DNA of 64,000 bases from Arthonia radiata (Eukaryota; Ascomycota; Arthoniomycetes; Arthoniales; Arthoniaceae), in the NCBI GenBank assembly GCA_002989075.1, contig PSQN01000015.1:372001-436000 (forward strand). Direction: 5' to 3'. Each line of letters opens with the position of its first letter. The stretch's first letter is position 1. A program made the position numbers and the translations under genes. This document shows, piece by piece, positions 1 to 64,000 of this stretch. Below the pieces are notes generated by a model that did not search any database, had not been told where the DNA came from, and saw only the letters and a program-made list of their open reading frames with translations.

Positions 1-606
1 GAGAAGCTCTGGTGTAGTGCTGGACCTGCGCGCCAGTCGCTCCATTTGGTGGATTGTCTGTTGGATGTCATAGTCTTCCTGCTCTTGCAATTTCTGAGAC
101 TGTACGATATCATGGTCTTCGACGATCCGTCCAGAGACAGTAACGGGGTCGAGGTCCTTTTCAGAGCTATAGTAGTCCATCAGTCCCACGAGCTCCTCCT
201 GAGTGACCGCAACATCTTTCTCTTCCCCTTGGCCTGAGGACTTGTGGGAGGTGGAATAGCGGCGCGACCTTGTGGTTGCTGTACGCCATTCCGAGCAGTC
301 GCCCGGCGGCCTATTTTTGTGGAAAGGGCATGCTATCGAGAAAGGTCGTTGTCTATGAAACCAGCATCTGCTAGCTTGCAGCAAAGCTTTTGCGAAGCTA
401 GTGCGGAGCTCTTCGGCGCTCCAATGCGGTTTTCTTGCCGATCGTGATCTGTTCGAAGCACTATTGAGCGAGCATGGGGGCTTGTCTTGTCCTGGTTCGG
501 ACTTTCGATTGTGAAGCTGGCGTCGAAGGGAGGGAGGGACGAGCTGGGCATTCCGTAGAATTGTAGAGGCCTGAGAGAGTGGCCGACTGGCGGGAGAGCT
601 TGACAT
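1..606 (-). CDS. N-terminal part of an unrecognised, probably mitochondrial protein (runs off left edge)
   Basis: Reading the minus strand from the ATG at 604-606, 202 codons are open to the window edge, and a stop (TAG) lies just upstream of the ATG in the same frame. The first 120 residues are basic and Ser/Arg-rich and end in an RRYST segment (residues 115-119) typical of mitochondrial presequences. A Cys/His-rich stretch sits around residues 81-104 (CWFH, ACPFHK, GDC). After it the chain becomes acidic and glutamine-rich, with an EEDYDIQQ-like helix near residues 176-184. Large fungal mitochondrial RNA-processing proteins often begin like this, but no repeat or domain is visible in the part present, so I name no family. 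The continuous frame and composition support a real gene; the function is unknown. Confidence 0.65.
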   Translation of the reverse strand, partial: MSSSPASRPLSQASTILRNAQLVPPSLRRQLHNRKSEPGQDKPPCSLNSASNRSRSARKPHWSAEELRTSFAKALLQASRCWFHRQRPFSIACPFHKNRPPGDCSEWRTATTRSRRYSTSHKSSGQGEEKDVAVTQEELVGLMDYYSSEKDLDPVTVSGRIVEDHDIVQSQKLQEQEDYDIQQTIHQMERLARRSSTTPELL

Positions 607-1856
607 GAGCTACAAGGCGGCATCACGACGCATGACATACATGAATGCTTCATGAAAAGGTTGCCATCTAGCAAGATCTGGAAGGCGTGGTGGTAGAGGA
701 TTTGGCGTGGGATTTCACTGGCGGCTTCATACATTGCTGTACGCGGTGCGGCCTCGCCATACATGCATAGGCTTTCGTGCAATTCTGCCATCATGGCATG
801 CCACAGTACACGGCCCGGACACGGGGCTTGGCACAAGCCCAGGTTCAGCTTCAGCTTCTGAGGTGGTTTAGTAGATGGAGCATCTCATCATCTTTTGACG
901 GTAAGGCTTGAAAGCCATGCAAGACGAACGATCATATCGATACAGTGTACAAGTAGGAGCATGACCTAGACGTCCCGAACTTCCAAGAGTTTTCTCGGAA
1001 TGCCCGGATCGCATGCCATCCTCAAAATCACTTGACGATCTTGTCGCAACCTCCCGCAATGCGCTCAACTCGTTGTTCGATCCATGAGCCTGATGTCCAC
1101 TTTGCACACGTGTCTAGTAGTGAAGGTATTCCTAATGGCCCTCGAGTTGCAACAACACCTATCCGATACGCCTACTTCTATTACAGAGTACACATCCTAC
1201 AGATCCTGCCAAAGGTGGCTCTCTGCAAGCGTATCTCAACATCGGGACAGCGTCTGTCAAGCTTTGATCGTTTCCGCAGGCCACGTCTTAGCCTCTAAGA
1301 CACTACCAATGATCCTCTTGAGGCGGATCCGAAGGATTGATTGCAGGGATTGGTCTAGTACTAGTCGCACGCGACCGGTTATTATTGGTACCCGGGAGCG
1401 TAAGCAGTAGAGCTGATGTTGGTACAGTTCTCAAGCTTTTGGTAACGGTTGAAGCGGTCCTGATTCCCACAGCTTCTAACAATCAGGATCCGCCTCGATA
1501 GGATCACCGCATACTGGCTACTTGGCTGAATGTGATAAGGTAGCAGCAGCCTTATATGTGCTCAAAGACCTTCAGCTCTCAAACAGGTAAGGCTTGCCAT
1601 CTTCAAGCCGGTGGACTTCTGCATGCTGTCAGTTCGCGCCCGTTTTTGTCAGCACTGGATTGTAAACAGAGTGGACAACTACTCTTCATCCACGCCCCTT
1701 CTCGTTACCACTGCATTGTGGACACAGTAGACTCTCGCTCATGGCTATATATCTCGCTGTAACCGCGCCCCAGATGTCGTTCTGGCAGTATTTGATACAA
1801 ACTTCAAAGTGCCAGAACCCTTAGATTTCGGCCGCTGCTTCGCTTCACGGTAAACC
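607..1856. other. Intergenic, no supported gene
   Basis: Several short open frames exist on both strands (for example 868-1107 minus and 1084-1410 plus), but none has a recognisable domain, sensible composition or convincing splice partners. I see no RNA gene or repeat here. The stretch must contain the promoter of the minus-strand gene ending at 606 and of the plus-strand gene starting at 1857. Confidence 0.5.
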
Positions 1857-2772
1857 ATGTCACATCAGCCGGGCTCGAGCCATGGCATTTTACACCCACA
1901 GACATTAAGAAGTCACTTGCAGCCTGCAGATATACCGACCGAAAACATTCCCCTTGGTCCGAGTGTGCACCTGGACAAGGAGCATCTCTTCACAAGCTAT
2001 CCGCCGAGTCGTATCAGAGAACTAGCTCAAGAGGGCGGGGGGAAAACGGAAAATAGACCCACTTTGACAACCATTCATGACGAAGATCTCGTTGTAAAAT
2101 GGGGATCCAAGGTGAGACAATCCGAGGGACAGTTCCTATGGTATGTGCGTCAGAAATTCCAAGCAAGTCGAGACTATATGAGCACCATCTACCCCCGATA
2201 TCGCATACCGGTACCCCGGATCTACGGCTGGGAGCTTCACGAGCGCGAGTGGTTCCTATACATGGAGCTGATCGATGGCGAGACATATGGCGATGTCATC
2301 GCCAGCGAAGGCCGCATGGAACATATCGAAAAGACCATGAAAGACTTCACGGCCGTCTGGTCCAACCCGGCCATCATACCCTACAAGTTAGCGCCGGTAG
2401 ACAGTAAGTCACTCGCTCCAACTCCCCTCCGAGAACACCGTTTCGCGTCCGTCCCCCAAACTCTGCGTTTTTCAGCATAGCACCTCTGACACAATAGGCC
2501 ATGTCGCTTTGCAGCAACGGCGCGACCATATCTACAACAGAGTCAATGACCGAGACCATGCGCATGTGTCGATTGCGGAAAGATTCGCAAGGCTGCCCAG
2601 GAGTCACTTCCCGTATTACTTCGCACATGGCGATATGAGCTTTGACAACGTAATGTTGAGGCAAGACAACAACGGGCGTTGGCGTATCGTCTCATTCATC
2701 GACTGGGAACGAGCTGGCTGGTCTCCGAAGAATGCGGATGCGGACGAGATCGAAGACCCTCCCTCGGACTAG
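1857..2772 (+). CDS. APH-type aminoglycoside/choline-kinase-like phosphotransferase, two exons
   Basis: Exons 1857-2403 and 2498-2772 are joined across a 94-bp intron (GTAAGT..ATAG, phase 1), giving 273 residues. The catalytic core of the APH/protein-kinase-like fold is clear: the Brenner-type loop HGDMSFDN at about residues 226-233, with catalytic Asp228 and metal-binding Asn233, followed by the metal-binding FIDWE at about 249-253. The N-terminal lobe carries the hydrophobic sheet VPRIYGWE and the hinge-like YMELIDG. Fungal members of this family are numerous and mostly uncharacterised; some act on small-molecule substrates. The protein stops about 20 residues after DWE, whereas family members usually continue for another 30-60 residues of helix, so either the C-terminus is truncated or a further splice was missed. 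Substrate unknown. Confidence 0.75.
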
Positions 2773-4380
2773 GTTGTTCTTGCATGTCATTTCGCCGGCG
2801 AACTCGAAAAGCGCAAGGTAAGCTGAGACGAATGGAGACCGGGTCATGTTTACCGGACAAATGGCCCAGCTTACTCGTCCTGATCTTTGAGTACTTATGT
2901 GCAAGATGTGATGGCAGTGCCAGATATTGCACAAGAGTTGAAGCTGAAAGATTGAAGCCCCTCTTTTGCACTCACTTGCTTCGCCCTTCTCGCTCTCATG
3001 ACGCTTCATACAGGCCTTACTTATCGGAAGTAACATAAATGGGGGTTTCACTTAGTTTTTCTTCCAGGACTGATCTGTGCTGCAGTCTCAATTTCCTGAA
3101 CGCCACCGTCTGCGCCTGAGCATAGGAGACTTTGCACGACACTCTCCCCATCCCTCTGGCATATATCTTTCTATGGCTTAACGTAGGCCATAACGCCTGT
3201 AAGATTTGATGCAAATAGTGGCATGCCCCTTGATAAGATAGGTTCAAGCCATATCTTTCGTCAGCGCAGACGCAACACCTACCTTGCTGTCTTCAGCCGG
3301 CTCTCGGATATCGCCGTTTGTTGTATCAATCGAGATGCTTAGCATGGGTCCTTTCCCACTATTGAAAACTTTCAGTAGAGCTGAACATATACGAAGAAAA
3401 GGTCTGCATCTTCTACCTTTACCGGGAGAGGCGGGAACGGAACACGCCTCAATCTGGACATAAGAGCATCTTCTGCGCTACGGGGTCGCTCAAAACTGCT
3501 CAGCGACGGTGAGTGAAGCATCAAAGACTTTCACCGATATCACGCATGGCAACCAAATGTACGCTATCGTCGATGTATCTTCCAGCCTGTCCCATCGGCG
3601 CTTTCTGTGCGAACGAACGAACAAGGTGGGAAAGCCGATGTCACTTACGCAAATCCTCTTCGCAAGCAAGAGTCAGTGCACCAATTCTACGGGAAATAAT
3701 ACGAGTGGGTTCGAGTAGATCCCGGATCCGAGAAACAGACAGATATCCCTCGAATCACTCTTACAGTCCGCATTCCCGTAGCGGAGGCATCTGTTCACGC
3801 ATTTTATCTGTCGCGTCTCGCCATCGCGAAAGTAATGGAGATGTGGGCCCAAAGTATAGGCTGCATAGTAAAGACTGCATAAGTAGCAAAGTCAGACAGC
3901 CCCCCCTTCAGCCTGCTGCAAATCACTAGCCCGTCACAGACGATGATTGGCGTTGTGGAAATGGCTAGGAAAGTCAAGATCGTCGTCGATGACGGGTCGA
4001 GTCGCATGGTCTGAATCGCATGATGATGGAGTGTCCATTCAGCAGCTTGACCGTTTGCTGGACGAGCTCGTCTGATCTCCAAACGCCGCTGAGAACAATG
4101 TATGAGTTGTTTCCCAATCTAACAGCGAGTCTATATTAGAGGGGCGCAAGCAGCTTCTTGTTTTTGCGTCAACGAGTCGATGCACAACACGCGGTACTCG
4201 TTGTGAACAAAGTTTGAAAAATCTGAGATCAAAAGGCTCTAATTCTCTTACACCAACCGAAGAACATTCTCGGATCAGATGCCGCCACACATGCTCAGGG
4301 AGACGTGTAGACTTCACCCTCTCTATGCTCAAACGCCTTTCCCGGGCCTACGATACCATCACCATCTTCTCGAAGATCGA
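2773..4380. other. Long intergenic stretch, no supported gene
   Basis: Open frames at 3513-3929 (plus) and 4039-4332 (minus) are the longest, but neither shows a domain, a strong start context or a matching splice partner. Both look like chance frames. No repeat or RNA gene was recognised. Confidence 0.45.
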
Positions 4381-6281
4381 TCATGATATTGCCGGCCCCG
4401 GCAACTCCTCCCTCATCCCCACCTGGCCCTTCACCCAAAGCCACAGCTCGTAAACCCGCAACTTCATCCGCATCTGCGTGAAGCTCACCCATTCCCCCAA
4501 CAACTTGCGCGCATGAGCCGGCGGCCAGAACAGCCCACCGCTCTTCTTCAGCATCTCGACTTGCTCGTCCCACACGCACGCCGCAGCATACCGCGCCAGT
4601 ATCAGAAAGCTCCGTACAGGCCCTTGTGTGGTCTGCAGGTTTGCGTCCAGACTCCGAGTGAGATCGTTCGTCTTCAGGATGAGCAGTATCACACGCGGCA
4701 CCTTTCCAAGTAACCCGATGAGCTGCTGTAGCAACCCCTCGCCTAGCGCATCCGACATTGCCTTTTCCTCTTCTTTTGAGCGGGCGCCAGAGGTCACACC
4801 GCCGGATGACGATGTAATAGCACGATAATCACGGCCAGTGATGGCGGACGCAAAAAGCGGGAAATCCTCATCCGAGATGTTGGCGGCGGACTTGGCGTAC
4901 TTGCGCATGCGGGCTTCGTCTGCGTCGAGCACGGCTAGCCAGAGGTGCGCGTAGTCTCTTTGGAGGGGCTGGGGGATGGTGCGGTAAAGTCCGTGGTCGT
5001 AAAGTATGACCTCGAAATTATGGCCAGATCTCGATGTGCTGGGGTCAGCGGTGCGCACGGCGATGTTGCCGCCATGCGGATCACAGTGCAGCGGCGCGCC
5101 TTTGGCGAAGATCATGGTGTTGAAGATGTGGGCGAGGGTTGCGGAGACCTCGTCGCGGGAGATGTGGTGGGTGTCGAGGAATTGCAGGTCGTCTGGGCGC
5201 GCGCCGGTGATGTATTCCATCGCCAATATCCGGCGCTTTGCCCAGAGGACGTTGGGGATGACGAGGGGTATGGAGGGGATGTGTGAGAAGTATTCTCGGC
5301 AGCGAAGGGCGTTTTCGCCTTCGAGGGCGAAGTCCAATTCTTGGGGAAGAGACACTTGCATCTCGTCGGAGAGCCAGGTCAGGTCGTAGTTGGGGAATGC
5401 CCATTTGATGAGCGCGAATGTTTGACGGGTCAACGCCAAGTCGAGGGGGGCCCAGTCGTCGAGCACGGGGTGTTGGACTTTTACGGCGACTCTCTGACCG
5501 GATTGTTTGTCTACTGCGAGGTGAACCTGGGCGAGGCTGGCGGCGCCTAGAGGCTCCTCTGAGAAGTCGGCGAAGGTTGAGGAAAAAGGCTGTGCGGTAT
5601 CGTGCTCTACAAGGGACCGAATCTCAGTGAAGGGAGTAACCGGGCAGTGATCTTGAAGAGGTATGAAGGTGTCGCACCATTCGGATGGGAGGAGGTAGTT
5701 GAGGGAAGAGAGGTGTTGCCCGAGCTTTATGAAAATGGAGCCATTTCGCTCCATAGCAAGGAGCGTACGCTCGGCGCAACGCTTATGACAGGACTTGAGG
5801 AGGGCATCGTATTCGAGTGGTGAGAGCTTCTCGCGCTGGTCGAGAGTGCGCCAATAGCTAGATGCTGTTAGTTTGAGAGGATACGGAAAGGAGAACTGCC
5901 CCCTGCTCACTCAAATATGCATCTTGCGAGTGTGTCTGTAACTCGCGCAGTGCGCTCAAAGCCCTTATATACATTGCGACCAGTTTCTGCGAAGAGGACG
6001 AAGCCTCCACCAAGAACGATCGTGCCTCCCAGGAACTTTAAAACCCTGCGACGCGTTCTTGGGGGCGTATAAGCACGGCTTGATGTGCGCGCTGTGTTGC
6101 TGTCTGCGCTCCTATGGGATGTGCGTCCTACAGGTTGTACAGGCTTCGAAGGCGGTGAAACCTTAGTCGAGGCACAGCGGACGCGATGCGCGAAGCGCGC
6201 CCGCAGGCAGCCAAGGTCATAATGGCAACATTTATGTGTGAAGAACAGAGTCTGCCAAGGGTGGTGACTCGATTTCAACAT
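4381..6281 (-). CDS. MCP2: Mitochondrial ABC1/ADCK-family kinase-like protein (MCP2 type), two exons
   Basis: Exons 5911-6281 and 4381-5857 are joined across a 53-bp intron (GTGAGC..CTAG, with CTAAC 12 nt before the acceptor), giving 615 residues. The N-terminus is basic with a hydrophobic segment (about residues 85-98) ahead of FAETGRN, as expected for an inner-membrane-anchored mitochondrial protein. UbiB-family signatures are present: the KxGQ motif KLGQ at about 168-171, the Ala-rich loop LGAASLAQVH near 227-236, the VAVK lysine near 250, and the DPHGGN metal-binding motif near 383. Yeast Mcp2 and animal ADCK1 belong to this branch, are linked to mitochondrial lipid and ubiquinone homeostasis, and are similar in length (500-600 residues). 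Assignment to the MCP2 branch rather than COQ8 rests on the long N-terminus and the RNVYKGFERT region and is a judgement. Confidence 0.9.
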
Positions 6282-7112
6282 GGACTGGAGATGCGCAGCT
6301 GTTGTTACATACTCATGTTTGGAATTCTTGAACTTGTCAGATGGAAAGAAAGTTCGATGACAACAGTTGAGATCTATACTGTGCTACCGTTTGTGGTAAT
6401 ATTCATATGTCAAGCACTCCCGTCTCCTTTCTTACCCCTAACGATGTTTGTGAGCTGTTTTGCAAGAACATTGTCTCCCCTCGCTCCCACCGGTGTTCCC
6501 CGCTCGTGAACGTCTATTTTCTCCACAAGTTGCTGTCCAGTCACCGTCCACCATTCAGCTCAAGTACGATGATTCCATCCGAATCTTTTGGTCTCTTGGT
6601 CCGCAATCCGGCGGCAAAGGATGCCGCTGGGAACGTCGGGATGCATCTCTTCTATTTCGAAGGTCGGCCCCCATCTCTAGCTTATGTATTGTCAATGTCA
6701 TGGTCTTGACAAACGTCTGGAGTAGTTGGAAGGACTGTCTAACTCTGTAACGGGCTCGCTTCCCTTCATTGCCTTTGGAGAACGGTCGGACGAGACGAAG
6801 ACGACCGACTGAATGTGATCAAACCATCCCAGATAGTGCGAAATAGCAATAGTGCAGGATGAGAGACATTCCCAATCAATTATGGGAAGAGGGATGATGT
6901 TGCGATACTGTATAGGCTCGAGGTGATCGCTGAGAGCTTGCCAGCTTCAGCTGGTGCATTCGTAAGCTGCCACGTAGACGATGCTGAAGTTCTACCATTT
7001 TTCAACAGCACATTGGCTTTGAAGTCCTGAGCGTTGGGGCAGTACAATGCCAGTTCATCAGCACTCTATGGGTGGGAACGGGCTTTAAGAAGATCGTGCA
7101 GATGCCTGTTCA
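6282..7112. other. Intergenic, no supported gene
   Basis: About 830 bp between the start of the MCP2-type gene and the last PEX19 exon. Short overlapping frames on the plus strand (6407-6750) have no domain and no coding character. Nothing else was recognised. Confidence 0.45.
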
Positions 7113-8261
7113 TCATTGTTGGGGACACTGTGAGTCGAGCCCTCCCTGTGATGATGGTCAATAGTAGTGCAAGACTACCACAACAAATCAACTTACTAGC
7201 ATTTCCGCGGCGCCGCCCATGTCTCCTACCAGATCTTGCGGCGGTGAACCTGCAGCTTGCATTTGCTGCATCCTTTCCACGATAAATTCTCTGTCTTCGG
7301 TATTTTGATCACTGTAGCCTGTTCGCTCAAAACGACCGACGATCTCCTTCACAAGCGCCTGCTGCTCTTTGTAATTCTTCCTCTCTTCGTCAGTAATCGA
7401 GCTTGCTTTCGGCTTGCCGGGCTCTCGCTCAGCCAGCCAGTCTGGATACTTCTCGGTTAGGTCTTTCATTGGTTCGTATAGAATGTCCTTGTTAGTCAAT
7501 TGCTCCATCATACCCATCAGCATGTTGCTGAATGCATCTTCAGAGTTGCCGTCAGCGCCGCCCTGTGACTGAGCGATCTCATTCAGCATCGCGGTCATGA
7601 AGTCATCAGGATTTTGACCGGGTGTAACATTCGCAGCTGAAGCTGAAGCTGAAGCATTTGATTCATTCATCCTGTTCATCGTCTGACGAATCGTGTCTTG
7701 AAAGGACGGAGCTGGACCTGCTTGAGGCGTCGGCTGGCCGTTCGCTGGATGTGCCGTGGATGCGCTTCTACTAGAGTCAGATGGCGGGGAGGAGGCTTGT
7801 TGAACACTCTTTGTAGCGAAATCGTCTTCAGCTGATTTCGAAGCTTCGTCAGCCATGCCCATTTGCCCCATCATTATCTGCTCGAACTCCTTGGCCATGT
7901 CAGGATTTGACTCGAGCTCTCGCATCATCTCGGCCATACCGGCCTGCAATTGCTTGGTAAAGTCACTGTCTTCGGCACTTGTGCTATTAGGCTGCGCCTC
8001 TGACTGGTCACTCTTCACCGTGGTCGTGCTCGCCTGGGATGTCTGTCCGGCGGATTTCGCATCTTTAGGCGCAGGCTCAGATATTTTAGTCGATGAGAAC
8101 TCATCAAGCACCTCTGCGCGGGAAAGCGTAAGCTTTGCTGTTAACGAAGCCTTTTCAACTTACAGATGCTTACCATCGAGGTCGTCTAGATCATCCTCAT
8201 CCGGATCTGGAGCATCCTGCACCGGGTCAATGGACTCTTTTGTAGCCTTGCCGTCTGTCAT
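7113..8261 (-). CDS. PEX19: Peroxisomal membrane-protein import receptor Pex19, three exons
   Basis: Exons 8174-8261, 7197-8113 and 7113-7127 are joined across introns of 60 and 69 bp, giving 339 residues. Pex19 binds newly made peroxisomal membrane proteins in the cytosol and docks on Pex3. Visible signatures are the acidic N-terminus (PDPDEDDLDDLD) followed by EVLDEF, the amphipathic helix DFTKQLQAGMAEMMRELE, the central methionine-rich segment MLMGMMEQL, the helix YEPMKDLTEKYPDWL, and a C-terminal CaaX box. The CaaX box (CPQQ) is encoded almost alone by a 15-nt last exon, read as TGT CCC CAA CAA TGA right after a CAG acceptor. Without that exon the frame would end EMLVS with no farnesylation site. 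The family is usually about 300-340 residues, so the length fits. UBC9 is divergent from it across 426 bp. Confidence 0.95.
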
Positions 8262-8687
8262 TGCTGCAGCACCGAAATCTATTTACTTCCAGGTGCTAGC
8301 TTGAAAACCTGTATATCGCGCCGCAATTTTGACAGACAATGAGAGCCATTTCAAACCACTTTCGGCGACCTCGACGTCAGGTGAAGCGAACAGACAGATG
8401 ATGTTGCCGATGTTTAACCTCGGAACCGCTTGCACGTGTCTATCGATACGCACGGACCATATGGAGACCCTGGTCTCACCTGGAGCCGCATGTGCTGGCG
8501 CGTGGACTTGTGTTTCTCGTCGTACGACACCACGCTTTTGCCTTACAATCAAAGACGCCTTCGCTCAGATCTTCACGCGCGAGCCTGAGAGTGCGCCGTC
8601 ACCTGCATTTGAGCTCTCATTGCTACACTACATCTTCTAAGCTTCCAAACACCCGACTCGACCCAATCTCATTTCGTGAACGCAAAG
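8262..8687. promoter_or_regulatory. Divergent promoter region between PEX19 and UBC9
   Basis: The start codons of two head-to-head genes are 426 bp apart, so this stretch must hold both promoters and 5' UTRs. I recognise no specific factor-binding motif with confidence. A pyrimidine-rich tract precedes the UBC9 start. Confidence 0.5.
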
Positions 8688-9266
8688 ATGGCTCTCTGCC
8701 AGAACCGTCTGCAGGAAGAGAGGTAAGACTATCCGAGTAGAGCATACCCCGCGCAAAAGCTGACATATTTGAAGAAAGCAGTGGCGCAAGGACCACCCTT
8801 TCGGCTTCTACGCACGCCCAGTCAAGACTCCTCAAGGCGTGCTTGACCTCAAATCCTGGGAATGCGGCGTACCAGGTAAAGACAGGACGCTTTGGGAAGG
8901 CGGTTTGTTCAAACTGACGGTCAACTTCCCTGACGGTGCGTTCAAACCATGCGACCGTCGAAGACTCAGCTACTTACACGAGATCCAGAGTACCCAACGA
9001 AGCCTCCCAAATGCAAATTCGTCCCAGCTCTCTTCCACCCCAACGTCTACCCTTCAGGCACCGTCTGCCTGTCGATTCTCAACGAAGACGAGGGATGGAA
9101 GCCCGCGATCACCATCAAAGACATCCTCCTAGGCATTCAGAGCTTGCTTGACGAACCTAACCCGGAATCTCCTGCCCAAGGCGAGGCATATACGCTGTTC
9201 AAGAAGGACCGCGAGGCCTACGATAAGAAAATCAAAGAGATCGTGCGCCGCAATCCTGCGCCGTAA
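8688..9266 (+). CDS. UBC9: SUMO-conjugating enzyme E2 (Ubc9), three exons
   Basis: Exons 8688-8722, 8775-8935 and 8989-9266 are joined across introns of 52 and 53 bp, giving 157 residues, exactly the usual Ubc9 length. The first intron uses an AAG acceptor, which restores the family's [10 protein letters not shown] start; the second has the non-standard donor GTGCGT. The E2 fold signatures are intact: [11 protein letters not shown], the HPN motif in FHPNVYPSG, the catalytic cysteine in GTVCLSIL, and DEGWKPA, which matches Ubc9 rather than ubiquitin E2s. Ubc9 takes SUMO from the Aos1-Uba2 E1 and transfers it to lysines in PsiKxE sites, mostly in the nucleus. All key residues are present and it should be a functional essential gene. 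Confidence 0.96.
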
Positions 9267-9531
9267 ACAGATCCGCAGTTGCGCCTGGCCCACGCCCAGC
9301 CAAAATTCGAAATCAACAGGAGAACGAGGGAATTACGACATTTGTCGCAACAGCAAGGCGCAGATCAGGGTCGACGATGGGACAGGCTTGGGCTTATCTC
9401 TGAGAATAGGGCTAAGGCCCAGTCGCACCCGCGACGAACACTGGCGCCATGCTTCGAGTGTGTCGCTGTCATAGCTAACGCTTGAAACGAATGATTAGTC
9501 ACGAACAGCAAAAACTCCCGTTAATCCCAGA

Positions 9532-10353
9532 TTACTTCTTTCTAGGCCTCCGTATCATCATCACCGACACCTCCGCGTCCGGATGCAGCACTTTCTCCCT
9601 ATTTGGATATGCCAATGGTACAAATCCCAGTTTTTCGTACAGTCCCCGTCCTTTATAGCTCGCAAACAACGTCGCCGGCACGCCCTCCGCCTCGGCGTTC
9701 TTTACACCCCACTCCATGAGTCGCCGACCCAGCCCCAGCCTCTGATGAACCGGATCGACCACAATATTGCTGAGGTGCCAGCCTTCGGAGAGATCTTCGT
9801 CTATCTCATCGAACGCCTCAGTTAGGTCTTCCTCCATCATATCGAAGAGCTCCTTTCTATAAGCGCTGCCGTACCCGCCCAAAGCTTGCGTAACATCGAG
9901 CTCCCATTCAAGTAGCTTTCGCTCAAGCGCTGCGAAGCAGCCGCTATTCACTTGTTGCCATGCGCATGCGGTTCGAGACTCTCCTGAGCGCCGCCACATG
10001 CTGACTGCCACCACCTCGTCGTCGTGGGGCTCTTCGGTATCTGTGCTGCGCTCTGATCCTGGTGTCTTACTCTCGCCGTTCTTGTCGTTGTCGTCATCCA
10101 GGTTCTGGTGCGTTCGACGACAAGCGACCCAACTGTGCATGCCATTATCGTAGAATGACTGTCTTGCCAACAGCAATTGCCAGGCGCGGAAGGCTGCGTA
10201 CACAGCGGGCTGCGATAGTGAGTGAGACCAGATGACATCGTAGACCTCATCGCCAATGTAAGCGTCTGCGCAGATGGTAGCAAAGCGAGGTAAGTCTGTG
10301 GATAGCATGGGACGCGTGTAGTGTTCGTTGCTTGCCGCCATTGTACAGGTCAT
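9532..10353 (-). CDS. GNAT-family N-acetyltransferase
   Basis: A single uninterrupted frame of 273 residues from the ATG at 10351-10353; a second in-frame ATG four codons later is an alternative start. The C-terminal half is a GNAT fold: strand NIVVDPVHQRLGLGRRLMEWG contains the acetyl-CoA pyrophosphate-binding Q-R-x-G-x-G/R motif, followed by LFASYKGRGLYEKLGFVPL, the standard motif-B helix of the family. The N-terminal third, AYIGDEVYDVIWSHS, resembles the substrate-side region of fungal GNATs of unknown target. A low-complexity acidic insert (DDDNDKN to EEPHDDE) lies near residues 85-112. The gene converges on UBC9 with about 265 bp between stop codons. Substrate unknown. Confidence 0.88.
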   Translation of the reverse strand: MTCTMAASNEHYTRPMLSTDLPRFATICADAYIGDEVYDVIWSHSLSQPAVYAAFRAWQLLLARQSFYDNGMHSWVACRRTHQNLDDDNDKNGESKTPGSERSTDTEEPHDDEVVAVSMWRRSGESRTACAWQQVNSGCFAALERKLLEWELDVTQALGGYGSAYRKELFDMMEEDLTEAFDEIDEDLSEGWHLSNIVVDPVHQRLGLGRRLMEWGVKNAEAEGVPATLFASYKGRGLYEKLGFVPLAYPNREKVLHPDAEVSVMMIRRPRKK

Positions 10354-11331
10354 TTTGATATTACTGCTTCTATATTATTGATGCGCTGGGCTCACGCTGT
10401 ATGCTTATAGACTCTACTGGGACCTGAGTCACACCTTTGAGTATACTAGAACCCCTGCGCGAGGGTGCATGCCCAGAGGTTCTAGATCGTGCATTGCTTA
10501 CAGGCACGCTGCATCTTGTCACTGACATAAAAGCTCGCATCGCTTCCAATCTCTTGCGAGGTCGCCTACCTTCAAAAGCGGACCCTCCAATCAGCCCTGG
10601 ATCGCCCAACAGGCACTTGGAGACTTTGTTGACAGCTTTACAAGGAGATTGATTGTTACTTTGAGGGTTAGGGTTGACAAGCGGCTTTTCTTCATCCGGA
10701 TTGTCATCTCTTCCCGTTCCCCTTCACAGACGAGACCATAGCTTGCCGGCTGGATGTGATGCAGCTCAAGTCTCGGCGATGTCTTCTAATGTGCCGACAA
10801 TGACAACAACCGATCGGAGACCCGCTCCGCGACCACCAGCTTCGTCCTCTCAGCCCGCGACCCCGATGTACAAACTGGGTAATCGGTCCTGCGCGTTCGC
10901 TTCGCTTCGATACGAGCAATGCTGTCCTATTTGACAGCTTCCTGTTAATGAATGCGCGCAGAGCGTGGTGATAATGGCTTCGGTGTTAATAGAGAACACC
11001 GAATTGCAGGTTGCGTAGCGCGATGGCAGCGGCGATGAGCAGCGATATCGGAGACGCTCGCTCCATCTAGGAAATGGACGCATTTTGACTCATCACGTGC
11101 ATTCAAATACGCCCTATCAACGACGCGATCATACCTGCTTGTTTATGTTTGAAATAGTTTTGTTGTCAAAATTTCACTTGAACTCTTTCGGTGTAGGGAG
11201 CCTCACGTTACGTGTGAATGACGATAGTACTTATTGCACAACACCACACTTAAAGATTTGGCAAAGGCGAGGTTTCACTGACTGTTGAAGGCTTGTGACC
11301 TTTGAATAATCCAAGCGTTCGGTCAAGCATC
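10354..11331. other. Intergenic region holding a possible tiny spliced gene
   Basis: About 980 bp between the GNAT gene and the aminotransferase. Apart from the two-exon candidate at 10779-11038 described separately, no open frame with a domain was found. The promoter of the aminotransferase must lie in the right-hand part, which is A/T-richer. Confidence 0.4.
10779..11038 (+). CDS. Possible small two-exon protein, unrecognised
   Basis: ATG at 10779 opens 33 codons rich in Pro, Ser and Thr, ending MYKL; a donor GTAATC at 10879 and an acceptor CGCAG ending at 10961 remove 83 bp in matching phase. The second exon reads RGDNGFGVNREHRIAGC and ends at the TGA at 11036-11038, giving 58 residues. 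The splice phase fits and the second exon looks protein-like, but I do not recognise the family and the chance of a fortuitous frame is real. No neighbour suggests a role. Confidence 0.3.
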
Positions 11332-12612
11332 ATGTCACCTGGCGCGTTGCTTAACGGTGGTGATGCACCTATCGAAAGTTTCGTAAAGGGACCACTGATC
11401 AATGGACACGGGCCGCAAGCAAAGGCAGCGCCTGGACAGCTTGATGCCACTTTACTCCAATGCACTTATGCCGAGAAGCTCAAGCATGTACCCAAATTCA
11501 ACTCGCCCGAGCACTGGGCTCAACGAACGTCGACAGACCACAGTGCGTCAGCCAACGTCAGGTATTTGCTGCGCCGCTGACCTCGTCCAGTGATTACCGT
11601 GGACTGGAACTCTCAAAGTGGCTGGTCTGCGCCGCAACTCCAACCACACGGCGAGATTAGCCTCATGCCATCAGCCAGCGTCTTCCAATACGCGACAACC
11701 TGCTTTGAAGGTCTGAAGCTCTACCGCGGCTATGACGGTCGCCTACGCCTCTTCCGGCCAGATCAGAACGCGAAACGCATGGCAACGTCTTCTGAGCGGA
11801 TTAGCCTCCCGTCAACCAACCCTGACGAATGGCTCAAGCTCCTTATCAGACTATGCGCGACGGACGGTCCTCGCTGGCTGCCCAAGGACGCACCTGGTAC
11901 ATTCATGTATCTGCGCCCGACCATCATTGGCACAGATCCGAGCATCGGTGTTCAGATGCCGCAAGAAGCCAAGCTGATCTTCTTCATGAGTTGTATGGCC
12001 GAGTACTGCAGCCAGACCGGCGGCATGAAAGTCATCGCGAGCACTGCGGATACGATCAGAGCGTGGCCGGGCGGATTCGGATACGCCAAGTTAGGCGCCA
12101 ACTATGGCCCGACGCTCAAGCTCACCAAAGCTGCGAGGGACCGTGGCTTCAATCAGGTGTTGTGGCTGTTCCCAGGTGGCAACGGGCAATTCAATATCAC
12201 TGAGGCGGGCGCCAGCAACTTCTTCGTCGTGTGGAATACGAGAGAGGGCAAGACGCAGCTTGTGACTGCGCCGGTGGATGGACAGCTTATTCTGGAGGGT
12301 ATTACAAGGAAGAGCCTGCTCCAGCTCGCAAAACAGCGATGCGATGAGATTGAGGTCGTGGAGAGAGACTACAGCATTCAGGAGGTCGAAGAGGCGGTTA
12401 CCGAGGGCCGCATGGTGGAGGCGTTCTTGGCTGGCACTGCTTACTTTGTGTCTGCAGTTTCTGCTATCGAGTACAATGGCAGACCGCTGGACATACCGAT
12501 GAAGGGCGAAGAAGGCGGTCACTACGCTTTGACGCTGCGCAAGTGGATCTACGACATCATGTATGGCCGTGAGCAGCATGAGTGGGGCTTGATTGTAGAT
12601 GAGGACACCTGA
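11332..12612 (+). CDS. Branched-chain amino acid aminotransferase, two exons
   Basis: Exons 11332-11542 and 11591-12612 are joined across a 48-bp intron (GTGCGT..CCAG, phase 1), giving 410 residues. The enzyme moves the amino group between Leu/Ile/Val and 2-oxoglutarate using PLP (fold type IV). Family landmarks are present: the N-terminal YAEKLKHVPKF and HMITVDWN, FEGLKLYRG, the active-site region YAKLGANYGPTLK with the PLP lysine, QVLWLFPG, ITEAGASNFF and the late EAFLAGTAYFV. No clear mitochondrial presequence is seen from the chosen ATG, so a cytosolic paralogue is possible. An upstream in-frame non-ATG extension was ignored. Fungi carry several BCAT paralogues, some in secondary-metabolite clusters; the neighbours here do not suggest that. 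Confidence 0.93.
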
Positions 12613-12981
12613 AAGTCAGTCGTGCATCTAGTACCGGCACTGCAGACCACACTTGCATCTGGAAAGGAAACATTTTTCGTCCGGCCAAACATCAAATTTT
12701 CTTCCAATGCCTGGACTTCAATGGTCATGCAGGTCACTTCTCGGACATGTCACGGCTTGATGATAAGGCAGTCCAATTTTCAATGGCTTGATAATAGAAG
12801 AGGGAATGATTGTATAACCGTTATTTTTCAATGATCGGGTAAGCGGAGTGAGCTGCCATTACAAATCCCCGCAGATCGTACCTATAAAGCTCGAAAGCAG
12901 CTCGCTGCTATAGAGCTTCAGCACCAACAAGCCACACGACATTGACAGAGATCGGCTGAAACACCCTGAGCATCACCCACC
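12613..12981. other. Intergenic, no supported gene
   Basis: A 369-bp gap between the aminotransferase and the GFA-domain gene, both on the plus strand. It contains the terminator of the first and promoter of the second; no gene, repeat or clear motif was seen. Confidence 0.5.
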
Positions 12982-13501
12982 ATGTCCCAAACAGCAACCG
13001 CAACCTGCTACTGCGGCACTGTCCAGATGGAAGTGGTAAGCCACCCCTTCAACACGCACCACCACTAAACTGCGACCCCACCACACCTCACTAACCTACC
13101 CCTAGCCAGTCGAAGGCCCCAACCTCGTCGACACCTTCATCTGCAACTGCACCGACTGCCGCAAAATCACCGCCAGCATGTTCGCCTCCAACTTCATCGT
13201 CAAAGACGCGGGCATGCGGCACATTCGCGGCCAAGACAAGCTCACCAAGTTCTCGCAGAGCAAGACCATCGAGACCGGCAACACCATGAGCAACTACTTC
13301 TGCTCCGTTTGCGGGACACTCATGTACCGCGTCAGTTCCGGATTCCCAGGGATGAGTATTACGAGGATTGGCACGGTGGACGACTACAAGCTGCATGAGA
13401 CGAAGCTGAAGCCGCGGGTCGAGCAGTACTGTAAGGATCGGGTGGCGTGGTTTAAGGGGGGTGAGGGGGTGGAACAGCATGAGTATGCGTTTTTCAAGTG
13501 A
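12982..13501 (+). CDS. GFA/CENP-V zinc-binding domain protein, two exons
   Basis: Exons 12982-13035 and 13106-13501 are joined across a 70-bp intron (GTAAGC..CCTAG, with CTAAC before the acceptor), giving 149 residues. The protein is the compact zinc fold named for glutathione-dependent formaldehyde-activating enzyme and CENP-V. The three cysteine clusters are intact: CYCG near the start, CNCTDCRK in the middle, and CSVCGTLMYR. SMFASNF and the GT--D linker between them are typical. Fungi carry many of these with unproven substrates; a link to formaldehyde or glutathione adduct chemistry comes from the family name rather than from data on this branch. Confidence 0.9.
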
Positions 13502-13782
13502 GATATCGGGCATTATGATGCTTGTGGAGAAGAGAAGAAGGTCTGATGTGAAGTAGGAACAGCAGACACGCAAAGGCATGAGTGAGTACCTGGAGGGATG
13601 CATTCAGCAAGTAGTTTAGGGTTACTAACCCTCTTGATTACTGTAATTGAATGACGTGCACGCGAGGAAGTCGCGTCCGCGTATTTGTCAATCAACGCGA
13701 CTTCATTGTTCTTCACCGCCTATACATTGGTGCCGTCCCTCTTCTTCTTTAGCTGCCGGTGCTCACGATACTCGAGAACATC

Positions 13783-14553
13783 ATGTTCTCCTTCTCATCA
13801 CCCATACGTCCTCAGCAACCCCACGAAGCCTTCTCCCCACCCACGCCACTCACCCCCCGCTCCCCCAACATCCAATCCTTCGCGCAGATGTCCGCACCAA
13901 AACCCTTCTTTTCCTCACCACCTACAACACCCGGCCCACTCCCCCAGACCTCCAAATCCCCGTTCCCATTCGACTTCGCAGACCTCCAACCATCCCACCG
14001 CCGCACTGACCCACGAATCCCAGAGCGCCGCCTTCAAAGTCGCAACCCTCTGCAGCGATCGACCAAGGACAGACACGACGCACGGAGACACAATTTTCTG
14101 GACGGCGTGAAAGCGAAGAGGGAAGAAGGCAAATGGGACCTCCGCGTTGATCAGATCTCGCGTGAGAAGTTCTTGAGGGAGCAGAGGGAGTGGGAGGCGT
14201 GGAATGCGGCGGAGGCGGAAATGATACAGGTGGAGGAGGAGCATGAGATGGAGGTGTCGCAGAAGGCGGTGTACGGATGGCAACGATCACAGGGTGGAAG
14301 GGCTGGACAGCCGCATGATCGGGACGGCGAGCAGGAGATAGCCGGTAATGGGATGGATGGATATCAGGATATTGAGGGCGAGGCGGACGCTGTTGCGCAG
14401 GCTGAGCGGGAGGAGATGGAGGCGCTTATTGCGATGCAGGAACAGGCGCAGGCGTTGAGTCCTGTGTATGGGAGTGAGGATGAAGATATGGATGAGGCGA
14501 TGATGGAATTGGTGGATCATAGAGGTGCGGGACAGGATGTGGATATGTCTTGA
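13783..14553 (+). CDS. Unrecognised acidic, coiled-coil-like protein
   Basis: One exon of 256 residues from the ATG at 13783. The first 75 residues are Pro/Ser/Thr-rich and probably disordered (FSPPTPLTPRSP). A conserved-looking charged helix follows, including RRHNFLDGVKAKREEGKWDL and REKFLREQREWEAWNAAE. The last 60 residues are acidic (GSEDEDMDEAMMELVDH). This layout resembles small fungal nuclear proteins, but no named domain is visible. It follows the GFA gene by 280 bp on the same strand. The long uninterrupted frame and the structured middle support a real gene. Confidence 0.7.
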   Translation: MFSFSSPIRPQQPHEAFSPPTPLTPRSPNIQSFAQMSAPKPFFSSPPTTPGPLPQTSKSPFPFDFADLQPSHRRTDPRIPERRLQSRNPLQRSTKDRHDARRHNFLDGVKAKREEGKWDLRVDQISREKFLREQREWEAWNAAEAEMIQVEEEHEMEVSQKAVYGWQRSQGGRAGQPHDRDGEQEIAGNGMDGYQDIEGEADAVAQAEREEMEALIAMQEQAQALSPVYGSEDEDMDEAMMELVDHRGAGQDVDMS

Positions 14554-15395
14554 GTGTCGATGCTGTCTCGAGCTGTTAAGCAAGGTGTGAAGTGGTCGGT
14601 ATGTATAGGTACATCCAGAGGTATGAGTACCAAGAGTGTACAAGAACTCCACAGCGCGTAAAACGAACAGCATTGCAAGGAAACGCACAATGTTATACAT
14701 AGCGACAACATCGCTTCACCTACTCACGTCCTGCGGACGTTTTCAGCCTCAGTCTGTCCTATCTCTCCGCCCTCATCCCTGCCGTTGCCTAAACAGCCGC
14801 CATCTCCATCATCAACGCCTTACGACTAATGCAACACCATTTACCGCTTCCGTGCTCGTGCACTTCTCCCTATTTTCCACCTCCCCATCATAGCCTAAAA
14901 GAGTTCCACCAGCTGTGCTAGCAACTTGTTCTGATCCTGGAGATACTTACACCCCCTGGAGTAGCTGCACTTTCTTCCTCCTCACGATTTCCGATTCTCG
15001 CGATTGGCCTCCATGGTCCATATCTGAATCTTGCCGGTCAATGTGGTATAATCTTTGCTTTCAAGAGAACTTATCGGAGGCGCCAAGTCAGAGAATAACA
15101 CGCGAAATCCACAAGTGTGCCGGTGCAAACACCCGCAACGCGAAAGCTAGACTGGGAGCGTGTTATTGTTGATCTGCAAGCTTTCTTCTCATCGTCTACA
15201 ATATTAATAATACAAACCCATGCCATGAATAAGCAGCTTGTTAGATGCGGCCGAGCTGCATGCCAAGCCGCACGCACTGATGGTACATCTACATGCGATG
15301 CTGGACTGCGAGCATTGCAATATTACAAGTAAAGCAGCGCTTAAGACTTTGAGTATCCGCTTCAAGGTCATAACACAGAACACGAGACTTCAGCC
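14554..15395. other. Intergenic, no supported gene
   Basis: About 840 bp. Short frames on both strands (14636-14893 plus, 14287-14711 minus) are shadows or chance frames without domains. No repeat was recognised. Confidence 0.45.
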
Positions 15396-16030
15396 ATGGA
15401 CCACTCTCAACCCACCAGCGTAATCTACACGCTCATCACACGCAGCATCGAAGAAACCTTGCTACGAATGGTACCAGGCATTGTCATTCCACTATCTACT
15501 CTCATCACTAACCCTCAGCTAGTATTACGCAGTCGACACCCACCAATTCGACCTCCTGACCACCCGCGTCTTCGCCAACGAAATCACCACAGACTACTCC
15601 GCCATGTTCGGCTGGGAGCCGCAGACGCGCACGGCGGCCGAGCAGACCGAGCGGTGGAGAGGGTCAATGACGAAGGGTGTGGAGGTGACGCAGCATTTGA
15701 TTAGGTATGCACCTAGTATCGCGAGCGGGGATGGAGTGTGCTGACTGGTGAAGTGGCTTTCTCCCGCTTGATCTGGAGCCATCGATGAGCAAGATCGCGC
15801 TGCTGGAGACGGACCAGGTTACTGTACATGCGAATGTGAGTGCGTATTTGCGGAAGCGCAAGGCTGATGGGGAGGTCGTGGAGACGCGTAATGCTGGGCG
15901 TGGTGAGTATGTGATGCAGAAGAAGACTATTGCGGGTGCGTCTGGCGAGCATGTAGAGTGGCGGGTGCGCTCTTTCAAGGCGTTTCCGGTGTCCGACATC
16001 GGTGGGAAGGAGTTTTGGAGTGCCGAATGA
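15396..16030 (+). CDS. SnoaL-like (NTF2 fold) protein, three exons
   Basis: Exons 15396-15470, 15523-15704 and 15754-16030 are joined across introns of 52 and 49 bp, giving 177 residues. After a short N-terminus the chain reads YYAVDTHQFDLLTTRVF, the hallmark start of SnoaL-like NTF2 folds (a tyrosine-x-x-x-Asp helix, then the FD--L--VF strand), followed by beta-rich GEYVMQKKT and EWRVRSFKAF. SnoaL folds serve as small cyclases, isomerases or dehydratases and many fungal ones are uncharacterised. The stop is only 46 bp from the end of the convergent CCZ1 coding region, so the two 3' UTRs must overlap or nearly do. Confidence 0.82.
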
Positions 16031-16076
16031 GATGCGCAGCTCAATGCGAATCCATGCGGGCCGATATTGGTCGTCA

Positions 16077-18643
16077 TCATCGGTTCAGATTGAACAGGGA
16101 CTCGACGTATTTGCGTGGATCTATTCCGATGCCTTCGCTGACCTTACTTACCTTGGAGGACGCAGACGCAGTGTCGAGACTCTCTTTCGCAGACACTTCG
16201 CCGCTGCTTTCACGGCCCATTAGTCTTCCTAGCCCGAAGGTTTGCGGGCTGCCGGTAAATGCCAACTGCCCTAGACTGCTTGAGCCACGCCGGCGTTCTT
16301 GCGCACTTTGCTCGTTCGTTGCCTTTCTAATGAGAATGGCCTCGCGTCTTGGCTGTGCTTCGCTGTCGCTATTTAGATCCACTCTGGCGTCTACCGTTGG
16401 TAGCTCCGGTGCTGAAACGCGTTGCTGCATCCACAGGATCCACCAGTCGCGTTGCGTCTTGGTGCTTGTTTCTCGCAGTCTTTCGTTCGCTCGAGCTTCT
16501 GCAATGGAAGCTAGTGCCTGGGTGTGCACGTTGAGTGCCTCCAAACGCGTCCATGGCCAGCGTTGCTCTTGAGATACGTTGAGGTCATCCACGCTTGGCG
16601 GTATTTCCGGGATTGAGGTTCGTGCCGTCATGCTAGAGCTTTCGAACATTAGGTCGTAGATAGGTGCCTTGCTGCTACGATCTGGTGCCGACGACAGCAA
16701 TCGCTCTTGTACACGCTGCGGAGACGTCGATGCTTCTAGTGGCTTGTGCAAAGCATGCAGTTGCTTATGAAGCGTTCGGTAGAAAGATGTGATTGCAAGT
16801 GATGACGTTGTCGGGTCGAAGAGTAATGCGTAAAGAAAAGGATCATCCTGTAAAATTGTTAGAACGTACGCCCAACTATACGCAGTAGCGTCTTACCTGA
16901 TACAGCAACACCCGCAATCGCCTTGAGCTGCTATGTTTCTTCCTGCCTAGAGATGGGCTGCTGGGTGCATCGCGGTCATGCTCATAGTCCTCCAAGGCAC
17001 TTCGCGCGTCGTCAGCCATTGCGATTTCCACTTGAATCGTTCTGACTAAGACGCGTCCGCCGTTGAAATCGCCATCAAGTTCATCTTCTTCAGTCGCGCC
17101 CTCAGGGCCATCCAGGTTGCCCATAAACCCAATCAAGAATCGACCATGTGACGTAGACTTGCGCTCGGGCATCTCCTGTGAGACCTTGCTCTTCTCTTCG
17201 GTAGCCTGCGCATCTTGTGAAGGAGATTGAGCGGCCGATAGGCCCCAAGCTGTGCCATATCCTAATTTGAGATATTTACTCCAATCTCGATTCGGTATCG
17301 TGTCACTGAGGCTATATGTAGCGTCCTTTGATGCAGGTGCTTGTGCCTGTGGCGTAGGCTTTTTTGCCCCTTCAACTGAGGTTGTGGCTTGTTCAAGTGA
17401 TTCCTCAATAACTGATAGGACAGAAGGTGGTATTGGCGGCCTCGATGGATTTAAACCATGTTGAGTTTTGTTATGAGACGCAGGACCAGCGCCGTCATCT
17501 GAACTTGCTTTTCTATTGCCCTGAGATGCCGAAGACGGCATTTTCGGTGGCCGGGGTCGCGTAGACGCTGGGTTCTCTTGAACACCATACGCTGCGTCAG
17601 GCTGACCGGCAACGTGCTGCAACCACTCCGAAACAGCAACCATGGACTCTCGGCCCATTGAAGCTAATCCGGAAAAGACAATACCGCGTGCCAGATTCTC
17701 AGCATGCCAGCCATGGTGGTTCGCGCCCTCAGCGTTGTGCGTGCGAGATTCGACACCGGAGCGAAGCACAATCATGTCCTCCAGACCCTCGATACCGCTC
17801 ATCAGCCCTTCTAGATATGCACGCTCACCACTACCCCACTCTTCCTCACCAACTCCCACACCAAGCTCACCTGCGGCGGCGACCTTAGTAGCAGCGTATA
17901 CATCAATGATAGGGTTTCCATGCAGCAGAACGTCCCATCCTCTTGCGAACTGCGTCCAGTACTTCTCCAAGATAGCACAGAATCTTGAACGAGGATGCCG
18001 TACGAATACGTCGCTCAGCGTTCGCCCGTGATGTAGAAGAAAGATACGATGCGCCCGAAGGAGCTGTTCGAGAAGTAATATGGGTGGGCTGACTTCTCGT
18101 GAAGAATGTTCAAACATTGGTGCTTCATCGCTAGTAGTCGTATTGCCGCTGGAGGTCAGATGTGCAGAAATCCGGGTCAGGCAAACAGACTACAAGATCA
18201 TGTCAGTGCGTGCGTTTTAATATTTGGTGAACCTGCTAGCTCACGACAAGGATCCACCAGCCCTGCTCCAGCTGCTTGAGCACGATGCGGTGCCGCTCGG
18301 TGTCAATAGTATCAATGTCCTTTCCACCGCCAAAGGTCCTGCAATTGTAAGAATGGCCCAACCACTTGTTCACAGGCACCGCACTCTACCGTGCGAAGTT
18401 GACCATGCCCTGAGCAAGGCCGATCTGTCGCATCCGCTCATTTTCTTCCTCGCTGGCTTGTTTAGCCAGCGGCTCGGCATCTTTTTGCTTCCTCCTCTTG
18501 CGGCCCTTCACAGGCTTTGACCAGTAAAACACGATTTGGTCCTGCCCGGTCTGCTCGGTCTGGCCAAGGTCTGGGCTGAAGATGGCGAGAAAGTCGAGAT
18601 GGGCGGGCACGACCTGTTCAGAGGCTGCACCAGTCTGCGACAT
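16077..18643 (-). CDS. CCZ1: Vacuolar fusion protein CCZ1, four exons
   Basis: Exons 18390-18643, 18245-18338, 16897-18189 and 16077-16847 are joined across introns of 51, 55 and 49 bp, giving 803 residues, all in consistent phase. With Mon1, Ccz1 forms the exchange factor that loads GTP on the Rab7 homologue Ypt7 at late endosomes, autophagosomes and vacuoles. The first longin domain is recognisable: VPAHLDFLAIFSPDLGQTE, then a lysine-rich loop, IGLAQGMVNFARTF, and ERHRIVLKQLEQGWWIL, the conserved tryptophan pair of this family. The middle third is Ser/Pro-rich and probably disordered. The last exon contains DDPFLYALLFDPTTSSL, again longin-like, and a helical tail ending in RKYVESLFNLNR. The family name is based on these motifs, without an alignment. 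Confidence 0.88.
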
Positions 18644-19154
18644 TGCTGCGGGTTGCGCATATTCTAAGTCAATCGAGTCGAAAGACGAAATTAAGCTACG
18701 AATTCCGACAAAGTATTCTGATGTCTTTGGCGCTAATGGTCCCGCTTCTGGTTAGTGACCTCGGTAGACTACATACAGTATAGCTTGATTGCGGACACGT
18801 GACAGAGGAGATATATGTACCGCACCATTCTTAATATGTCCAGTAAACCATATATATCGCACTCACCACCCTTTGCTACTAGTTACATCCGTGCTAACTT
18901 ACTCAACGGGCGTACGCTTGCAAGAAGGGAAAGGAGCGGTGATAGTTGCGCAAAATGCAAGGTCCAGCTATTCGCCAAAGTTGGCGAAACGTCCATTAGA
19001 GCCGCCGTCGACGCACTCTTCGACAACAACAAGATCAACAAAGATTTCAGTGACAAGCTCTGGAAGTAAGCCAAGGCTCACAGAACCCGATCACTTGCGG
19101 ACGACCGGAGTATGCATTCAAAGAAAAGTACTCACGACACTCCGCCGCAACGAT
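18644..19154. other. Intergenic gap with one small candidate frame
   Basis: About 510 bp between the CCZ1 start and the zinc-finger gene. It holds the CCZ1 promoter and the small plus-strand frame at 18815-19069 listed separately. Confidence 0.4.
18815..19069 (+). CDS. Possible 84-residue basic protein, unrecognised
   Basis: An ATG-started frame ending LWK-stop. Its second half (GDSCAKCKVQLFAKVG, then RAAVDALFDNN and KDFSDKLWK) looks protein-like, with one CxxC pair. The opposite strand is also open over 18883-19074, so chance cannot be excluded. No domain or neighbour supports a role. Confidence 0.25.
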   Translation: MYRTILNMSSKPYISHSPPFATSYIRANLLNGRTLARRERSGDSCAKCKVQLFAKVGETSIRAAVDALFDNNKINKDFSDKLWK

Positions 19155-19793
19155 TTACACTCCCCGTATCTCCCCCTCCTCCATGTCATCATCGCTCAGA
19201 TCCTCATGGCCCTTGAGCCCTTCCTTCCTCACCATCTGCTTCACCTCACGCCGAGGCAAATGATACTTATGCGCCAGCTTCTCCCAGTCGTGCTCCTCGT
19301 TCAAATGCTCGGATAGGCTCTGGAAGCTTCCCCAACGCAGATGATCGCAGGTTTTGTGCCAGCATTGATAGAGCTTTCCCTCAGGTTGGACCGATGCGGA
19401 TTGCGTGCTCGATGCCACGCCAGCATCGGACGCTAGGGGCTGCTCGCTTGAATTGGCTCTAGCACCTGCATCGCTCGGCGGCTTTGGCCAAGTCTCACCT
19501 AACTGCATCTTTTTCCATGTCGCAAGCTGACACTTGAGAGATATTTCTTGATGTTGCTGTCTGTTGCTCGTTTTCTTCGCCGCTATAGAGGTGCCACAAC
19601 GGGGGCAACGTCTATTAGGCCATTTCTTCAGATGTTCGTCGTCATCAGGTGGTATATGCGGCGCGCCTTTAAGAGCCCTGCAGAGTGCTTGTCTATTCTT
19701 ACAGTATGCGCCATCTCTGTGGCGCTCAAGAGCGGTCGCAGCTCTAAAGTCCTTTGCGCACAGGTCACATACGTGTTCGTCGTTGTGAGACAT
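19155..19793 (-). CDS. C2H2-like zinc-finger protein
   Basis: A single frame of 212 residues from the ATG at 19791-19793 (upstream in-frame codons lack an ATG). The first finger is canonical in spacing: CDLCAKDFRAATALERHRDG followed by C. A second pair, CPRCGTSIA, follows near residue 60, and a third C/H cluster reads CWHKTCDHLRWGSF..LSEHLNEEHDW. The tail is acidic (DLSDDDMEEGEI). Fungal proteins of this kind are usually nuclear, but the irregular fingers do not allow a target to be proposed. Confidence 0.78.
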   Translation of the reverse strand: MSHNDEHVCDLCAKDFRAATALERHRDGAYCKNRQALCRALKGAPHIPPDDDEHLKKWPNRRCPRCGTSIAAKKTSNRQQHQEISLKCQLATWKKMQLGETWPKPPSDAGARANSSEQPLASDAGVASSTQSASVQPEGKLYQCWHKTCDHLRWGSFQSLSEHLNEEHDWEKLAHKYHLPRREVKQMVRKEGLKGHEDLSDDDMEEGEIRGV

Positions 19794-21121
19794 TCTGGGC
19801 AAACTCAATAGAAGGTCAATTGGATATTTTGGATATAAAGTGACGAAGTGCAATGCTCTTCTACTAACGCCAGTCGTTCCTAGTTGGTGGCAAGCGTATT
19901 AGCATTGTCTTACACGCCACAGCAATCCCTGCCTGTCTACCGAGTGCCAAATGATGAACTAGTGACGACGTCTCGAATAGTCTAGGTGTGTTTGCTAACG
20001 GTGGGAGATGGAAACAGACGGACTTCTGATTGCCAGAGGGATGCGCAAAGAGCGACGGATGACATGAGAACTTACGGGTTTTAATATACTTTGTCGTACT
20101 CTGGGTATGGGTACTCTCCCGAAGTCGATACTTTAGCGGCTTGATAATGTAAGAATCGATAGACACGGCACGCATGTCAGGTATGGTCTTTCCTCAACAG
20201 AGCACTTCGCTTATACACACCGCTATAGCCAGGTGTCCTGGTCTTTCTCACGTCAAAAGTAGATTTCGCGAGCCGTTAATGGCAGAGCTGTCCTCAACTG
20301 TACTCGGCCGAAGACAGTTGTGAGTTGTAAAAGTCAAGAGAATGTTACATGTGGCCCCAATGAAGGATCGCAAATAACACCCAATTAGAAAGGGACTTGC
20401 CGCTTGGAAACTCACGAGTCATACTCCGTGCTTCTTTGTTTCTTTATGGAGCTCAGGGCTAAGTGTGAATTCACTCACTGTCTTGAATACCGCGAAGATG
20501 TAGGGGTGTTACTGAGGTCTCCTACGCAAAATGGGCTAGTTGAGACCCTAAGTCTTTCTGATTTGGGAGAGATTGGACTGAGATTAAGGCTTAATGTCCT
20601 CTACACAAAGCATGAATACGAAGTGTGACAGTAGCTGCGTTGAAACTGAAGCGCTTAGTAAGAAGGTCCGGGAATGCTCTCGACCCGAGGTCCGCATCAC
20701 TTGTAGGTTTGACATTAATAGTATTAATTCCAAGTAATGAAGAGCAATGGCAACTTCTTCATACACTCGAGCCAAAGAGGCTCAGGCGTTCGCAATTCTG
20801 GAACAAAGCGGGAGCAATATCTGGAGTACAAGATCTACCGGTGTACGTACCCTCGGGTTCCTTCACAGCCTCAACAACTCGAAGTTGTTGTTTGGCTGTA
20901 ACTTCATTCGTTAGAAAAGGCGTTCAAATAAAGCTCGCACGCCGATCAATGATGCTTGGTACGTATTGTGTTATGCCATCTCCGTACCTTTTGCTCAATG
21001 ACATCCTCCAGACTCAAACGAGACCCGGGCGCTTGCAATCGAGCTTGTCAATCGAGGAAATACGCACAGCACGGAAGATCTAATAAATTCTTGGCAAGCG
21101 GGTCGCGAGCGGCCCTATCCG
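19794..21121. other. Intergenic or 5' part of the ankyrin gene
   Basis: About 1.3 kb without a clear gene. The frame of the next ankyrin-like gene stays open upstream of its first ATG to about 21011 and reads RALAIELVNRG, which is itself ankyrin-like. An intron at 20959-21011 (GTACGT..TCCAG, 53 bp) would join it in phase to a frame that is open from 20625, so the true start may lie further left. The rest shows no domain. Confidence 0.4.
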
Positions 21122-22066
21122 ATGGGACCGTTCTACAAGCCACTGAAGATATCAATCACAAATTATGACGCTGCGATGGCTGGCCTGCTGGTTAAGCATG
21201 GTGTGAGTGTTCGCGAATGTGAGCTGAATCAGTCTACCGGTCAAGATACGCCAACTAAAGTTCGGTGGGCAGACATCGTGGCTGCTGTCCTTAAGGAGGA
21301 ACGTTTGGCTGTGCTCCAGGCCATAATCGATGCTGGTTTTGACGTCACCACCGAGTTCGGTCTAATGGGCGATGCTTTAATGTGAGTTAGGTCTTGCCAA
21401 ACATAATACCATGCATGGAGAAAGAAGGTATGTTGCACCCATCCATTGACTTTGTTTCGCGCTCTGCTACCTTGACAGCCCAGCATGGACACATGCGCGT
21501 TCCTTTGAGCTCGAATCGACAAAGTGTTTCTGTTGTGTAGATCACGTCGTGCTCACATCTAAAACTATAGGCTAAAGTACATCAGTATAGCAATAAGCGG
21601 CAATCAAACCCAGGCTGTCAAACTCCTGCTCAACAACGGCACCGATCCAAACTTAGGCCGTCGCGGTGATATGCACAGTGCGGTGGAGCTGGCTGCCACG
21701 GTAGCCGGACCCGAGATCATCGATGTGCTGATTACCCATGGTGCCGAGGTAGCTAATCGTCGGCCGCTGTGTCTTGCCGCACGGCATGGGAAGCCGAGAA
21801 ATGTCGAGGCGTTGTTAAGACGAGGGGTCGACATCAATAGCATACCGGACAATGTCGAAATCCCCGAGAGCGAGCGGAGGCAAGGCATCGGAACTGCGCT
21901 ACACGAAACTGCCCGTGGAGGCCACGTAGAGATGGTGGAGCTGCTCTTGAAGCGCGGTGCCATCGATTGCAAGGATAGCCGGGGATCTACGGCTTTCGAG
22001 ATCGCCGGCGCAGATCATCCAAGGATAGCGGAGTTGCTGGGGTCTCATCGTGATAGCGACGAGTGA
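21122..22066 (+). CDS. Ankyrin-repeat protein (5' end uncertain)
   Basis: Exons 21122-21381 and 21571-22066 are joined across a 189-bp intron (GTGAGT..TATAG, phase 2), giving 251 residues from the first ATG. Ankyrin helices are plain: AMAGLLVKHGVSV, LAVLQAIIDAGFDV, QAVKLLLNNGTDPN, IIDVLITHGAEV, RNVEALLRRGVDIN, and GTALHETARGGHVEMVELLL, the last being a near-consensus repeat. The coding frame extends upstream of this ATG without a stop for about 110 bp, so at least one 5' exon is probably missing from this model. The intron is unusually long for this window. Fungal ankyrin proteins of this size mediate protein binding; no partner can be inferred. Confidence 0.75.
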
Positions 22067-23228
22067 ATGATGCGAATGGGGGAGTCTGAACATGAAGCAT
22101 GTCGAGCGCGCTGAGAATGGGCCACGGGTGCATCGGGTGATAGACAAGTAAACAGAACCTCGGAAAATCTTGTTGCCGAAATTGACATGCCAAGCTTTTT
22201 CCCGTTTTATTTCGAGAATCTACGAGCAAGTCAAGTAAGTCTTCTCAGCCGTCAATTTTTCGAATAATGGCTTCTATCGTAGCAGCCGCTCAGTTGGCGA
22301 AAGTCATGATTTACCAAGACCTTCCGTGAATACACATCTGGGCATTTGTGTCTACGCCTTCAACCTTACTTCCCCTAGAATAGTTTGCTATACGGCGGGA
22401 GCCTACAGCCGTGCTCCACGTATTCATCACCCAAGATCTTCGTGGATGGAAGACATGACCATGCCCGTCGATGCGCTTATTATGGGTGCTTGATGCCCGT
22501 CAATGTCAACTGGGCCATCCGTAGCAGACAACGAATCAACTAGGCAAGTTTAAGAAGAGTACAACACTCTTGTATCGTGATGGTATTGCTGTCCTGCCAT
22601 GTTTGTGTGTACTTGACAACGATTATGGTAGGAACGATCCAGTGCTCCTTCCATCAACGATCTATAAGATGTGATCAGACACCTCAGGTCGTACCTTCAC
22701 TTCTATGATGCATAGGTCCTCACCCGATTGGATTTCACTCATATGCAGAGACTGTTCCTGCTACCATTATGTTTTGTAACAATATCAGCATCTGCTAATG
22801 ATTCTTCAAAGCCGTTACCTTGCATTTAGTGGCCTTGTCAAGCAGCCATCCGGTCTGAACCGTTGTGTGCCCCGGGTACTCTTTGCTGAGATCCTTCTCG
22901 CAACGGATGCATCGCGCAGTCTCTACTTTGCTTTTGTGATCATCGAAAAGAAGGGTTTATCGGGAGCAGTCAGAGCGCACGGACGAGCGACATCAGACGA
23001 TCACGTGGTCAGGGCACTACCTCTCTGCTTTCTGGAAAGTTCTCGCCGTGTGGACGGAACTCGTCATCCTCTGCTAACAGGGTCGAACTCCGCCATTGCT
23101 TTCCAAAATCAAATCTCAGACGTCGCTGGATCAGCAGTCTTCAACACGACCCAAAGCTCGAAACAATAGTTGCGTCTGGGTAGCTGTACAATTCTGCATG
23201 TCAGCTCAGTCGTGATACATCATACAAT
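22067..23228. other. Intergenic, no supported gene
   Basis: About 1.16 kb. The frame 22798-23169 (plus) has an ATG but no domain and lies in A/T-rich sequence, so I do not call it. No repeat or RNA gene was recognised. Confidence 0.4.
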
Positions 23229-24719
23229 ATGTCATGCAGCTTCTTCAGGCTACCTTGCGAGGTGAGACGAGAAATTTTCCGGCTAGCTGGGCTTGTACGA
23301 ACATGTCCAATCGACATCACGCTTGAGCAGCATCGGCTCAAACGAGCTCGCGAAGTCCACATAAAACACCCATCTCAGGTGGAAGAGGGGTGCACGTCGG
23401 ACTTTCTGGTCATGAGCCAGCCATGCGGGGTTGAATCGCGTGTCTCAAATGGACCTTGTAAGCATCACGACCCGCTTCCTACTGCAATACTTCGGTTATG
23501 CAAGCGGCTCCACAAAGAGAGCGAGGCTGTTCTATATGGAGAAAATACATTCTGGATCAGCTGTACAAAGTCGCAGGTCCCAGCGATGAGGAGGCTCAGC
23601 AAGACTGCGATAGGTCAAATGAGGAGCTTGCACGTCGTGGTAAATGATGACATTCGGATCAATGACGACTCGCGAAATGTTGATATCACTCCGCTACTCG
23701 CGCGTCAATATTTCGTGAAGAAGATCAATCCATCCAACCTTTTCACACGGCCTATCAGGGTCGTCCAGCTCTCCAATAACATTACTGTGGATCTACTCGA
23801 GGATATATGCAAGTTCTTCTCGAAGAGACTGGCCATCGGTGCTGTTTCCCTCGACTTCACTTGCAACGTGCCCAATCTGCAATATGCCTGGAGAATCCTC
23901 AAGCCGCTGGAAAAGCTTCCTCAACTGCAGCGTGTGAGCTTTTGCCTTGGGAATGGTGGGAATGAGGAAGATATTGCAGATGCTGAGGAAACCAAATGTC
24001 AGGCGCTGCTCGAGCTATGTGGTCACGGTCTCATACAACAGCATGTCTCTCGGCCATTCCCGTTTGAAAGACTTCCTGTGGAGCTGCAATGCGAAGTACT
24101 GAAACACACGGATTTGATCAAGGAACGCACCACATATATATTAGGCCACAAGCACGGCATCCAATTCGATCCATTCCAGACCCTCTCAGACTTTCGTTGC
24201 GATTTGTGGAACGCTGGAGGTATACACCGTCGATGTCGAGCACCAAGGTTTCATACTGGGATCTCTTACGACGATTGCAGATGTCGATGCTACTTCACCT
24301 GGTCAAGCGATTGCAATGATGTCGACTTTGCTGCACACAAGTCACCAATCTTCAAGGTATCGCAACACCTCAGGACGCTAGCAACAGACATGTTCCTGAA
24401 ACATAACAGGTTTCAAATATCGGTGAGTGTTGATGAGTTGGATCGTATCCTGGACAACTCCCGTCCTCCAATACGATGGATGCACAGTTTGACAGTGGAA
24501 GTACCACTACGTCGTTATCCATCATTGGGAGAGTCCATGTGCGAATATCACTCAGATTGGGTGGGCGCTATTCAAAGGTTACAGGCATGCTGCAGGTCTA
24601 ATGCGGTGGCTATTGACCTGCCCTTCCCGACCGGGACTTGGCCAACGTTACGCCGTTTAGGTAGAGACACTGATTTGCAGCAGTGGCGAACGGCGTTGTC
24701 GGATGATTTGTGGTTATAG
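23229..24719 (+). CDS. F-box-like protein with two F-box-type segments
   Basis: A single uninterrupted frame of 496 residues. It opens with SCSFFRLPCEVRREIFRLA, the LPxExRxxIF motif of fungal F-box-like proteins, and repeats the motif near residue 280 in PFERLPVELQCEVLKHTDL. Between them, LRLCKRLHKESEAVLYGENTF is the standard helix following the F-box in this fungal family. A cysteine-rich patch (DDCRCRCYF) lies near residue 355. Such proteins may link targets to Skp1-cullin ubiquitin ligases, but in fungi many are of unknown function and expand in accessory regions. The duplicated layout suggests an internal duplication of one module. Confidence 0.82.
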   Translation: MSCSFFRLPCEVRREIFRLAGLVRTCPIDITLEQHRLKRAREVHIKHPSQVEEGCTSDFLVMSQPCGVESRVSNGPCKHHDPLPTAILRLCKRLHKESEAVLYGENTFWISCTKSQVPAMRRLSKTAIGQMRSLHVVVNDDIRINDDSRNVDITPLLARQYFVKKINPSNLFTRPIRVVQLSNNITVDLLEDICKFFSKRLAIGAVSLDFTCNVPNLQYAWRILKPLEKLPQLQRVSFCLGNGGNEEDIADAEETKCQALLELCGHGLIQQHVSRPFPFERLPVELQCEVLKHTDLIKERTTYILGHKHGIQFDPFQTLSDFRCDLWNAGGIHRRCRAPRFHTGISYDDCRCRCYFTWSSDCNDVDFAAHKSPIFKVSQHLRTLATDMFLKHNRFQISVSVDELDRILDNSRPPIRWMHSLTVEVPLRRYPSLGESMCEYHSDWVGAIQRLQACCRSNAVAIDLPFPTGTWPTLRRLGRDTDLQQWRTALSDDLWL

Positions 24720-24873
24720 AGGGACTTGGATTGCAGAGTGGATGCCTCTTACATGCCCAAAAGTAGGGATGGTTATAGATATGTAGGTCAACTCTCCCTA
24801 GCAACACAGGGATCAAGTTACGAAAGCCAAAGCACACTTGCGCGCGACCCTGGCGGCATCCTCTCGCCTTTCA

Positions 24874-25587
24874 TTAGATGTCAAGCAACCACATCTCTCC
24901 GACCTCTTCCAACGGACGCTCAGACATGATTATCAACCGCAATCTGTGCGCCAAAGCGTACACATTTCGTCGTAGCTCGATATTTTCTGGACACCCATCT
25001 CTTCCCCTCCCATGCTGCAACATCTGCGTGCCATGCAACAGCACCGTCCACTCATGCAGCCTCTCACAAAAGGTCTGCCATGACCTCTTCGCTCCCATCT
25101 CCAGCTCGCGTGATTGTTTGCCGTCAATCAAGCATTCCGCCAACTCCATCCTGAAAGCCGTAGGCGTGACACCGCAAGCCTCTGCAAGGTACCCGAATGC
25201 AGTGCGTGTTCGCTTCGCGGTGACGTGCAGCACAGCTGAGCGGCAATATGGGATCGAGGCTGCTCTGAGCGCCAGATCGATGAACTCTTCGGTAGACATA
25301 TCTGTTGCTAGTGGGAGATAGTGACGGATTGCTGGGCCACGAGCTGACGCGGGCATGCATTGGATGAAGTAGAGGGGGTTGTCTTCTTCCAAAGGGCCTG
25401 CGGCGGTTTTGGATGGTCCGACTGGCGTGCTAGAGGTGCCTTGCTCGAGTTCGGGATGGTCAAGCGCCATGGGCTCATTTTCGGTGTCCGAGATAGGTGG
25501 TGTGGGCGGTGCTTCGGTGATGGACATGGAGGAGAGGAGTGCGACTAGTGGATCTTCGACGGTGGACATGGTTGCGTGTAATGGCAT
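24874..25587 (-). CDS. Unrecognised 237-residue protein
   Basis: A single frame from the ATG at 25585-25587; an internal ATG six codons later is an alternative start. The first 70 residues are Pro/Ser/Thr-rich and acidic. The rest is helical: STEEFIDLALRAASIPYCRS, TAFGYLAEACGVTPTAFRME, RSWQTFCERLHEWTVLLHGT and NVYALAHRLRLIIMSE. I know no domain of this pattern. It converges on the F-box-like gene with about 155 bp between stop codons. Composition and length argue for a real gene, possibly lineage-specific. Confidence 0.65.
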   Translation of the reverse strand: MPLHATMSTVEDPLVALLSSMSITEAPPTPPISDTENEPMALDHPELEQGTSSTPVGPSKTAAGPLEEDNPLYFIQCMPASARGPAIRHYLPLATDMSTEEFIDLALRAASIPYCRSAVLHVTAKRTRTAFGYLAEACGVTPTAFRMELAECLIDGKQSRELEMGAKRSWQTFCERLHEWTVLLHGTQMLQHGRGRDGCPENIELRRNVYALAHRLRLIIMSERPLEEVGEMWLLDI

Positions 25588-25943
25588 TGGGGCAAGCTGT
25601 CAACGTTTTTGATGATGAAGGAGGAAATTGCGGCTCATGACACGAGCGGTTGCAGAGTTTGTGGGATTACGTGAGAGGTGGAATATTGCACTTCGTACTT
25701 CAAGTGTGGCGAGCAAGTGGCAGGCGCGCGTTTGCACGTGCGCAGTCCGCCATTATGAGAACCTTGTCCTTCTATTCCCATTGTGGACGTGGTTTGCGAT
25801 GTCATGTTGTTTGCTGTTAGATGATTGAATTGCTCGCGAGCTTGATCCGCTAGCTACAAGTCCCATCGTAGTGTCTACGCCGCTCTGAGCAGTTACCGCG
25901 CCCAAGAACAGCGGCCTGAACAAGATTGCGGTCATTGATTGGC
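25588..25943. other. Intergenic, no supported gene
   Basis: A 356-bp gap between two minus-strand genes. It contains the promoter of the 25587 gene and the 3' end of the large gene to its right. Nothing else was recognised. Confidence 0.5.
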
Positions 25944-28900
25944 TCATGCGCGCGCTTTAACATGCCATTTCTCAGCTGTAAAGTTGAGCACTGTACCCTC
26001 CAGTCGCGCTGGGTCCACGAAGAGTTTCAGCTGAGGCTTAGCGTCCAGTAGCCGATACACGCGTGCAAGAACAAACACCGTGCCTGTCCATGGGGAAAGT
26101 GTGAGCTTGTGTCTATGCATCTAGGCTCGGTTGATCAGCTTGCGTCTCAAAAGGCTAGTAGACGCGGAGACTCACTTCTTTATACTGGTTGTGAGACATG
26201 TACAGACGGTCTGAGCAATCTCCTGTGGTTGCTTTGACTTCAAAGATGAATCTGACATTCTTGAATAGACTGTTCGGATCCAGAGGCAGTGCAGGAAAGT
26301 CAACATAGCTGTGTTGACGCAGCCACCCCTCGAGTTGGCCTGAACAGTCATCGACCACGATGTCCATATCTGATCCAAACCAAGAAGTCAATCCTTCATA
26401 CTCACTCAGCACTGACACGCGATCTCTTATACTACTCTGCCAATTATCCAGGCCAAATAATGGCAGTTGCAAATTGCGCAACGTTTCGTAGACCTTGACG
26501 TTCCGGTCAGAATCGAGTCAAGTTTCTCACAGGCGGTCAAGTACACTTACAAAGAGCTCGCCAGCCGCACCAATTTTAAACGTGACATCGTCCGCATCAA
26601 CGACGTCGCCGAAAACAAGCGCCCGACTCAGGGTGGCCTCCTTGTCTGGTGTGGGTATCGAGTACGACACTCCTCGGACAGCGTAAAGCAATCGGCGCAG
26701 CAAGCGATGGTATTCAGCAATGTGCATTGCTCTAACATCGCGATCTGCGCCAAGCCTTAATTCAAAAGGTCGTGATAAGTTGGAATGTTCGATTGTTAGC
26801 GATGGTCCCGAAAGTGCATTCTGCTGCTCAGGGTGATTTTGCAACGCAGTCTCTGTAGCGAGATTCAGTGTAGATGCGTCCTGCCTGGACTCGAACATGG
26901 AGCCCTGGTCCTGAATGTCAGCGGTTGGCATAAGACGTTCGTCTTCTTTGAGCTCGATCTTTTCAATCCAAGACAGAAACGGGGCCTGTGCTTCTTCTAA
27001 GATACCGTAAACATCGCCCAACTCTGCCTTCCATAGTTGATAAAGCCAGTGGTCTGCGGCATTATCTTTAACTCCTAGCACGTCTCGTAAGAGAGTGGGA
27101 AATGATGCTCGGAGAGATCTACCCAAATCGCTCGGTGACGCTGGGAAATAGAACGCGATATTGCCAGACTGAAGACCAGCTACCTTCGGCCCCACATGGT
27201 CAGCCTTCTCTGCGACATACTCATCGCCAGCGAGCTCCAGTCGAAGCTCTGTCCGCAGGTCATCCGAGAGGAGAATTTCGGCCTGCAGCATGTGCTTATA
27301 GGTAGCTGGATCGTCAATGAACTGTCGGCTCCTGTATTTTGCGGCGCAGCTAGTCACATCAGCTCACCGAGTCGCGTGTTGAATAGATTTGGTAGTGCTT
27401 ACCAAGAGAATGCATATGCTCGTTTACGGAAATCTTCTGTCATGGCCTCGTTCAATGTAGACGTCTCCGGCTCAGAAACGACTTTAACTCGGGCTGAAAG
27501 GTATCTACCCTCAAGGCCAAGCTTCTGGAAGAACCAGTGGAGCTTGTGAGATGTATCCATGTCGAAGTCGAGGACTTCGACTTGCTTAGAGAACTTAGAG
27601 GCGTAGACAGCGTGATCATTGATAAAGAATTGGTCGTTGACGCATCGCAAGACCTGATGCTGCCCGTTGACTCGAGTCGGTAGAAACTTGTACTTCGACT
27701 GCTCGAGCTGCTTGAACTGCTTGTCGAACACAGACATATCCCCAACATCGTTAGCGGCAATCATGTTGCCTAGTTGCTGCATGACTGCAGTCAATTTTCC
27801 GATGTCTGGCGTCGTGTTCTGACTCAGGCTTTTCAGCTCCTTCAGTAGCCAAGCAGCATCAACGGTAGGCACACCGACTTTGTGTACGAAAAAGGTCTGT
27901 AGACTGCTATACTTCTGTCGAAGTCGAGGCTTTCCGAGATCAGTTACTGCGAAGTCCCAGACGCAATCGGAGGGTTTCAACCATTCTCCGTCAACGAGGA
28001 TGAGCTTCCGTTCGAAATGGTCTCTGTATGGCATTAGCAAAGTCTTTTAGCTGCACTTGTTTACCGCTAGGAGTTCATTAAGGAGTTCATCAGGACTTGC
28101 CTCAGCATACACTGCTCTTCGGCTTCTTTGTAGTCATATACATCTAACGCCTCGTACACCTTGGCTGCGGTAACTGCAACATCTTTGCGGTGCTTGTTCT
28201 GTTTCAGGTGTTCAAGTTCTTTGATTATGTCGAGAGAATCAGCGTTTCGAACTCCGAGGATGTCCACAAAGAGCATTCTGATCCCGTCGGAGCCACCATA
28301 GTATCTCTCAAGCGTGACGCGTGTGCTGATGAAATCTGGACTTTTCCACAAGCATTCCGCAGGAACTCTCCAGTCGGTTCCGTTCTTAGGATTGCATATG
28401 CCTTTCTCTTGCTCAAATTTAGCCTGAGTGGGTTAGCTCATGCTCACGGAAAAGCGTACCGCACAAACCTTGATTTCGGTATGAGTGTCTTTGTTTGCCA
28501 TGCTGGCGACTCGCTCATAGACTTTGAATGCAGCGTTCAACTTTTTTTCGGTAGACAAGTCTTCACGACGTCGCAAACAACCAAGTGCGAGCAGCCAGAA
28601 CTTCATGTCAGCATCAAATCGCACTCCAAACCTAGTAAGGAAATCCCAATCATTCACTCGAGCGTCCGGCCGCGGTAACATGACGAATGGCATGTATGAG
28701 CGAATATGTAGAGTCTCTGCGAGGCTAACCAATTCCCCTCCAGGGAAATAGGAGAAGTGGAGGGCCCAACGTTCGCCGTTCGTGCACAAAACTGTCCGTG
28801 CTCCAATCAGCTGGGCAGAGCGAGCAGACTGTTGAGCTTCTTTGGAGTATGATGATAGCCAATGCGTTTGAAGCGTTCCTAAGAAAAGTACGGAGTCCGC

Positions 28901-31282
28901 GTCAAGGACTCTCGATAGGATAGAGGACATCTTGGACGTTCCAGACACTTGGCGGCCAAGCAGCGGAGGATAGTGGCGCACAGAGAACACTCTCTCCAGC
29001 CAGTGCTCCCAAGTGTAGCCTTTGTGATATGCTTCCGTATGCTTTGCGCGTATAAAATCCGTATGCAACACCAAGTCGGTCTCGAAAGAGTCATGGACGG
29101 ATTTGTTCTGCTCCACGATAGCTAGAAGGGCCTGCGCATTGTGCTCGCCATCAGACGGAAAATATAGACCGTCCCTGAAAGGGCGCATAACGTTGCCAGA
29201 CGATACTGCCCATAGTCTGTCGCGATCCATCTGTTTATTGATAGTGCCATCGTAATGGAGGAATCTCAGATGCAAAAGCATCGTTTCCCTGTTCATGGTT
29301 TTGCGGCTCATTCCCGATAAATGCCAGTCCAATATCTTCTTCCTGACAACATCGATAGTACAGTCAGACACACCGAGTCTTTCGTACAATGAGCTACGAT
29401 CTCCGGTCTTCAGAGCGCCAGGGTGAACCAATTTGAGGCCCAAGTTTGTTGGAATTTCCTGCTCGTCAACATACGGGAAATAGATCGTCTCGGACGGCGT
29501 TGCCCAGGTGTCGTCGCGCAGGGGAATTATCGTCATTCGGTGGATTCTGTTCGTTAGAGAGGCCGTACCAGAATCTGCTGCATCTTCCAAAACTCGCTCA
29601 ATAAATGTCGCAAACGTTGTGTGCCATGATTCACTCCAAGGTATTGCCTTTAACCTCGACGAGGACTTGGTACAATCTGACTCTGCGCGATAGAGCATCT
29701 CAGACCAAGTGATCTTGCGCATGCCTAAATCCTGCAACTTCCTCTTGAAGCCCTTTCGAAGATAGGAAGGGGAGAGATAGATAGTCTCAGAGAGGGTGTC
29801 GTCAAAGAGAGGTGCTTCGTCATGCAAGAAGCATTTTCGTAGCATGACAAGCTTGGATGGGGTCGAAAGACCGCCGCTCCAAGGCTGAAGTATCGGCTCA
29901 CTCTTGAGTGATTTAAAGATGTTCAGTGGGAGATGAGACCAAAACCCGTCGATCGCGTCGACGGGTAGGTATTCGAGCCATTCGTGAACGCAACCCTCTG
30001 CAACGAGCGCCTTCATCGCTGTCACGAACAGTTTTCCAACGTTTGTCCGTAATTGATCGTTCCATTCGCACGACACGATATCCTCGCGACTATTGGTCGT
30101 GATAAAATCAGATTGTATCACGAACTTTATGTGCACGCCAGGTCAGTAGTGGTACTTTATGGGCTCATCCGAGGATTGCTTAGCTTACCGGGATGCTGCG
30201 CTGTTGGGACACGGGCAAGAATGCGAAGATATTCTCTCCCACTTCTCGGGGACAAGCTGTGAGATTGAATACGTTCACAGGCAGGCCCAATTGCACTTCC
30301 GCACTCAGAACCTGTCGTCTTTCGTCTTCTGGCATGCCAGAAAACTTCTGCTTGAATAAGCGATATCTCTTTTTCTCCACCAGATTAGCGAAATCGGAGC
30401 CCTGTTGCGTTTTGAGCGTCACAATCTCGCGACGAGGAGAGGAGAACGCCGTGCGCTCCTTCTTAAATTCGCGATCAGCTGGTGTGCTGCCGTCGATTGT
30501 AATGTCTCGGAAGACTATTCTAAAAACAGCCACCTTGCGCAGGAACATGAGAGTGTTGTGGGACAGGCCTTCCAAGTCGCGGGCAATGCGGTGGGTATAG
30601 CCTTCATGGTAGCGCAACTTTATGCGTGTAGTCACTCCTTGCGGCAGTTCCTGATGGTCCACAGATAGAGGGCTGACAATACTCAGCGGCCGTTGTCGGT
30701 GGTTCTCAAAGTGGAAGGACCAAAAGCCGGATTGAATGCGAACATCTTTCGCGACGTTGAATACGGATTTGAAACCAATGCCTTTTTCGCCAATAGAATC
30801 GTCATCAGCGGCAATCTTCTTCGAGCTTTCGTTTACAGCGCATAAAGCTTTCACGTTGGCTGCCTTGAATCCGTCTTCATTGGTGTCAATGATCAGATGC
30901 TCAGCATCAAGCGTGAACGTCAGGCCCGGTTCCTCCGGGGACGAATAGCTCACGTCATCCGCATTTTGAACGAGCTCGTATAGATACCTCGACGGTGTCG
31001 AATAGATAGCTGAAACCGTGCTGGTATTGAGATCAGATTTGTACCGAATATCCTCCAGTCCGAAACTCACAATCTGATCAGTTTCTCCTTCTCCTCCCTC
31101 AGACTCTGCGACATTCGATCAACATATGCTTGTGATCTGTCTCTTAGATTTTGCAGATCTTCTGAAACGTCACGCGGAGGATTGCCGTGACCGGCCAAAA
31201 TTTCATCGAGTACTGCCACCGCTTCTGGGACCGAGGTGGGTTCTCGCATTTTGTTGTCGCCAGTTTTTAAGGATGCAGCCAT
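25944..31282 (-). CDS. NO VEIN-like/sacsin-like HATPase protein with C-terminal DUF3883-type domain, eight exons
   Basis: Exons 31071-31282, 30189-31020, 28469-30124, 28101-28423, 27403-28023, 26551-27349, 26176-26493 and 25944-26105 join in phase to give 1640 residues. The N-terminal third is a GHKL (Hsp90-like) ATPase: LYELVQNADD at about residues 84-93 is the N-box, and GEKGIGFKSVFNV is the G1 box with its phosphate-contacting glycines. FVIQSDFITTNSRED follows, as in sacsin/NO VEIN proteins. The C-terminus reads FIFEVKATTGD, SHNQYKE and, after the last intron, SPWTGTVFVLARVYRL, which match the nuclease-like DUF3883 fold with its E-x-K core. The 77-bp fourth intron starts with GC (AG|GCAAGT), and only this choice restores a family-like CMLRDHFERKLI join. 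Other introns are 45-70 bp. Plant NO VEIN acts in cell-fate decisions; the fungal role is unknown. Confidence 0.85.
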
Positions 31283-32484
31283 GACATCAATCACACTATA
31301 CAGTGTGAGGATTGTAACGAGAACGCAAGTCAAGGGTGCAGATCAACGCCGTTATATTCTGAGGGTGCAGCCCGGTGCTCTGCCGCCTCATGTATGCGTG
31401 AGGCACAGCCGCCACGCAACTGAAACGGAGATGGCGGTTCAGCGACAAATCAGCATAAGCTTGAGCTGCAGACACCGACAACTCGCATGCTCGACACAAT
31501 ATTTATTGGACATAATCGAATGAGTAGAGGCTGCTGGTCACCCGTGGGAGCTTTCCTTCGATGCAGCATGCGACAATGCGGTTCGCGACGGGGACGCGCC
31601 AGCAAGGCGGCTGTGAATGACACCAGGACATACATCTCGTATATTAGGCAAAAGGTATCGAAATAGACTTTGAAGACCTTCGGGCTTTGGGCAATGTAGA
31701 CTTGTTTGCTAGTTGGCGTAGATGGTGATTCCTTCAACTTGTCATGGTCAAAGGGAGTACAAGATTGCAGGAGTGGTTCGGAAGTTGTGGGCCGAACTCC
31801 GGGATCTCGAGTTGCGTTAGAGAAGATCGAGCAAGGATAGTTGGCGTACGTCAATAATGTCACGCGTCTATTGAAAATCCGCTAACTACATACTCTGCGA
31901 CCTCGTAGAAGAAGCAATGCGCGTGTACCCGTGTGTGCAAGGTTACAAGACTTGAAACGCCGTTTAAGATCGATATACTTAGCAGCCGGATACCCAGATG
32001 AGCATTTGAAGTAGAAGTAAGAAAGGCTTGGAACCGTAATTCATCAACAGCCTCCTAGTTTCTCTGGCTAGTTGGGTCAGGACGGCCATGTTGACAACTA
32101 AACGGACGGAATCAGCGCCGAATCAGTGGAAGGGTCATCGTAGAGTAGATATATAGTTGTAGTACTCCCGCCGTAGACCTTTGAAATTATCAAAAAGAAA
32201 ATCAAGGAGTGGTTCACTGGAAACAGTGTCTTTGCAGAGTTGTGAGGGATATCGATTTTTGATAAGCAAGCTCGCGCTTGTCTTCGCAGCTCGACGCCGT
32301 CCGTTTTATGGGACGAGGCCAGAATGATCGATGCGCGAGGACTTCGTTTGGCGATAATCGATGCATAACATGCCGCTGTAAGGAAAAAATTAAACAAAGT
32401 TGAAAGAAGAGAGTAGAAAAGGGGTATTGAGTAAAGGGGGATAAAGAAGAAAAATTTTACACGAAGTGTTCTTCGTGTGCGTCT
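31283..32484. other. Intergenic, no supported protein gene
   Basis: About 1.2 kb between the large HATPase gene and the tRNA gene. Frames at 31450-31863 and 32098-32511 (minus) are not credible; the latter runs into the tRNA. The right end contains the T-run that should stop RNA polymerase III. Confidence 0.5.
32444..32484 (-). terminator. Pol III terminator and small hairpin after tRNA-Lys
   Basis: Reading the minus strand past the tRNA, a perfect 6-bp inverted repeat (ACGAAG/CTTCGT with a 4-nt loop, plus positions 32461-32476) is followed by an A-run and then a run of at least five T residues. The T-run is the usual RNA polymerase III stop; the hairpin just before it is unusual. Confidence 0.6.
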
Positions 32485-32571
32485 AGCCCGACGCGAGGCT
32501 CGAACTCGCAACCTTGAGATTTCGGCAGAAACCTTAAGAGTCTCACGCTCTTCCGATTGAGCTAGCCAGGC
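32485..32571 (-). tRNA. tRNA-Lys(CTT) with a 14-nt intron
   Basis: The minus strand folds as a tRNA. The acceptor stem GCCTGGC pairs with GTCGGGC over 7 bp with two G-U pairs, leaving T as discriminator. The D arm is GCTC-GAGC, the anticodon stem TGAGA/TCTCA, and the T arm has the GGTTCGAG core. The anticodon loop CTCTTAA gives CTT, decoding AAG (Lys). A 14-nt insert lies after position 37, the canonical place for tRNA introns removed by the Sen endonuclease. The length of 87 equals 73 plus 14. Confidence 0.93.
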
Positions 32572-33496
32572 TACAATGAATTAACAGCCAAGCTTTCATA
32601 ATATATTCTTGAATTTAATCTGCTAACGGAACTCAGACGATCGAAAGCATTGTCGACGTCCTACGCATTGCTATCTGCGTGGTTCTTGAACACGCCTAAT
32701 GAGCTCGTTTGCGGGACGTCGATGTCAATCTTAGCATCGGGAATTAATAGTGTTTAGGTAATTTCGTGGCACTCGTCTTACGGTTGTCTGCGAGTATGAT
32801 AGTTCACGAGTGCCTGAATTAAACACCGACCGCCACATTCCAAAGGGGCAACAACATTCTTCCATTGCCGTCCAACCAGAGAATGATCGCGTCCGCTTCT
32901 CACATCTGCTTAAATACGCCACGGATCAAATGTTTCGAGCTATATTCTAAAACTTGTATTACTTGCACACAACTGTTACGGCAGACCTTGCAGCTGTACC
33001 CGTCCGTTGTCACGGTCGCCATAATGTACAACATCTTCTCATGGAAGATGCGGCTCATATCTCATTGTCTTCACGACGCAACACACGTAACACGCAAGGG
33101 CGATATGCGAAAGGGTTGAGAATGGAAGTACGCGCCGCTCATGGCTTTGTAGACAACGTGGCCACATTCAAAGCACCCTTTTCGTTACCAGGTTTCACAT
33201 TGGGGCCGATAGCGAATGCGGCGCATTCGACCCGATTATTTTGAGCTCCTTTGGCCAAGTGTTCACTAACAATGTTACGGAGCTCCGCAAAAGCACAGGT
33301 GTTTCCCTCCCAAGATGGCTCGTCTTGAACATGAGCGTCCACGACCTCCATTTCGCCCCACCACCCCCAAACGACGCTCCTTTCTGACACCATCGCACAA
33401 CGTGTATATCGCCGCGGTATGCGGCGGCACTATTCCCACAGCAAACCTACAACGTCACAGTCATTCGCATAGACCAAGGATCTTCAAACCGCAGCC
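32572..33496. other. Intergenic, no supported gene
   Basis: About 925 bp, including the upstream side of the tRNA and the promoter of the gene starting at 33497. Short frames on both strands have no domain. Confidence 0.45.
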
Positions 33497-34474
33497 ATGC
33501 TGCGCGTCTTCTGTGGCTGCGTTCTTGCCTTTTTGGCAATATGCATACCGAGCATCGAGATAGCGGGAGTCAGACAGTCAAACACAAGGAAGAAGAATGA
33601 GAAGCAAAAGAAGTCTGACGAGGAGCGAGCAGCCAACCGCATGCATCACTTCCCAGACGCACCTTCCGAGATCGGGTCGGAGAAGAACTTCCCTGGGCAC
33701 TCAGATGGGAAGTCGACGCCCAGCGATGAGTCGCAGCGCGATCCTGTCTTCGATGCGATCGTTACCTCGGGCGCGAACACGGACGTCGGAGAGTACGAGC
33801 ATGACAAACTCAGGCAGTGGGAGGCAGAGCACGCGGCGCCTGCTCGTGCAAGCGCAGTCGCACATGCGCACAGGTCGGTCAGCGAAGAGGAGTTTGACAG
33901 AATTATGCGCGCGGTTGCGGAGCACAACAAGAGGATCTCGCATATGCCTGGTGAGGTGTCGCGCGCATCATCAGGTCTCGAAGGGAACAACATGCGCAAG
34001 GTCTTGCGTGACAGCCCAGATATCAATGAACATCCAGCAAGAGAAGGAGAACAAATGCACAAGATCCTGCGCGACAGCAGAGACAGCAGTGATCACAGCT
34101 CACAAGGAACCACGCAAGTCAACACGCCCGAGCAAGAGGACGAGGTCCAAGAAGTGACACTTTACGAAACACCGGAGGGGTTGATTCTACCTTCAATACC
34201 AAACGTTTCCGGGCCTAATCGCACTTCGATGTACGATGCTATCCAAAGCATCGCTCTCGCTCACAGCCGGTACTCGCATGCACCGGAGGTTTACCCCGAG
34301 GAAGACTCCACAGACGAGACACTGGCACCGGAGGCACTCATACAAGATATGCGTGTGCCCGGACTCTCAAGCCCAGGTCGATCGTCGAGGTACTACAAGA
34401 CAAAAAGGAACATTCGTGATCACGCCCCGAGAGGCCACGAAGAGCCGGATGCGCCAGAGATCTCGACGACGTGA
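33497..34474 (+). CDS. Unrecognised protein with N-terminal hydrophobic anchor or signal
   Basis: An ATG in good context opens 325 residues. The first 24 residues (MLRVFCGCVLAFLAI onward) form a strongly hydrophobic helix fitting a signal peptide or anchor, followed by a basic segment RKKNEKQKK. The rest is charged and probably disordered, with two similar short blocks, NNMRKVLRDSPD and EQMHKILRDSRD, that suggest an internal repeat of about 23 residues. The frame ends at a sequence that also reads as a donor (GTGAGC at 34473), so the true gene may splice into the open frames that follow. No function can be assigned. Confidence 0.55.
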   Translation: MLRVFCGCVLAFLAICIPSIEIAGVRQSNTRKKNEKQKKSDEERAANRMHHFPDAPSEIGSEKNFPGHSDGKSTPSDESQRDPVFDAIVTSGANTDVGEYEHDKLRQWEAEHAAPARASAVAHAHRSVSEEEFDRIMRAVAEHNKRISHMPGEVSRASSGLEGNNMRKVLRDSPDINEHPAREGEQMHKILRDSRDSSDHSSQGTTQVNTPEQEDEVQEVTLYETPEGLILPSIPNVSGPNRTSMYDAIQSIALAHSRYSHAPEVYPEEDSTDETLAPEALIQDMRVPGLSSPGRSSRYYKTKRNIRDHAPRGHEEPDAPEISTT

Positions 34475-35599
34475 GCAAAGCAGGTCAAGGACGCCATGTC
34501 TGCAACGCTTTGCACTTCATCTCGTGAACAAGTGTCGAGATGCCACCTGCACCACTGCGGTCTGACGTACCGTACTTCTGCTCTCGACGGCCGCGCAAGC
34601 TGAAAATTCCAGCAGCCTCGCCAGCCGCCAGTGCCCCACAGATATAACAATCTTCGCACTGAGTCTTGGAAACGACTCCGTTATCAACTACAGCGGCACC
34701 GCACAGCATCATGCTCCAAGCGAGAAGACCGCGGGACAAGGTGCTCAAGATCGTCCACGCCTCCTCCTCAAGCAAGAGCAGCCGCGCACAGAAGCGTGTT
34801 GTGCTGGAGAAGGGCGTCGTGTCGAGCGGGCCTTTGGGCTAACCGCGAAACACCTCACGGGAGTGACTATCACAGCCCTTCTATGACGAACCTGAAGCAG
34901 CAAAGCCTCCGTGCAAGGACGTCTACAGCGACGTTTCTCAACCTCACGAGCAGACCCCAGACACTTATCTCAAGGCCGGGTATCATTTCCGATGCCCACT
35001 GGACGTGCTGAAGCACACATAAGAATGTGCAGCCACTCCAACAGCATTCGTAGATCTTGTAAGACTAAAAAGTAGCTTGTTGTTTTCACGCTCTGTTATT
35101 GAAAAACATACTGTACAATATCATGAATGATTCTCACACAAGGTTCTATCTCGCACAAGCCGGTTTCTCATCCTTCGCGCATACATGTTGCTTTCTCCGA
35201 TCATCTGACATCTCACAAAGTCCGAGACATCTCCATGTCACCCACCCCAAAAGCCCTCTACTTACATATACGTCAGCTTACGACAAACTCTGTAAGCCGC
35301 TCTTTCATTGGCCCGCTTGTTTTAGCGTCGCCCCCATTGACATATAACACAACAACTAGGCTACTGTCATAGTCCTCGTACCCTACCCACGCATTCGTCC
35401 AATGCTCTCGTAAACACAGTCAGCAACCCCCCCGACCCGTCCGGCGCCGAGCTAAATACACGTTACCATCTGCAAAGCCAAGGCATATATCCTCACATTT
35501 ACTCTTTCCACTCGGGCCACCCTCCTTATAAAAAAAGATCCTCTGGCACATCTGTACTAACCACCTTAGCATAACTACATCGCATCGAATATCCCCAGA
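34475..35599. other. Region of overlapping open frames, unresolved
   Basis: Between 34580 and 35020 all three plus frames and one minus frame are open for long stretches. One plus frame reads VLLLSTAAQAENSSS, like the end of a signal peptide, and continues DITIFALSLGNDSV; another ends RCPLDVLKHT-stop after an acceptor at about 34879. Either the gene at 33497 continues here through introns or a separate small secreted protein is encoded. I cannot choose between them. From 35030 to 35599 there is no supported gene. Confidence 0.35.
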
Positions 35600-35814
35600 A
35601 TGCCCCTCCACAAACCCGGCTGGTGGCAAGCCTTCAAAGAATGGTGGAAGGACAATGTCTACGGTAAGGAAGGTGGCTATCAGAGCCACGGAACCACGAA
35701 TCCTTATACCACCGCGGCGCTGAACGGCAATCAGAGTGTGTTTTTGCTTGTTATCGTTTGAATGGGAGTGCGCTGACTGTTGCAGGGATGGGCGGGGGTT
35801 TTGACGGAACATGA
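35600..35814 (+). CDS. Small tandem-family protein, copy A, two exons
   Basis: Exons 35600-35735 and 35786-35814 are joined across a 50-bp intron (GTGTGT..TGCAG, phase 1), giving 54 residues. The N-terminal half is tryptophan-rich and basic (GWWQAFKEWWKDNVYGKE), then GGYQS, a Thr/Asn/Ala stretch with NPYTTAALNG, and a glycine-rich end GGGFDGT. The exon 1 length (136 nt), phase, the W--FK-W..GGY layout and the end of the intron (TGGGAGTGCGCTGACTGTTG) match copies B and C to the right. No family is recognised. The protein has no signal peptide or membrane segment and should be soluble, possibly nucleic-acid or membrane-surface binding because of its basic aromatic helix; that is speculation. 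Confidence 0.6.
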
Positions 35815-37183
35815 GACGGCGTTTGGTGGTAGTTCAGATGCGAGTGCGTCGTGTGGCTAAGCTCGAGCGTACGTGAGGTATGTGACTCGGTGGGTTTAGG
35901 AGAGTGTGACGCCGTGGCGAAACCTGATTTAGAGGGAGTCCTGCCTCACGTTAGGCGAGCCAAGAACGACGGCACAACTCGCATCGTCTACCAAAGACCT
36001 CGCACACTTCCCTGTTTTCTCATCACAAAAGCCCGGCCCCCTGTAGCCCTCTTCGCGTCTCTTCTTTTTACACTTAATTGTCTAAGTGCGTCTCCCAACT
36101 CACATGTCACAACGTCCCACTCCGGTCTTCGCAACGTTTCCCCTCTCCAGCGCTCAGCCCCAGCCTCGCATACAGCAGCAGCGCAGCAGCATGGAACTTA
36201 CGAAGTGTCACGACTGATAGAATCGCCGCGTTTGACGACGTCCTCGTCAAGTCTCGTGAATTGGCTTGTACTGGTTGCAGTCCGTAAAAGTGGTGGGAGG
36301 AGTACACCTGAGTTAACGAAAGTGGCTATCCCGGCGACGGAGGCACCGACACCATGGCGTATCACAACGCAGCTTGAAGGCGGTGGTGCACCCATTAACG
36401 GACGCAGGTTTGGATGTGTTTTACAGATCGTCGTTGGTACTGGGTTGACTACGAGTTACTAATGAGGGGCTGGGAGATCATGATGGCGGCAACGGCGGAT
36501 ACTGAGGCAGGTACATGGTCTTACAGGAGTGGTGTGCAAGCGTTTAGTCAGGTACGAGGATGAAGTCGTAGCGCGAGCTTGGCCGGGCTATGGATGCAGC
36601 CATAATGAATTCCACGGCACTTACTTGGAGACCAGCGGTGCTTTAGCCTGGTGCAATGAAGCGTCCGACGCGTCGACGAGACGTAGATATCGCCGCGAAC
36701 AGCCCCGTAAGATTGTGAAGGACTTCATATCAACCTCAGCCCTCGCTTCTCAAGGTAGATCGCATCCGCAACGTCAAAGTGGGGACTTCCGCCTGCATAG
36801 CAGTTGCTCTCAAGGTAAGGAATGTGACATCATGCCTCATTACTTTGCACGCATGTAGAAGCCAAATCACGGTGCCGCGCCGGCTCGCAACCAACGAATA
36901 CGTCGTTGCATCATCTGGAAGGACGCGCAGGGCCATTGCCCTGGAGCAGATACACCTGGAGCAGATACGAGCACAGTCAGCTGGCATACCTCGCCCCCGT
37001 TCGCCACTCTGCAGCACCTTATACGATCATGCCAGCTTTCGCTGACTCTACTACTTCTCCTCGCAGGCTCAACCCATCCTTCGACATTACTCCATTGCAG
37101 CCCGCACCATATATTCTACTTACCCATAACTCGTCTTCCTCATACATTCAGCGCACTTTCGGCGCATACACAGACGTACAGTC
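35815..37183. other. Intergenic spacer between copies A and B, with a 3' flank shared by the family
   Basis: The first 150 bp resembles the 3' flank of copy C, for instance GTGACGCCGTGGCGA at about 35908-35922 versus GTGACGGCGTGGCGA at 38113-38127, and a degenerate GCCT/AGGC stem at 35943-35956. Frames at 35851-36462 and 36906-37358 overlap these repeats or the next gene and are not supported as genes. Confidence 0.5.
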
Positions 37184-37376
37184 ATGGGCAAAGACGCATA
37201 CGGCCTCAACCGCTGGCAGCGCTTCAAGGCTTGGCTGCACTTCCCCAGACCTCCGGGGTGCAAAGGCGGGTACACAAGCAACGGCCCTTCTTACACCGCA
37301 AAGTCCAGTGGGGCTTATCGTGGGTTATGCGCTTCTTGGTTGTTTGGGTGTGTGCTAACTAGGGCCAGGGAATTGA
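37184..37376 (+). CDS. Small tandem-family protein, copy B, two exons
   Basis: Exons 37184-37319 and 37363-37376 are joined across a 43-bp intron (GTGGGT..CTAACTAG, phase 1), giving 49 residues. The sequence starts MGKDAYGLNRWQRFKAWLHF, continues PRPPGCKGGYTS and SYTAKSSGAY, and ends RPGN. Exon 1 is exactly as long as that of copy A, and the start MG-DA-G--RW-R-K-W is shared with copy C. Without splicing the frame stays open to 37414 (76 residues), so intron retention would also give a protein. The intron carries a perfect CTAAC branch site but only four nucleotides lie between it and the acceptor, so the acceptor choice is uncertain. Function unknown. Confidence 0.6.
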
Positions 37377-37547
37377 GGATGCTGTTGACTGGGAATGACG
37401 AGGTGGGGGGATGATGGTGGTGATAAAGGCGTGGTGAGTTCGGGTGGTAGATTTTATGGGTCGGTGTCGGAAGAGATGAATTGGGTGTTAAGGGGTCGGT
37501 GTGGGTGTGAGTGTAAGGTGGTCGTGAAATGGGCCAGTGAAGGAGTC

Positions 37548-37570
37548 CGCCTCGCGTAGCAACCGAGGCG
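37548..37570. repeat. Stem-loop in the 3' flank of copy B
   Basis: CGCCTCG at 37548-37554 pairs perfectly with CGAGGCG at 37564-37570. The same seven-base arms occur 3' of copy C with a different loop, so the stem is kept while the loop varies. Confidence 0.7.
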
Positions 37571-37758
37571 CAACCAGTCCACATCTCTTCTCCAAATGCA
37601 TGTTCAAACTTCATATTTCATGTCATTTCTTCATCATGATCGTCTCTACTAGTTGGAGGTCACATCATCCGCTCCCATCACATTGTTTAAGTCACCAGAA
37701 ACCCATCGTCTTTCGTACGTTCGGTGTATAACACAAACCTTTACTCAATAGAAGAATC

Positions 37759-37990
37759 ATGGGCGAAGACGCCAACGGCCCCACACGCTGGGAGCGCGTG
37801 AAGCGCTGGCGCCCCAGTTTTCCGAGGCTCCCAGGGTGTAGAGGTGGATACTCTGGCGGTGGGACAATTAACGCTTATACCATGGAGCGCCTCAACGGCG
37901 GCTGTGGTGCGCTTGGTCACCTCTGTACTGTTTGTTTGTATGGGAAGTGCGCTGACTGTAGCAGGGTTTGGGGCTTACACGGGAACATGA
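37759..37990 (+). CDS. Small tandem-family protein, copy C, two exons
   Basis: Exons 37759-37906 and 37965-37990 are joined across a 58-bp intron (GTGCGC..TAGCAG, phase 1), giving 57 residues. It begins MGEDANGPTRWERVKRWRP, continues FPRLPGCRGGYSGGGTINAY and ends GFGAYTGT. It shares the PGC[KR]GGY core with copy B and the NxYT...LNG...GT ending with copy A, so it links the other two. The intron 3' part, ATGGGAAGTGCGCTGACTGT, is nearly the same as in copy A. The unspliced frame is also open (80 residues). All three copies point the same way, 1.6 and 0.6 kb apart. Function unknown. Confidence 0.62.
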
Positions 37991-38146
37991 AGTGGTTTTA
38001 GATTGTGGGGTGGGTAGGTGGGAGGCCGAGAAGGGTGGGTCGGAAGGAGATGAGTCGTGTAGGTAGGCTCGGGTGGACGTGAAGGGAGAGGATTGGTGGT
38101 ACTGGGGAGAATGTGACGGCGTGGCGAGGTCGGTTTCAGGGGAATC

Positions 38147-38171
38147 CGCCTCGCGTATCGAAGGCGAGGCG
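38147..38171. repeat. Stem-loop in the 3' flank of copy C
   Basis: CGCCTCG at 38147-38153 pairs with CGAGGCG at 38165-38171. It is the counterpart of the copy B stem, located about 155 bp after the stop codon; in copy B the distance is about 170 bp. Confidence 0.7.
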
Positions 38172-39003
38172 TAACTAACCTGACAGCTTTCTTCTTCACC
38201 CAATCTCCATATTCCCCGTGTTTCCTCATCGCAAGCTCCTTTTCCCTCTCCTCTCTGTCCCCAGGCATCGCATAAAGCAGCCACGCACTAGCATTCAACG
38301 TTTCAGATAGCGGAATTGCACGATTCGACTACGCTTTTAGCAAATCCCGAAAACTGGAGGCATGTTGAGACTGGCTGGCGGATGATAGGTACCGCCGTCA
38401 GAAAAGGAGAGTGCAGTCTGGAAGATTGGCAAGGCGGGTTGTTTAGCTGCTGTGAATGTCTCTGAAGGCCTGGCGTGTAGAATGGCTCGTTAGAGGCGTG
38501 GGGTTGCGAGTGATGGTTGTCAACAAAACCGCGCTGTGGGGTGGAAGGCTTGAAGGCTTTGCGTCTACGTGAGTAAGTCCACACAGCTTTGCCTGGGGTT
38601 TCTGGTCCTGAGGTTGCACTGTGTTCTTCAGAGAGCGGGTAGGTAGAGAAAGTCAACCTTCAACGCTGCCATGCGATGAAACATGTACTTGATCAGCCAG
38701 GCGCCCTGTTGACGGTAACAATTGACTGACGAGAACTCGCACGCCGCTGCTCCCTAAGTATGGTTATTCCGTGCGCCGACGGCGAAACGCATGGATGTAA
38801 CATCTACCATCGACGACCTTTGTGTTGCATGCCAATTGGCTAATCAAGCCGTAATGGTATAATCACCGTAATACTATCGTAATCACCCAATGTAATTCCT
38901 AATCGCTAGTGTAAAGCTACTGCGTAGGGTTCAAACATGACCTATTCAAAGGCCACGTGGTAGGTCACAACGGCCGAGGGCCGTAGCCACTGACGCCGCA
39001 TGG

Positions 39004-39027
39004 CACTCATGACCTCGGCCATGAGTG
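39004..39027. repeat. Perfect 8-bp inverted repeat
   Basis: CACTCATG at 39004-39011 is mirrored by CATGAGTG at 39020-39027 around an 8-nt loop. A second pair, GTTACAGG near 39110 and CCTGTAAC near 39150, lies close by. These could be the remains of a small inverted-repeat element. Confidence 0.5.
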
Positions 39028-39356
39028 GTCCTGCAAGATCTATTTGCGTATAGACATCGGTGGTATCCAATGTTGCCAGATCACATATAACTCTAGTGGA
39101 TCACGTAAGCGTTACAGGTGAGACCCACCGTGATCACGGGCCGTGGAGGCCTGTAACGGAAAGTGTACCGAGTCATGAAAACTGGACAGCTGGACAGAGA
39201 CACTTGTGTGCATGCTCAACGGGATCGTTGGGTTATGTTGCTGTCTTGCTGGCTATCGCATGCAGTGATCTCATCAACCACAAGCGCAGCCCCAGCACCT
39301 AGCGAAAGCGAGAGCGAAGCTATTGCCGTTCACTCTCATCCTGCACGAATAGCACG

Positions 39357-39584
39357 ATGCCTGAGAACAACGACAAAGAGCGAGAAGGCTCTCGAACCTC
39401 CACAGAGCCCCAGCAGCCCAAGCAGCCCAAGCAAAAGGGACAGAAAACGGCCAAGATCAAGAAGTTTTTTACAGATGAGGAATACCGCCACAGGAAGCTG
39501 CACATATACCAAGGCGGCGGTGGTGGGAGCAACGCCTATATGAATCAGGGCGGAACGGCGTTGGGCGGTGGATCTGGATATTGA
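39357..39584 (+). CDS. Small Lys/Gly-rich protein, possible distant relative of the tandem family
   Basis: A single frame of 75 residues from an ATG. The N-terminal 35 residues are charged and Gln/Pro/Lys-rich, followed by AKIKKFFTDEEYRHRKLHI and a glycine-rich tail GGGGGSNAYMNQGG...GGGSGY. The basic aromatic helix followed by Gly-rich sequence with an NAY motif echoes copies A-C (NPYT, NAYT), and it lies 1.4 kb beyond copy C on the same strand. The resemblance is weak, there is no intron, and low-complexity composition alone could explain it. Confidence 0.5.
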   Translation: MPENNDKEREGSRTSTEPQQPKQPKQKGQKTAKIKKFFTDEEYRHRKLHIYQGGGGGSNAYMNQGGTALGGGSGY

Positions 39585-40586
39585 AAGTATTGAGTGTGCA
39601 TCAAGCACCTTGCGGTCGACGAGGTTAAGGAAGCCGGACTATGAGCGACTTCAAGTGACACATGAAGAGACCCTCGAAATACTACGCAGTAACCTTTGTT
39701 TGTTTGTTTGGTGTATTGCAAGGCTTCATGGATACTATCTTGAGTATTTAGTGAGGCTGATCAGTGCGAACGCTGTCCAAGCTGCTCTTGCTGGAACAGC
39801 GTCACCTTACCTTGCGACAACATCGCCAGGTAAGAGAGAAACACAGATGCGATTGGCCTCGCCGCATGTCTTCAATGGGCATCGTGGTCTGGCAAGGTAT
39901 CCGTGCTCTTGAGATGGCGGGTTTGTTGATCTCCAGGCAGTTGAGCCAAGCCTCAATGCGGTGATCATCGGACACGAAGAGCGTCAAGGCGACACAAGAA
40001 GCCTGGCAGTACGAAGTCATGGCAGCGACGTATATTAATGCACCAGCTGCTCGTGCCGTAACAGAATTCATTGTTAGATATATCGTTCAACTTACCTGGC
40101 CTCCGCAAGGGCCACTTTGCTGTGCGAGCCGCTTCACACTTTCGAGCCAGTCCGGCCGGCTTATAGCCATAGACTAACAATACGTTGAGTACTTTGAGTA
40201 TTAGTAGCACCCGCTGTACACCAAGTGAGGAGCCAAAGTAGGATGATTCAATAAGGGGACTGCTCGAAAATGGTTTGAGCGCTGCGTAACTGGATGCCTC
40301 TAAGGGAAGAGCATGCGCTCGTGACAACATACTTGCATCGTTCCCGCATGTATAGGTCGAGGCAGCTCGACCGGCGCCAGAGTGCTGGAGTACCATGTTC
40401 AGGCAAAACGACTCTGCGATAAGAGTAGTCGGACATGATAAAAGTCGCCTACTGCAATCGCTGTTACAACACACCGTTGCCTGCATTGCATTACGCTAGC
40501 TATAAAGTTTGGGGTCAGCAGGTCTTGAAGAAACTCACATTGCGGCCCACACAACTCAAAATAGCGCATTTGCTTTTCTTCATACC
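39585..40586. other. Intergenic, no supported gene
   Basis: About 1 kb. The minus-strand frame 39965-40486 is long but has no domain and no coding-like composition. No repeat or RNA gene was recognised. Confidence 0.4.
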
Positions 40587-41602
40587 TCACAAATCGTGCG
40601 GCTCCAAAAACATCTGCACATACTCGTCGAGATATCCTCGCGTTCGCGCTATGCCCGCGCCGCCATCTGTCCATATCGGCTCTATTCGAACACGCGATAC
40701 CCATCCATGATTCTTGGACTCCATATCGTTGACAAACTCGTCGAACTCCGCAGCGAAGATTATTCCGTACTCAGCAGGCCGCAAAGGGAGGACGACGATT
40801 ATGTCGGTCGCGTTCGTGCATGACAGGATGGCGTCTAGATAGCAGCGTGCGTGTGGACGCGGCTTGGCCAAAGGATGTATGTGACGGAATTTAAGAAATT
40901 GAAGTGCGGGCATTAAGCCGAGGAGTTTCCTCCAATGGGCAATTGTTTGCTGTGGTGAGGGGTCTCCGTGCACTCTAGCACTATCGAATTCAAGGAAGCG
41001 TATCTGCGCAAGGCTCTGGAAGCCGAGCGGAAGATGGGTCCAGCACAAGGCGCGGTAAGTGTTGAAACGAAATGTAAGCTGGGGACAGACGTTCGCAAGC
41101 ATCTCGTTCGATCTGCCGTTGTCAGCTTTCGATTTTGAGGGCTGCACGGATCTATTTACAGCGCTTTGCAGGTCAATATCAATGCTATGAAGCCTCTCGG
41201 AGGCTTGCGCTTTCTTTGTACAGCGGTCGAAGGTCCTAGACAACTATTCCGGCAATGCCAGCAAGTCTCGAGCAGATCCTGTTTCGGGCAAGAGCCACAG
41301 TAGCATTTTGCAGGCGTAATTGGGCCGCTACTGCCCCAGAGTCGTTTTTTGACGCGTTGACGTAAAGGCGACTCTTGTCGAATGGCCTCGAAGTACGCCG
41401 GGCATGAGGGGTTGGATCCGTAGGAGCGGTCATACCGGATGTGATCGCAGTCGAAAGCCCCCCTGGGAGCACGACAACGGCTTCTAAAGTAAACAAGACC
41501 TCGCGGATATTGTTGAAGGATAAGATAGTCGTAGATCTGTAGACGTATTTCTCGAGGTAGGGTAAGCAGTCCAGGCGCAGCTGGGTCAGTCTCAGGTGCC
41601 AT
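40587..41602 (-). CDS. F-box-like fungal protein, two exons
   Basis: Exons 41160-41602 and 40587-41112 are joined across a 47-bp intron (GTAAAT..GGCAG, CTGAC branch, phase 2), giving 322 residues from the ATG at 41600-41602. The N-terminus LLTLPREIRLQIYDYLI is the F-box-like motif of a large fungal family. A cysteine-rich segment follows (CYCGSCPKQDLLETCWHCRNSC), perhaps metal-binding, then ALILTCKALSNEMLANV, the family's second helix, which is restored only by the splice. The C-terminal half lacks a known domain. It lies head-to-head with the HET-domain gene at 42 kb, about 300-420 bp apart. Confidence 0.8.
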
Positions 41603-41905
41603 AGCTGGTGCCCTTTTCGGATCGGTTGAGCTGACTAACGATGCAACCGTTATCCTCACGTAGACTGTAATCGCTGTCCGTTCAGGCTATGTCGTGGTCT
41701 CAAAGAGCATTGACGACATTCGAGATATGCAGCTGCCTTGAGCGCAAAAGCGATTGCCGTCTTCGCAATCAAAGTCAGAGCCCCCAAGTTTCTATCAGCG
41801 CTGACGGAGTAAGCTGTTAGATGAACGTGGTAATCCAAGCCTCATCATCTCAATATCAGGAGTTGAAAAGACACGTGCTAACACGTGCAAGGCAAGCATC
41901 CCTGA

Positions 41906-43996
41906 ATGCCACGATACGATATACTGCAGCCACATCTTGGCACCAACTGCCAAGCTTTATACGACACCTCATCAAGAATAGTCACGGCGCCGCCTTGTCT
42001 AGTGTACCCGCGCACTTTGCACATGGACATCGACGAGCGGCCCCTTTGCGCCCTCTGTCGCGACGTAAACCTCACGCCATGGCTCACGTACATTATCCAC
42101 GAGGGCAACCCAATCGCGAAACCCGCCTCTTGGAACGCCACGACATATCGCGTGACGCCAGGCGACCTTAAAGCCTCCGCCGACGCCGGATGCCCTTGGT
42201 GCATCCGAGTCGCACTTGCAGACAGCAACATGCCGGATTTTTGCAAATTGACGCGGCTTGAGCTAGGCGCTGAGGTTCGGCTCGTCTGCGATGCTACCGA
42301 GAATGCTTCTGCTAGGCTGGTCACCTCCCGGATCGTTCGCGCCATTGTCAAGCCTTTGCACGATCCGCCACGTGACCCTAAGCCAGAGGAGATCCCCTTG
42401 TCTTTTGCTGCGAAAGTCGTCTCTGACGAGTACTTGAGTCCTGCATTGGATCACAAGAGTGCAACGTGCTTAGAGTATCGACTGGACACTACCGTGCAGT
42501 GGATGCGAGAATGCTGGCAGGAATGCATCACCTCGCACGACAGCTGCAGCGCATGGGAGAACTCGCCGTTGCCTACTCGCGTGCTTGACGTCTCCGACAC
42601 TGGAGGTGATACCGCCGCTCTTGATAGCGATGTTAGGGTGCACCTCTCGGCGCCTGGAGAGAAAGCTCCGTACACTGCGCTCTCGTATTGCTGGGGCGGC
42701 CCCCAGAAGTTGAAGCTGACGAGTCTCAACATTGACAGGCTGACTCGCCGGATCCGTATCGTAGAATTGCCTCAAGCAATCAAAGAGGCAGTCTGCTTTA
42801 CTCGACTGATCGGTGTTAGGTATATATGGATTGATGCGTTTTGCATACTTCAGGACTCGCATGAGGACAAACGAAGGGAGATCCGCAATATGCGGAACAT
42901 CTTCCAGAACACGTACGTGACGATAATCGCTTACATGGCTGCTAGTGTGTACGAGAGCTTTGTCAGAGGTCCCAAGATCTTTCGAGTCAATTCATCTGGA
43001 CCCCATCCTCTGCCTCTCGCCCTAGAATCCTACCGGGAAACAGATTGGCGTGGTTTTCTAGGTTATGCATACTTTGACGAGCCTGTCAACCGCCGAGCAT
43101 GGACATTAGAAGAGCGACTACTGTCTCCGCGTCTCGTGATCTTCTCGCAAGCAGGACCGATCTGGCAGTGCCAGACAAAGCATCTGGCGATGGGGGACTC
43201 CCGCAAATTGCCATGGATCGAACATGACTTTGATGAGGCCCGGATTGCTTTCGCACGACTGCCATCCGCAGCAGCAACTCAAAACGTGAGCAAGATCTGG
43301 TGCAACATCGTGGAAGACTTTTCCGGTCGGGCGATGACAAGGTCCTCGGACAAATTCTTAGCGCTCGCAGGCGTGGCGGAGGCATTTCAAAAAATTGCAC
43401 CCTCGACTTTAGGAGAATACTGCGTCGGGATATGGAAAAAGCTGGCTCTGGAAGGCCTGTCATGGAGTACTGTCTCGTTTCCGGAGGCCCTGAAGCCTAA
43501 GCCGGCCGGCTATCGAGCTCCTTCATGGTCGTGGGCTGCGATCGACGACGGCGTTCGATACATCGACATCAAAGGGGGCGCTTTTGTCGCGCAGCTAGTG
43601 GAGATGCACGTGGATCGCGGGATCGATAGCTACGAGTTTGGCGCTGCTTTGTCCGGCCATGTGGTCCTACGAGCTCCCACTATCGACGGGTTCTGGACCG
43701 GGGGGTTCAGTACGAGCGACGTTTCCCACCATTGCAGAGCCTTTGCAACAGACCCACACACGGGTGAAGAGAATTCGTTCGGTACTTTGGCGTACGCTGA
43801 CTATTTAGGTGTTGAGCCTAGATGGACTCGTCGTGCGATGCGTGCCATCTGGCTGACAGAACTTTCGGATTTTGGACTCATTCTCGAGAAGGTGGATGAG
43901 GAAGCATACGCTCGCGTTGGTTCATTTTTCGGCACGGAAGATGAGGATGTCGTTCGACGGCGCCTGGCCAGATGGGAGGAGACCAAGATTGTATAA
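41906..43996 (+). CDS. Heterokaryon-incompatibility (HET) domain protein
   Basis: A single uninterrupted frame of 696 residues; a second ATG at 42023 gives 657 residues and starts at MDIDERPLCALC, which I think more likely. An N-terminal CALC..CPWC pair precedes the domain. The HET domain is complete: PYTALSYCWGGPQKLKL, the central VRYIWIDAFCILQDS with the invariant W-I-D-x-x-C-I-x-Q-D pattern, the EIRNMRNIFQNTYVTIIA helix, and the downstream NRRAWTLEERLLSPRLVIFS. HET proteins trigger cell death when genetically different hyphae fuse; many paralogues have unknown partners. The domain is related to TIR folds. It is divergent from the F-box-like gene, a common arrangement only by chance as far as I know. 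Confidence 0.92.
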   Translation: MPRYDILQPHLGTNCQALYDTSSRIVTAPPCLVYPRTLHMDIDERPLCALCRDVNLTPWLTYIIHEGNPIAKPASWNATTYRVTPGDLKASADAGCPWCIRVALADSNMPDFCKLTRLELGAEVRLVCDATENASARLVTSRIVRAIVKPLHDPPRDPKPEEIPLSFAAKVVSDEYLSPALDHKSATCLEYRLDTTVQWMRECWQECITSHDSCSAWENSPLPTRVLDVSDTGGDTAALDSDVRVHLSAPGEKAPYTALSYCWGGPQKLKLTSLNIDRLTRRIRIVELPQAIKEAVCFTRLIGVRYIWIDAFCILQDSHEDKRREIRNMRNIFQNTYVTIIAYMAASVYESFVRGPKIFRVNSSGPHPLPLALESYRETDWRGFLGYAYFDEPVNRRAWTLEERLLSPRLVIFSQAGPIWQCQTKHLAMGDSRKLPWIEHDFDEARIAFARLPSAAATQNVSKIWCNIVEDFSGRAMTRSSDKFLALAGVAEAFQKIAPSTLGEYCVGIWKKLALEGLSWSTVSFPEALKPKPAGYRAPSWSWAAIDDGVRYIDIKGGAFVAQLVEMHVDRGIDSYEFGAALSGHVVLRAPTIDGFWTGGFSTSDVSHHCRAFATDPHTGEENSFGTLAYADYLGVEPRWTRRAMRAIWLTELSDFGLILEKVDEEAYARVGSFFGTEDEDVVRRRLARWEETKIV

Positions 43997-45130
43997 ATAT
44001 TACTGAATTGCAAGGCACAGAAACTGAGACGATGACGGACACAATTTACCCCACAATTCGAACGGGAAATGAATCGATTGAGCCACTGCACGATTCATCA
44101 GCGGTACGAGTGCGTTGTTATCTTCGTATGTTGTCCACGGTTCGTAGGGTGCGTGTGTCGTTGAGTAAGGACGGTAAATGATCTCGGGTGAACAGCTTGT
44201 CGCGACTCGATGCGGCTGTCGATGTCGTCGTTCTTTAGTACTTTGCGCGTTATATTCTCACATTCGTCGTCTCAAGGAGCGCGGTCTGACAACGCTAGCT
44301 GGCGCTGAGATACTAATCTCAGAACATAACTGTTGGCCGTAAAGTCGACATTGTTGATAGGAATAAAAAGAACTTTGACCGTTCGGGGGTGGGGGAAAGA
44401 CCAACATGTAGACCGGCACTTCGGTGGAGGAGTTGATTGGTATCTGGGTAGAGAACTAGGATGGTCAAAGAATACCAGGTCCATTGCTGCAGACCTCGAA
44501 AAACGCAGCGGCCTTGACCGCAACAACAACAAGGCAGCGTTTTGGCTCCAAAAACGTCATCATCCATAGGATGGCAACCCCATGTATCGGAGTTGTCAAT
44601 AAGCTGTGCTAGGGAAGCTGTCCAGCGAACGATGAGAGAGATGTCGAAGATTGGATCGCGCGGTCTAAGGTTAAGTAAAGTAAAGAAGGAGCAAACAGCA
44701 AGTGCTGTGCATCTCAGGGTAGGTTGCCGGCCGGAAGTATATATCGCAATTGAGTTCACAATGAGTAGAGCAGACGTATTACATTATATTAACAACGAGG
44801 ACTGTTACAGCATCGCTGAGAAGCCGGCGTAGTCAAGATTACCCAGACTTGCATTGTTGCTGCTGCTGCGCTAAGACTCTGCTAAGCGGGCCAGACGATG
44901 GGCCGGCATGCTATCCTGAGACGTATAGTGGCGTTAAGTTGGCAGTCACGTTTTCACCCTGCTGTAGACAGTACGCTCACATTGCGTATGCTATGTTATA
45001 GAACCGTCGGAAGTGCTCAATATTCACATAACCTTGTATCTAGGTTCACACAAGTACCGGAAATACAGCCTACCTCCCTAACACCACAAAATGCAACGCT
45101 CACAAATGCGCCCCCCTCTACCGCTACTTC
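43997..45130. other. Intergenic, no supported gene
   Basis: About 1.1 kb. The minus frame 44319-44759 and plus frame 44898-45605 lack domains; the latter overlaps the antisense of the phosphatase gene. No repeat or RNA gene was recognised. Confidence 0.45.
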
Positions 45131-47056
45131 TCATAATTTCGCCTTCACATCCCTCACCCCCAACCCCCCCTTCGTCGCCTCCTCATTCGGCACCACCCTC
45201 CCCCCTCTCCCTCCCATACTAGCCTCCTGCGCCGCCGCCACCCCCTCACTCACCACCCGCTCCTCCCCGAAAAACACAACCTCCACCGTCAAATCATCCC
45301 GATACCGTCGCGAATACGGACTCGGCAGCGTCAACAGCGCACACACCATATCCCTGTCCTTCCCGCCCAGCGCATTCCGGATGAGATGCGTCGCAGCGTT
45401 CTTATCCTCAAACACGAACCGGCCCGCCGACGGCGCCTGCGCTGCCGACGCGGGCGTCCCCTCCGCGATACCCCATTGTTGCTGGCGGATGGGCGCGCGC
45501 TGGCCACCACCATTGTCTTGCGAATTACTCGTGGAAACGTCGACAGGTAAATTCGCAGACTCCCCAGACTGCGTATTCTGGCTAAACCAACTAGCCAACC
45601 ACTGACCACCCTTCTCGTCCGTCGCGTTCGCCGTGTGACTGGCGCCATTCCCGCTCCCCGCGCTCGCCTCGGGGTGCTTCTGCAACCACTGCCCGACCAG
45701 CCCGACCACCTCCTCATTACTCAGCATCTCCCACAGGCCATCCGTGGCCAGCACCAGGAAATCGCCGTTCTCGGGCTGGATATCCGTGCGCGTGACGACG
45801 GGCTCGGCGGTGACGTACGGCGGGGTCTTGACCTGCGGATTCGGGGTCCGCCCAAAGAACTCGCGCTTCATCTTCTCCTGCACCGCGCGCGACCACTTGT
45901 ACGCGGCGTCGCCGAACGCACGGCTGGGTTCGAGACCGCCGAGCACGCGGCCCACGCGGACGACGTCGGGTTCGTTGGGGTGTTCGGCGCGGAGGCGTGC
46001 GGCCTCCGAGGGGCTGGCGCCGGTCTGGTCGACGGAGAGGGGCTGGGCGGTCCAGAGGCCGGGGTTCGCGGGGGAGCGGCGGCCGAGGACGGCGCGGGAG
46101 TCGCCGGTGCAGGCCACGCGGAGAGTCTTTGTCGCGGAGTCGTAGAAGGAGAGGAGGGCGCAGGAGCCGGAGAGGGCGGGCGCGAGGGCGTGGGCGGCGT
46201 GCGGTTTAGACGCGTTGGCGAGGACGGCGTCGACGGAGGCGTGCACGATGCTGTGGTCGAGGGTGAGGAAGCCGCGCTTGATGGCTTGGTCGATGGAGTC
46301 GGGGTGCGGCAGGATGCCCGCGGCGGTGTCGTGGGTGTATGTGGTGTTGAGCTCGCGCGCGACGCAGTTGATGAGGGACTGGCGGAGTTTGGCGGAGGTC
46401 GTCCAGCCGGAGTGGCCGTCGAAGACGCCCCAGAACATCCAGTCTTTCATTGATCTGCTGTCGTGGGATTCTGACTTGTCTTGCGCGGTCTTGGGGATTT
46501 CGACGATTTTCTCGGAGTGGTCGTCCTCGATTGGGTCGTTGCTCGCCAGCTGCACCACATCGTATCGTATAACGCCCTGGCCTCGTCCTACCAAGAACGA
46601 CTCTTCGCCCCGCCGCAGCTGAGCAGTCGCCTGATCCGGCGTCACCATCTCCAGCACCCTCCGACCGTAGTCGTCCGTATCCTTGCTTATCGGCCCGTCT
46701 CCAGAAATGTTCGCAGTATACAGCTGACCCTGATCCACCACCAATGCCTTTCTCGTAGCCTCAATAGCCGACTCTGTAGCATGTGCAGCACTGCTTGAAT
46801 ACTGCGCAGCAAAGTCTTTCTCCGGGCTCGTGCTCTTAGCGGACGGTGCTCCGCGGTAATAGTAGGCGCCCGATATGATCGCAGTCCCAACCGCTGCGAA
46901 TGAGAAGTTGCGCAGGTACATCGAAGAGGGTAGAGTGGGCAGCGGACCGTCACGGTAGGACTGGAGAAGAGCTAAGCGTCGCTTCCGGTCGGAGAGGGAG
47001 GACCTGGCGAAAGGGCGTTGCGCGCGGCGGAGGAGTTGCAGAGCCGCTCGCCGCAT
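45131..47056 (-). CDS. PTC5: Mitochondrial PP2C-type phosphatase (PTC5/PDP type)
   Basis: A single frame of 641 residues from the ATG at 47054-47056. The N-terminus is rich in Arg, Leu and Ala (RRAALQLLRRAQRPFARSS) with a hydrophobic stretch near residue 55, fitting import and inner-membrane anchoring. All PP2C metal-site motifs are present: VFDGHSGW, SGSCALLSFY, ACTGDSRAVLGRR, GGLEPSRAFGD, VLATDGLWEMLS and RDDLTVEVVFFG. A VTPDQATAQLRRGEES segment before the catalytic domain and a long Ser/Asn/Gln-rich insert before RFVFEDKNAATHLIRNAL match fungal Ptc5, which dephosphorylates pyruvate dehydrogenase E1-alpha in the matrix. PTC5 versus another mitochondrial PP2C is judged from these inserts. 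Confidence 0.87.
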   Translation of the reverse strand: MRRAALQLLRRAQRPFARSSLSDRKRRLALLQSYRDGPLPTLPSSMYLRNFSFAAVGTAIISGAYYYRGAPSAKSTSPEKDFAAQYSSSAAHATESAIEATRKALVVDQGQLYTANISGDGPISKDTDDYGRRVLEMVTPDQATAQLRRGEESFLVGRGQGVIRYDVVQLASNDPIEDDHSEKIVEIPKTAQDKSESHDSRSMKDWMFWGVFDGHSGWTTSAKLRQSLINCVARELNTTYTHDTAAGILPHPDSIDQAIKRGFLTLDHSIVHASVDAVLANASKPHAAHALAPALSGSCALLSFYDSATKTLRVACTGDSRAVLGRRSPANPGLWTAQPLSVDQTGASPSEAARLRAEHPNEPDVVRVGRVLGGLEPSRAFGDAAYKWSRAVQEKMKREFFGRTPNPQVKTPPYVTAEPVVTRTDIQPENGDFLVLATDGLWEMLSNEEVVGLVGQWLQKHPEASAGSGNGASHTANATDEKGGQWLASWFSQNTQSGESANLPVDVSTSNSQDNGGGQRAPIRQQQWGIAEGTPASAAQAPSAGRFVFEDKNAATHLIRNALGGKDRDMVCALLTLPSPYSRRYRDDLTVEVVFFGEERVVSEGVAAAQEASMGGRGGRVVPNEEATKGGLGVRDVKAKL

Positions 47057-47374
47057 GCTGGCGATGGTCACGTCTATGTGTGCATGGTCATCTGAAAATG
47101 CTGAGCTGCTATGCGCGCGAGCAGATCGACAGTCTCAAAATTAAGGGAGATTATTCGATATTATGGGTCGGTAGTGATGGTTAGCAAGGCACGTACCCGC
47201 TCCCCAGGTAGAAACGCACACAGATGTCTTGGCGCTTCTCGTGGACGCTTTTCGGACGAGCCGAGAGCACACCCGCTACCTGGCCGATCACTTCAATGAT
47301 GGGTATCGTAGTTGATAGTCTATTCAATGTACAAGTCCGTCTATCCAGCCTCTAAACCGATTGGTAACCTCCCC
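47057..47374. other. Intergenic, no supported gene
   Basis: A 318-bp gap between two minus-strand genes, holding the promoter of the phosphatase gene and the 3' end of the next. Nothing else recognised. Confidence 0.5.
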
Positions 47375-49630
47375 TCATCCATCACTCCCCTTCACCCCGC
47401 TAGCATCCGCCGTATGTACACTCTCCTTGCTCGCCACCGGGTTACCACCGAACCTCCGCCTCACCTCACCCTCGTCGCTCTCCAGGATCTCACCAGGCCG
47501 ATCGTGCCTCGCATACAGACCGAACTCTTCGTCTGCATACTTGCCCACCTCGCCCTTCTCCACCTGCTGTCGCGTCAAGTGCGTCTTGTTCTCCGGTAGG
47601 CCCATACTACGCAGGAATTGCACGGTGTCTGTCCATTCGCGATTTTGCCGCGTCTTTGACCAACCCAGCTCAAGAGTCATAATATCGATGACATTTGGCA
47701 GAGCTTCCAGCGCTGCTTGAGCGTTGAGGAAAGCGAGCCGCGTCCGCCGAGCGATAACATCTACAGCTGTTTGTGCGTACTCATGCCGTACGGCGTATCG
47801 CACCTCGCCGTCCACAAAGGGGTATAACGCTGATAGCCGCTCCCCTCGCACTGGGAACCGTCGCTCTGTGGGTGAACACAACGACGCAACTGTCCACGCT
47901 CGATCGCCGTAGGCTGTAGTAAGGTGTTTGGCGGTCTCGGTATCGATGCCAAAATGCTGGATTAAATTGATGAACAATGTCTTGCTGAAGCCATGTGCGC
48001 CGACGAGCTTCACGGCGTGAGTTTGACAGGTCCCATCGAGTGCTTTCCCACCAGTGGTGGCCGCGTCGGGGTAAGGAAGAGGAGAGTCAGTGCCGGCGAT
48101 GTTGGGAGGCGAGGAGACTGGGCGAGGGGTGAGTGAGAAAGCTTCAATGGCGTGGTCGACAGTCTCTTCCGCCATCTGGCGGTAGGTGGTCCATTTACCG
48201 CCACTGATCGTGAGTAAGCCGGAAGTAGATGAGGTAAGAAGATGATTTCGCACGAGTCCCTCGGTATTCTTCGCTTTCGGATCGCGGACGAGAGGTCGAA
48301 TACCTGACCAAGCGGCAAGTACGTCGCCTCTCCGCACGTTGATCTCCGGCGCAAGGTAGTTCTGGATTTCCTTCAGGATCCAAGCGATCTCTTGTTCGCC
48401 TGCAATGGGATTTTGAGAGATCTCCGTGGGTGCGTCCGTTGTGCCCGCGATCGTATTGCCGTGCCATGGTAGAAAGAAGATGACACGGCCGTCTGAGGTG
48501 GACGGGTCGATTAGACCCATGTCGCTGGGAGAAAAATAGCCTGGCAGTATCACGTGAGCTCCGGATGAAGGAGCAACGATCTCGGGTGTCGAGGGTTCAT
48601 CGAGCTTGCGAATGGAATCAGTGAAGGGGCCTGTGGCATTGACGACGCCACGGGCGCGAACAGTGAAGCTGTCACTGGCAGAGGGACTACCGTCGCGGGT
48701 CGGAACAAGATCCTTGATCGTTGCGCCGTTGAGTTGGCCGGTCTGCGGGTCTTTGGACAAGGCCGTGACTTCCGCTTGATTGATGACAGTGGCGCCGTAA
48801 AGAGCAGCAGTCGTAGCGAGAGAAATGTTCATCCGAGAGTCATTGTGAGCGCCATCGTAGTATACAAGCGCGCCGAAAAGGCTGTCTTTCTTGAGCATAG
48901 GGAATGCATCCAGAGCTTTGGATTTGGTGAGAAAGTAGGACGACTCGATGTTCTCACTGCCAGCGAGGAGGTCGTAAGCTTTGGTGCCAGCCCAGAAATA
49001 GGGTGCTTTCCACCACTTGTCCACAGGTATCATAATAGGTAGCCATTGAGAGAGGTGCGGTGCCGTATCGAGAAAGTAGCGGCGCTCGCGCAAGGCTTCT
49101 TTGACTAATTTGTATTGGTTGTAATCAAGCTCCCAGACGGCCTTCTCAAGGTATCGAACACCACCGTGGACAAGTTTTGTGGATTTCGAAGACGTCCCGG
49201 CTGCAAAGTCGTCGCGCTCGACCATGGCGACCTTGAGACCTCGCGTGACCGCATCAAGCGCGACACCTGCCCCAGTCGCTCCGCCGCCTATTATCAACAG
49301 ATCGTATGGTTCATCTTGCTCGCCCGAGACCGGCTGGTCTTGGCTTGATCCTCGCGAGAAGAAGCCTCCAAGCGCGCCTTTGCTGTTGGCGCCGCTCGAG
49401 CGTTTGAGATCGGTGATGTGCTCAGCGCGAGTCTTAAGATGAGGGAAATCAGGAGGGTTGAAAACACCGCCAGGGCCAAAAGTTGGAGGAGGAACAGTCG
49501 CTGGGTCGTAGGTGCCGGGTATGTCTCGCGGACGATAGGATATGTAGAGTACAGTGCCACCAACAGCTGCTGTTGCAGCAGATCCGTAGAGGAGAGGACG
49601 TAGTAAACGGCGCCCAGTGCGCAGGGCCAT
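47375..49630 (-). CDS. GUT2: Mitochondrial FAD-dependent glycerol-3-phosphate dehydrogenase
   Basis: A single frame of 751 residues from the ATG at 49628-49630. An N-terminal basic segment with a hydrophobic stretch (LYGSAATAAVGGTVLYI) fits an inner-membrane anchor. The FAD-binding signature is YDLLIIGGGATGAGVALD near residue 110, followed by the GTSSKSTKLVHGGVRYLE motif typical of GlpD/Gut2. Later landmarks include VVNATGPFTDSIR, FFLPWHGNTIAGTTDAPTE, AAWSGIRPLVRDP and SGGKWTTYRQMAEETVD. The C-terminal cap domain has RRTRLAFLNAQAALEALP. The enzyme oxidises glycerol-3-phosphate to dihydroxyacetone phosphate and passes electrons to ubiquinone. A Ser/Gly-rich insert between residues 80 and 105 is longer than in yeast. 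Complete and likely functional. Confidence 0.95.
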   Translation of the reverse strand: MALRTGRRLLRPLLYGSAATAAVGGTVLYISYRPRDIPGTYDPATVPPPTFGPGGVFNPPDFPHLKTRAEHITDLKRSSGANSKGALGGFFSRGSSQDQPVSGEQDEPYDLLIIGGGATGAGVALDAVTRGLKVAMVERDDFAAGTSSKSTKLVHGGVRYLEKAVWELDYNQYKLVKEALRERRYFLDTAPHLSQWLPIMIPVDKWWKAPYFWAGTKAYDLLAGSENIESSYFLTKSKALDAFPMLKKDSLFGALVYYDGAHNDSRMNISLATTAALYGATVINQAEVTALSKDPQTGQLNGATIKDLVPTRDGSPSASDSFTVRARGVVNATGPFTDSIRKLDEPSTPEIVAPSSGAHVILPGYFSPSDMGLIDPSTSDGRVIFFLPWHGNTIAGTTDAPTEISQNPIAGEQEIAWILKEIQNYLAPEINVRRGDVLAAWSGIRPLVRDPKAKNTEGLVRNHLLTSSTSGLLTISGGKWTTYRQMAEETVDHAIEAFSLTPRPVSSPPNIAGTDSPLPYPDAATTGGKALDGTCQTHAVKLVGAHGFSKTLFINLIQHFGIDTETAKHLTTAYGDRAWTVASLCSPTERRFPVRGERLSALYPFVDGEVRYAVRHEYAQTAVDVIARRTRLAFLNAQAALEALPNVIDIMTLELGWSKTRQNREWTDTVQFLRSMGLPENKTHLTRQQVEKGEVGKYADEEFGLYARHDRPGEILESDEGEVRRRFGGNPVASKESVHTADASGVKGSDG

Positions 49631-50385
49631 TGTGAGGAAGAGTGTCAATCAGAACGAGGGAGATGGGATGAGTGTTGTTCTGAGACTATAACGCCATGTC
49701 TACAGAGGCGTCCAAAGTTTGACGGCAAGGGTTGATAATGCCAGGGCTCAACGCTCTTTCACATGCCTAACAGATGCGAGGTCTTACGAGACTGCGAGAT
49801 GCAAAGTGGATGGGAAAGAGCAGTCGCGAAACAAGAGCGATATCCGATAGGAAATTAGGAAAGTCAGTTGGCTACTAATCGAAGAGATGAGAGCTTGTGA
49901 GATGATGTGGAGCCGTGTAGGAGAGGACGTTGTTGTCGGTAACCGATCGCATCCTTGGCGCCTCGGAGCAGAGCTGGCCGAGATAATTATTAAGTGGAGG
50001 AGGACTGGCGAGGACGACTATTCTTTACATGCGGCGCAACCTATAATCAGTAGACAGACAAATCACTGGAACTGAAAGTGCATCATCCAGACGCGTCGAT
50101 GTCGTTCTCAGATATTGTTTGAATTTGTCATGTCTCATAATCGTACAGATTTCAGCATCTCCCATGACCTCGACCATCTTTCTGCCGTCCTTGATGCATA
50201 TGCCGCAGATGCTGAAAGTCTAGTATTCGTACAACTTTTGATGTTCGTCGCAGATGCCGTGAGCTCCTTCAGACCTGTTTCATGAAACCCGATGTTTTGA
50301 CAGTAACGTATCCAGATGTCCTGAGCTTCAACGCTCAGAGGTAGGTGGACTCTGGTGTCCCAGCGTTCCAATGCGGAAATGCCGT
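49631..50385. other. Intergenic with protein-like fragments on the minus strand
   Basis: From 50030 to 50385 the minus strand shows short protein-like stretches in more than one frame, such as ALERWDTRVHLPL and DIWIRYCQNIGF (50135-50371) and SICGICIKDGRK with EVMGDAEICTIMRHD (about 50040-50195). They may be further exons or decayed remains of the gene to the right. The rest, 49631-50030, is the GUT2 promoter side and holds nothing else recognisable. Confidence 0.4.
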
Positions 50386-51477
50386 TCAGGTCGATCTGCT
50401 GCCGTCACTCATATCCATACCGCCGCCGCTATGCAAAAGAATCTCCAAGTGCTGATCAACGACATCGTAATGTGCCCTCCAATCGGTGGCATACTGCGAA
50501 GTCGAGCTGTTGGTAGAGGTTGACCGTACTGGTGAACTGCTGATGTAGTCAACCATACACCCCCTGGTGTTCACCCTTCTCTTTCCCCTCCCGCTCCATC
50601 CTCACTATCATCCACCGCAGATGCCAAACGCTTCAGCAACTCATCCACCGTCCCTCCATCCACATTCCTATCCTGACCGTCCAGCGTCACATGGCCCTTA
50701 ATATACAAGCGAGTTGCAACGTACTTGACCAGAGAGCTGTGCCAGCCTTGCCGTCCATTGTATTCTGCCAGGTCCATCACGCCATCAGGCGTGAAAAGGA
50801 GACAAAACGTGACGCAAAACTTCACGTCACTTAACGTCTCGCAAGACCGACGTACCTTTTCTTCCCGCTCTCGTGATACGGACACAAGGGCGACTCCCTG
50901 GTTCGTGAGCACTGGCAGCGACAACGAACGCTTCGATGCGACCTTTGTCTTGGGTGGTTCGAGGGAGAGTTTCGACTCCTTTGTCTCGGTCGTGTCTTCG
51001 CGATGGTTGGGAACCGCCCCCCGAGTCGACTTCAGCAGAAACGGCCTCAATTTAGTCCCTGACATAGGTGTTCGCATATGAAACGGCTCCTTATGGGCAA
51101 TACCAAGATTATCGACATAGATGTCTGACGAAGAGTCGATACTGCTTGAAGTTGTCGTCGAATTACTCTTGAGACCCGAGCTCGTCGGACTCGAACGAGA
51201 TGCTGGAGTGTCTTTGGAATCATCGATACTTCTGACGCATCTCCTTGCATGCGTTGACCGTTTCTGTGGCGTTTGTGGCTCCGAAATGGTCTTGATATTG
51301 TGGAACGTGCTTCTGTAGCTATTGGACTTGACATCTGGACTTGTATCTGGCGCTTTCTTGTTGAGATCGAACTCTTCAAGGAGCAGGATTTGCTCGAGTT
51401 TCGTGCTTGTTACCTCCGGACTCAAGGCCAGCAACTGCTGTGCCCAAGGCTGGTCCTCATGATGGAGTAAAATATTT
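50386..51477 (-). CDS. Unrecognised coding segment; possible 3' exons of the SOG2-like gene
   Basis: The minus strand is open over 50575-51477 (about 300 codons), but no ATG begins it. The segment starts right after an acceptor (TTCTAG) and joins in phase to a donor (GTAATA at 51581) that overlaps the stop of the SOG2-like frame. A 38-bp possible intron (50537-50574) would add an exon 50386-50536 reading DWRAHYDVVDQHLEILLHSG. The sequence is Ser/Thr/Lys-rich in its first half and more ordered later (GRQGWHSSLVKYVATRLYIK). No domain is recognised. It is either a C-terminal extension of SOG2 or a separate gene with an unseen first exon. Confidence 0.4.
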
Positions 51478-51577
51478 CTAGAAGCTCGGCATCAGTGATA
51501 CTGGTTATTTTCCACGATAACAGAGTCTGTGCTAGGTCCAGAAAATTGCAAGGCCAAAACACAGTTGTACAAGTTTA

Positions 51578-54500
51578 TTACCGTCGTTGACTGGCGCTGC
51601 GGCTCACATTCCTGCTTGCCATCCGCTGGGGAACTACGCTGGGGTAGTACCCGGCCGCACTGACACTGCGTTCGATGAGGTTAGGTTTACTACCATTGAT
51701 GGGACGTGCAGGGACAATGGTGCCGGGACCCCCACCAAGGTCACCGTAGAAGCCCGAGTATCCGTTCGAGTAGGTATTCGATTGCGCATTAGTAGATAGT
51801 CCTGAGTATCCGTTAGTGACATCGTCGTAACTATTCTGGTGGCTATGGGAGCCATTGTCTAGCGAAGTGTTGATTTTCCTCATTGTGCCTGTGTTGCTTT
51901 CCGTGCTCAATGTGGCCTGCGCTGCCGGTCCCAGAGCCGCACTCATCGGGGTAGGGGGAAGAGGCGTTGAGTAGCCACTACTGTAGGCACTTCGGGCGCC
52001 GTTGCCACCTCCGACCGGCGAAAGCTCAGGAAGACTCGGCGTATAGCGAGTGTCGGTGCGAGTGTCAATATACGACTGGGGCCCATATCGATTTTCTGTG
52101 GATGCCAGACGTGCACTTTTAGGCATTGAAGTATCTGTTGGCGTGTTGTCGCTAAAGTAGGAAGAGAAACTAGAGTTGGCAGAGGGCGTGGGCGCAGCGC
52201 TGGACGAGTAGCCAGCGCGGGAGGAAGCGCGGCTCAAGCTTGCAGGTGTCGGCGTCGCTGAGGATCCGCCGTTCTCGCGAGGATGTGAAGTTGGCAACGC
52301 TCGGATAGTGCCCGTGCTGCTTGCGAAGGTAGATGCACTGTTGAGAGAAGCCGCGGAAGCCCAGTTAGTTTGAAGCCCGAGACCATTCCCATAGGGAAGC
52401 TGATGCGATGGCCGAGTTGGTAGATCCTTTGCGGGTGGTGGCACCGGAGGGGGATTTGTGGATGACATCGAAAAGGGCAGATGCCCATTGATAGCAGACG
52501 ATGGACTAGCTGAGGTAGGACCATGTACTGCTAGCTCGCACCAAGGGCTGGCTTCTATGAGAGCTCCGGCTTCCTTAACGTTACGGTGCACGGGTCTGAG
52601 CAAGGTTTTCATCTGCTCCGGTATCTCGATTGGGTGCGTGGCATCTCTGATGGAGGTAATAAAGATGGTGAATGCTCTGGTGAAGCCCGTGGCCACCTGC
52701 CAAAATTCAAGCTCGCCACGGACATGTGGCTGGTGGACTTGTAGCGTCGCTATGCGTTTCTTCAATTCTTTGCAAGCTGCGATAGCGTAGTCGCATTTGC
52801 GCATGAGGTCGTAGTAGACATCTTCTTTCCCGTAGCCAGAACCACGTTGCTTGTCGCTTACTCCGGAGAGGATTTGGCGACAAAGATCCAGGGATTTAAT
52901 GGATGAACTACAAGCGGTCTTAAGCGACTTGAAGATATTCTCAAAGGCGCGATCTGCCTCATCATCATCAAGGGGCTCAGTAGATGGGTTAGACATGAAG
53001 CTGTTCGAATGCGTGAGAGCCGGTGTTGGGGGACCCCAGTCAGGCATCCTTGAAGAGGACGTGCTGGCGTGACTGGGCATGCGAGAGAGAAGGCTTGTCC
53101 CACTTGTAGACCGTATGGACCGCGGTGACGGCAGTGGCTTGTTCATATTCGATGATTTATGATGGTGGTGGACCACACGATTGCGGTCTTTCACACGTAG
53201 GCTCGTTGTGGGCCGTGGAGATGGTGACGTGAGGCGCATCGTATGCTGCTGCTGCTGCCGCTGCGACTCTGCGTCTTCCAAAAGCGCTTCACTCTGGTCA
53301 GTAGTCTCCAGTGTCTCGGTTAACTTCGACCAAAGATCCTGTACTTCAACAACACCAGCATAAGTCATATGCATCACCATTCGCACCTCTCGTGTCCGAC
53401 TGTACTCGAGTACAGAGCTAGTATGAGCCTGCAGGTCCTCTAGCAGCTGCTGGAAGCTACTCATTGCACGCTCACATCGGCCCTGCAAGTCAATGACCGA
53501 GTGTCGTTTATCGCCGTCTTCTTCGTCGTATATTTCGAGTGAATGCAATGCGTTCCCCAAATCCGACTTGTTAGCAAAGGCCCCGTAGCAAGACCTGTCC
53601 AAGGCCCGTCTCCTACCAGCAGGCTTTGTTGCGTTAACGAGCTTCTTGATTGGTGCTTCGACTTGCTCAATGGTATACAAGACGGTCTCAGCAATCTTGA
53701 TGTCTGGGTGATTGTAGTGCGATTTCCTCTTGTTTTCAGGCAGACTTGACAATCGGCCCTGGCCTTCATACAGGGAAGCGCTGCGACTGAGATCCGATGG
53801 GTACGGGCTCTCAGCTCCAGATGCGTCGCCGATCGCACCTCCTTGCATCATCTGAAGAAGTAATGAGCTAGAGCTGGTGCCTCTTGCGTGAGTTGACAAG
53901 TCGTGCGTGAAGTCCAGCGACCCCTCAAGAGACATCTCGCCAGAGCTATTGCCACCGCGTGAGACATGGACGCCCATTCTCTTTTGCCGTCGAGACGTGG
54001 TCATGTGGCTTTCACTGTTGCTGCGATGACGATCGGGTGAGACCAGAGGCTCTATCCCTGGTCTCGTGCCGTTTGCTCGCGGAAGCTGTGGTATCAAGGT
54101 TGTCTTGGAAGATTTGAGTGGAGGACGAACAGACGCCGGCGATCCAGGTGGAGCACTCGCTGCAGGTTCGATGTCTAAGCCGCTCAAGCTAGGTCGCACA
54201 GGGAATCGACCACCAAGCTTTTTGCGAAAAGGCCTGGGTATATCGGTGGCAGATTCACTATAGCAGATCGATTAGCATGTGTCTAGATCGCAACGCTCAA
54301 GAAACAAGGCTAGAACGCTCACCTGTGTTCACTCTCGGGCGAGCGCTCGGACTTTTCATGATGCAACAAGGCTCGTTTCAGGCGCTTCGTCTCTTCCATG
54401 ATCTTGTGACTGTCTTGCTTGCTGCCTAACTCATCAGAGGTACGATTACCAGCGCTCAACAATTTCCATGCAGACTTTTCGGGAAACTCGATGGGATTGT

Positions 54501-55127
54501 TCATCAAAGAGAAATAATTGAGAGATGCCATTTTGGCGACGCAAATGGGGATGCGGATGACTTTGTTGCGGTCCAGAGCGAGCTTTTTGAGATTGCGGAG
54601 CTTGGAAAGGTCCTCTGGGAGGTCCCTGATCTGGTTGGCATGTAGATCCAGCGTCTCAAGTGAGGTACAAGCGAGGACCTGCCAAAGTGTCAGCCTTCCG
54701 TTTGTGCGCATGCTACGCTACCAACTGTGTGACAACAAAGGTTACTTACATCGCGTGGAAACTCGTGAACGTCGCAATTCTTCAGAACCAAGTAGGTGAG
54801 CTGTCTGAACTCGCCCATACGGGGGCCAATGCCAGAGAGGCTTGTGAGCCTGTTGTGATTGAGAGCCAAGCGGGTGGCATGATCCTTGATGATGTCGACG
54901 AGTTCAGCCGGGAGAGAAAAGAGGCCTCGATGGCTGTAGTCAAAAGAGCCTAGCGCCGTTTGATTGTCGTCTAGATCTCCAGGCGAGTGTGTGGCTTGCC
55001 CGAACTGCTGAACATCCTGCCAGGCGTCTTGAAGCAACAGGTCATGGGGGTCAGGCTCGTGTTGGTTGTTGAAGACGACGTCGTTTGAGGGGTCGGGAGA
55101 AGCTGCAAGTCCACCGATGAAGGACAT
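51578..55127 (-). CDS. SOG2: SOG2-like leucine-rich-repeat protein of the RAM pathway, three exons
   Basis: Exons 54750-55127, 54323-54678 and 51578-54257 are joined across introns of 71 and 65 bp, giving 1137 residues. The first two exons encode leucine-rich repeats: TRLALNHNRLTSLSGIG, QLTYLVLKNCDVHEFPRD, LETLDLHANQIRDLPEDL and LKKLALDRNKVIRIP. The third carries the Sog2 family domain, with HPDIKIAETVLYTIEQVEAP, a long Ser-rich region, EPLDDDEADRAFENIFKSLK and LEFWQVATGFTRAFTIFITS. Sog2 partners with the Cbk1/COT1 kinase network controlling polarity and separation. An in-frame ATG at 55256 would add 43 residues. The last codons (CGACGG TAA) also read as an exon end plus donor, so a longer C-terminus is possible. 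Confidence 0.88.
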
Positions 55128-55839
55128 GATGGGTCGGTGAAGGGCTGCAGTCTCTCGCAGTGGGGAGCTACCCACACGGCGGCATGACTTTGGGGAGTTG
55201 AAGGAGTGGAGTGAAGGAGGATGACTTTGCTGGCACACAACAATTGCGGGAGGCATCTGAAGCGGTAGGGCTGACTAGCGCGCCTTATCCCTGCGCCATC
55301 GCGGCTCTTCTGCAAGGGACAGTTTGACCATTCGTCTAACTTTAGTATTCTGCAATAGATACTGCATGCTTGTATGTAGATTGTTCATGCACATCGCGCG
55401 GGTCGGTCGTGCACACGATTATACAAAGCAGTAGCGACGTGCCTCTTATGCACCCAGCAGAGCAGTCGCGACTTGATTCTCAGAACAGGTACATAAGCGC
55501 CTGCGTCAATGCCTGGCCAATCACCGCCAAAATCCAGTACCTTCTTGTGCTGCTTGGATACAGCGTGTGAAACCAGACATGGCGCGTCACGATGGTCAGG
55601 CGAGCGGGTGTTCAGCCTGCGCGAGTGCGTTCTTCATTCGCGTGATGCTTTTGTGCGCTGCATGCCATCCCTTCTGCAACCCCCCAGTTGACCGTCGACG
55701 CCATGCTACCGTCCCTATGCTACTCACTGCCCAGCGATATCCAATGCGCACAGTGGTGGTCCACGTAAGAGTCATCGAAAGAGTTGTAGGCGCCACTTCT
55801 CCTCCACGAAACCTGGCACATATAGCCCAGCAAGCACGC
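55128..55839. other. Intergenic, no supported gene
   Basis: About 700 bp. Plus-strand frames at 55370-56037 overlap the antisense of MYG1 and have no domain. It holds the SOG2 promoter and the MYG1 3' end. Confidence 0.5.
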
Positions 55840-56943
55840 TCAATCCACCGTAAGCGCCGTCTGCGCCATATCCAAGGCTCCCTCAAACGTCTTGTTGCCC
55901 CCAATGAACCCACTCGCATGCACGAAGACGCAACCGTCAATGCCTGCCAACTTCGACAACTCGTCATCTCTCACACCCCGCCATTTCTCTGGCAGCGGCT
56001 TCCTCAACTCGAATCCCTCGGAGCTTCGCGATACTGACCGCACTCGCCACTTGCTGTCTTTCTCGCCATTCTCCGGGAAGAGCGTGTACAGCACCGTGCC
56101 GCTCTCTTTCTGATCATCTTCGATCTTGTAGAGATGATCGTGCCATGGCAAGCCCTCTTTGCGGTAGGGCAAAACGAGAATGCGGCCATGCTGGTCGTAC
56201 TGCCTACGACTCATGAAGTGCTCGTGGACGATGTTGCGAGCCGGGAGCCACGAGCGGTATGCGTCGTCTAGCTCGCTGATAAACTGACTCCCTGTGAACT
56301 CCGATGCCTTCAAGAAGCGCGCGTCTTCCTCGGCTTGCTGTTGCTCAGGCGTTTTCTCGGCCTTGTCCGAATTGACATTCGCAGGATCACGCGCATAGTT
56401 GAATCGACTAACGACGGAGGCGATGCTGAAGCCGCGGTCATTGAAGCGCTTGGTAACGCCCATGTCCTGGAGCTTGCCTGTATCGTAGGCTGACACGCCA
56501 TTGTCATTGGCGTCGAAGGCTTCAATGAAGTCATCATAGAGCTTCTCATAGAGCAGATTGACCTCTTGACTATCCTCAGATAGCTGAGTTTGCTGAGCAA
56601 CGATCTTCTTTCCCAAGTGCATGTATACCAAGCCTGCGCTTGATAGTTTTGTGCCATGATTGGGAAACGTAGTTACAAACTCTCGCTGATGGTGATCATA
56701 CCGGTTGACGGCTGAATCATATTGACCGCCAACATCAACGACAGTATGACAACCTTTCAGCACTTCAGGATCTCGACTACGTACCAGTGGCGATTGTGTG
56801 TAGGTTGGAAGGAGTCGAAGCATGTAGACCGCCAGAGCTTCATCGGCATGGAAATGCCCGGAGTGGGTGCCAATGAGCGGGCCAGACATCTTTTGTCGTT
56901 TGCTTGCAGTCTCTGCCATCGATCGAAGGATCCGTCTCAGCAT
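55840..56943 (-). CDS. MYG1: MYG1-family DHH-like exonuclease/hydrolase
   Basis: A single frame of 367 residues from the ATG at 56941-56943. The metal-binding core is clear: IGTHSGHFHADEALAVYMLR near residue 25, VVDVGGQYD, and YDHHQREF near residue 83, which together give the His/Asp ligands of the family. Later motifs are KLSSAGLVYMHLGK, DAYRSWLPARNIVHE, ILVLPYRKEGLPWHDHLY and the C-terminal FVHASGFIGGNKT. Mammalian MYG1 is a 3'-5' RNA exonuclease acting in nucleolus and mitochondria. Length fits the family (320-380). The first residues (LRRILRSMAE) could form a weak mitochondrial signal, with an internal Met at position 9 as cytosolic/nuclear start. Confidence 0.93.
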   Translation of the reverse strand: MLRRILRSMAETASKRQKMSGPLIGTHSGHFHADEALAVYMLRLLPTYTQSPLVRSRDPEVLKGCHTVVDVGGQYDSAVNRYDHHQREFVTTFPNHGTKLSSAGLVYMHLGKKIVAQQTQLSEDSQEVNLLYEKLYDDFIEAFDANDNGVSAYDTGKLQDMGVTKRFNDRGFSIASVVSRFNYARDPANVNSDKAEKTPEQQQAEEDARFLKASEFTGSQFISELDDAYRSWLPARNIVHEHFMSRRQYDQHGRILVLPYRKEGLPWHDHLYKIEDDQKESGTVLYTLFPENGEKDSKWRVRSVSRSSEGFELRKPLPEKWRGVRDDELSKLAGIDGCVFVHASGFIGGNKTFEGALDMAQTALTVD

Positions 56944-57262
56944 CCAATCTTGAAGTGTAAATGAAATTTTGCTAGGTGAATCTTTCCAGGCACTGGGAAG
57001 GATGCGCTAAATCACAAGGTGGCACCGCTGAACACTCCTTATGATCAGGCGTGCCAGATACCGTTCAGATGGGTTTGCAGATGTCGTCCCATCCGAGGGA
57101 AGCGATAGTACAGCTCTAGGTTAGTAGCACTCACAGAACTTGCATAAGCAGGTCTAAAGGTCAATGTCAGGGCCAGCCAACCTCTAAGTGCTTGCCTCTT
57201 ATCTAGAACTATATCCAACACGCTCCAAAGGTCAGGGGTATCACTCCTTGTGAGATAGATTC
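56944..57262. other. Intergenic, no supported gene
   Basis: A 319-bp gap holding the MYG1 promoter and the 3' end of the dehydrogenase gene. Nothing else was recognised. Confidence 0.5.
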
Positions 57263-58676
57263 TCACTCCCACGTCCGCAGCAAATTGCTCGCTTCTAAAT
57301 CCTCACCAAGCCGCCGACCAAACAAACTGAACAGGTTCAGCGCCGCATTAGCCAAGGGCGTGGCACAATTGACCTGCAAAGCCGCGTCGATCACTCTGGT
57401 CAAGCTCCTTTCGCAGTCCGCCATTGTTCTTCCCGTATTCGGCTCGGCTCCCTCATCGTCGGCCATGGCGTCAGCAAACATACCAAATATCCTGCTCGCG
57501 CCGGCTGACTTCTGCACTAGCGCGAAGAATTGCTTCAAGGGAATCTTGCAGTCGTCAGCGAGCATTATTGCTTCTGATGCTGATGCAATGTGGACCGCGA
57601 TAAGCATCTCGATGATGAGCTGGATCTTGCTTTCACGCTCCTGCGTGGAGAGGGTACACTTCAGACCCTTGATGCTTTCGCGGTAATATAACTGTACTAT
57701 AGCGGCGTCGTCTCGTGGGCCAAAGCCAAAGGTGACACCGGAGGTGAAAACTTGCTCAGCGGCTGCAGTCATAGGCGTCGGCCATAATTTTAGGCGCGCT
57801 TGTGATGTGATGATGCCCTGCTAGTGAGTCAGCATCGTCGCGCATGCCATCGGCTGCAACAGAGTTGGTAGTGCCTTGGGATGTACCAGATGTGGCCTGA
57901 GAATATATTGACAGCTCACTCACCGAGTCTTTCTTGATAATTGTCAGTGCGCTAACGCCGGGATCATAGTCCTCAGCTAAAACACGCTGGCTTCGATTCT
58001 CAAACATCCAGCTCCACGCATCGCTATTGCATACGCGTTCAGTGACTTCCTTCATCTCCAAGCCCATCCAGGCAGCCAGGCCAAGCGCTTCGGCCGTTAC
58101 CATGATTTGAACTGCGGCCAGTACCTGGTGGCACATCTTCATGTTGCTGCCTTGACCAAGCCCACCCTCAACGATGAATAGACCACCAGGGCTAGCCATA
58201 ATCTCAAGGACCGGTTTCGCCATGGCCATTGCCTCCTCGTCCGCACCCGCCATGATCGTCAGGTCGCCTTTGGCCGCGCGAGCCGCGCCACCACTCACAG
58301 GGCAGTCAACCAGTCGAATGTCGCTTCTCCCAATTTTCTGAAGCTGGGCCTTGACTTGCTTGACGTAGGTAGCGGAAACGGTGCAGCACAGACATAGTAC
58401 CGCTCCCTCAAGCAAGGCTTCCACGATTGTGTCATCAGCTTCGAACAAAGCTTGCTGGGCTTGTATGCTGTTGGCGACCATGCAGATATAAACGAGAGTG
58501 CCCTGCGCTGAGTCTGAGAGTGCCGAAGCGGGTTTCCCGCCAGCCTTTTGGAATTTTGATAGAGCTGCGGGGGTGATATCGAAGCCTTTAACCGTGAAAC
58601 CCTGGGAGACGAGGTGGACGGCCATGCCCATACCCATGGCTCCCAGGCCGCAGAAGCCGATGGTGGGCTTAGGCAT
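57263..58676 (-). CDS. 3-hydroxyisobutyrate/L-threonate-type dehydrogenase, two exons
   Basis: Exons 57924-58676 and 57263-57817 are joined across a 106-bp intron (GTGAGT..GCAG, phase 0), giving 435 residues. The N-terminal Rossmann domain has the dinucleotide motif FCGLGAMGMGMAVHLV, then VYICMVANSIQ, the substrate-site motif DCPVSGGAARAAKGDLTIM, and the late catalytic-lysine helix GLGQGSNMKMCHQVLA. These define the beta-hydroxyacid dehydrogenase family that oxidises 3-hydroxyisobutyrate, tartronate semialdehyde or threonate. The splice restores KKDSGIITSQARLKLW..PM, matching the family's second domain; an unspliced read instead runs into a stop. It is divergent from a class II aldolase, favouring sugar-acid catabolism. 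The last 110 residues extend beyond the usual end of about 300. Confidence 0.87.
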
Positions 58677-59411
58677 GGTAGATGTCAAGCCGTGATTGAC
58701 TGATTCTGTCTTGGTGGTTACACAGGTCTTGTTCTGTCCGTGTTTTCAAAGCCGAGTCATGGGCGGGGTCTGCGTCAAGACCTATTTATCATGCGTTCAC
58801 CGGCAAAGAAGCGGGTGCGGGTGTGTGAGGATGTCACAGATACTGCGTGAATTTTGTGCGCGGGCGAGCACAGCAGGTTGCTTCGTCACCAAGAAGATGC
58901 AACCCCCTAAAGCAGGGCCAGAGAACTCCAAGAACTGCAATAGCATTCAAGGCAGGGATCGTGCCAATCGTGCTAATGCCGGCGCGGAGTCTGGCGCGGA
59001 CCTTCGGGCGTCTTATCCGCTGCTCAATGCCCTGCGCAAGAGCCCCCAACTGCCGCCTGCGCAATAACGACATTGGCGTCTAGACCTTAGACTCCGCATC
59101 AACCTCTGAACATGTGTCAGTCCGCCAGTCACACAATGCGCTCTCTGAACCAACACACGTCTGGAATCTGCAGACGGAAAGACTTGAACAGGTGCATGGG
59201 CGATCGGTCATGCAAGCCGGAACGTGTCCGGCACTTGAGCGAATACGTGAATAGGTACATTTGACAGCTCCTCCTCTGCACTCCTAAACGGGACAGAAAA
59301 GCCCGAGAATGACGTGGAGTTTGCAAGACCGGCTTTCCTCCAGCGTCGCATGCATGAGTGGTTTATGCTCTCAAGCGATCGGAGTCTTGCAAATTACAAT
59401 TCACCTCCAAG
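58677..59411. promoter_or_regulatory. Divergent promoter of dehydrogenase and aldolase genes
   Basis: 735 bp separate the two start codons. Short frames here (58696-59083) have no domain. A shared control region would let both genes be induced together, but I recognise no specific binding site. Confidence 0.5.
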
Positions 59412-60278
59412 ATGACTTCCAGGCTTCAGAATAACCGAGCCACCAAGATACTCGACGATGCTCTTGCCGGCCAATATGCAGTGCCGGCAATGTGCTGCTA
59501 CAACGCTGAAGGAATCATCGGGTGTGTGCGCGCCGTCGAGGCAAAGAAAGCTCCCTTGATGCTTTTGTTGTTCCCCTGGGCAGTACAATATGCCGGCGGA
59601 CTGCTCGTCCATTTGGCCGCCGAGGCAGCCCGCAATGCCAAAGTCCCCGTCTCAGTGCACATGGACCACGCGCAGACTCCAGAGATGGTCAAGCGAGCGG
59701 CAGACATCGGTGGCTTTGACAGCATCATGTGTGATATGAGCCATTATGAGAAAGAAGAGAACTTGCGGCTCACAAGCGAGCTGACCAAATACTGCCACGA
59801 GCGAGGCATCGCGACAGAGGCTGAGCCAGGCCGCATAGAGGGCGGTGAAGATGGTGTGGCCGCGACCGCAGATCTAGAGGGCTTGCTCACCACCCCAGAA
59901 GAAGCTCGAGAATTTGTCGACACCGGCATAGATTGGCTAGCACCGGCGTTTGGTAATGTGCATGGAAGCTATGGCGAGCGAGGTATTCAGCTTGAGTATG
60001 ACAGGTTAGATAAGATTAATGCGGAAGTTGGCAAAGAAGTGCGGATCGTGCTGCACGGCGCGGATCCGTTCACCAAAGAGATCTTCCAGAGATGCATCGG
60101 TCACGGCGTTTCGAAGATCAACCTGAACAAGATTGTGAACGGCCCGTATACACAAGTACAAGCCGAGAAGGCCGGCAAGATCCCACTAACATCAGTCATT
60201 GAAGAGGCTACAAACAAGATCCAAGCCTCGGTTGAAGAAGCGATTGAGAAGCTTGGTGCCGCTGGAAAAGCGAGTTGA
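59412..60278 (+). CDS. Class II (zinc-dependent) aldolase of the fructose/tagatose-bisphosphate family
   Basis: A single frame of 288 residues from the ATG at 59412 (54 upstream in-frame bases lack an ATG). The family layout is clear: AVPAMCCYNAEGIIGCVRAV, VPVSVHMDHAQTPEMVKRA containing the catalytic Asp and zinc-binding His, FDSIMCDMSHYEKEENLRLT, IATEAEPGRIEGGEDGV with the second metal ligand region, LAPAFGNVHGSYG with a zinc His, and VLHGADPFTKE with the third His, ending GVSKINLNKIVNG. Such enzymes cleave ketose phosphates reversibly. The divergent dehydrogenase suggests it may act on a substrate other than fructose-1,6-bisphosphate, which usually has its own housekeeping enzyme in fungi. 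Complete and likely active. Confidence 0.9.
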   Translation: MTSRLQNNRATKILDDALAGQYAVPAMCCYNAEGIIGCVRAVEAKKAPLMLLLFPWAVQYAGGLLVHLAAEAARNAKVPVSVHMDHAQTPEMVKRAADIGGFDSIMCDMSHYEKEENLRLTSELTKYCHERGIATEAEPGRIEGGEDGVAATADLEGLLTTPEEAREFVDTGIDWLAPAFGNVHGSYGERGIQLEYDRLDKINAEVGKEVRIVLHGADPFTKEIFQRCIGHGVSKINLNKIVNGPYTQVQAEKAGKIPLTSVIEEATNKIQASVEEAIEKLGAAGKAS

Positions 60279-60334
60279 GAGCTCGTAGAGCCTGACTTAG
60301 TGGTCGTAATGTTACTCGTGACACATCGAGGTTT

Positions 60335-61072
60335 TTACTGCGTGTTATCATACGGCGCCATGAGCTTATTATGCAGCACCCCGTTGGGGAAGTCTTCCTC
60401 TCCCAAAGCTGTCGTGTGAGCCCAAGGCTTGAGTCCATTCTCTTCTCGAATGGTGTCGTGGAAACATTTCGACCAGCCCAGACGAGGATATTCAGCGACC
60501 ACACTCTTGATTGTGTCTTCATGAACCAGCTCGCTGTGCCCGCCCATGTTGTCAAAGATGGTCGCAAGTTGAAGCAGCTGCCCAACCGCTGTGATCGTCC
60601 CGACGGTGCCAACGTCCTGGTGTCGAACAACAGCTTCCATGACAGCTTCGGCCTGTACTTTTTCTGCTCCTTCCTCGACCAGTAGATTGTACGCCAGCAT
60701 GCCACCATAGAATTCGAAAGACATCAGAGTGGCTTTCAGGTTCCGAGGGGTCGTCCCAATGTCATGCAACAGACAGCAGAGCATGTACGTCTCTTCTGAA
60801 AAGGTCCACTGTGGAAAGTGCTGGAGCTGCATCGCTCGCCCGTAGCTAAACACTCGCATCGAGTGGTTGAAGGTTGGCTTAGGCAAGTGGTGCTGGGCAT
60901 ACGCCTTCACGGTCTCAGCCAAGGGCGTTGTTGGAGGAGCTACTGAGGCTACGAGCATTGGCTTCGCCGGCTGCTGGATCGTCGCATGATGCTTCTTCAG
61001 CACTTCGGCATCGCGCGGGACCGCTGTATAGCCATGTCTGACGATTGGATCCCTCGATGCAGGCTCCGTCAT
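60335..61072 (-). CDS. HD-domain hydrolase, cyanamide-hydratase-like
   Basis: A single frame of 245 residues from the ATG at 61070-61072. The HD-domain metal ligands are visible: FNHSMRVFSYG (first His), TYMLCCLLHDIGTT (the HD pair), and VVRHQDVG further on. The order and the LFASEETY-like segment FSEETYMLCCLLHDIG match fungal cyanamide hydratases, which turn cyanamide into urea. Similar proteins often occur in fungi with no cyanamide exposure and may act on other nitriles or isocyanides. It converges on the aldolase with only 56 bp between stops. Confidence 0.85.
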   Translation of the reverse strand: MTEPASRDPIVRHGYTAVPRDAEVLKKHHATIQQPAKPMLVASVAPPTTPLAETVKAYAQHHLPKPTFNHSMRVFSYGRAMQLQHFPQWTFSEETYMLCCLLHDIGTTPRNLKATLMSFEFYGGMLAYNLLVEEGAEKVQAEAVMEAVVRHQDVGTVGTITAVGQLLQLATIFDNMGGHSELVHEDTIKSVVAEYPRLGWSKCFHDTIREENGLKPWAHTTALGEEDFPNGVLHNKLMAPYDNTQ

Positions 61073-61330
61073 GACGACTGATCAGCACAGTGGAGGTATT
61101 GAGATCCTTTGGAATGAGTCCAAGCAGGTGACGCCGTACGAAAGACAAGCATTTTGCTTCTCACAAAGTGAAAACGTAGCTTACGTCTGAAGCGAGAGCG
61201 TCCTCGGTGCTATTTAGCAACTCATCCGAAATTCCCTCGAAGTTAGGGTCGCTTTCAAAACTTGTGTCTCGCTCTATACAAAACCCTGGGCTGTTCCTAT
61301 ACAATCACGTCGCGCCGTTCTTTGTGTCCA

Positions 61331-63052
61331 TCATGACGGTTTCGTCCACAGCCACCGCTTGACAATGGTCTCATGTGTAACACCAGTCCACCTTCTCGCC
61401 CTCGTTCTCTGAACAACGTGCAAGTCTTCCAAGGACAGCTTCGCCATAGCGAGAGCTTTGCTCTCCTCTACCCAGGACGGTTCTACACTCTTTGAGCTTT
61501 CAGCACCGACTTTGAGGCGTACCTCATACTTTTCGGAGTCGTTTCCAACAAAGAGGCCGCTTCCCAGTATCTTCAGCGGTTTGGAGGCCTTTTTCGAGCC
61601 ACCGGTCCGCTTGCGTTTGCGAGATCCTGGCTTCAGCGACGCCGGCACGAACGGTGAGTGCTCGAGCAACGCCTGCGTGTCAGGGTCGAGCTTTATTACT
61701 TCGCTACTGGGATGCCTCTTGACGGCTATGTTCGTGTTGGCCTCCTCTGAAGAAATATGGTCGTGCAGTCTCTCGGCGTAATAAGCAACTGTTTCGGGTT
61801 GGACCTTCAAATTCTCCAAGAGCTGCACGACGTTCAGAGTGAAGTTGTTGTTGACCGCCCATATCAGCTTTTTCACAGTCTCCTTGCTCGTACCATTTGC
61901 CCAGTGCGTGAAGTCGACGCACAACTGCACTCGTCTGAGGATCTGCTCGACATCAAAACTACCCTCGTGTTGCCGGTACTCAATGGTGTGGTAAGTATTA
62001 CTAGTTGCCAGATTCTGGATGTTGACCGTCACGTTGCGGTCTTGATCTGGATGCTCGGAAAACTTCTTCACAAGAGCTCCACAGCTTCTGGCAGATAAAG
62101 CGACCTTAGCAGATTCGGCTGCATTCTTCGACTGGACCCGCTGCAGACGTGTGCCGATACACTCGGGCCACTTGTGCCCGTCGAGAACATGGAGTGGATG
62201 CAGGCGGTTCAGCTCGGACTCAAAGAGTGTGTGTAGAACGACCAAATTTTGGCATGTCTGAAGATCAAACCTCATCTGCCTGCCATTGGACTGCTCGACA
62301 AGCCCAACATGGACATGGAGGCCACACGACTCATTGTGGACGGTTGTAAATCTGGATTGGATCGCTCGGATACCTTTGACAACCTGGGCAAGTGAGACGG
62401 CGTTGAAGTCCAGTGCACCCGTCTTGATCTCAATGCCGACAACGACGTCCTTCGGATGGGCAAGTCTCTCATCCTCGGTCTCGATAGCCGGCTCAGGCTC
62501 GACTGACCATTTCTGAATGCTCTCATCGTTCGAGCGAGCACTGTTGACCTCCAGGCCAATGTCTGTGAGCGCCTCTTGGACGAACTCTCTTACGAAATGA
62601 TCGTGGCCCGTCAGCTCAGTCGCCTTCTGAAGCTCGATGCGGAGATGTCTAGCTGTCCACTTTCGCATGTTCTCCGGCACGCGTGGGATCATCTGATCCA
62701 AAGGTACGATGACAATAACCTCAAGCTCGATGCCGAAGGTGTATCCGACATTGAGCTTTGCTTCTGGGAAATGGTACAAGGTCGTGTCGAACAGCAGCTC
62801 ATTCGGATTCAGTGCTGGCTCAGTTCTTGAGTTGTCGACTCTAGCGTTCGTTGGTATATTTGCTATATTTTTTGACCTTGGCTGACGTGAAGACCGGCAA
62901 GCTAGAAGGGGTTTGGACACCCGAGCTGGCGAAGCTCGCCCTTTTGCCAACGTTGAATGGCTATTGCTACCTTTGGATTCGCTCGCTGACTGCGCAGGAG
63001 CTGACTTTTGCGGCTGATTCGTTTTATATACCGAGCTTCTAGTAGACACCAT
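61331..63052 (-). CDS. Putative amidoligase-family protein
   Basis: A single frame of 573 residues from the ATG at 63050-63052. After a basic, disordered N-terminus of about 110 residues, the catalytic core reads NVGYTFGIELEVIVIVPLD, where G-x-E-x-E matches the metal-binding start of the amidoligase_2 family (glutamine-synthetase-like COOH-NH2 ligases). SCGLHVHVGL provides the family's GxHVH motif, and YHTIEYRQHEGSFD the late E-x-R-x-x-x-G motif. The C-terminal 90 residues are lysine-rich (GSRKRKRTGGSKKASKPLK, nuclear-localisation-like). In bacteria the family ligates amides to peptides or amino acids; fungal members are uncharacterised. It precedes the HD hydrolase on the same strand, 258 bp apart. 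Confidence 0.85.
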   Translation of the reverse strand: MVSTRSSVYKTNQPQKSAPAQSASESKGSNSHSTLAKGRASPARVSKPLLACRSSRQPRSKNIANIPTNARVDNSRTEPALNPNELLFDTTLYHFPEAKLNVGYTFGIELEVIVIVPLDQMIPRVPENMRKWTARHLRIELQKATELTGHDHFVREFVQEALTDIGLEVNSARSNDESIQKWSVEPEPAIETEDERLAHPKDVVVGIEIKTGALDFNAVSLAQVVKGIRAIQSRFTTVHNESCGLHVHVGLVEQSNGRQMRFDLQTCQNLVVLHTLFESELNRLHPLHVLDGHKWPECIGTRLQRVQSKNAAESAKVALSARSCGALVKKFSEHPDQDRNVTVNIQNLATSNTYHTIEYRQHEGSFDVEQILRRVQLCVDFTHWANGTSKETVKKLIWAVNNNFTLNVVQLLENLKVQPETVAYYAERLHDHISSEEANTNIAVKRHPSSEVIKLDPDTQALLEHSPFVPASLKPGSRKRKRTGGSKKASKPLKILGSGLFVGNDSEKYEVRLKVGAESSKSVEPSWVEESKALAMAKLSLEDLHVVQRTRARRWTGVTHETIVKRWLWTKPS

Positions 63053-64000
63053 TGTAGAAGATTTAAAACCCAGAGACCAATGAGTAGAGTCGAACTGAAT
63101 GTTAGCGAGTGTGGATTGAGAAATTGTTAGCGAGTCACGAAAGAGTATCAATTGGTGAGTGAACCCAGGGAGTGCCCTTGAAAAAGACAGCTCGAGCTTT
63201 CTCTGTTGGTTGTGGGGAGACGCGTCGACAAAAATTAGCAAACGCAACAGTTGCCGAAAGAAAGGTCAGAAAGAGCGCAAGACAAAGCACGCGTCAAAGG
63301 CAAAGCTCAAGAGACAAGGCCCAGCTAGGTGTGGACATTGTGACCTCGATATTGAAACAGTTTGCGCAACACGTGCCTCGTTTGCTAGGTTCAAGGTGGC
63401 AATCAGACGAGAGTGAGATACTTGCATCCTGTAGGCACAATCAGATGAGAGTGAAGCGTTTACATCTTGTCCGAAAGAATGGCTCTCTCGATTTCACCTT
63501 GAGCGCGTTCCTGTTGTTGCGTCTTATCAATCAAGGCATGTGAGAGTCACTCTCCCCGCTATCGCTTATAGTGGTTGTATCAGGTATCATCCAGAAGGAA
63601 GTAGTCGGGCAGCTCGCAAGCAGGCAGACGAATTAAAGGGGAGCCACCATCACAGTAATACCGAGCTCTTTCTTTGCTTCAGCATCGCTAGCATCATTCA
63701 AGACAAGTGAGAAGTCATTGAGGTGAGATCATCTCCAGTGGTTCCATGGCTTGCAACCGACCCTACTGATCATGATGTGATGAACAATGTCGTCTCCAGG
63801 GCAACTTCTCGTCGTCAACACATCCCACTCCATAACTTCCAACAAACTAATGCCTAGACTTTACAAGATTCTTCCGAGGCCCATTGTTTCCCCATCACTT
63901 GTAGACGACTTTTCCGCATGCAAACTTCCAAAGTAGTCGAATATGGCGCATAGTTTACCTTGTTTGCCATCTCGCTCAAAAGCCACTCACTCTGCACCCT
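63053..64000. other. Intergenic to window edge, no supported gene
   Basis: About 950 bp. The plus-strand frames 63159-63416 and 63172-63543 overlap each other, lack domains and sit in the promoter side of the amidoligase gene. Nothing was recognised up to the right edge. Confidence 0.4.

What the first reader, a model, noticed from the sequence alone, without database searches (positions are those of the whole stretch)
35600..38171. Tandem trio of unrecognised small spliced genes with shared introns and 3' stem-loops
Seen directly: three same-strand two-exon frames (35600-35814, 37184-37376, 37759-37990) share exon 1 length or near-length (136, 136, 148 nt), a phase-1 intron, the RW-x-R-x-K-x-W and GGY layout, and for copies A and C almost the same intron 3' end (GTGCGCTGACTGT). 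Their 3' flanks are also related. The proteins (54, 49 and 57 residues) match no family I know. The local expansion, the change of protein sequence with conservation of gene structure, and the accessory neighbourhood suggest a fast-evolving family, possibly stress- or interaction-related; that last part is inference.
Basis: partly seen in the sequence, partly recalled or inferred. Interest (0 to 1): 0.8.

Follow-up and report, generated by a model that had tools for sequence, protein, structure and literature searches.

The report
Small fungal tandem gene cluster, unnamed
A genome that looks fungal carries three small, probably spliced genes of one unnamed family side by side, with the wreck of a fourth between them: an ordinary kind of local gene family that was copied, partly shuffled and partly lost, whose job is unknown.

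Summary
Three same-strand units (A 35600-35814, B 37184-37376, C 37759-37990) are homologous, and in the preferred models the intron falls at the same aligned codon and phase. The frames look protein-coding: similarity is best in the stated frame in 3 of 3 pairs, and second codon positions differ least in 3 of 3. Some details fail: A lacks RW-x-R and the 3' stem-loop, B is 47 aa with the likelier acceptor, and the splice donors look weak.

Added here: a fourth, broken copy D (exon-1 homology 36271-36381), and a spacer before D that recurs after C. Site patterns suggest mosaic copies (promoter plus exon 1 group AD/BC; the 3' part AC/BD). This signal is moderate and weakens in 2 of 7 alignment settings.

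Own-genome protein searches found matches only inside this cluster. Pfam, Rfam, PDB, viral and prokaryote collections gave no relative. No other fungal genome could be searched, so age and spread stay unknown.

Best reading: a birth-and-death tandem family of roughly 50-residue, probably intracellular, mostly disordered Trp/Gly/Tyr proteins. The stress or interaction role is unsupported. It is interesting locally but ordinary in kind.

The parts
35600..35735 (+). copy A, exon 1 (45 codons + 1 nt)
   Evidence: in-frame stop upstream at 35567
35736..35785 (+). copy A, predicted intron, 50 nt, donor GTGTGT, branch site GCTGAC, acceptor CAG
   Evidence: alternatives with GC donors or other AGs exist
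35786..35814 (+). copy A, exon 2 with stop
   Evidence: protein of 54 aa
36087..36277 (+). spacer between A and D, homologous to 38192-38377 after C
   Evidence: score 197; 0 of 300 shuffles reach it; blastn E 2e-4
36271..36381 (+). copy D, degraded exon 1: no aligned ATG, stops in each of two frames read and gaps of 2 and 1 nt against A
   Evidence: nhmmer E 0.0011, profile of A, B, C exon 1; blastn to A, 65%, E 4e-5; 0 of 300 shuffles; translation in three frames; not detectable from B or C exon 1 alone
36408..36623 (+). 3' flank of D, similar to the B intron and 3' flank
   Evidence: score 126, 0 of 300 shuffles; highest shuffle 120; weaker to A (21 of 300) and C (11 of 300)
37184..37319 (+). 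copy B, exon 1 (45 codons + 1 nt)
   Evidence: in-frame stop upstream at 37127
37320..37368 (+). copy B, predicted intron, 49 nt, donor GTGGGT, branch site GCTAAC, acceptor CAG
37369..37376 (+). copy B, exon 2 with stop, shortened by a gap against A and C
37547..37571 (+). 3' hairpin of B (approximate limits)
   Evidence: 27-nt stretch -13.3 kcal/mol; the 61-nt stretch has z -0.7
37759..37906 (+). copy C, exon 1 (49 codons + 1 nt)
   Evidence: in-frame stop upstream at 37729
37907..37964 (+). copy C, predicted intron, 58 nt, donor GTGCGC (uncertain), branch site GCTGAC, acceptor CAG
37965..37990 (+). copy C, exon 2 with stop; protein of 57 aa
38146..38172 (+). 3' hairpin of C (approximate limits)
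   Evidence: 29-nt stretch -16.6 kcal/mol; the 61-nt stretch has z -2.7
38192..38377 (+). spacer after C homologous to that before D; no exon relic detected after it
   Evidence: 0 of 300 shuffles for the spacer; exon queries A, B, C and D all within the shuffles

Best explanation
A tandem cluster of one small protein-coding gene family: three intact two-exon genes (47-57 aa) and one pseudogene. It grew by duplication of units of about 0.6 kb that carry promoter, gene and 3' flank, and was remodelled by loss (D) and probably by exchange between copies. Shown: homology of whole units, one intron position in the preferred models, a coding-like substitution pattern, and a broken fourth copy. Inferred: splicing, expression, and the protein's action. 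The likeliest protein is a soluble intracellular, mostly disordered small protein with a short Trp-containing helix (W-x3-K-x-W) as a docking motif and a Gly/Tyr-rich flexible tail, made in dosage or variants set by copy number. The docking role is a guess of low confidence, perhaps 0.2.
For: Whole-unit homology. Same intron column in three proteins. BLOSUM62 score best in the stated frame in 3 of 3 pairs: 111 against at most 84, 71 against at most 35, 52 against at most 33. Second codon position differs least in 3 of 3 pairs. Amino-acid identity above random placement of the same differences in 3 of 3 pairs (the alignment was protein-guided, so this is biased upward). B/C exon gaps of 3, 6 and 12 nt. 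Introns of 49-58 nt with GCTRAC 10-11 nt before the end, against 47-58 nt and 11-13 nt (one ambiguous) in six actin/tubulin introns of this genome that I picked from 18 overlapping candidates; the branch motif was required in that scan. D broken. Helix at residues 10-17 in a low-confidence model. Hydrophilic proteins, GRAVY -0.8 to -1.1.
Against: No transcript or protein evidence. Donors GTGTGT, GTGGGT and GTGCGC are weaker than the GTAAGT-like donors picked. A/C exon 1 is less alike than their intron and 3' flank. DNA-alignment gaps in exon 1 are 7 nt for A/C and 8, 6, 12 for A/B, not all in threes. B and C also read through the intron without a stop. The model has mean pLDDT 53.5. Helix amphipathicity is above shuffles only in A (1.6% of shuffles reach it; B 72%, C 79%), and net charge varies from +1 to +7. 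No relative elsewhere to show long-term constraint.
Confidence: 0.62

Rival explanations
1. All copies are decaying: a formerly useful or never useful small gene was duplicated, and the three open frames are simply not yet broken.
For: D is broken; B has lost most of exon 2; A/C exon 1 is more diverged than the flanks; donors are weak.
Against: Divergence of about 35-60% in exon 1 without a stop in three copies; when the same differences were placed at random, 69-82% of simulated copies gained a stop. Coding-like pattern in 3 of 3 pairs.
Confidence: 0.2
2. The functional product is an RNA with the 3' hairpin, and the frames are by-products.
For: The C hairpin is stable (29 nt, -16.6 kcal/mol; 61-nt stretch z -2.7) and B has a near copy. 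The pattern occurs 2 times in the own genome, at B and C only, and 0 times in the reversed control.
Against: A does not form it; B and C stems are nearly identical in letters, so there is no compensatory support; the 61-nt stretches of A and B have z -0.7; shuffles kept base composition only, and the stretches were chosen after seeing the hairpin. No Rfam match at E up to 1. The protein frame signal is unexplained.
Confidence: 0.06
3. Secreted effector-like peptides.
For: Small, tandem, with accessory-type neighbours such as a HET-domain gene.
Against: The N-termini (MPLHKPGWW.., MGKDAYGLNRW.., MGEDANGPTRW..) show no hydrophobic signal stretch by eye; GRAVY -0.8 to -1.1; 0, 1 and 1 Cys residues. 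No signal-peptide predictor was run.
Confidence: 0.04
4. Apparent mosaic structure is only rate variation between copies along the unit, not recombination.
For: With D shuffled, the A/B/C site classes alone still give part of the bias (means 12.7 against 5.4 and 10.4 against 14.2), and 1 of 100 shuffles reaches both excesses; 2 of 7 alignment settings have weak breakpoint tests (366 and 1045 of 5000 permutations).
Against: 5 of 7 settings give 0 to 23 of 5000 permutations; the A/C homology runs on through a spacer to 36277/38377; A/B/C breakpoint test 0.0008.
Confidence: 0.4

Closest known systems
Lineage-specific tandem families of small fungal orphan genes (general class, recalled)
   Same: short proteins, tandem copies, a pseudogene, no Pfam family
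   Different: here no signal peptide is apparent, and spread across species is unknown
Small fungal conidiation/starvation proteins such as CON-6, CON-10 and GRG-1 (recalled)
   Same: small, hydrophilic, Gly-containing, probably intracellular
   Different: no Pfam match at E up to 10; Trp-rich N-terminal motif not recalled in those families
wtf genes of Schizosaccharomyces pombe (PMC11497594: only the search listing and the start of the abstract seen)
   Same: a fungal multigene family for which, as recalled, exchange between copies is reported
   Different: wtf genes, as recalled, have several exons and encode membrane proteins that act as meiotic drivers; nothing here points to drive

Membership tests
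Birth-and-death tandem gene family | homologous copies in one cluster | tested here: met
Birth-and-death tandem gene family | pseudogene copy in the cluster | tested here: met
   D
Birth-and-death tandem gene family | purifying selection on surviving copies | tested here: inconclusive
   nominal dN/dS 0.28, 0.41 and 0.67 with dS 1.1-1.6; codon-position pattern; no orthologues
Lineage-specific orphan family | absent from related species | not testable with these tools
   no other fungal genome is held; viral and prokaryote collections gave no relative
Any Pfam-A family (CON-6 and others) | match to a family profile | tested here: not met
   0 of 3 proteins at E up to 10
Any Rfam family | match to a covariance model | tested here: not met
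   0 matches at E up to 1 over 35000-38800
Family recombining by unequal exchange or gene conversion | different trees on the two sides of a breakpoint | tested here: inconclusive
   AD|BC 25 against AC|BD 6 in promoter plus exon 1; 6 against 18 from the intron on; controls weaken it
Secreted effector | signal peptide | not tested
   no predictor on hand; none apparent by eye, GRAVY -0.8 to -1.1

The most novel reading that the evidence does not exclude
The four copies represent all four combinations of two 5' modules (promoter plus exon 1: type p in A and D, type q in B and C) and two 3' modules (intron, exon 2, 3' flank and spacer: type p in A and C, type q in B and D). Exchange near the end of exon 1 thus swaps the promoter and N-terminal part of a tiny protein against different tails and 3' ends: a minimal, tool-free module shuffling system in a family of roughly 50-residue proteins.
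Probability: 0.2. Interest if true: 0.5.

Novelty: new member of a known kind. Interest (0 to 1): 0.3.

Why it matters
If expressed, these are three genes of a length that gene finders often drop, in a family without a name. A cluster with intact, shortened and broken copies side by side is a compact case for watching how very small genes are duplicated, recombined and lost. Beyond that it is an ordinary kind of locus.

Tried and rejected
More copies elsewhere: the own-genome protein searches with C, A and B gave 3, 2 and 2 matches at E up to 10, all inside the cluster (the tool scores only its best candidates). The DNA search with 35500-38200 gave only itself.

More copies in the window: exon-1 queries after C lie within the shuffles (A 182, B 147, C 268, D 167 of 300 reach the score), and upstream of A likewise (A 15, B 262, C 238 of 300). 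nhmmer hits at 38520 (E 4.8) and 54724 (E 9.5) were rejected as chance.

Relatives outside: viral contigs (96, 50 and 17 pattern matches, none confirmed) and prokaryote genomes (55, none confirmed). PDB: one match at E 0.57, MsrA, rejected.

Organism: 5.8S rRNA not found, so the class was not tested.

Amphipathic helix as the conserved feature: rejected for B and C. Structure comparison was not run because the model is of low confidence.

Papers: three searches; I saw listings and the starts of abstracts only, opened none, and none of the listed titles or abstract starts described this family; that is no proof that it is not in print.

Full report
What is there. The window is C12:372001-436000 of a 33.5-Mb assembly in 16 contigs. 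On the + strand, three units hold a two-exon frame each: A (54 aa), B (47 aa, or 49 with another acceptor) and C (57 aa). All three have an in-frame stop 30 to 57 nt upstream of the ATG. The protein alignment has ten invariant columns, among them W11, K15, W17 and GGY at 29-31 of C. In the preferred models the intron lies in the same column in all three, in phase 1.

Homology. In a self-comparison of 33000-40500, B and C align over 37080-37635 and 37653-38230 (58%, E 2.7e-18), and A and C over 35671-36028 and 37842-38234 (62%, E 1.4e-15). C's protein finds B genome-wide at E 1.6e-7 and A at 0.04; A's and B's proteins find only themselves and C. The listed matches all lie in the cluster.

Coding or not. 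The stated frame gives the best BLOSUM62 score in 3 of 3 pairs (111, 71 and 52, against at most 84, 35 and 33 in the other five frames). Differences by codon position are 14/43, 10/42, 20/42 for B/C; 26/48, 22/46, 32/47 for A/C; 27/41, 20/40, 27/40 for A/B: lowest at the second position each time. Nominal dN and dS are 0.42 and 1.51 (B/C), 0.76 and 1.15 (A/C), 0.67 and 1.64 (A/B), with dS saturated in the core. Against this, A/C exon 1 is 61 of 141 identical, less than intron (38 of 50), exon 2 (18 of 26) and 3' flank (68 of 104), and DNA-alignment gaps in exon 1 are in threes only for B/C.

Splicing signals. The introns carry GCTGAC, GCTAAC and GCTGAC, 10-11 nt before the end by the measure. 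A scan of actin and tubulin loci of this genome, which required such a branch motif and an open frame on both sides, gave 18 overlapping candidates in 13 loci. I read them as six distinct introns of 47-58 nt (L018 repeats L011), donors GTAAGC, GTGAGT, GTAAGG, GTAAGT, GTAAGT and GTATGC, and 11-13 nt from branch site to end (one is 6 or 13). Which donor is used was my choice, and no protein alignment confirmed them. Lengths and 3' ends of A, B and C fit; their donors (GTGTGT, GTGGGT, GTGCGC) look weaker. B and C also have an open frame through the intron, A has not.

A fourth copy. A profile of the three first exons finds 36270-36371 at E 0.0011; A against it gives 65% over 113 columns, E 4e-5, and 0 of 300 dinucleotide shuffles reach its score. 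B and C exon 1 alone do not find it (180 and 200 of 300 shuffles reach the score). It has stops in two of three frames and gaps of 2 and 1 nt against A. Its 3' flank resembles B's (0 of 300; A 21, C 11 of 300). The upstream comparisons are not significant (A 24, B 97, C 77 of 300). The spacer 36087-36277 before D matches 38192-38377 after C (0 of 300), though no exon relic was found after C.

Mosaic copies. Among A, B and C, C is B-like left of a point near 37877 (43 sites against 13) and slightly A-like right of it (79 against 62; 0.0008 by permutation). With D, promoter plus exon 1 give AD|BC 25, AC|BD 6, AB|CD 1, and from the intron on 6, 18 and 5. Over seven alignment settings Fisher p runs from 6e-5 to 0.035, and the breakpoint test has 0, 366, 0, 1, 1045, 23 and 1 of 5000 permutations. 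With D shuffled the bias persists in part, and 1 of 100 shuffles reaches both excesses. Neighbouring sites are not independent. I take exchange between copies as likelier than not but unproven.

Hairpins. B and C have a 7-8 bp hairpin in the 3' flank, A has not; the pattern occurs twice in the genome, at B and C. Shuffles there kept base composition only, and the 61-nt stretches give z -0.7 (A), -0.7 (B) and -2.7 (C). No Rfam family matches. The hairpin is best taken as part of the duplicated unit.

The protein. All three are hydrophilic (GRAVY -0.8 to -1.1), net charge +1, +7 and +4, 15-23% Gly. The exon-1 part of C is predicted with mean pLDDT 53.5, with helices at 10-17 and 42-45 only. Amphipathicity is special only in A. 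A docking helix with a flexible tail is therefore a guess.

Known or new. No Pfam, Rfam or meaningful PDB match; no relative in viral contigs or prokaryote genomes, where none would be expected. Three paper searches, listings and abstract starts only, named no such family. Fungal proteomes could not be searched, so the family may well be known elsewhere under a hypothetical-protein label.

Neighbourhood. Seven reading frames between 28433 and 45605 were scanned: one HET-domain protein (41906-43996) and one weak Sacsin-domain match below the family's cut-off (30180-31070); five gave nothing.

Noticed in passing
36271-36381: Degraded fourth copy of the family between A and B, with a 3' flank to about 36623 that resembles B's.
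   Followed up: yes
36087-36277 and 38192-38377: Homologous spacers before D and after C; after C no exon follows that can be recognised.
   Followed up: partly
41906-43996: Single-exon HET-domain protein of 696 aa (Pfam E 1.7e-25).
   Followed up: no
30180-31070 and 28433-30136, - strand: Two long adjoining minus-strand frames; the first has a weak Sacsin-domain match below cut-off.
   Followed up: no
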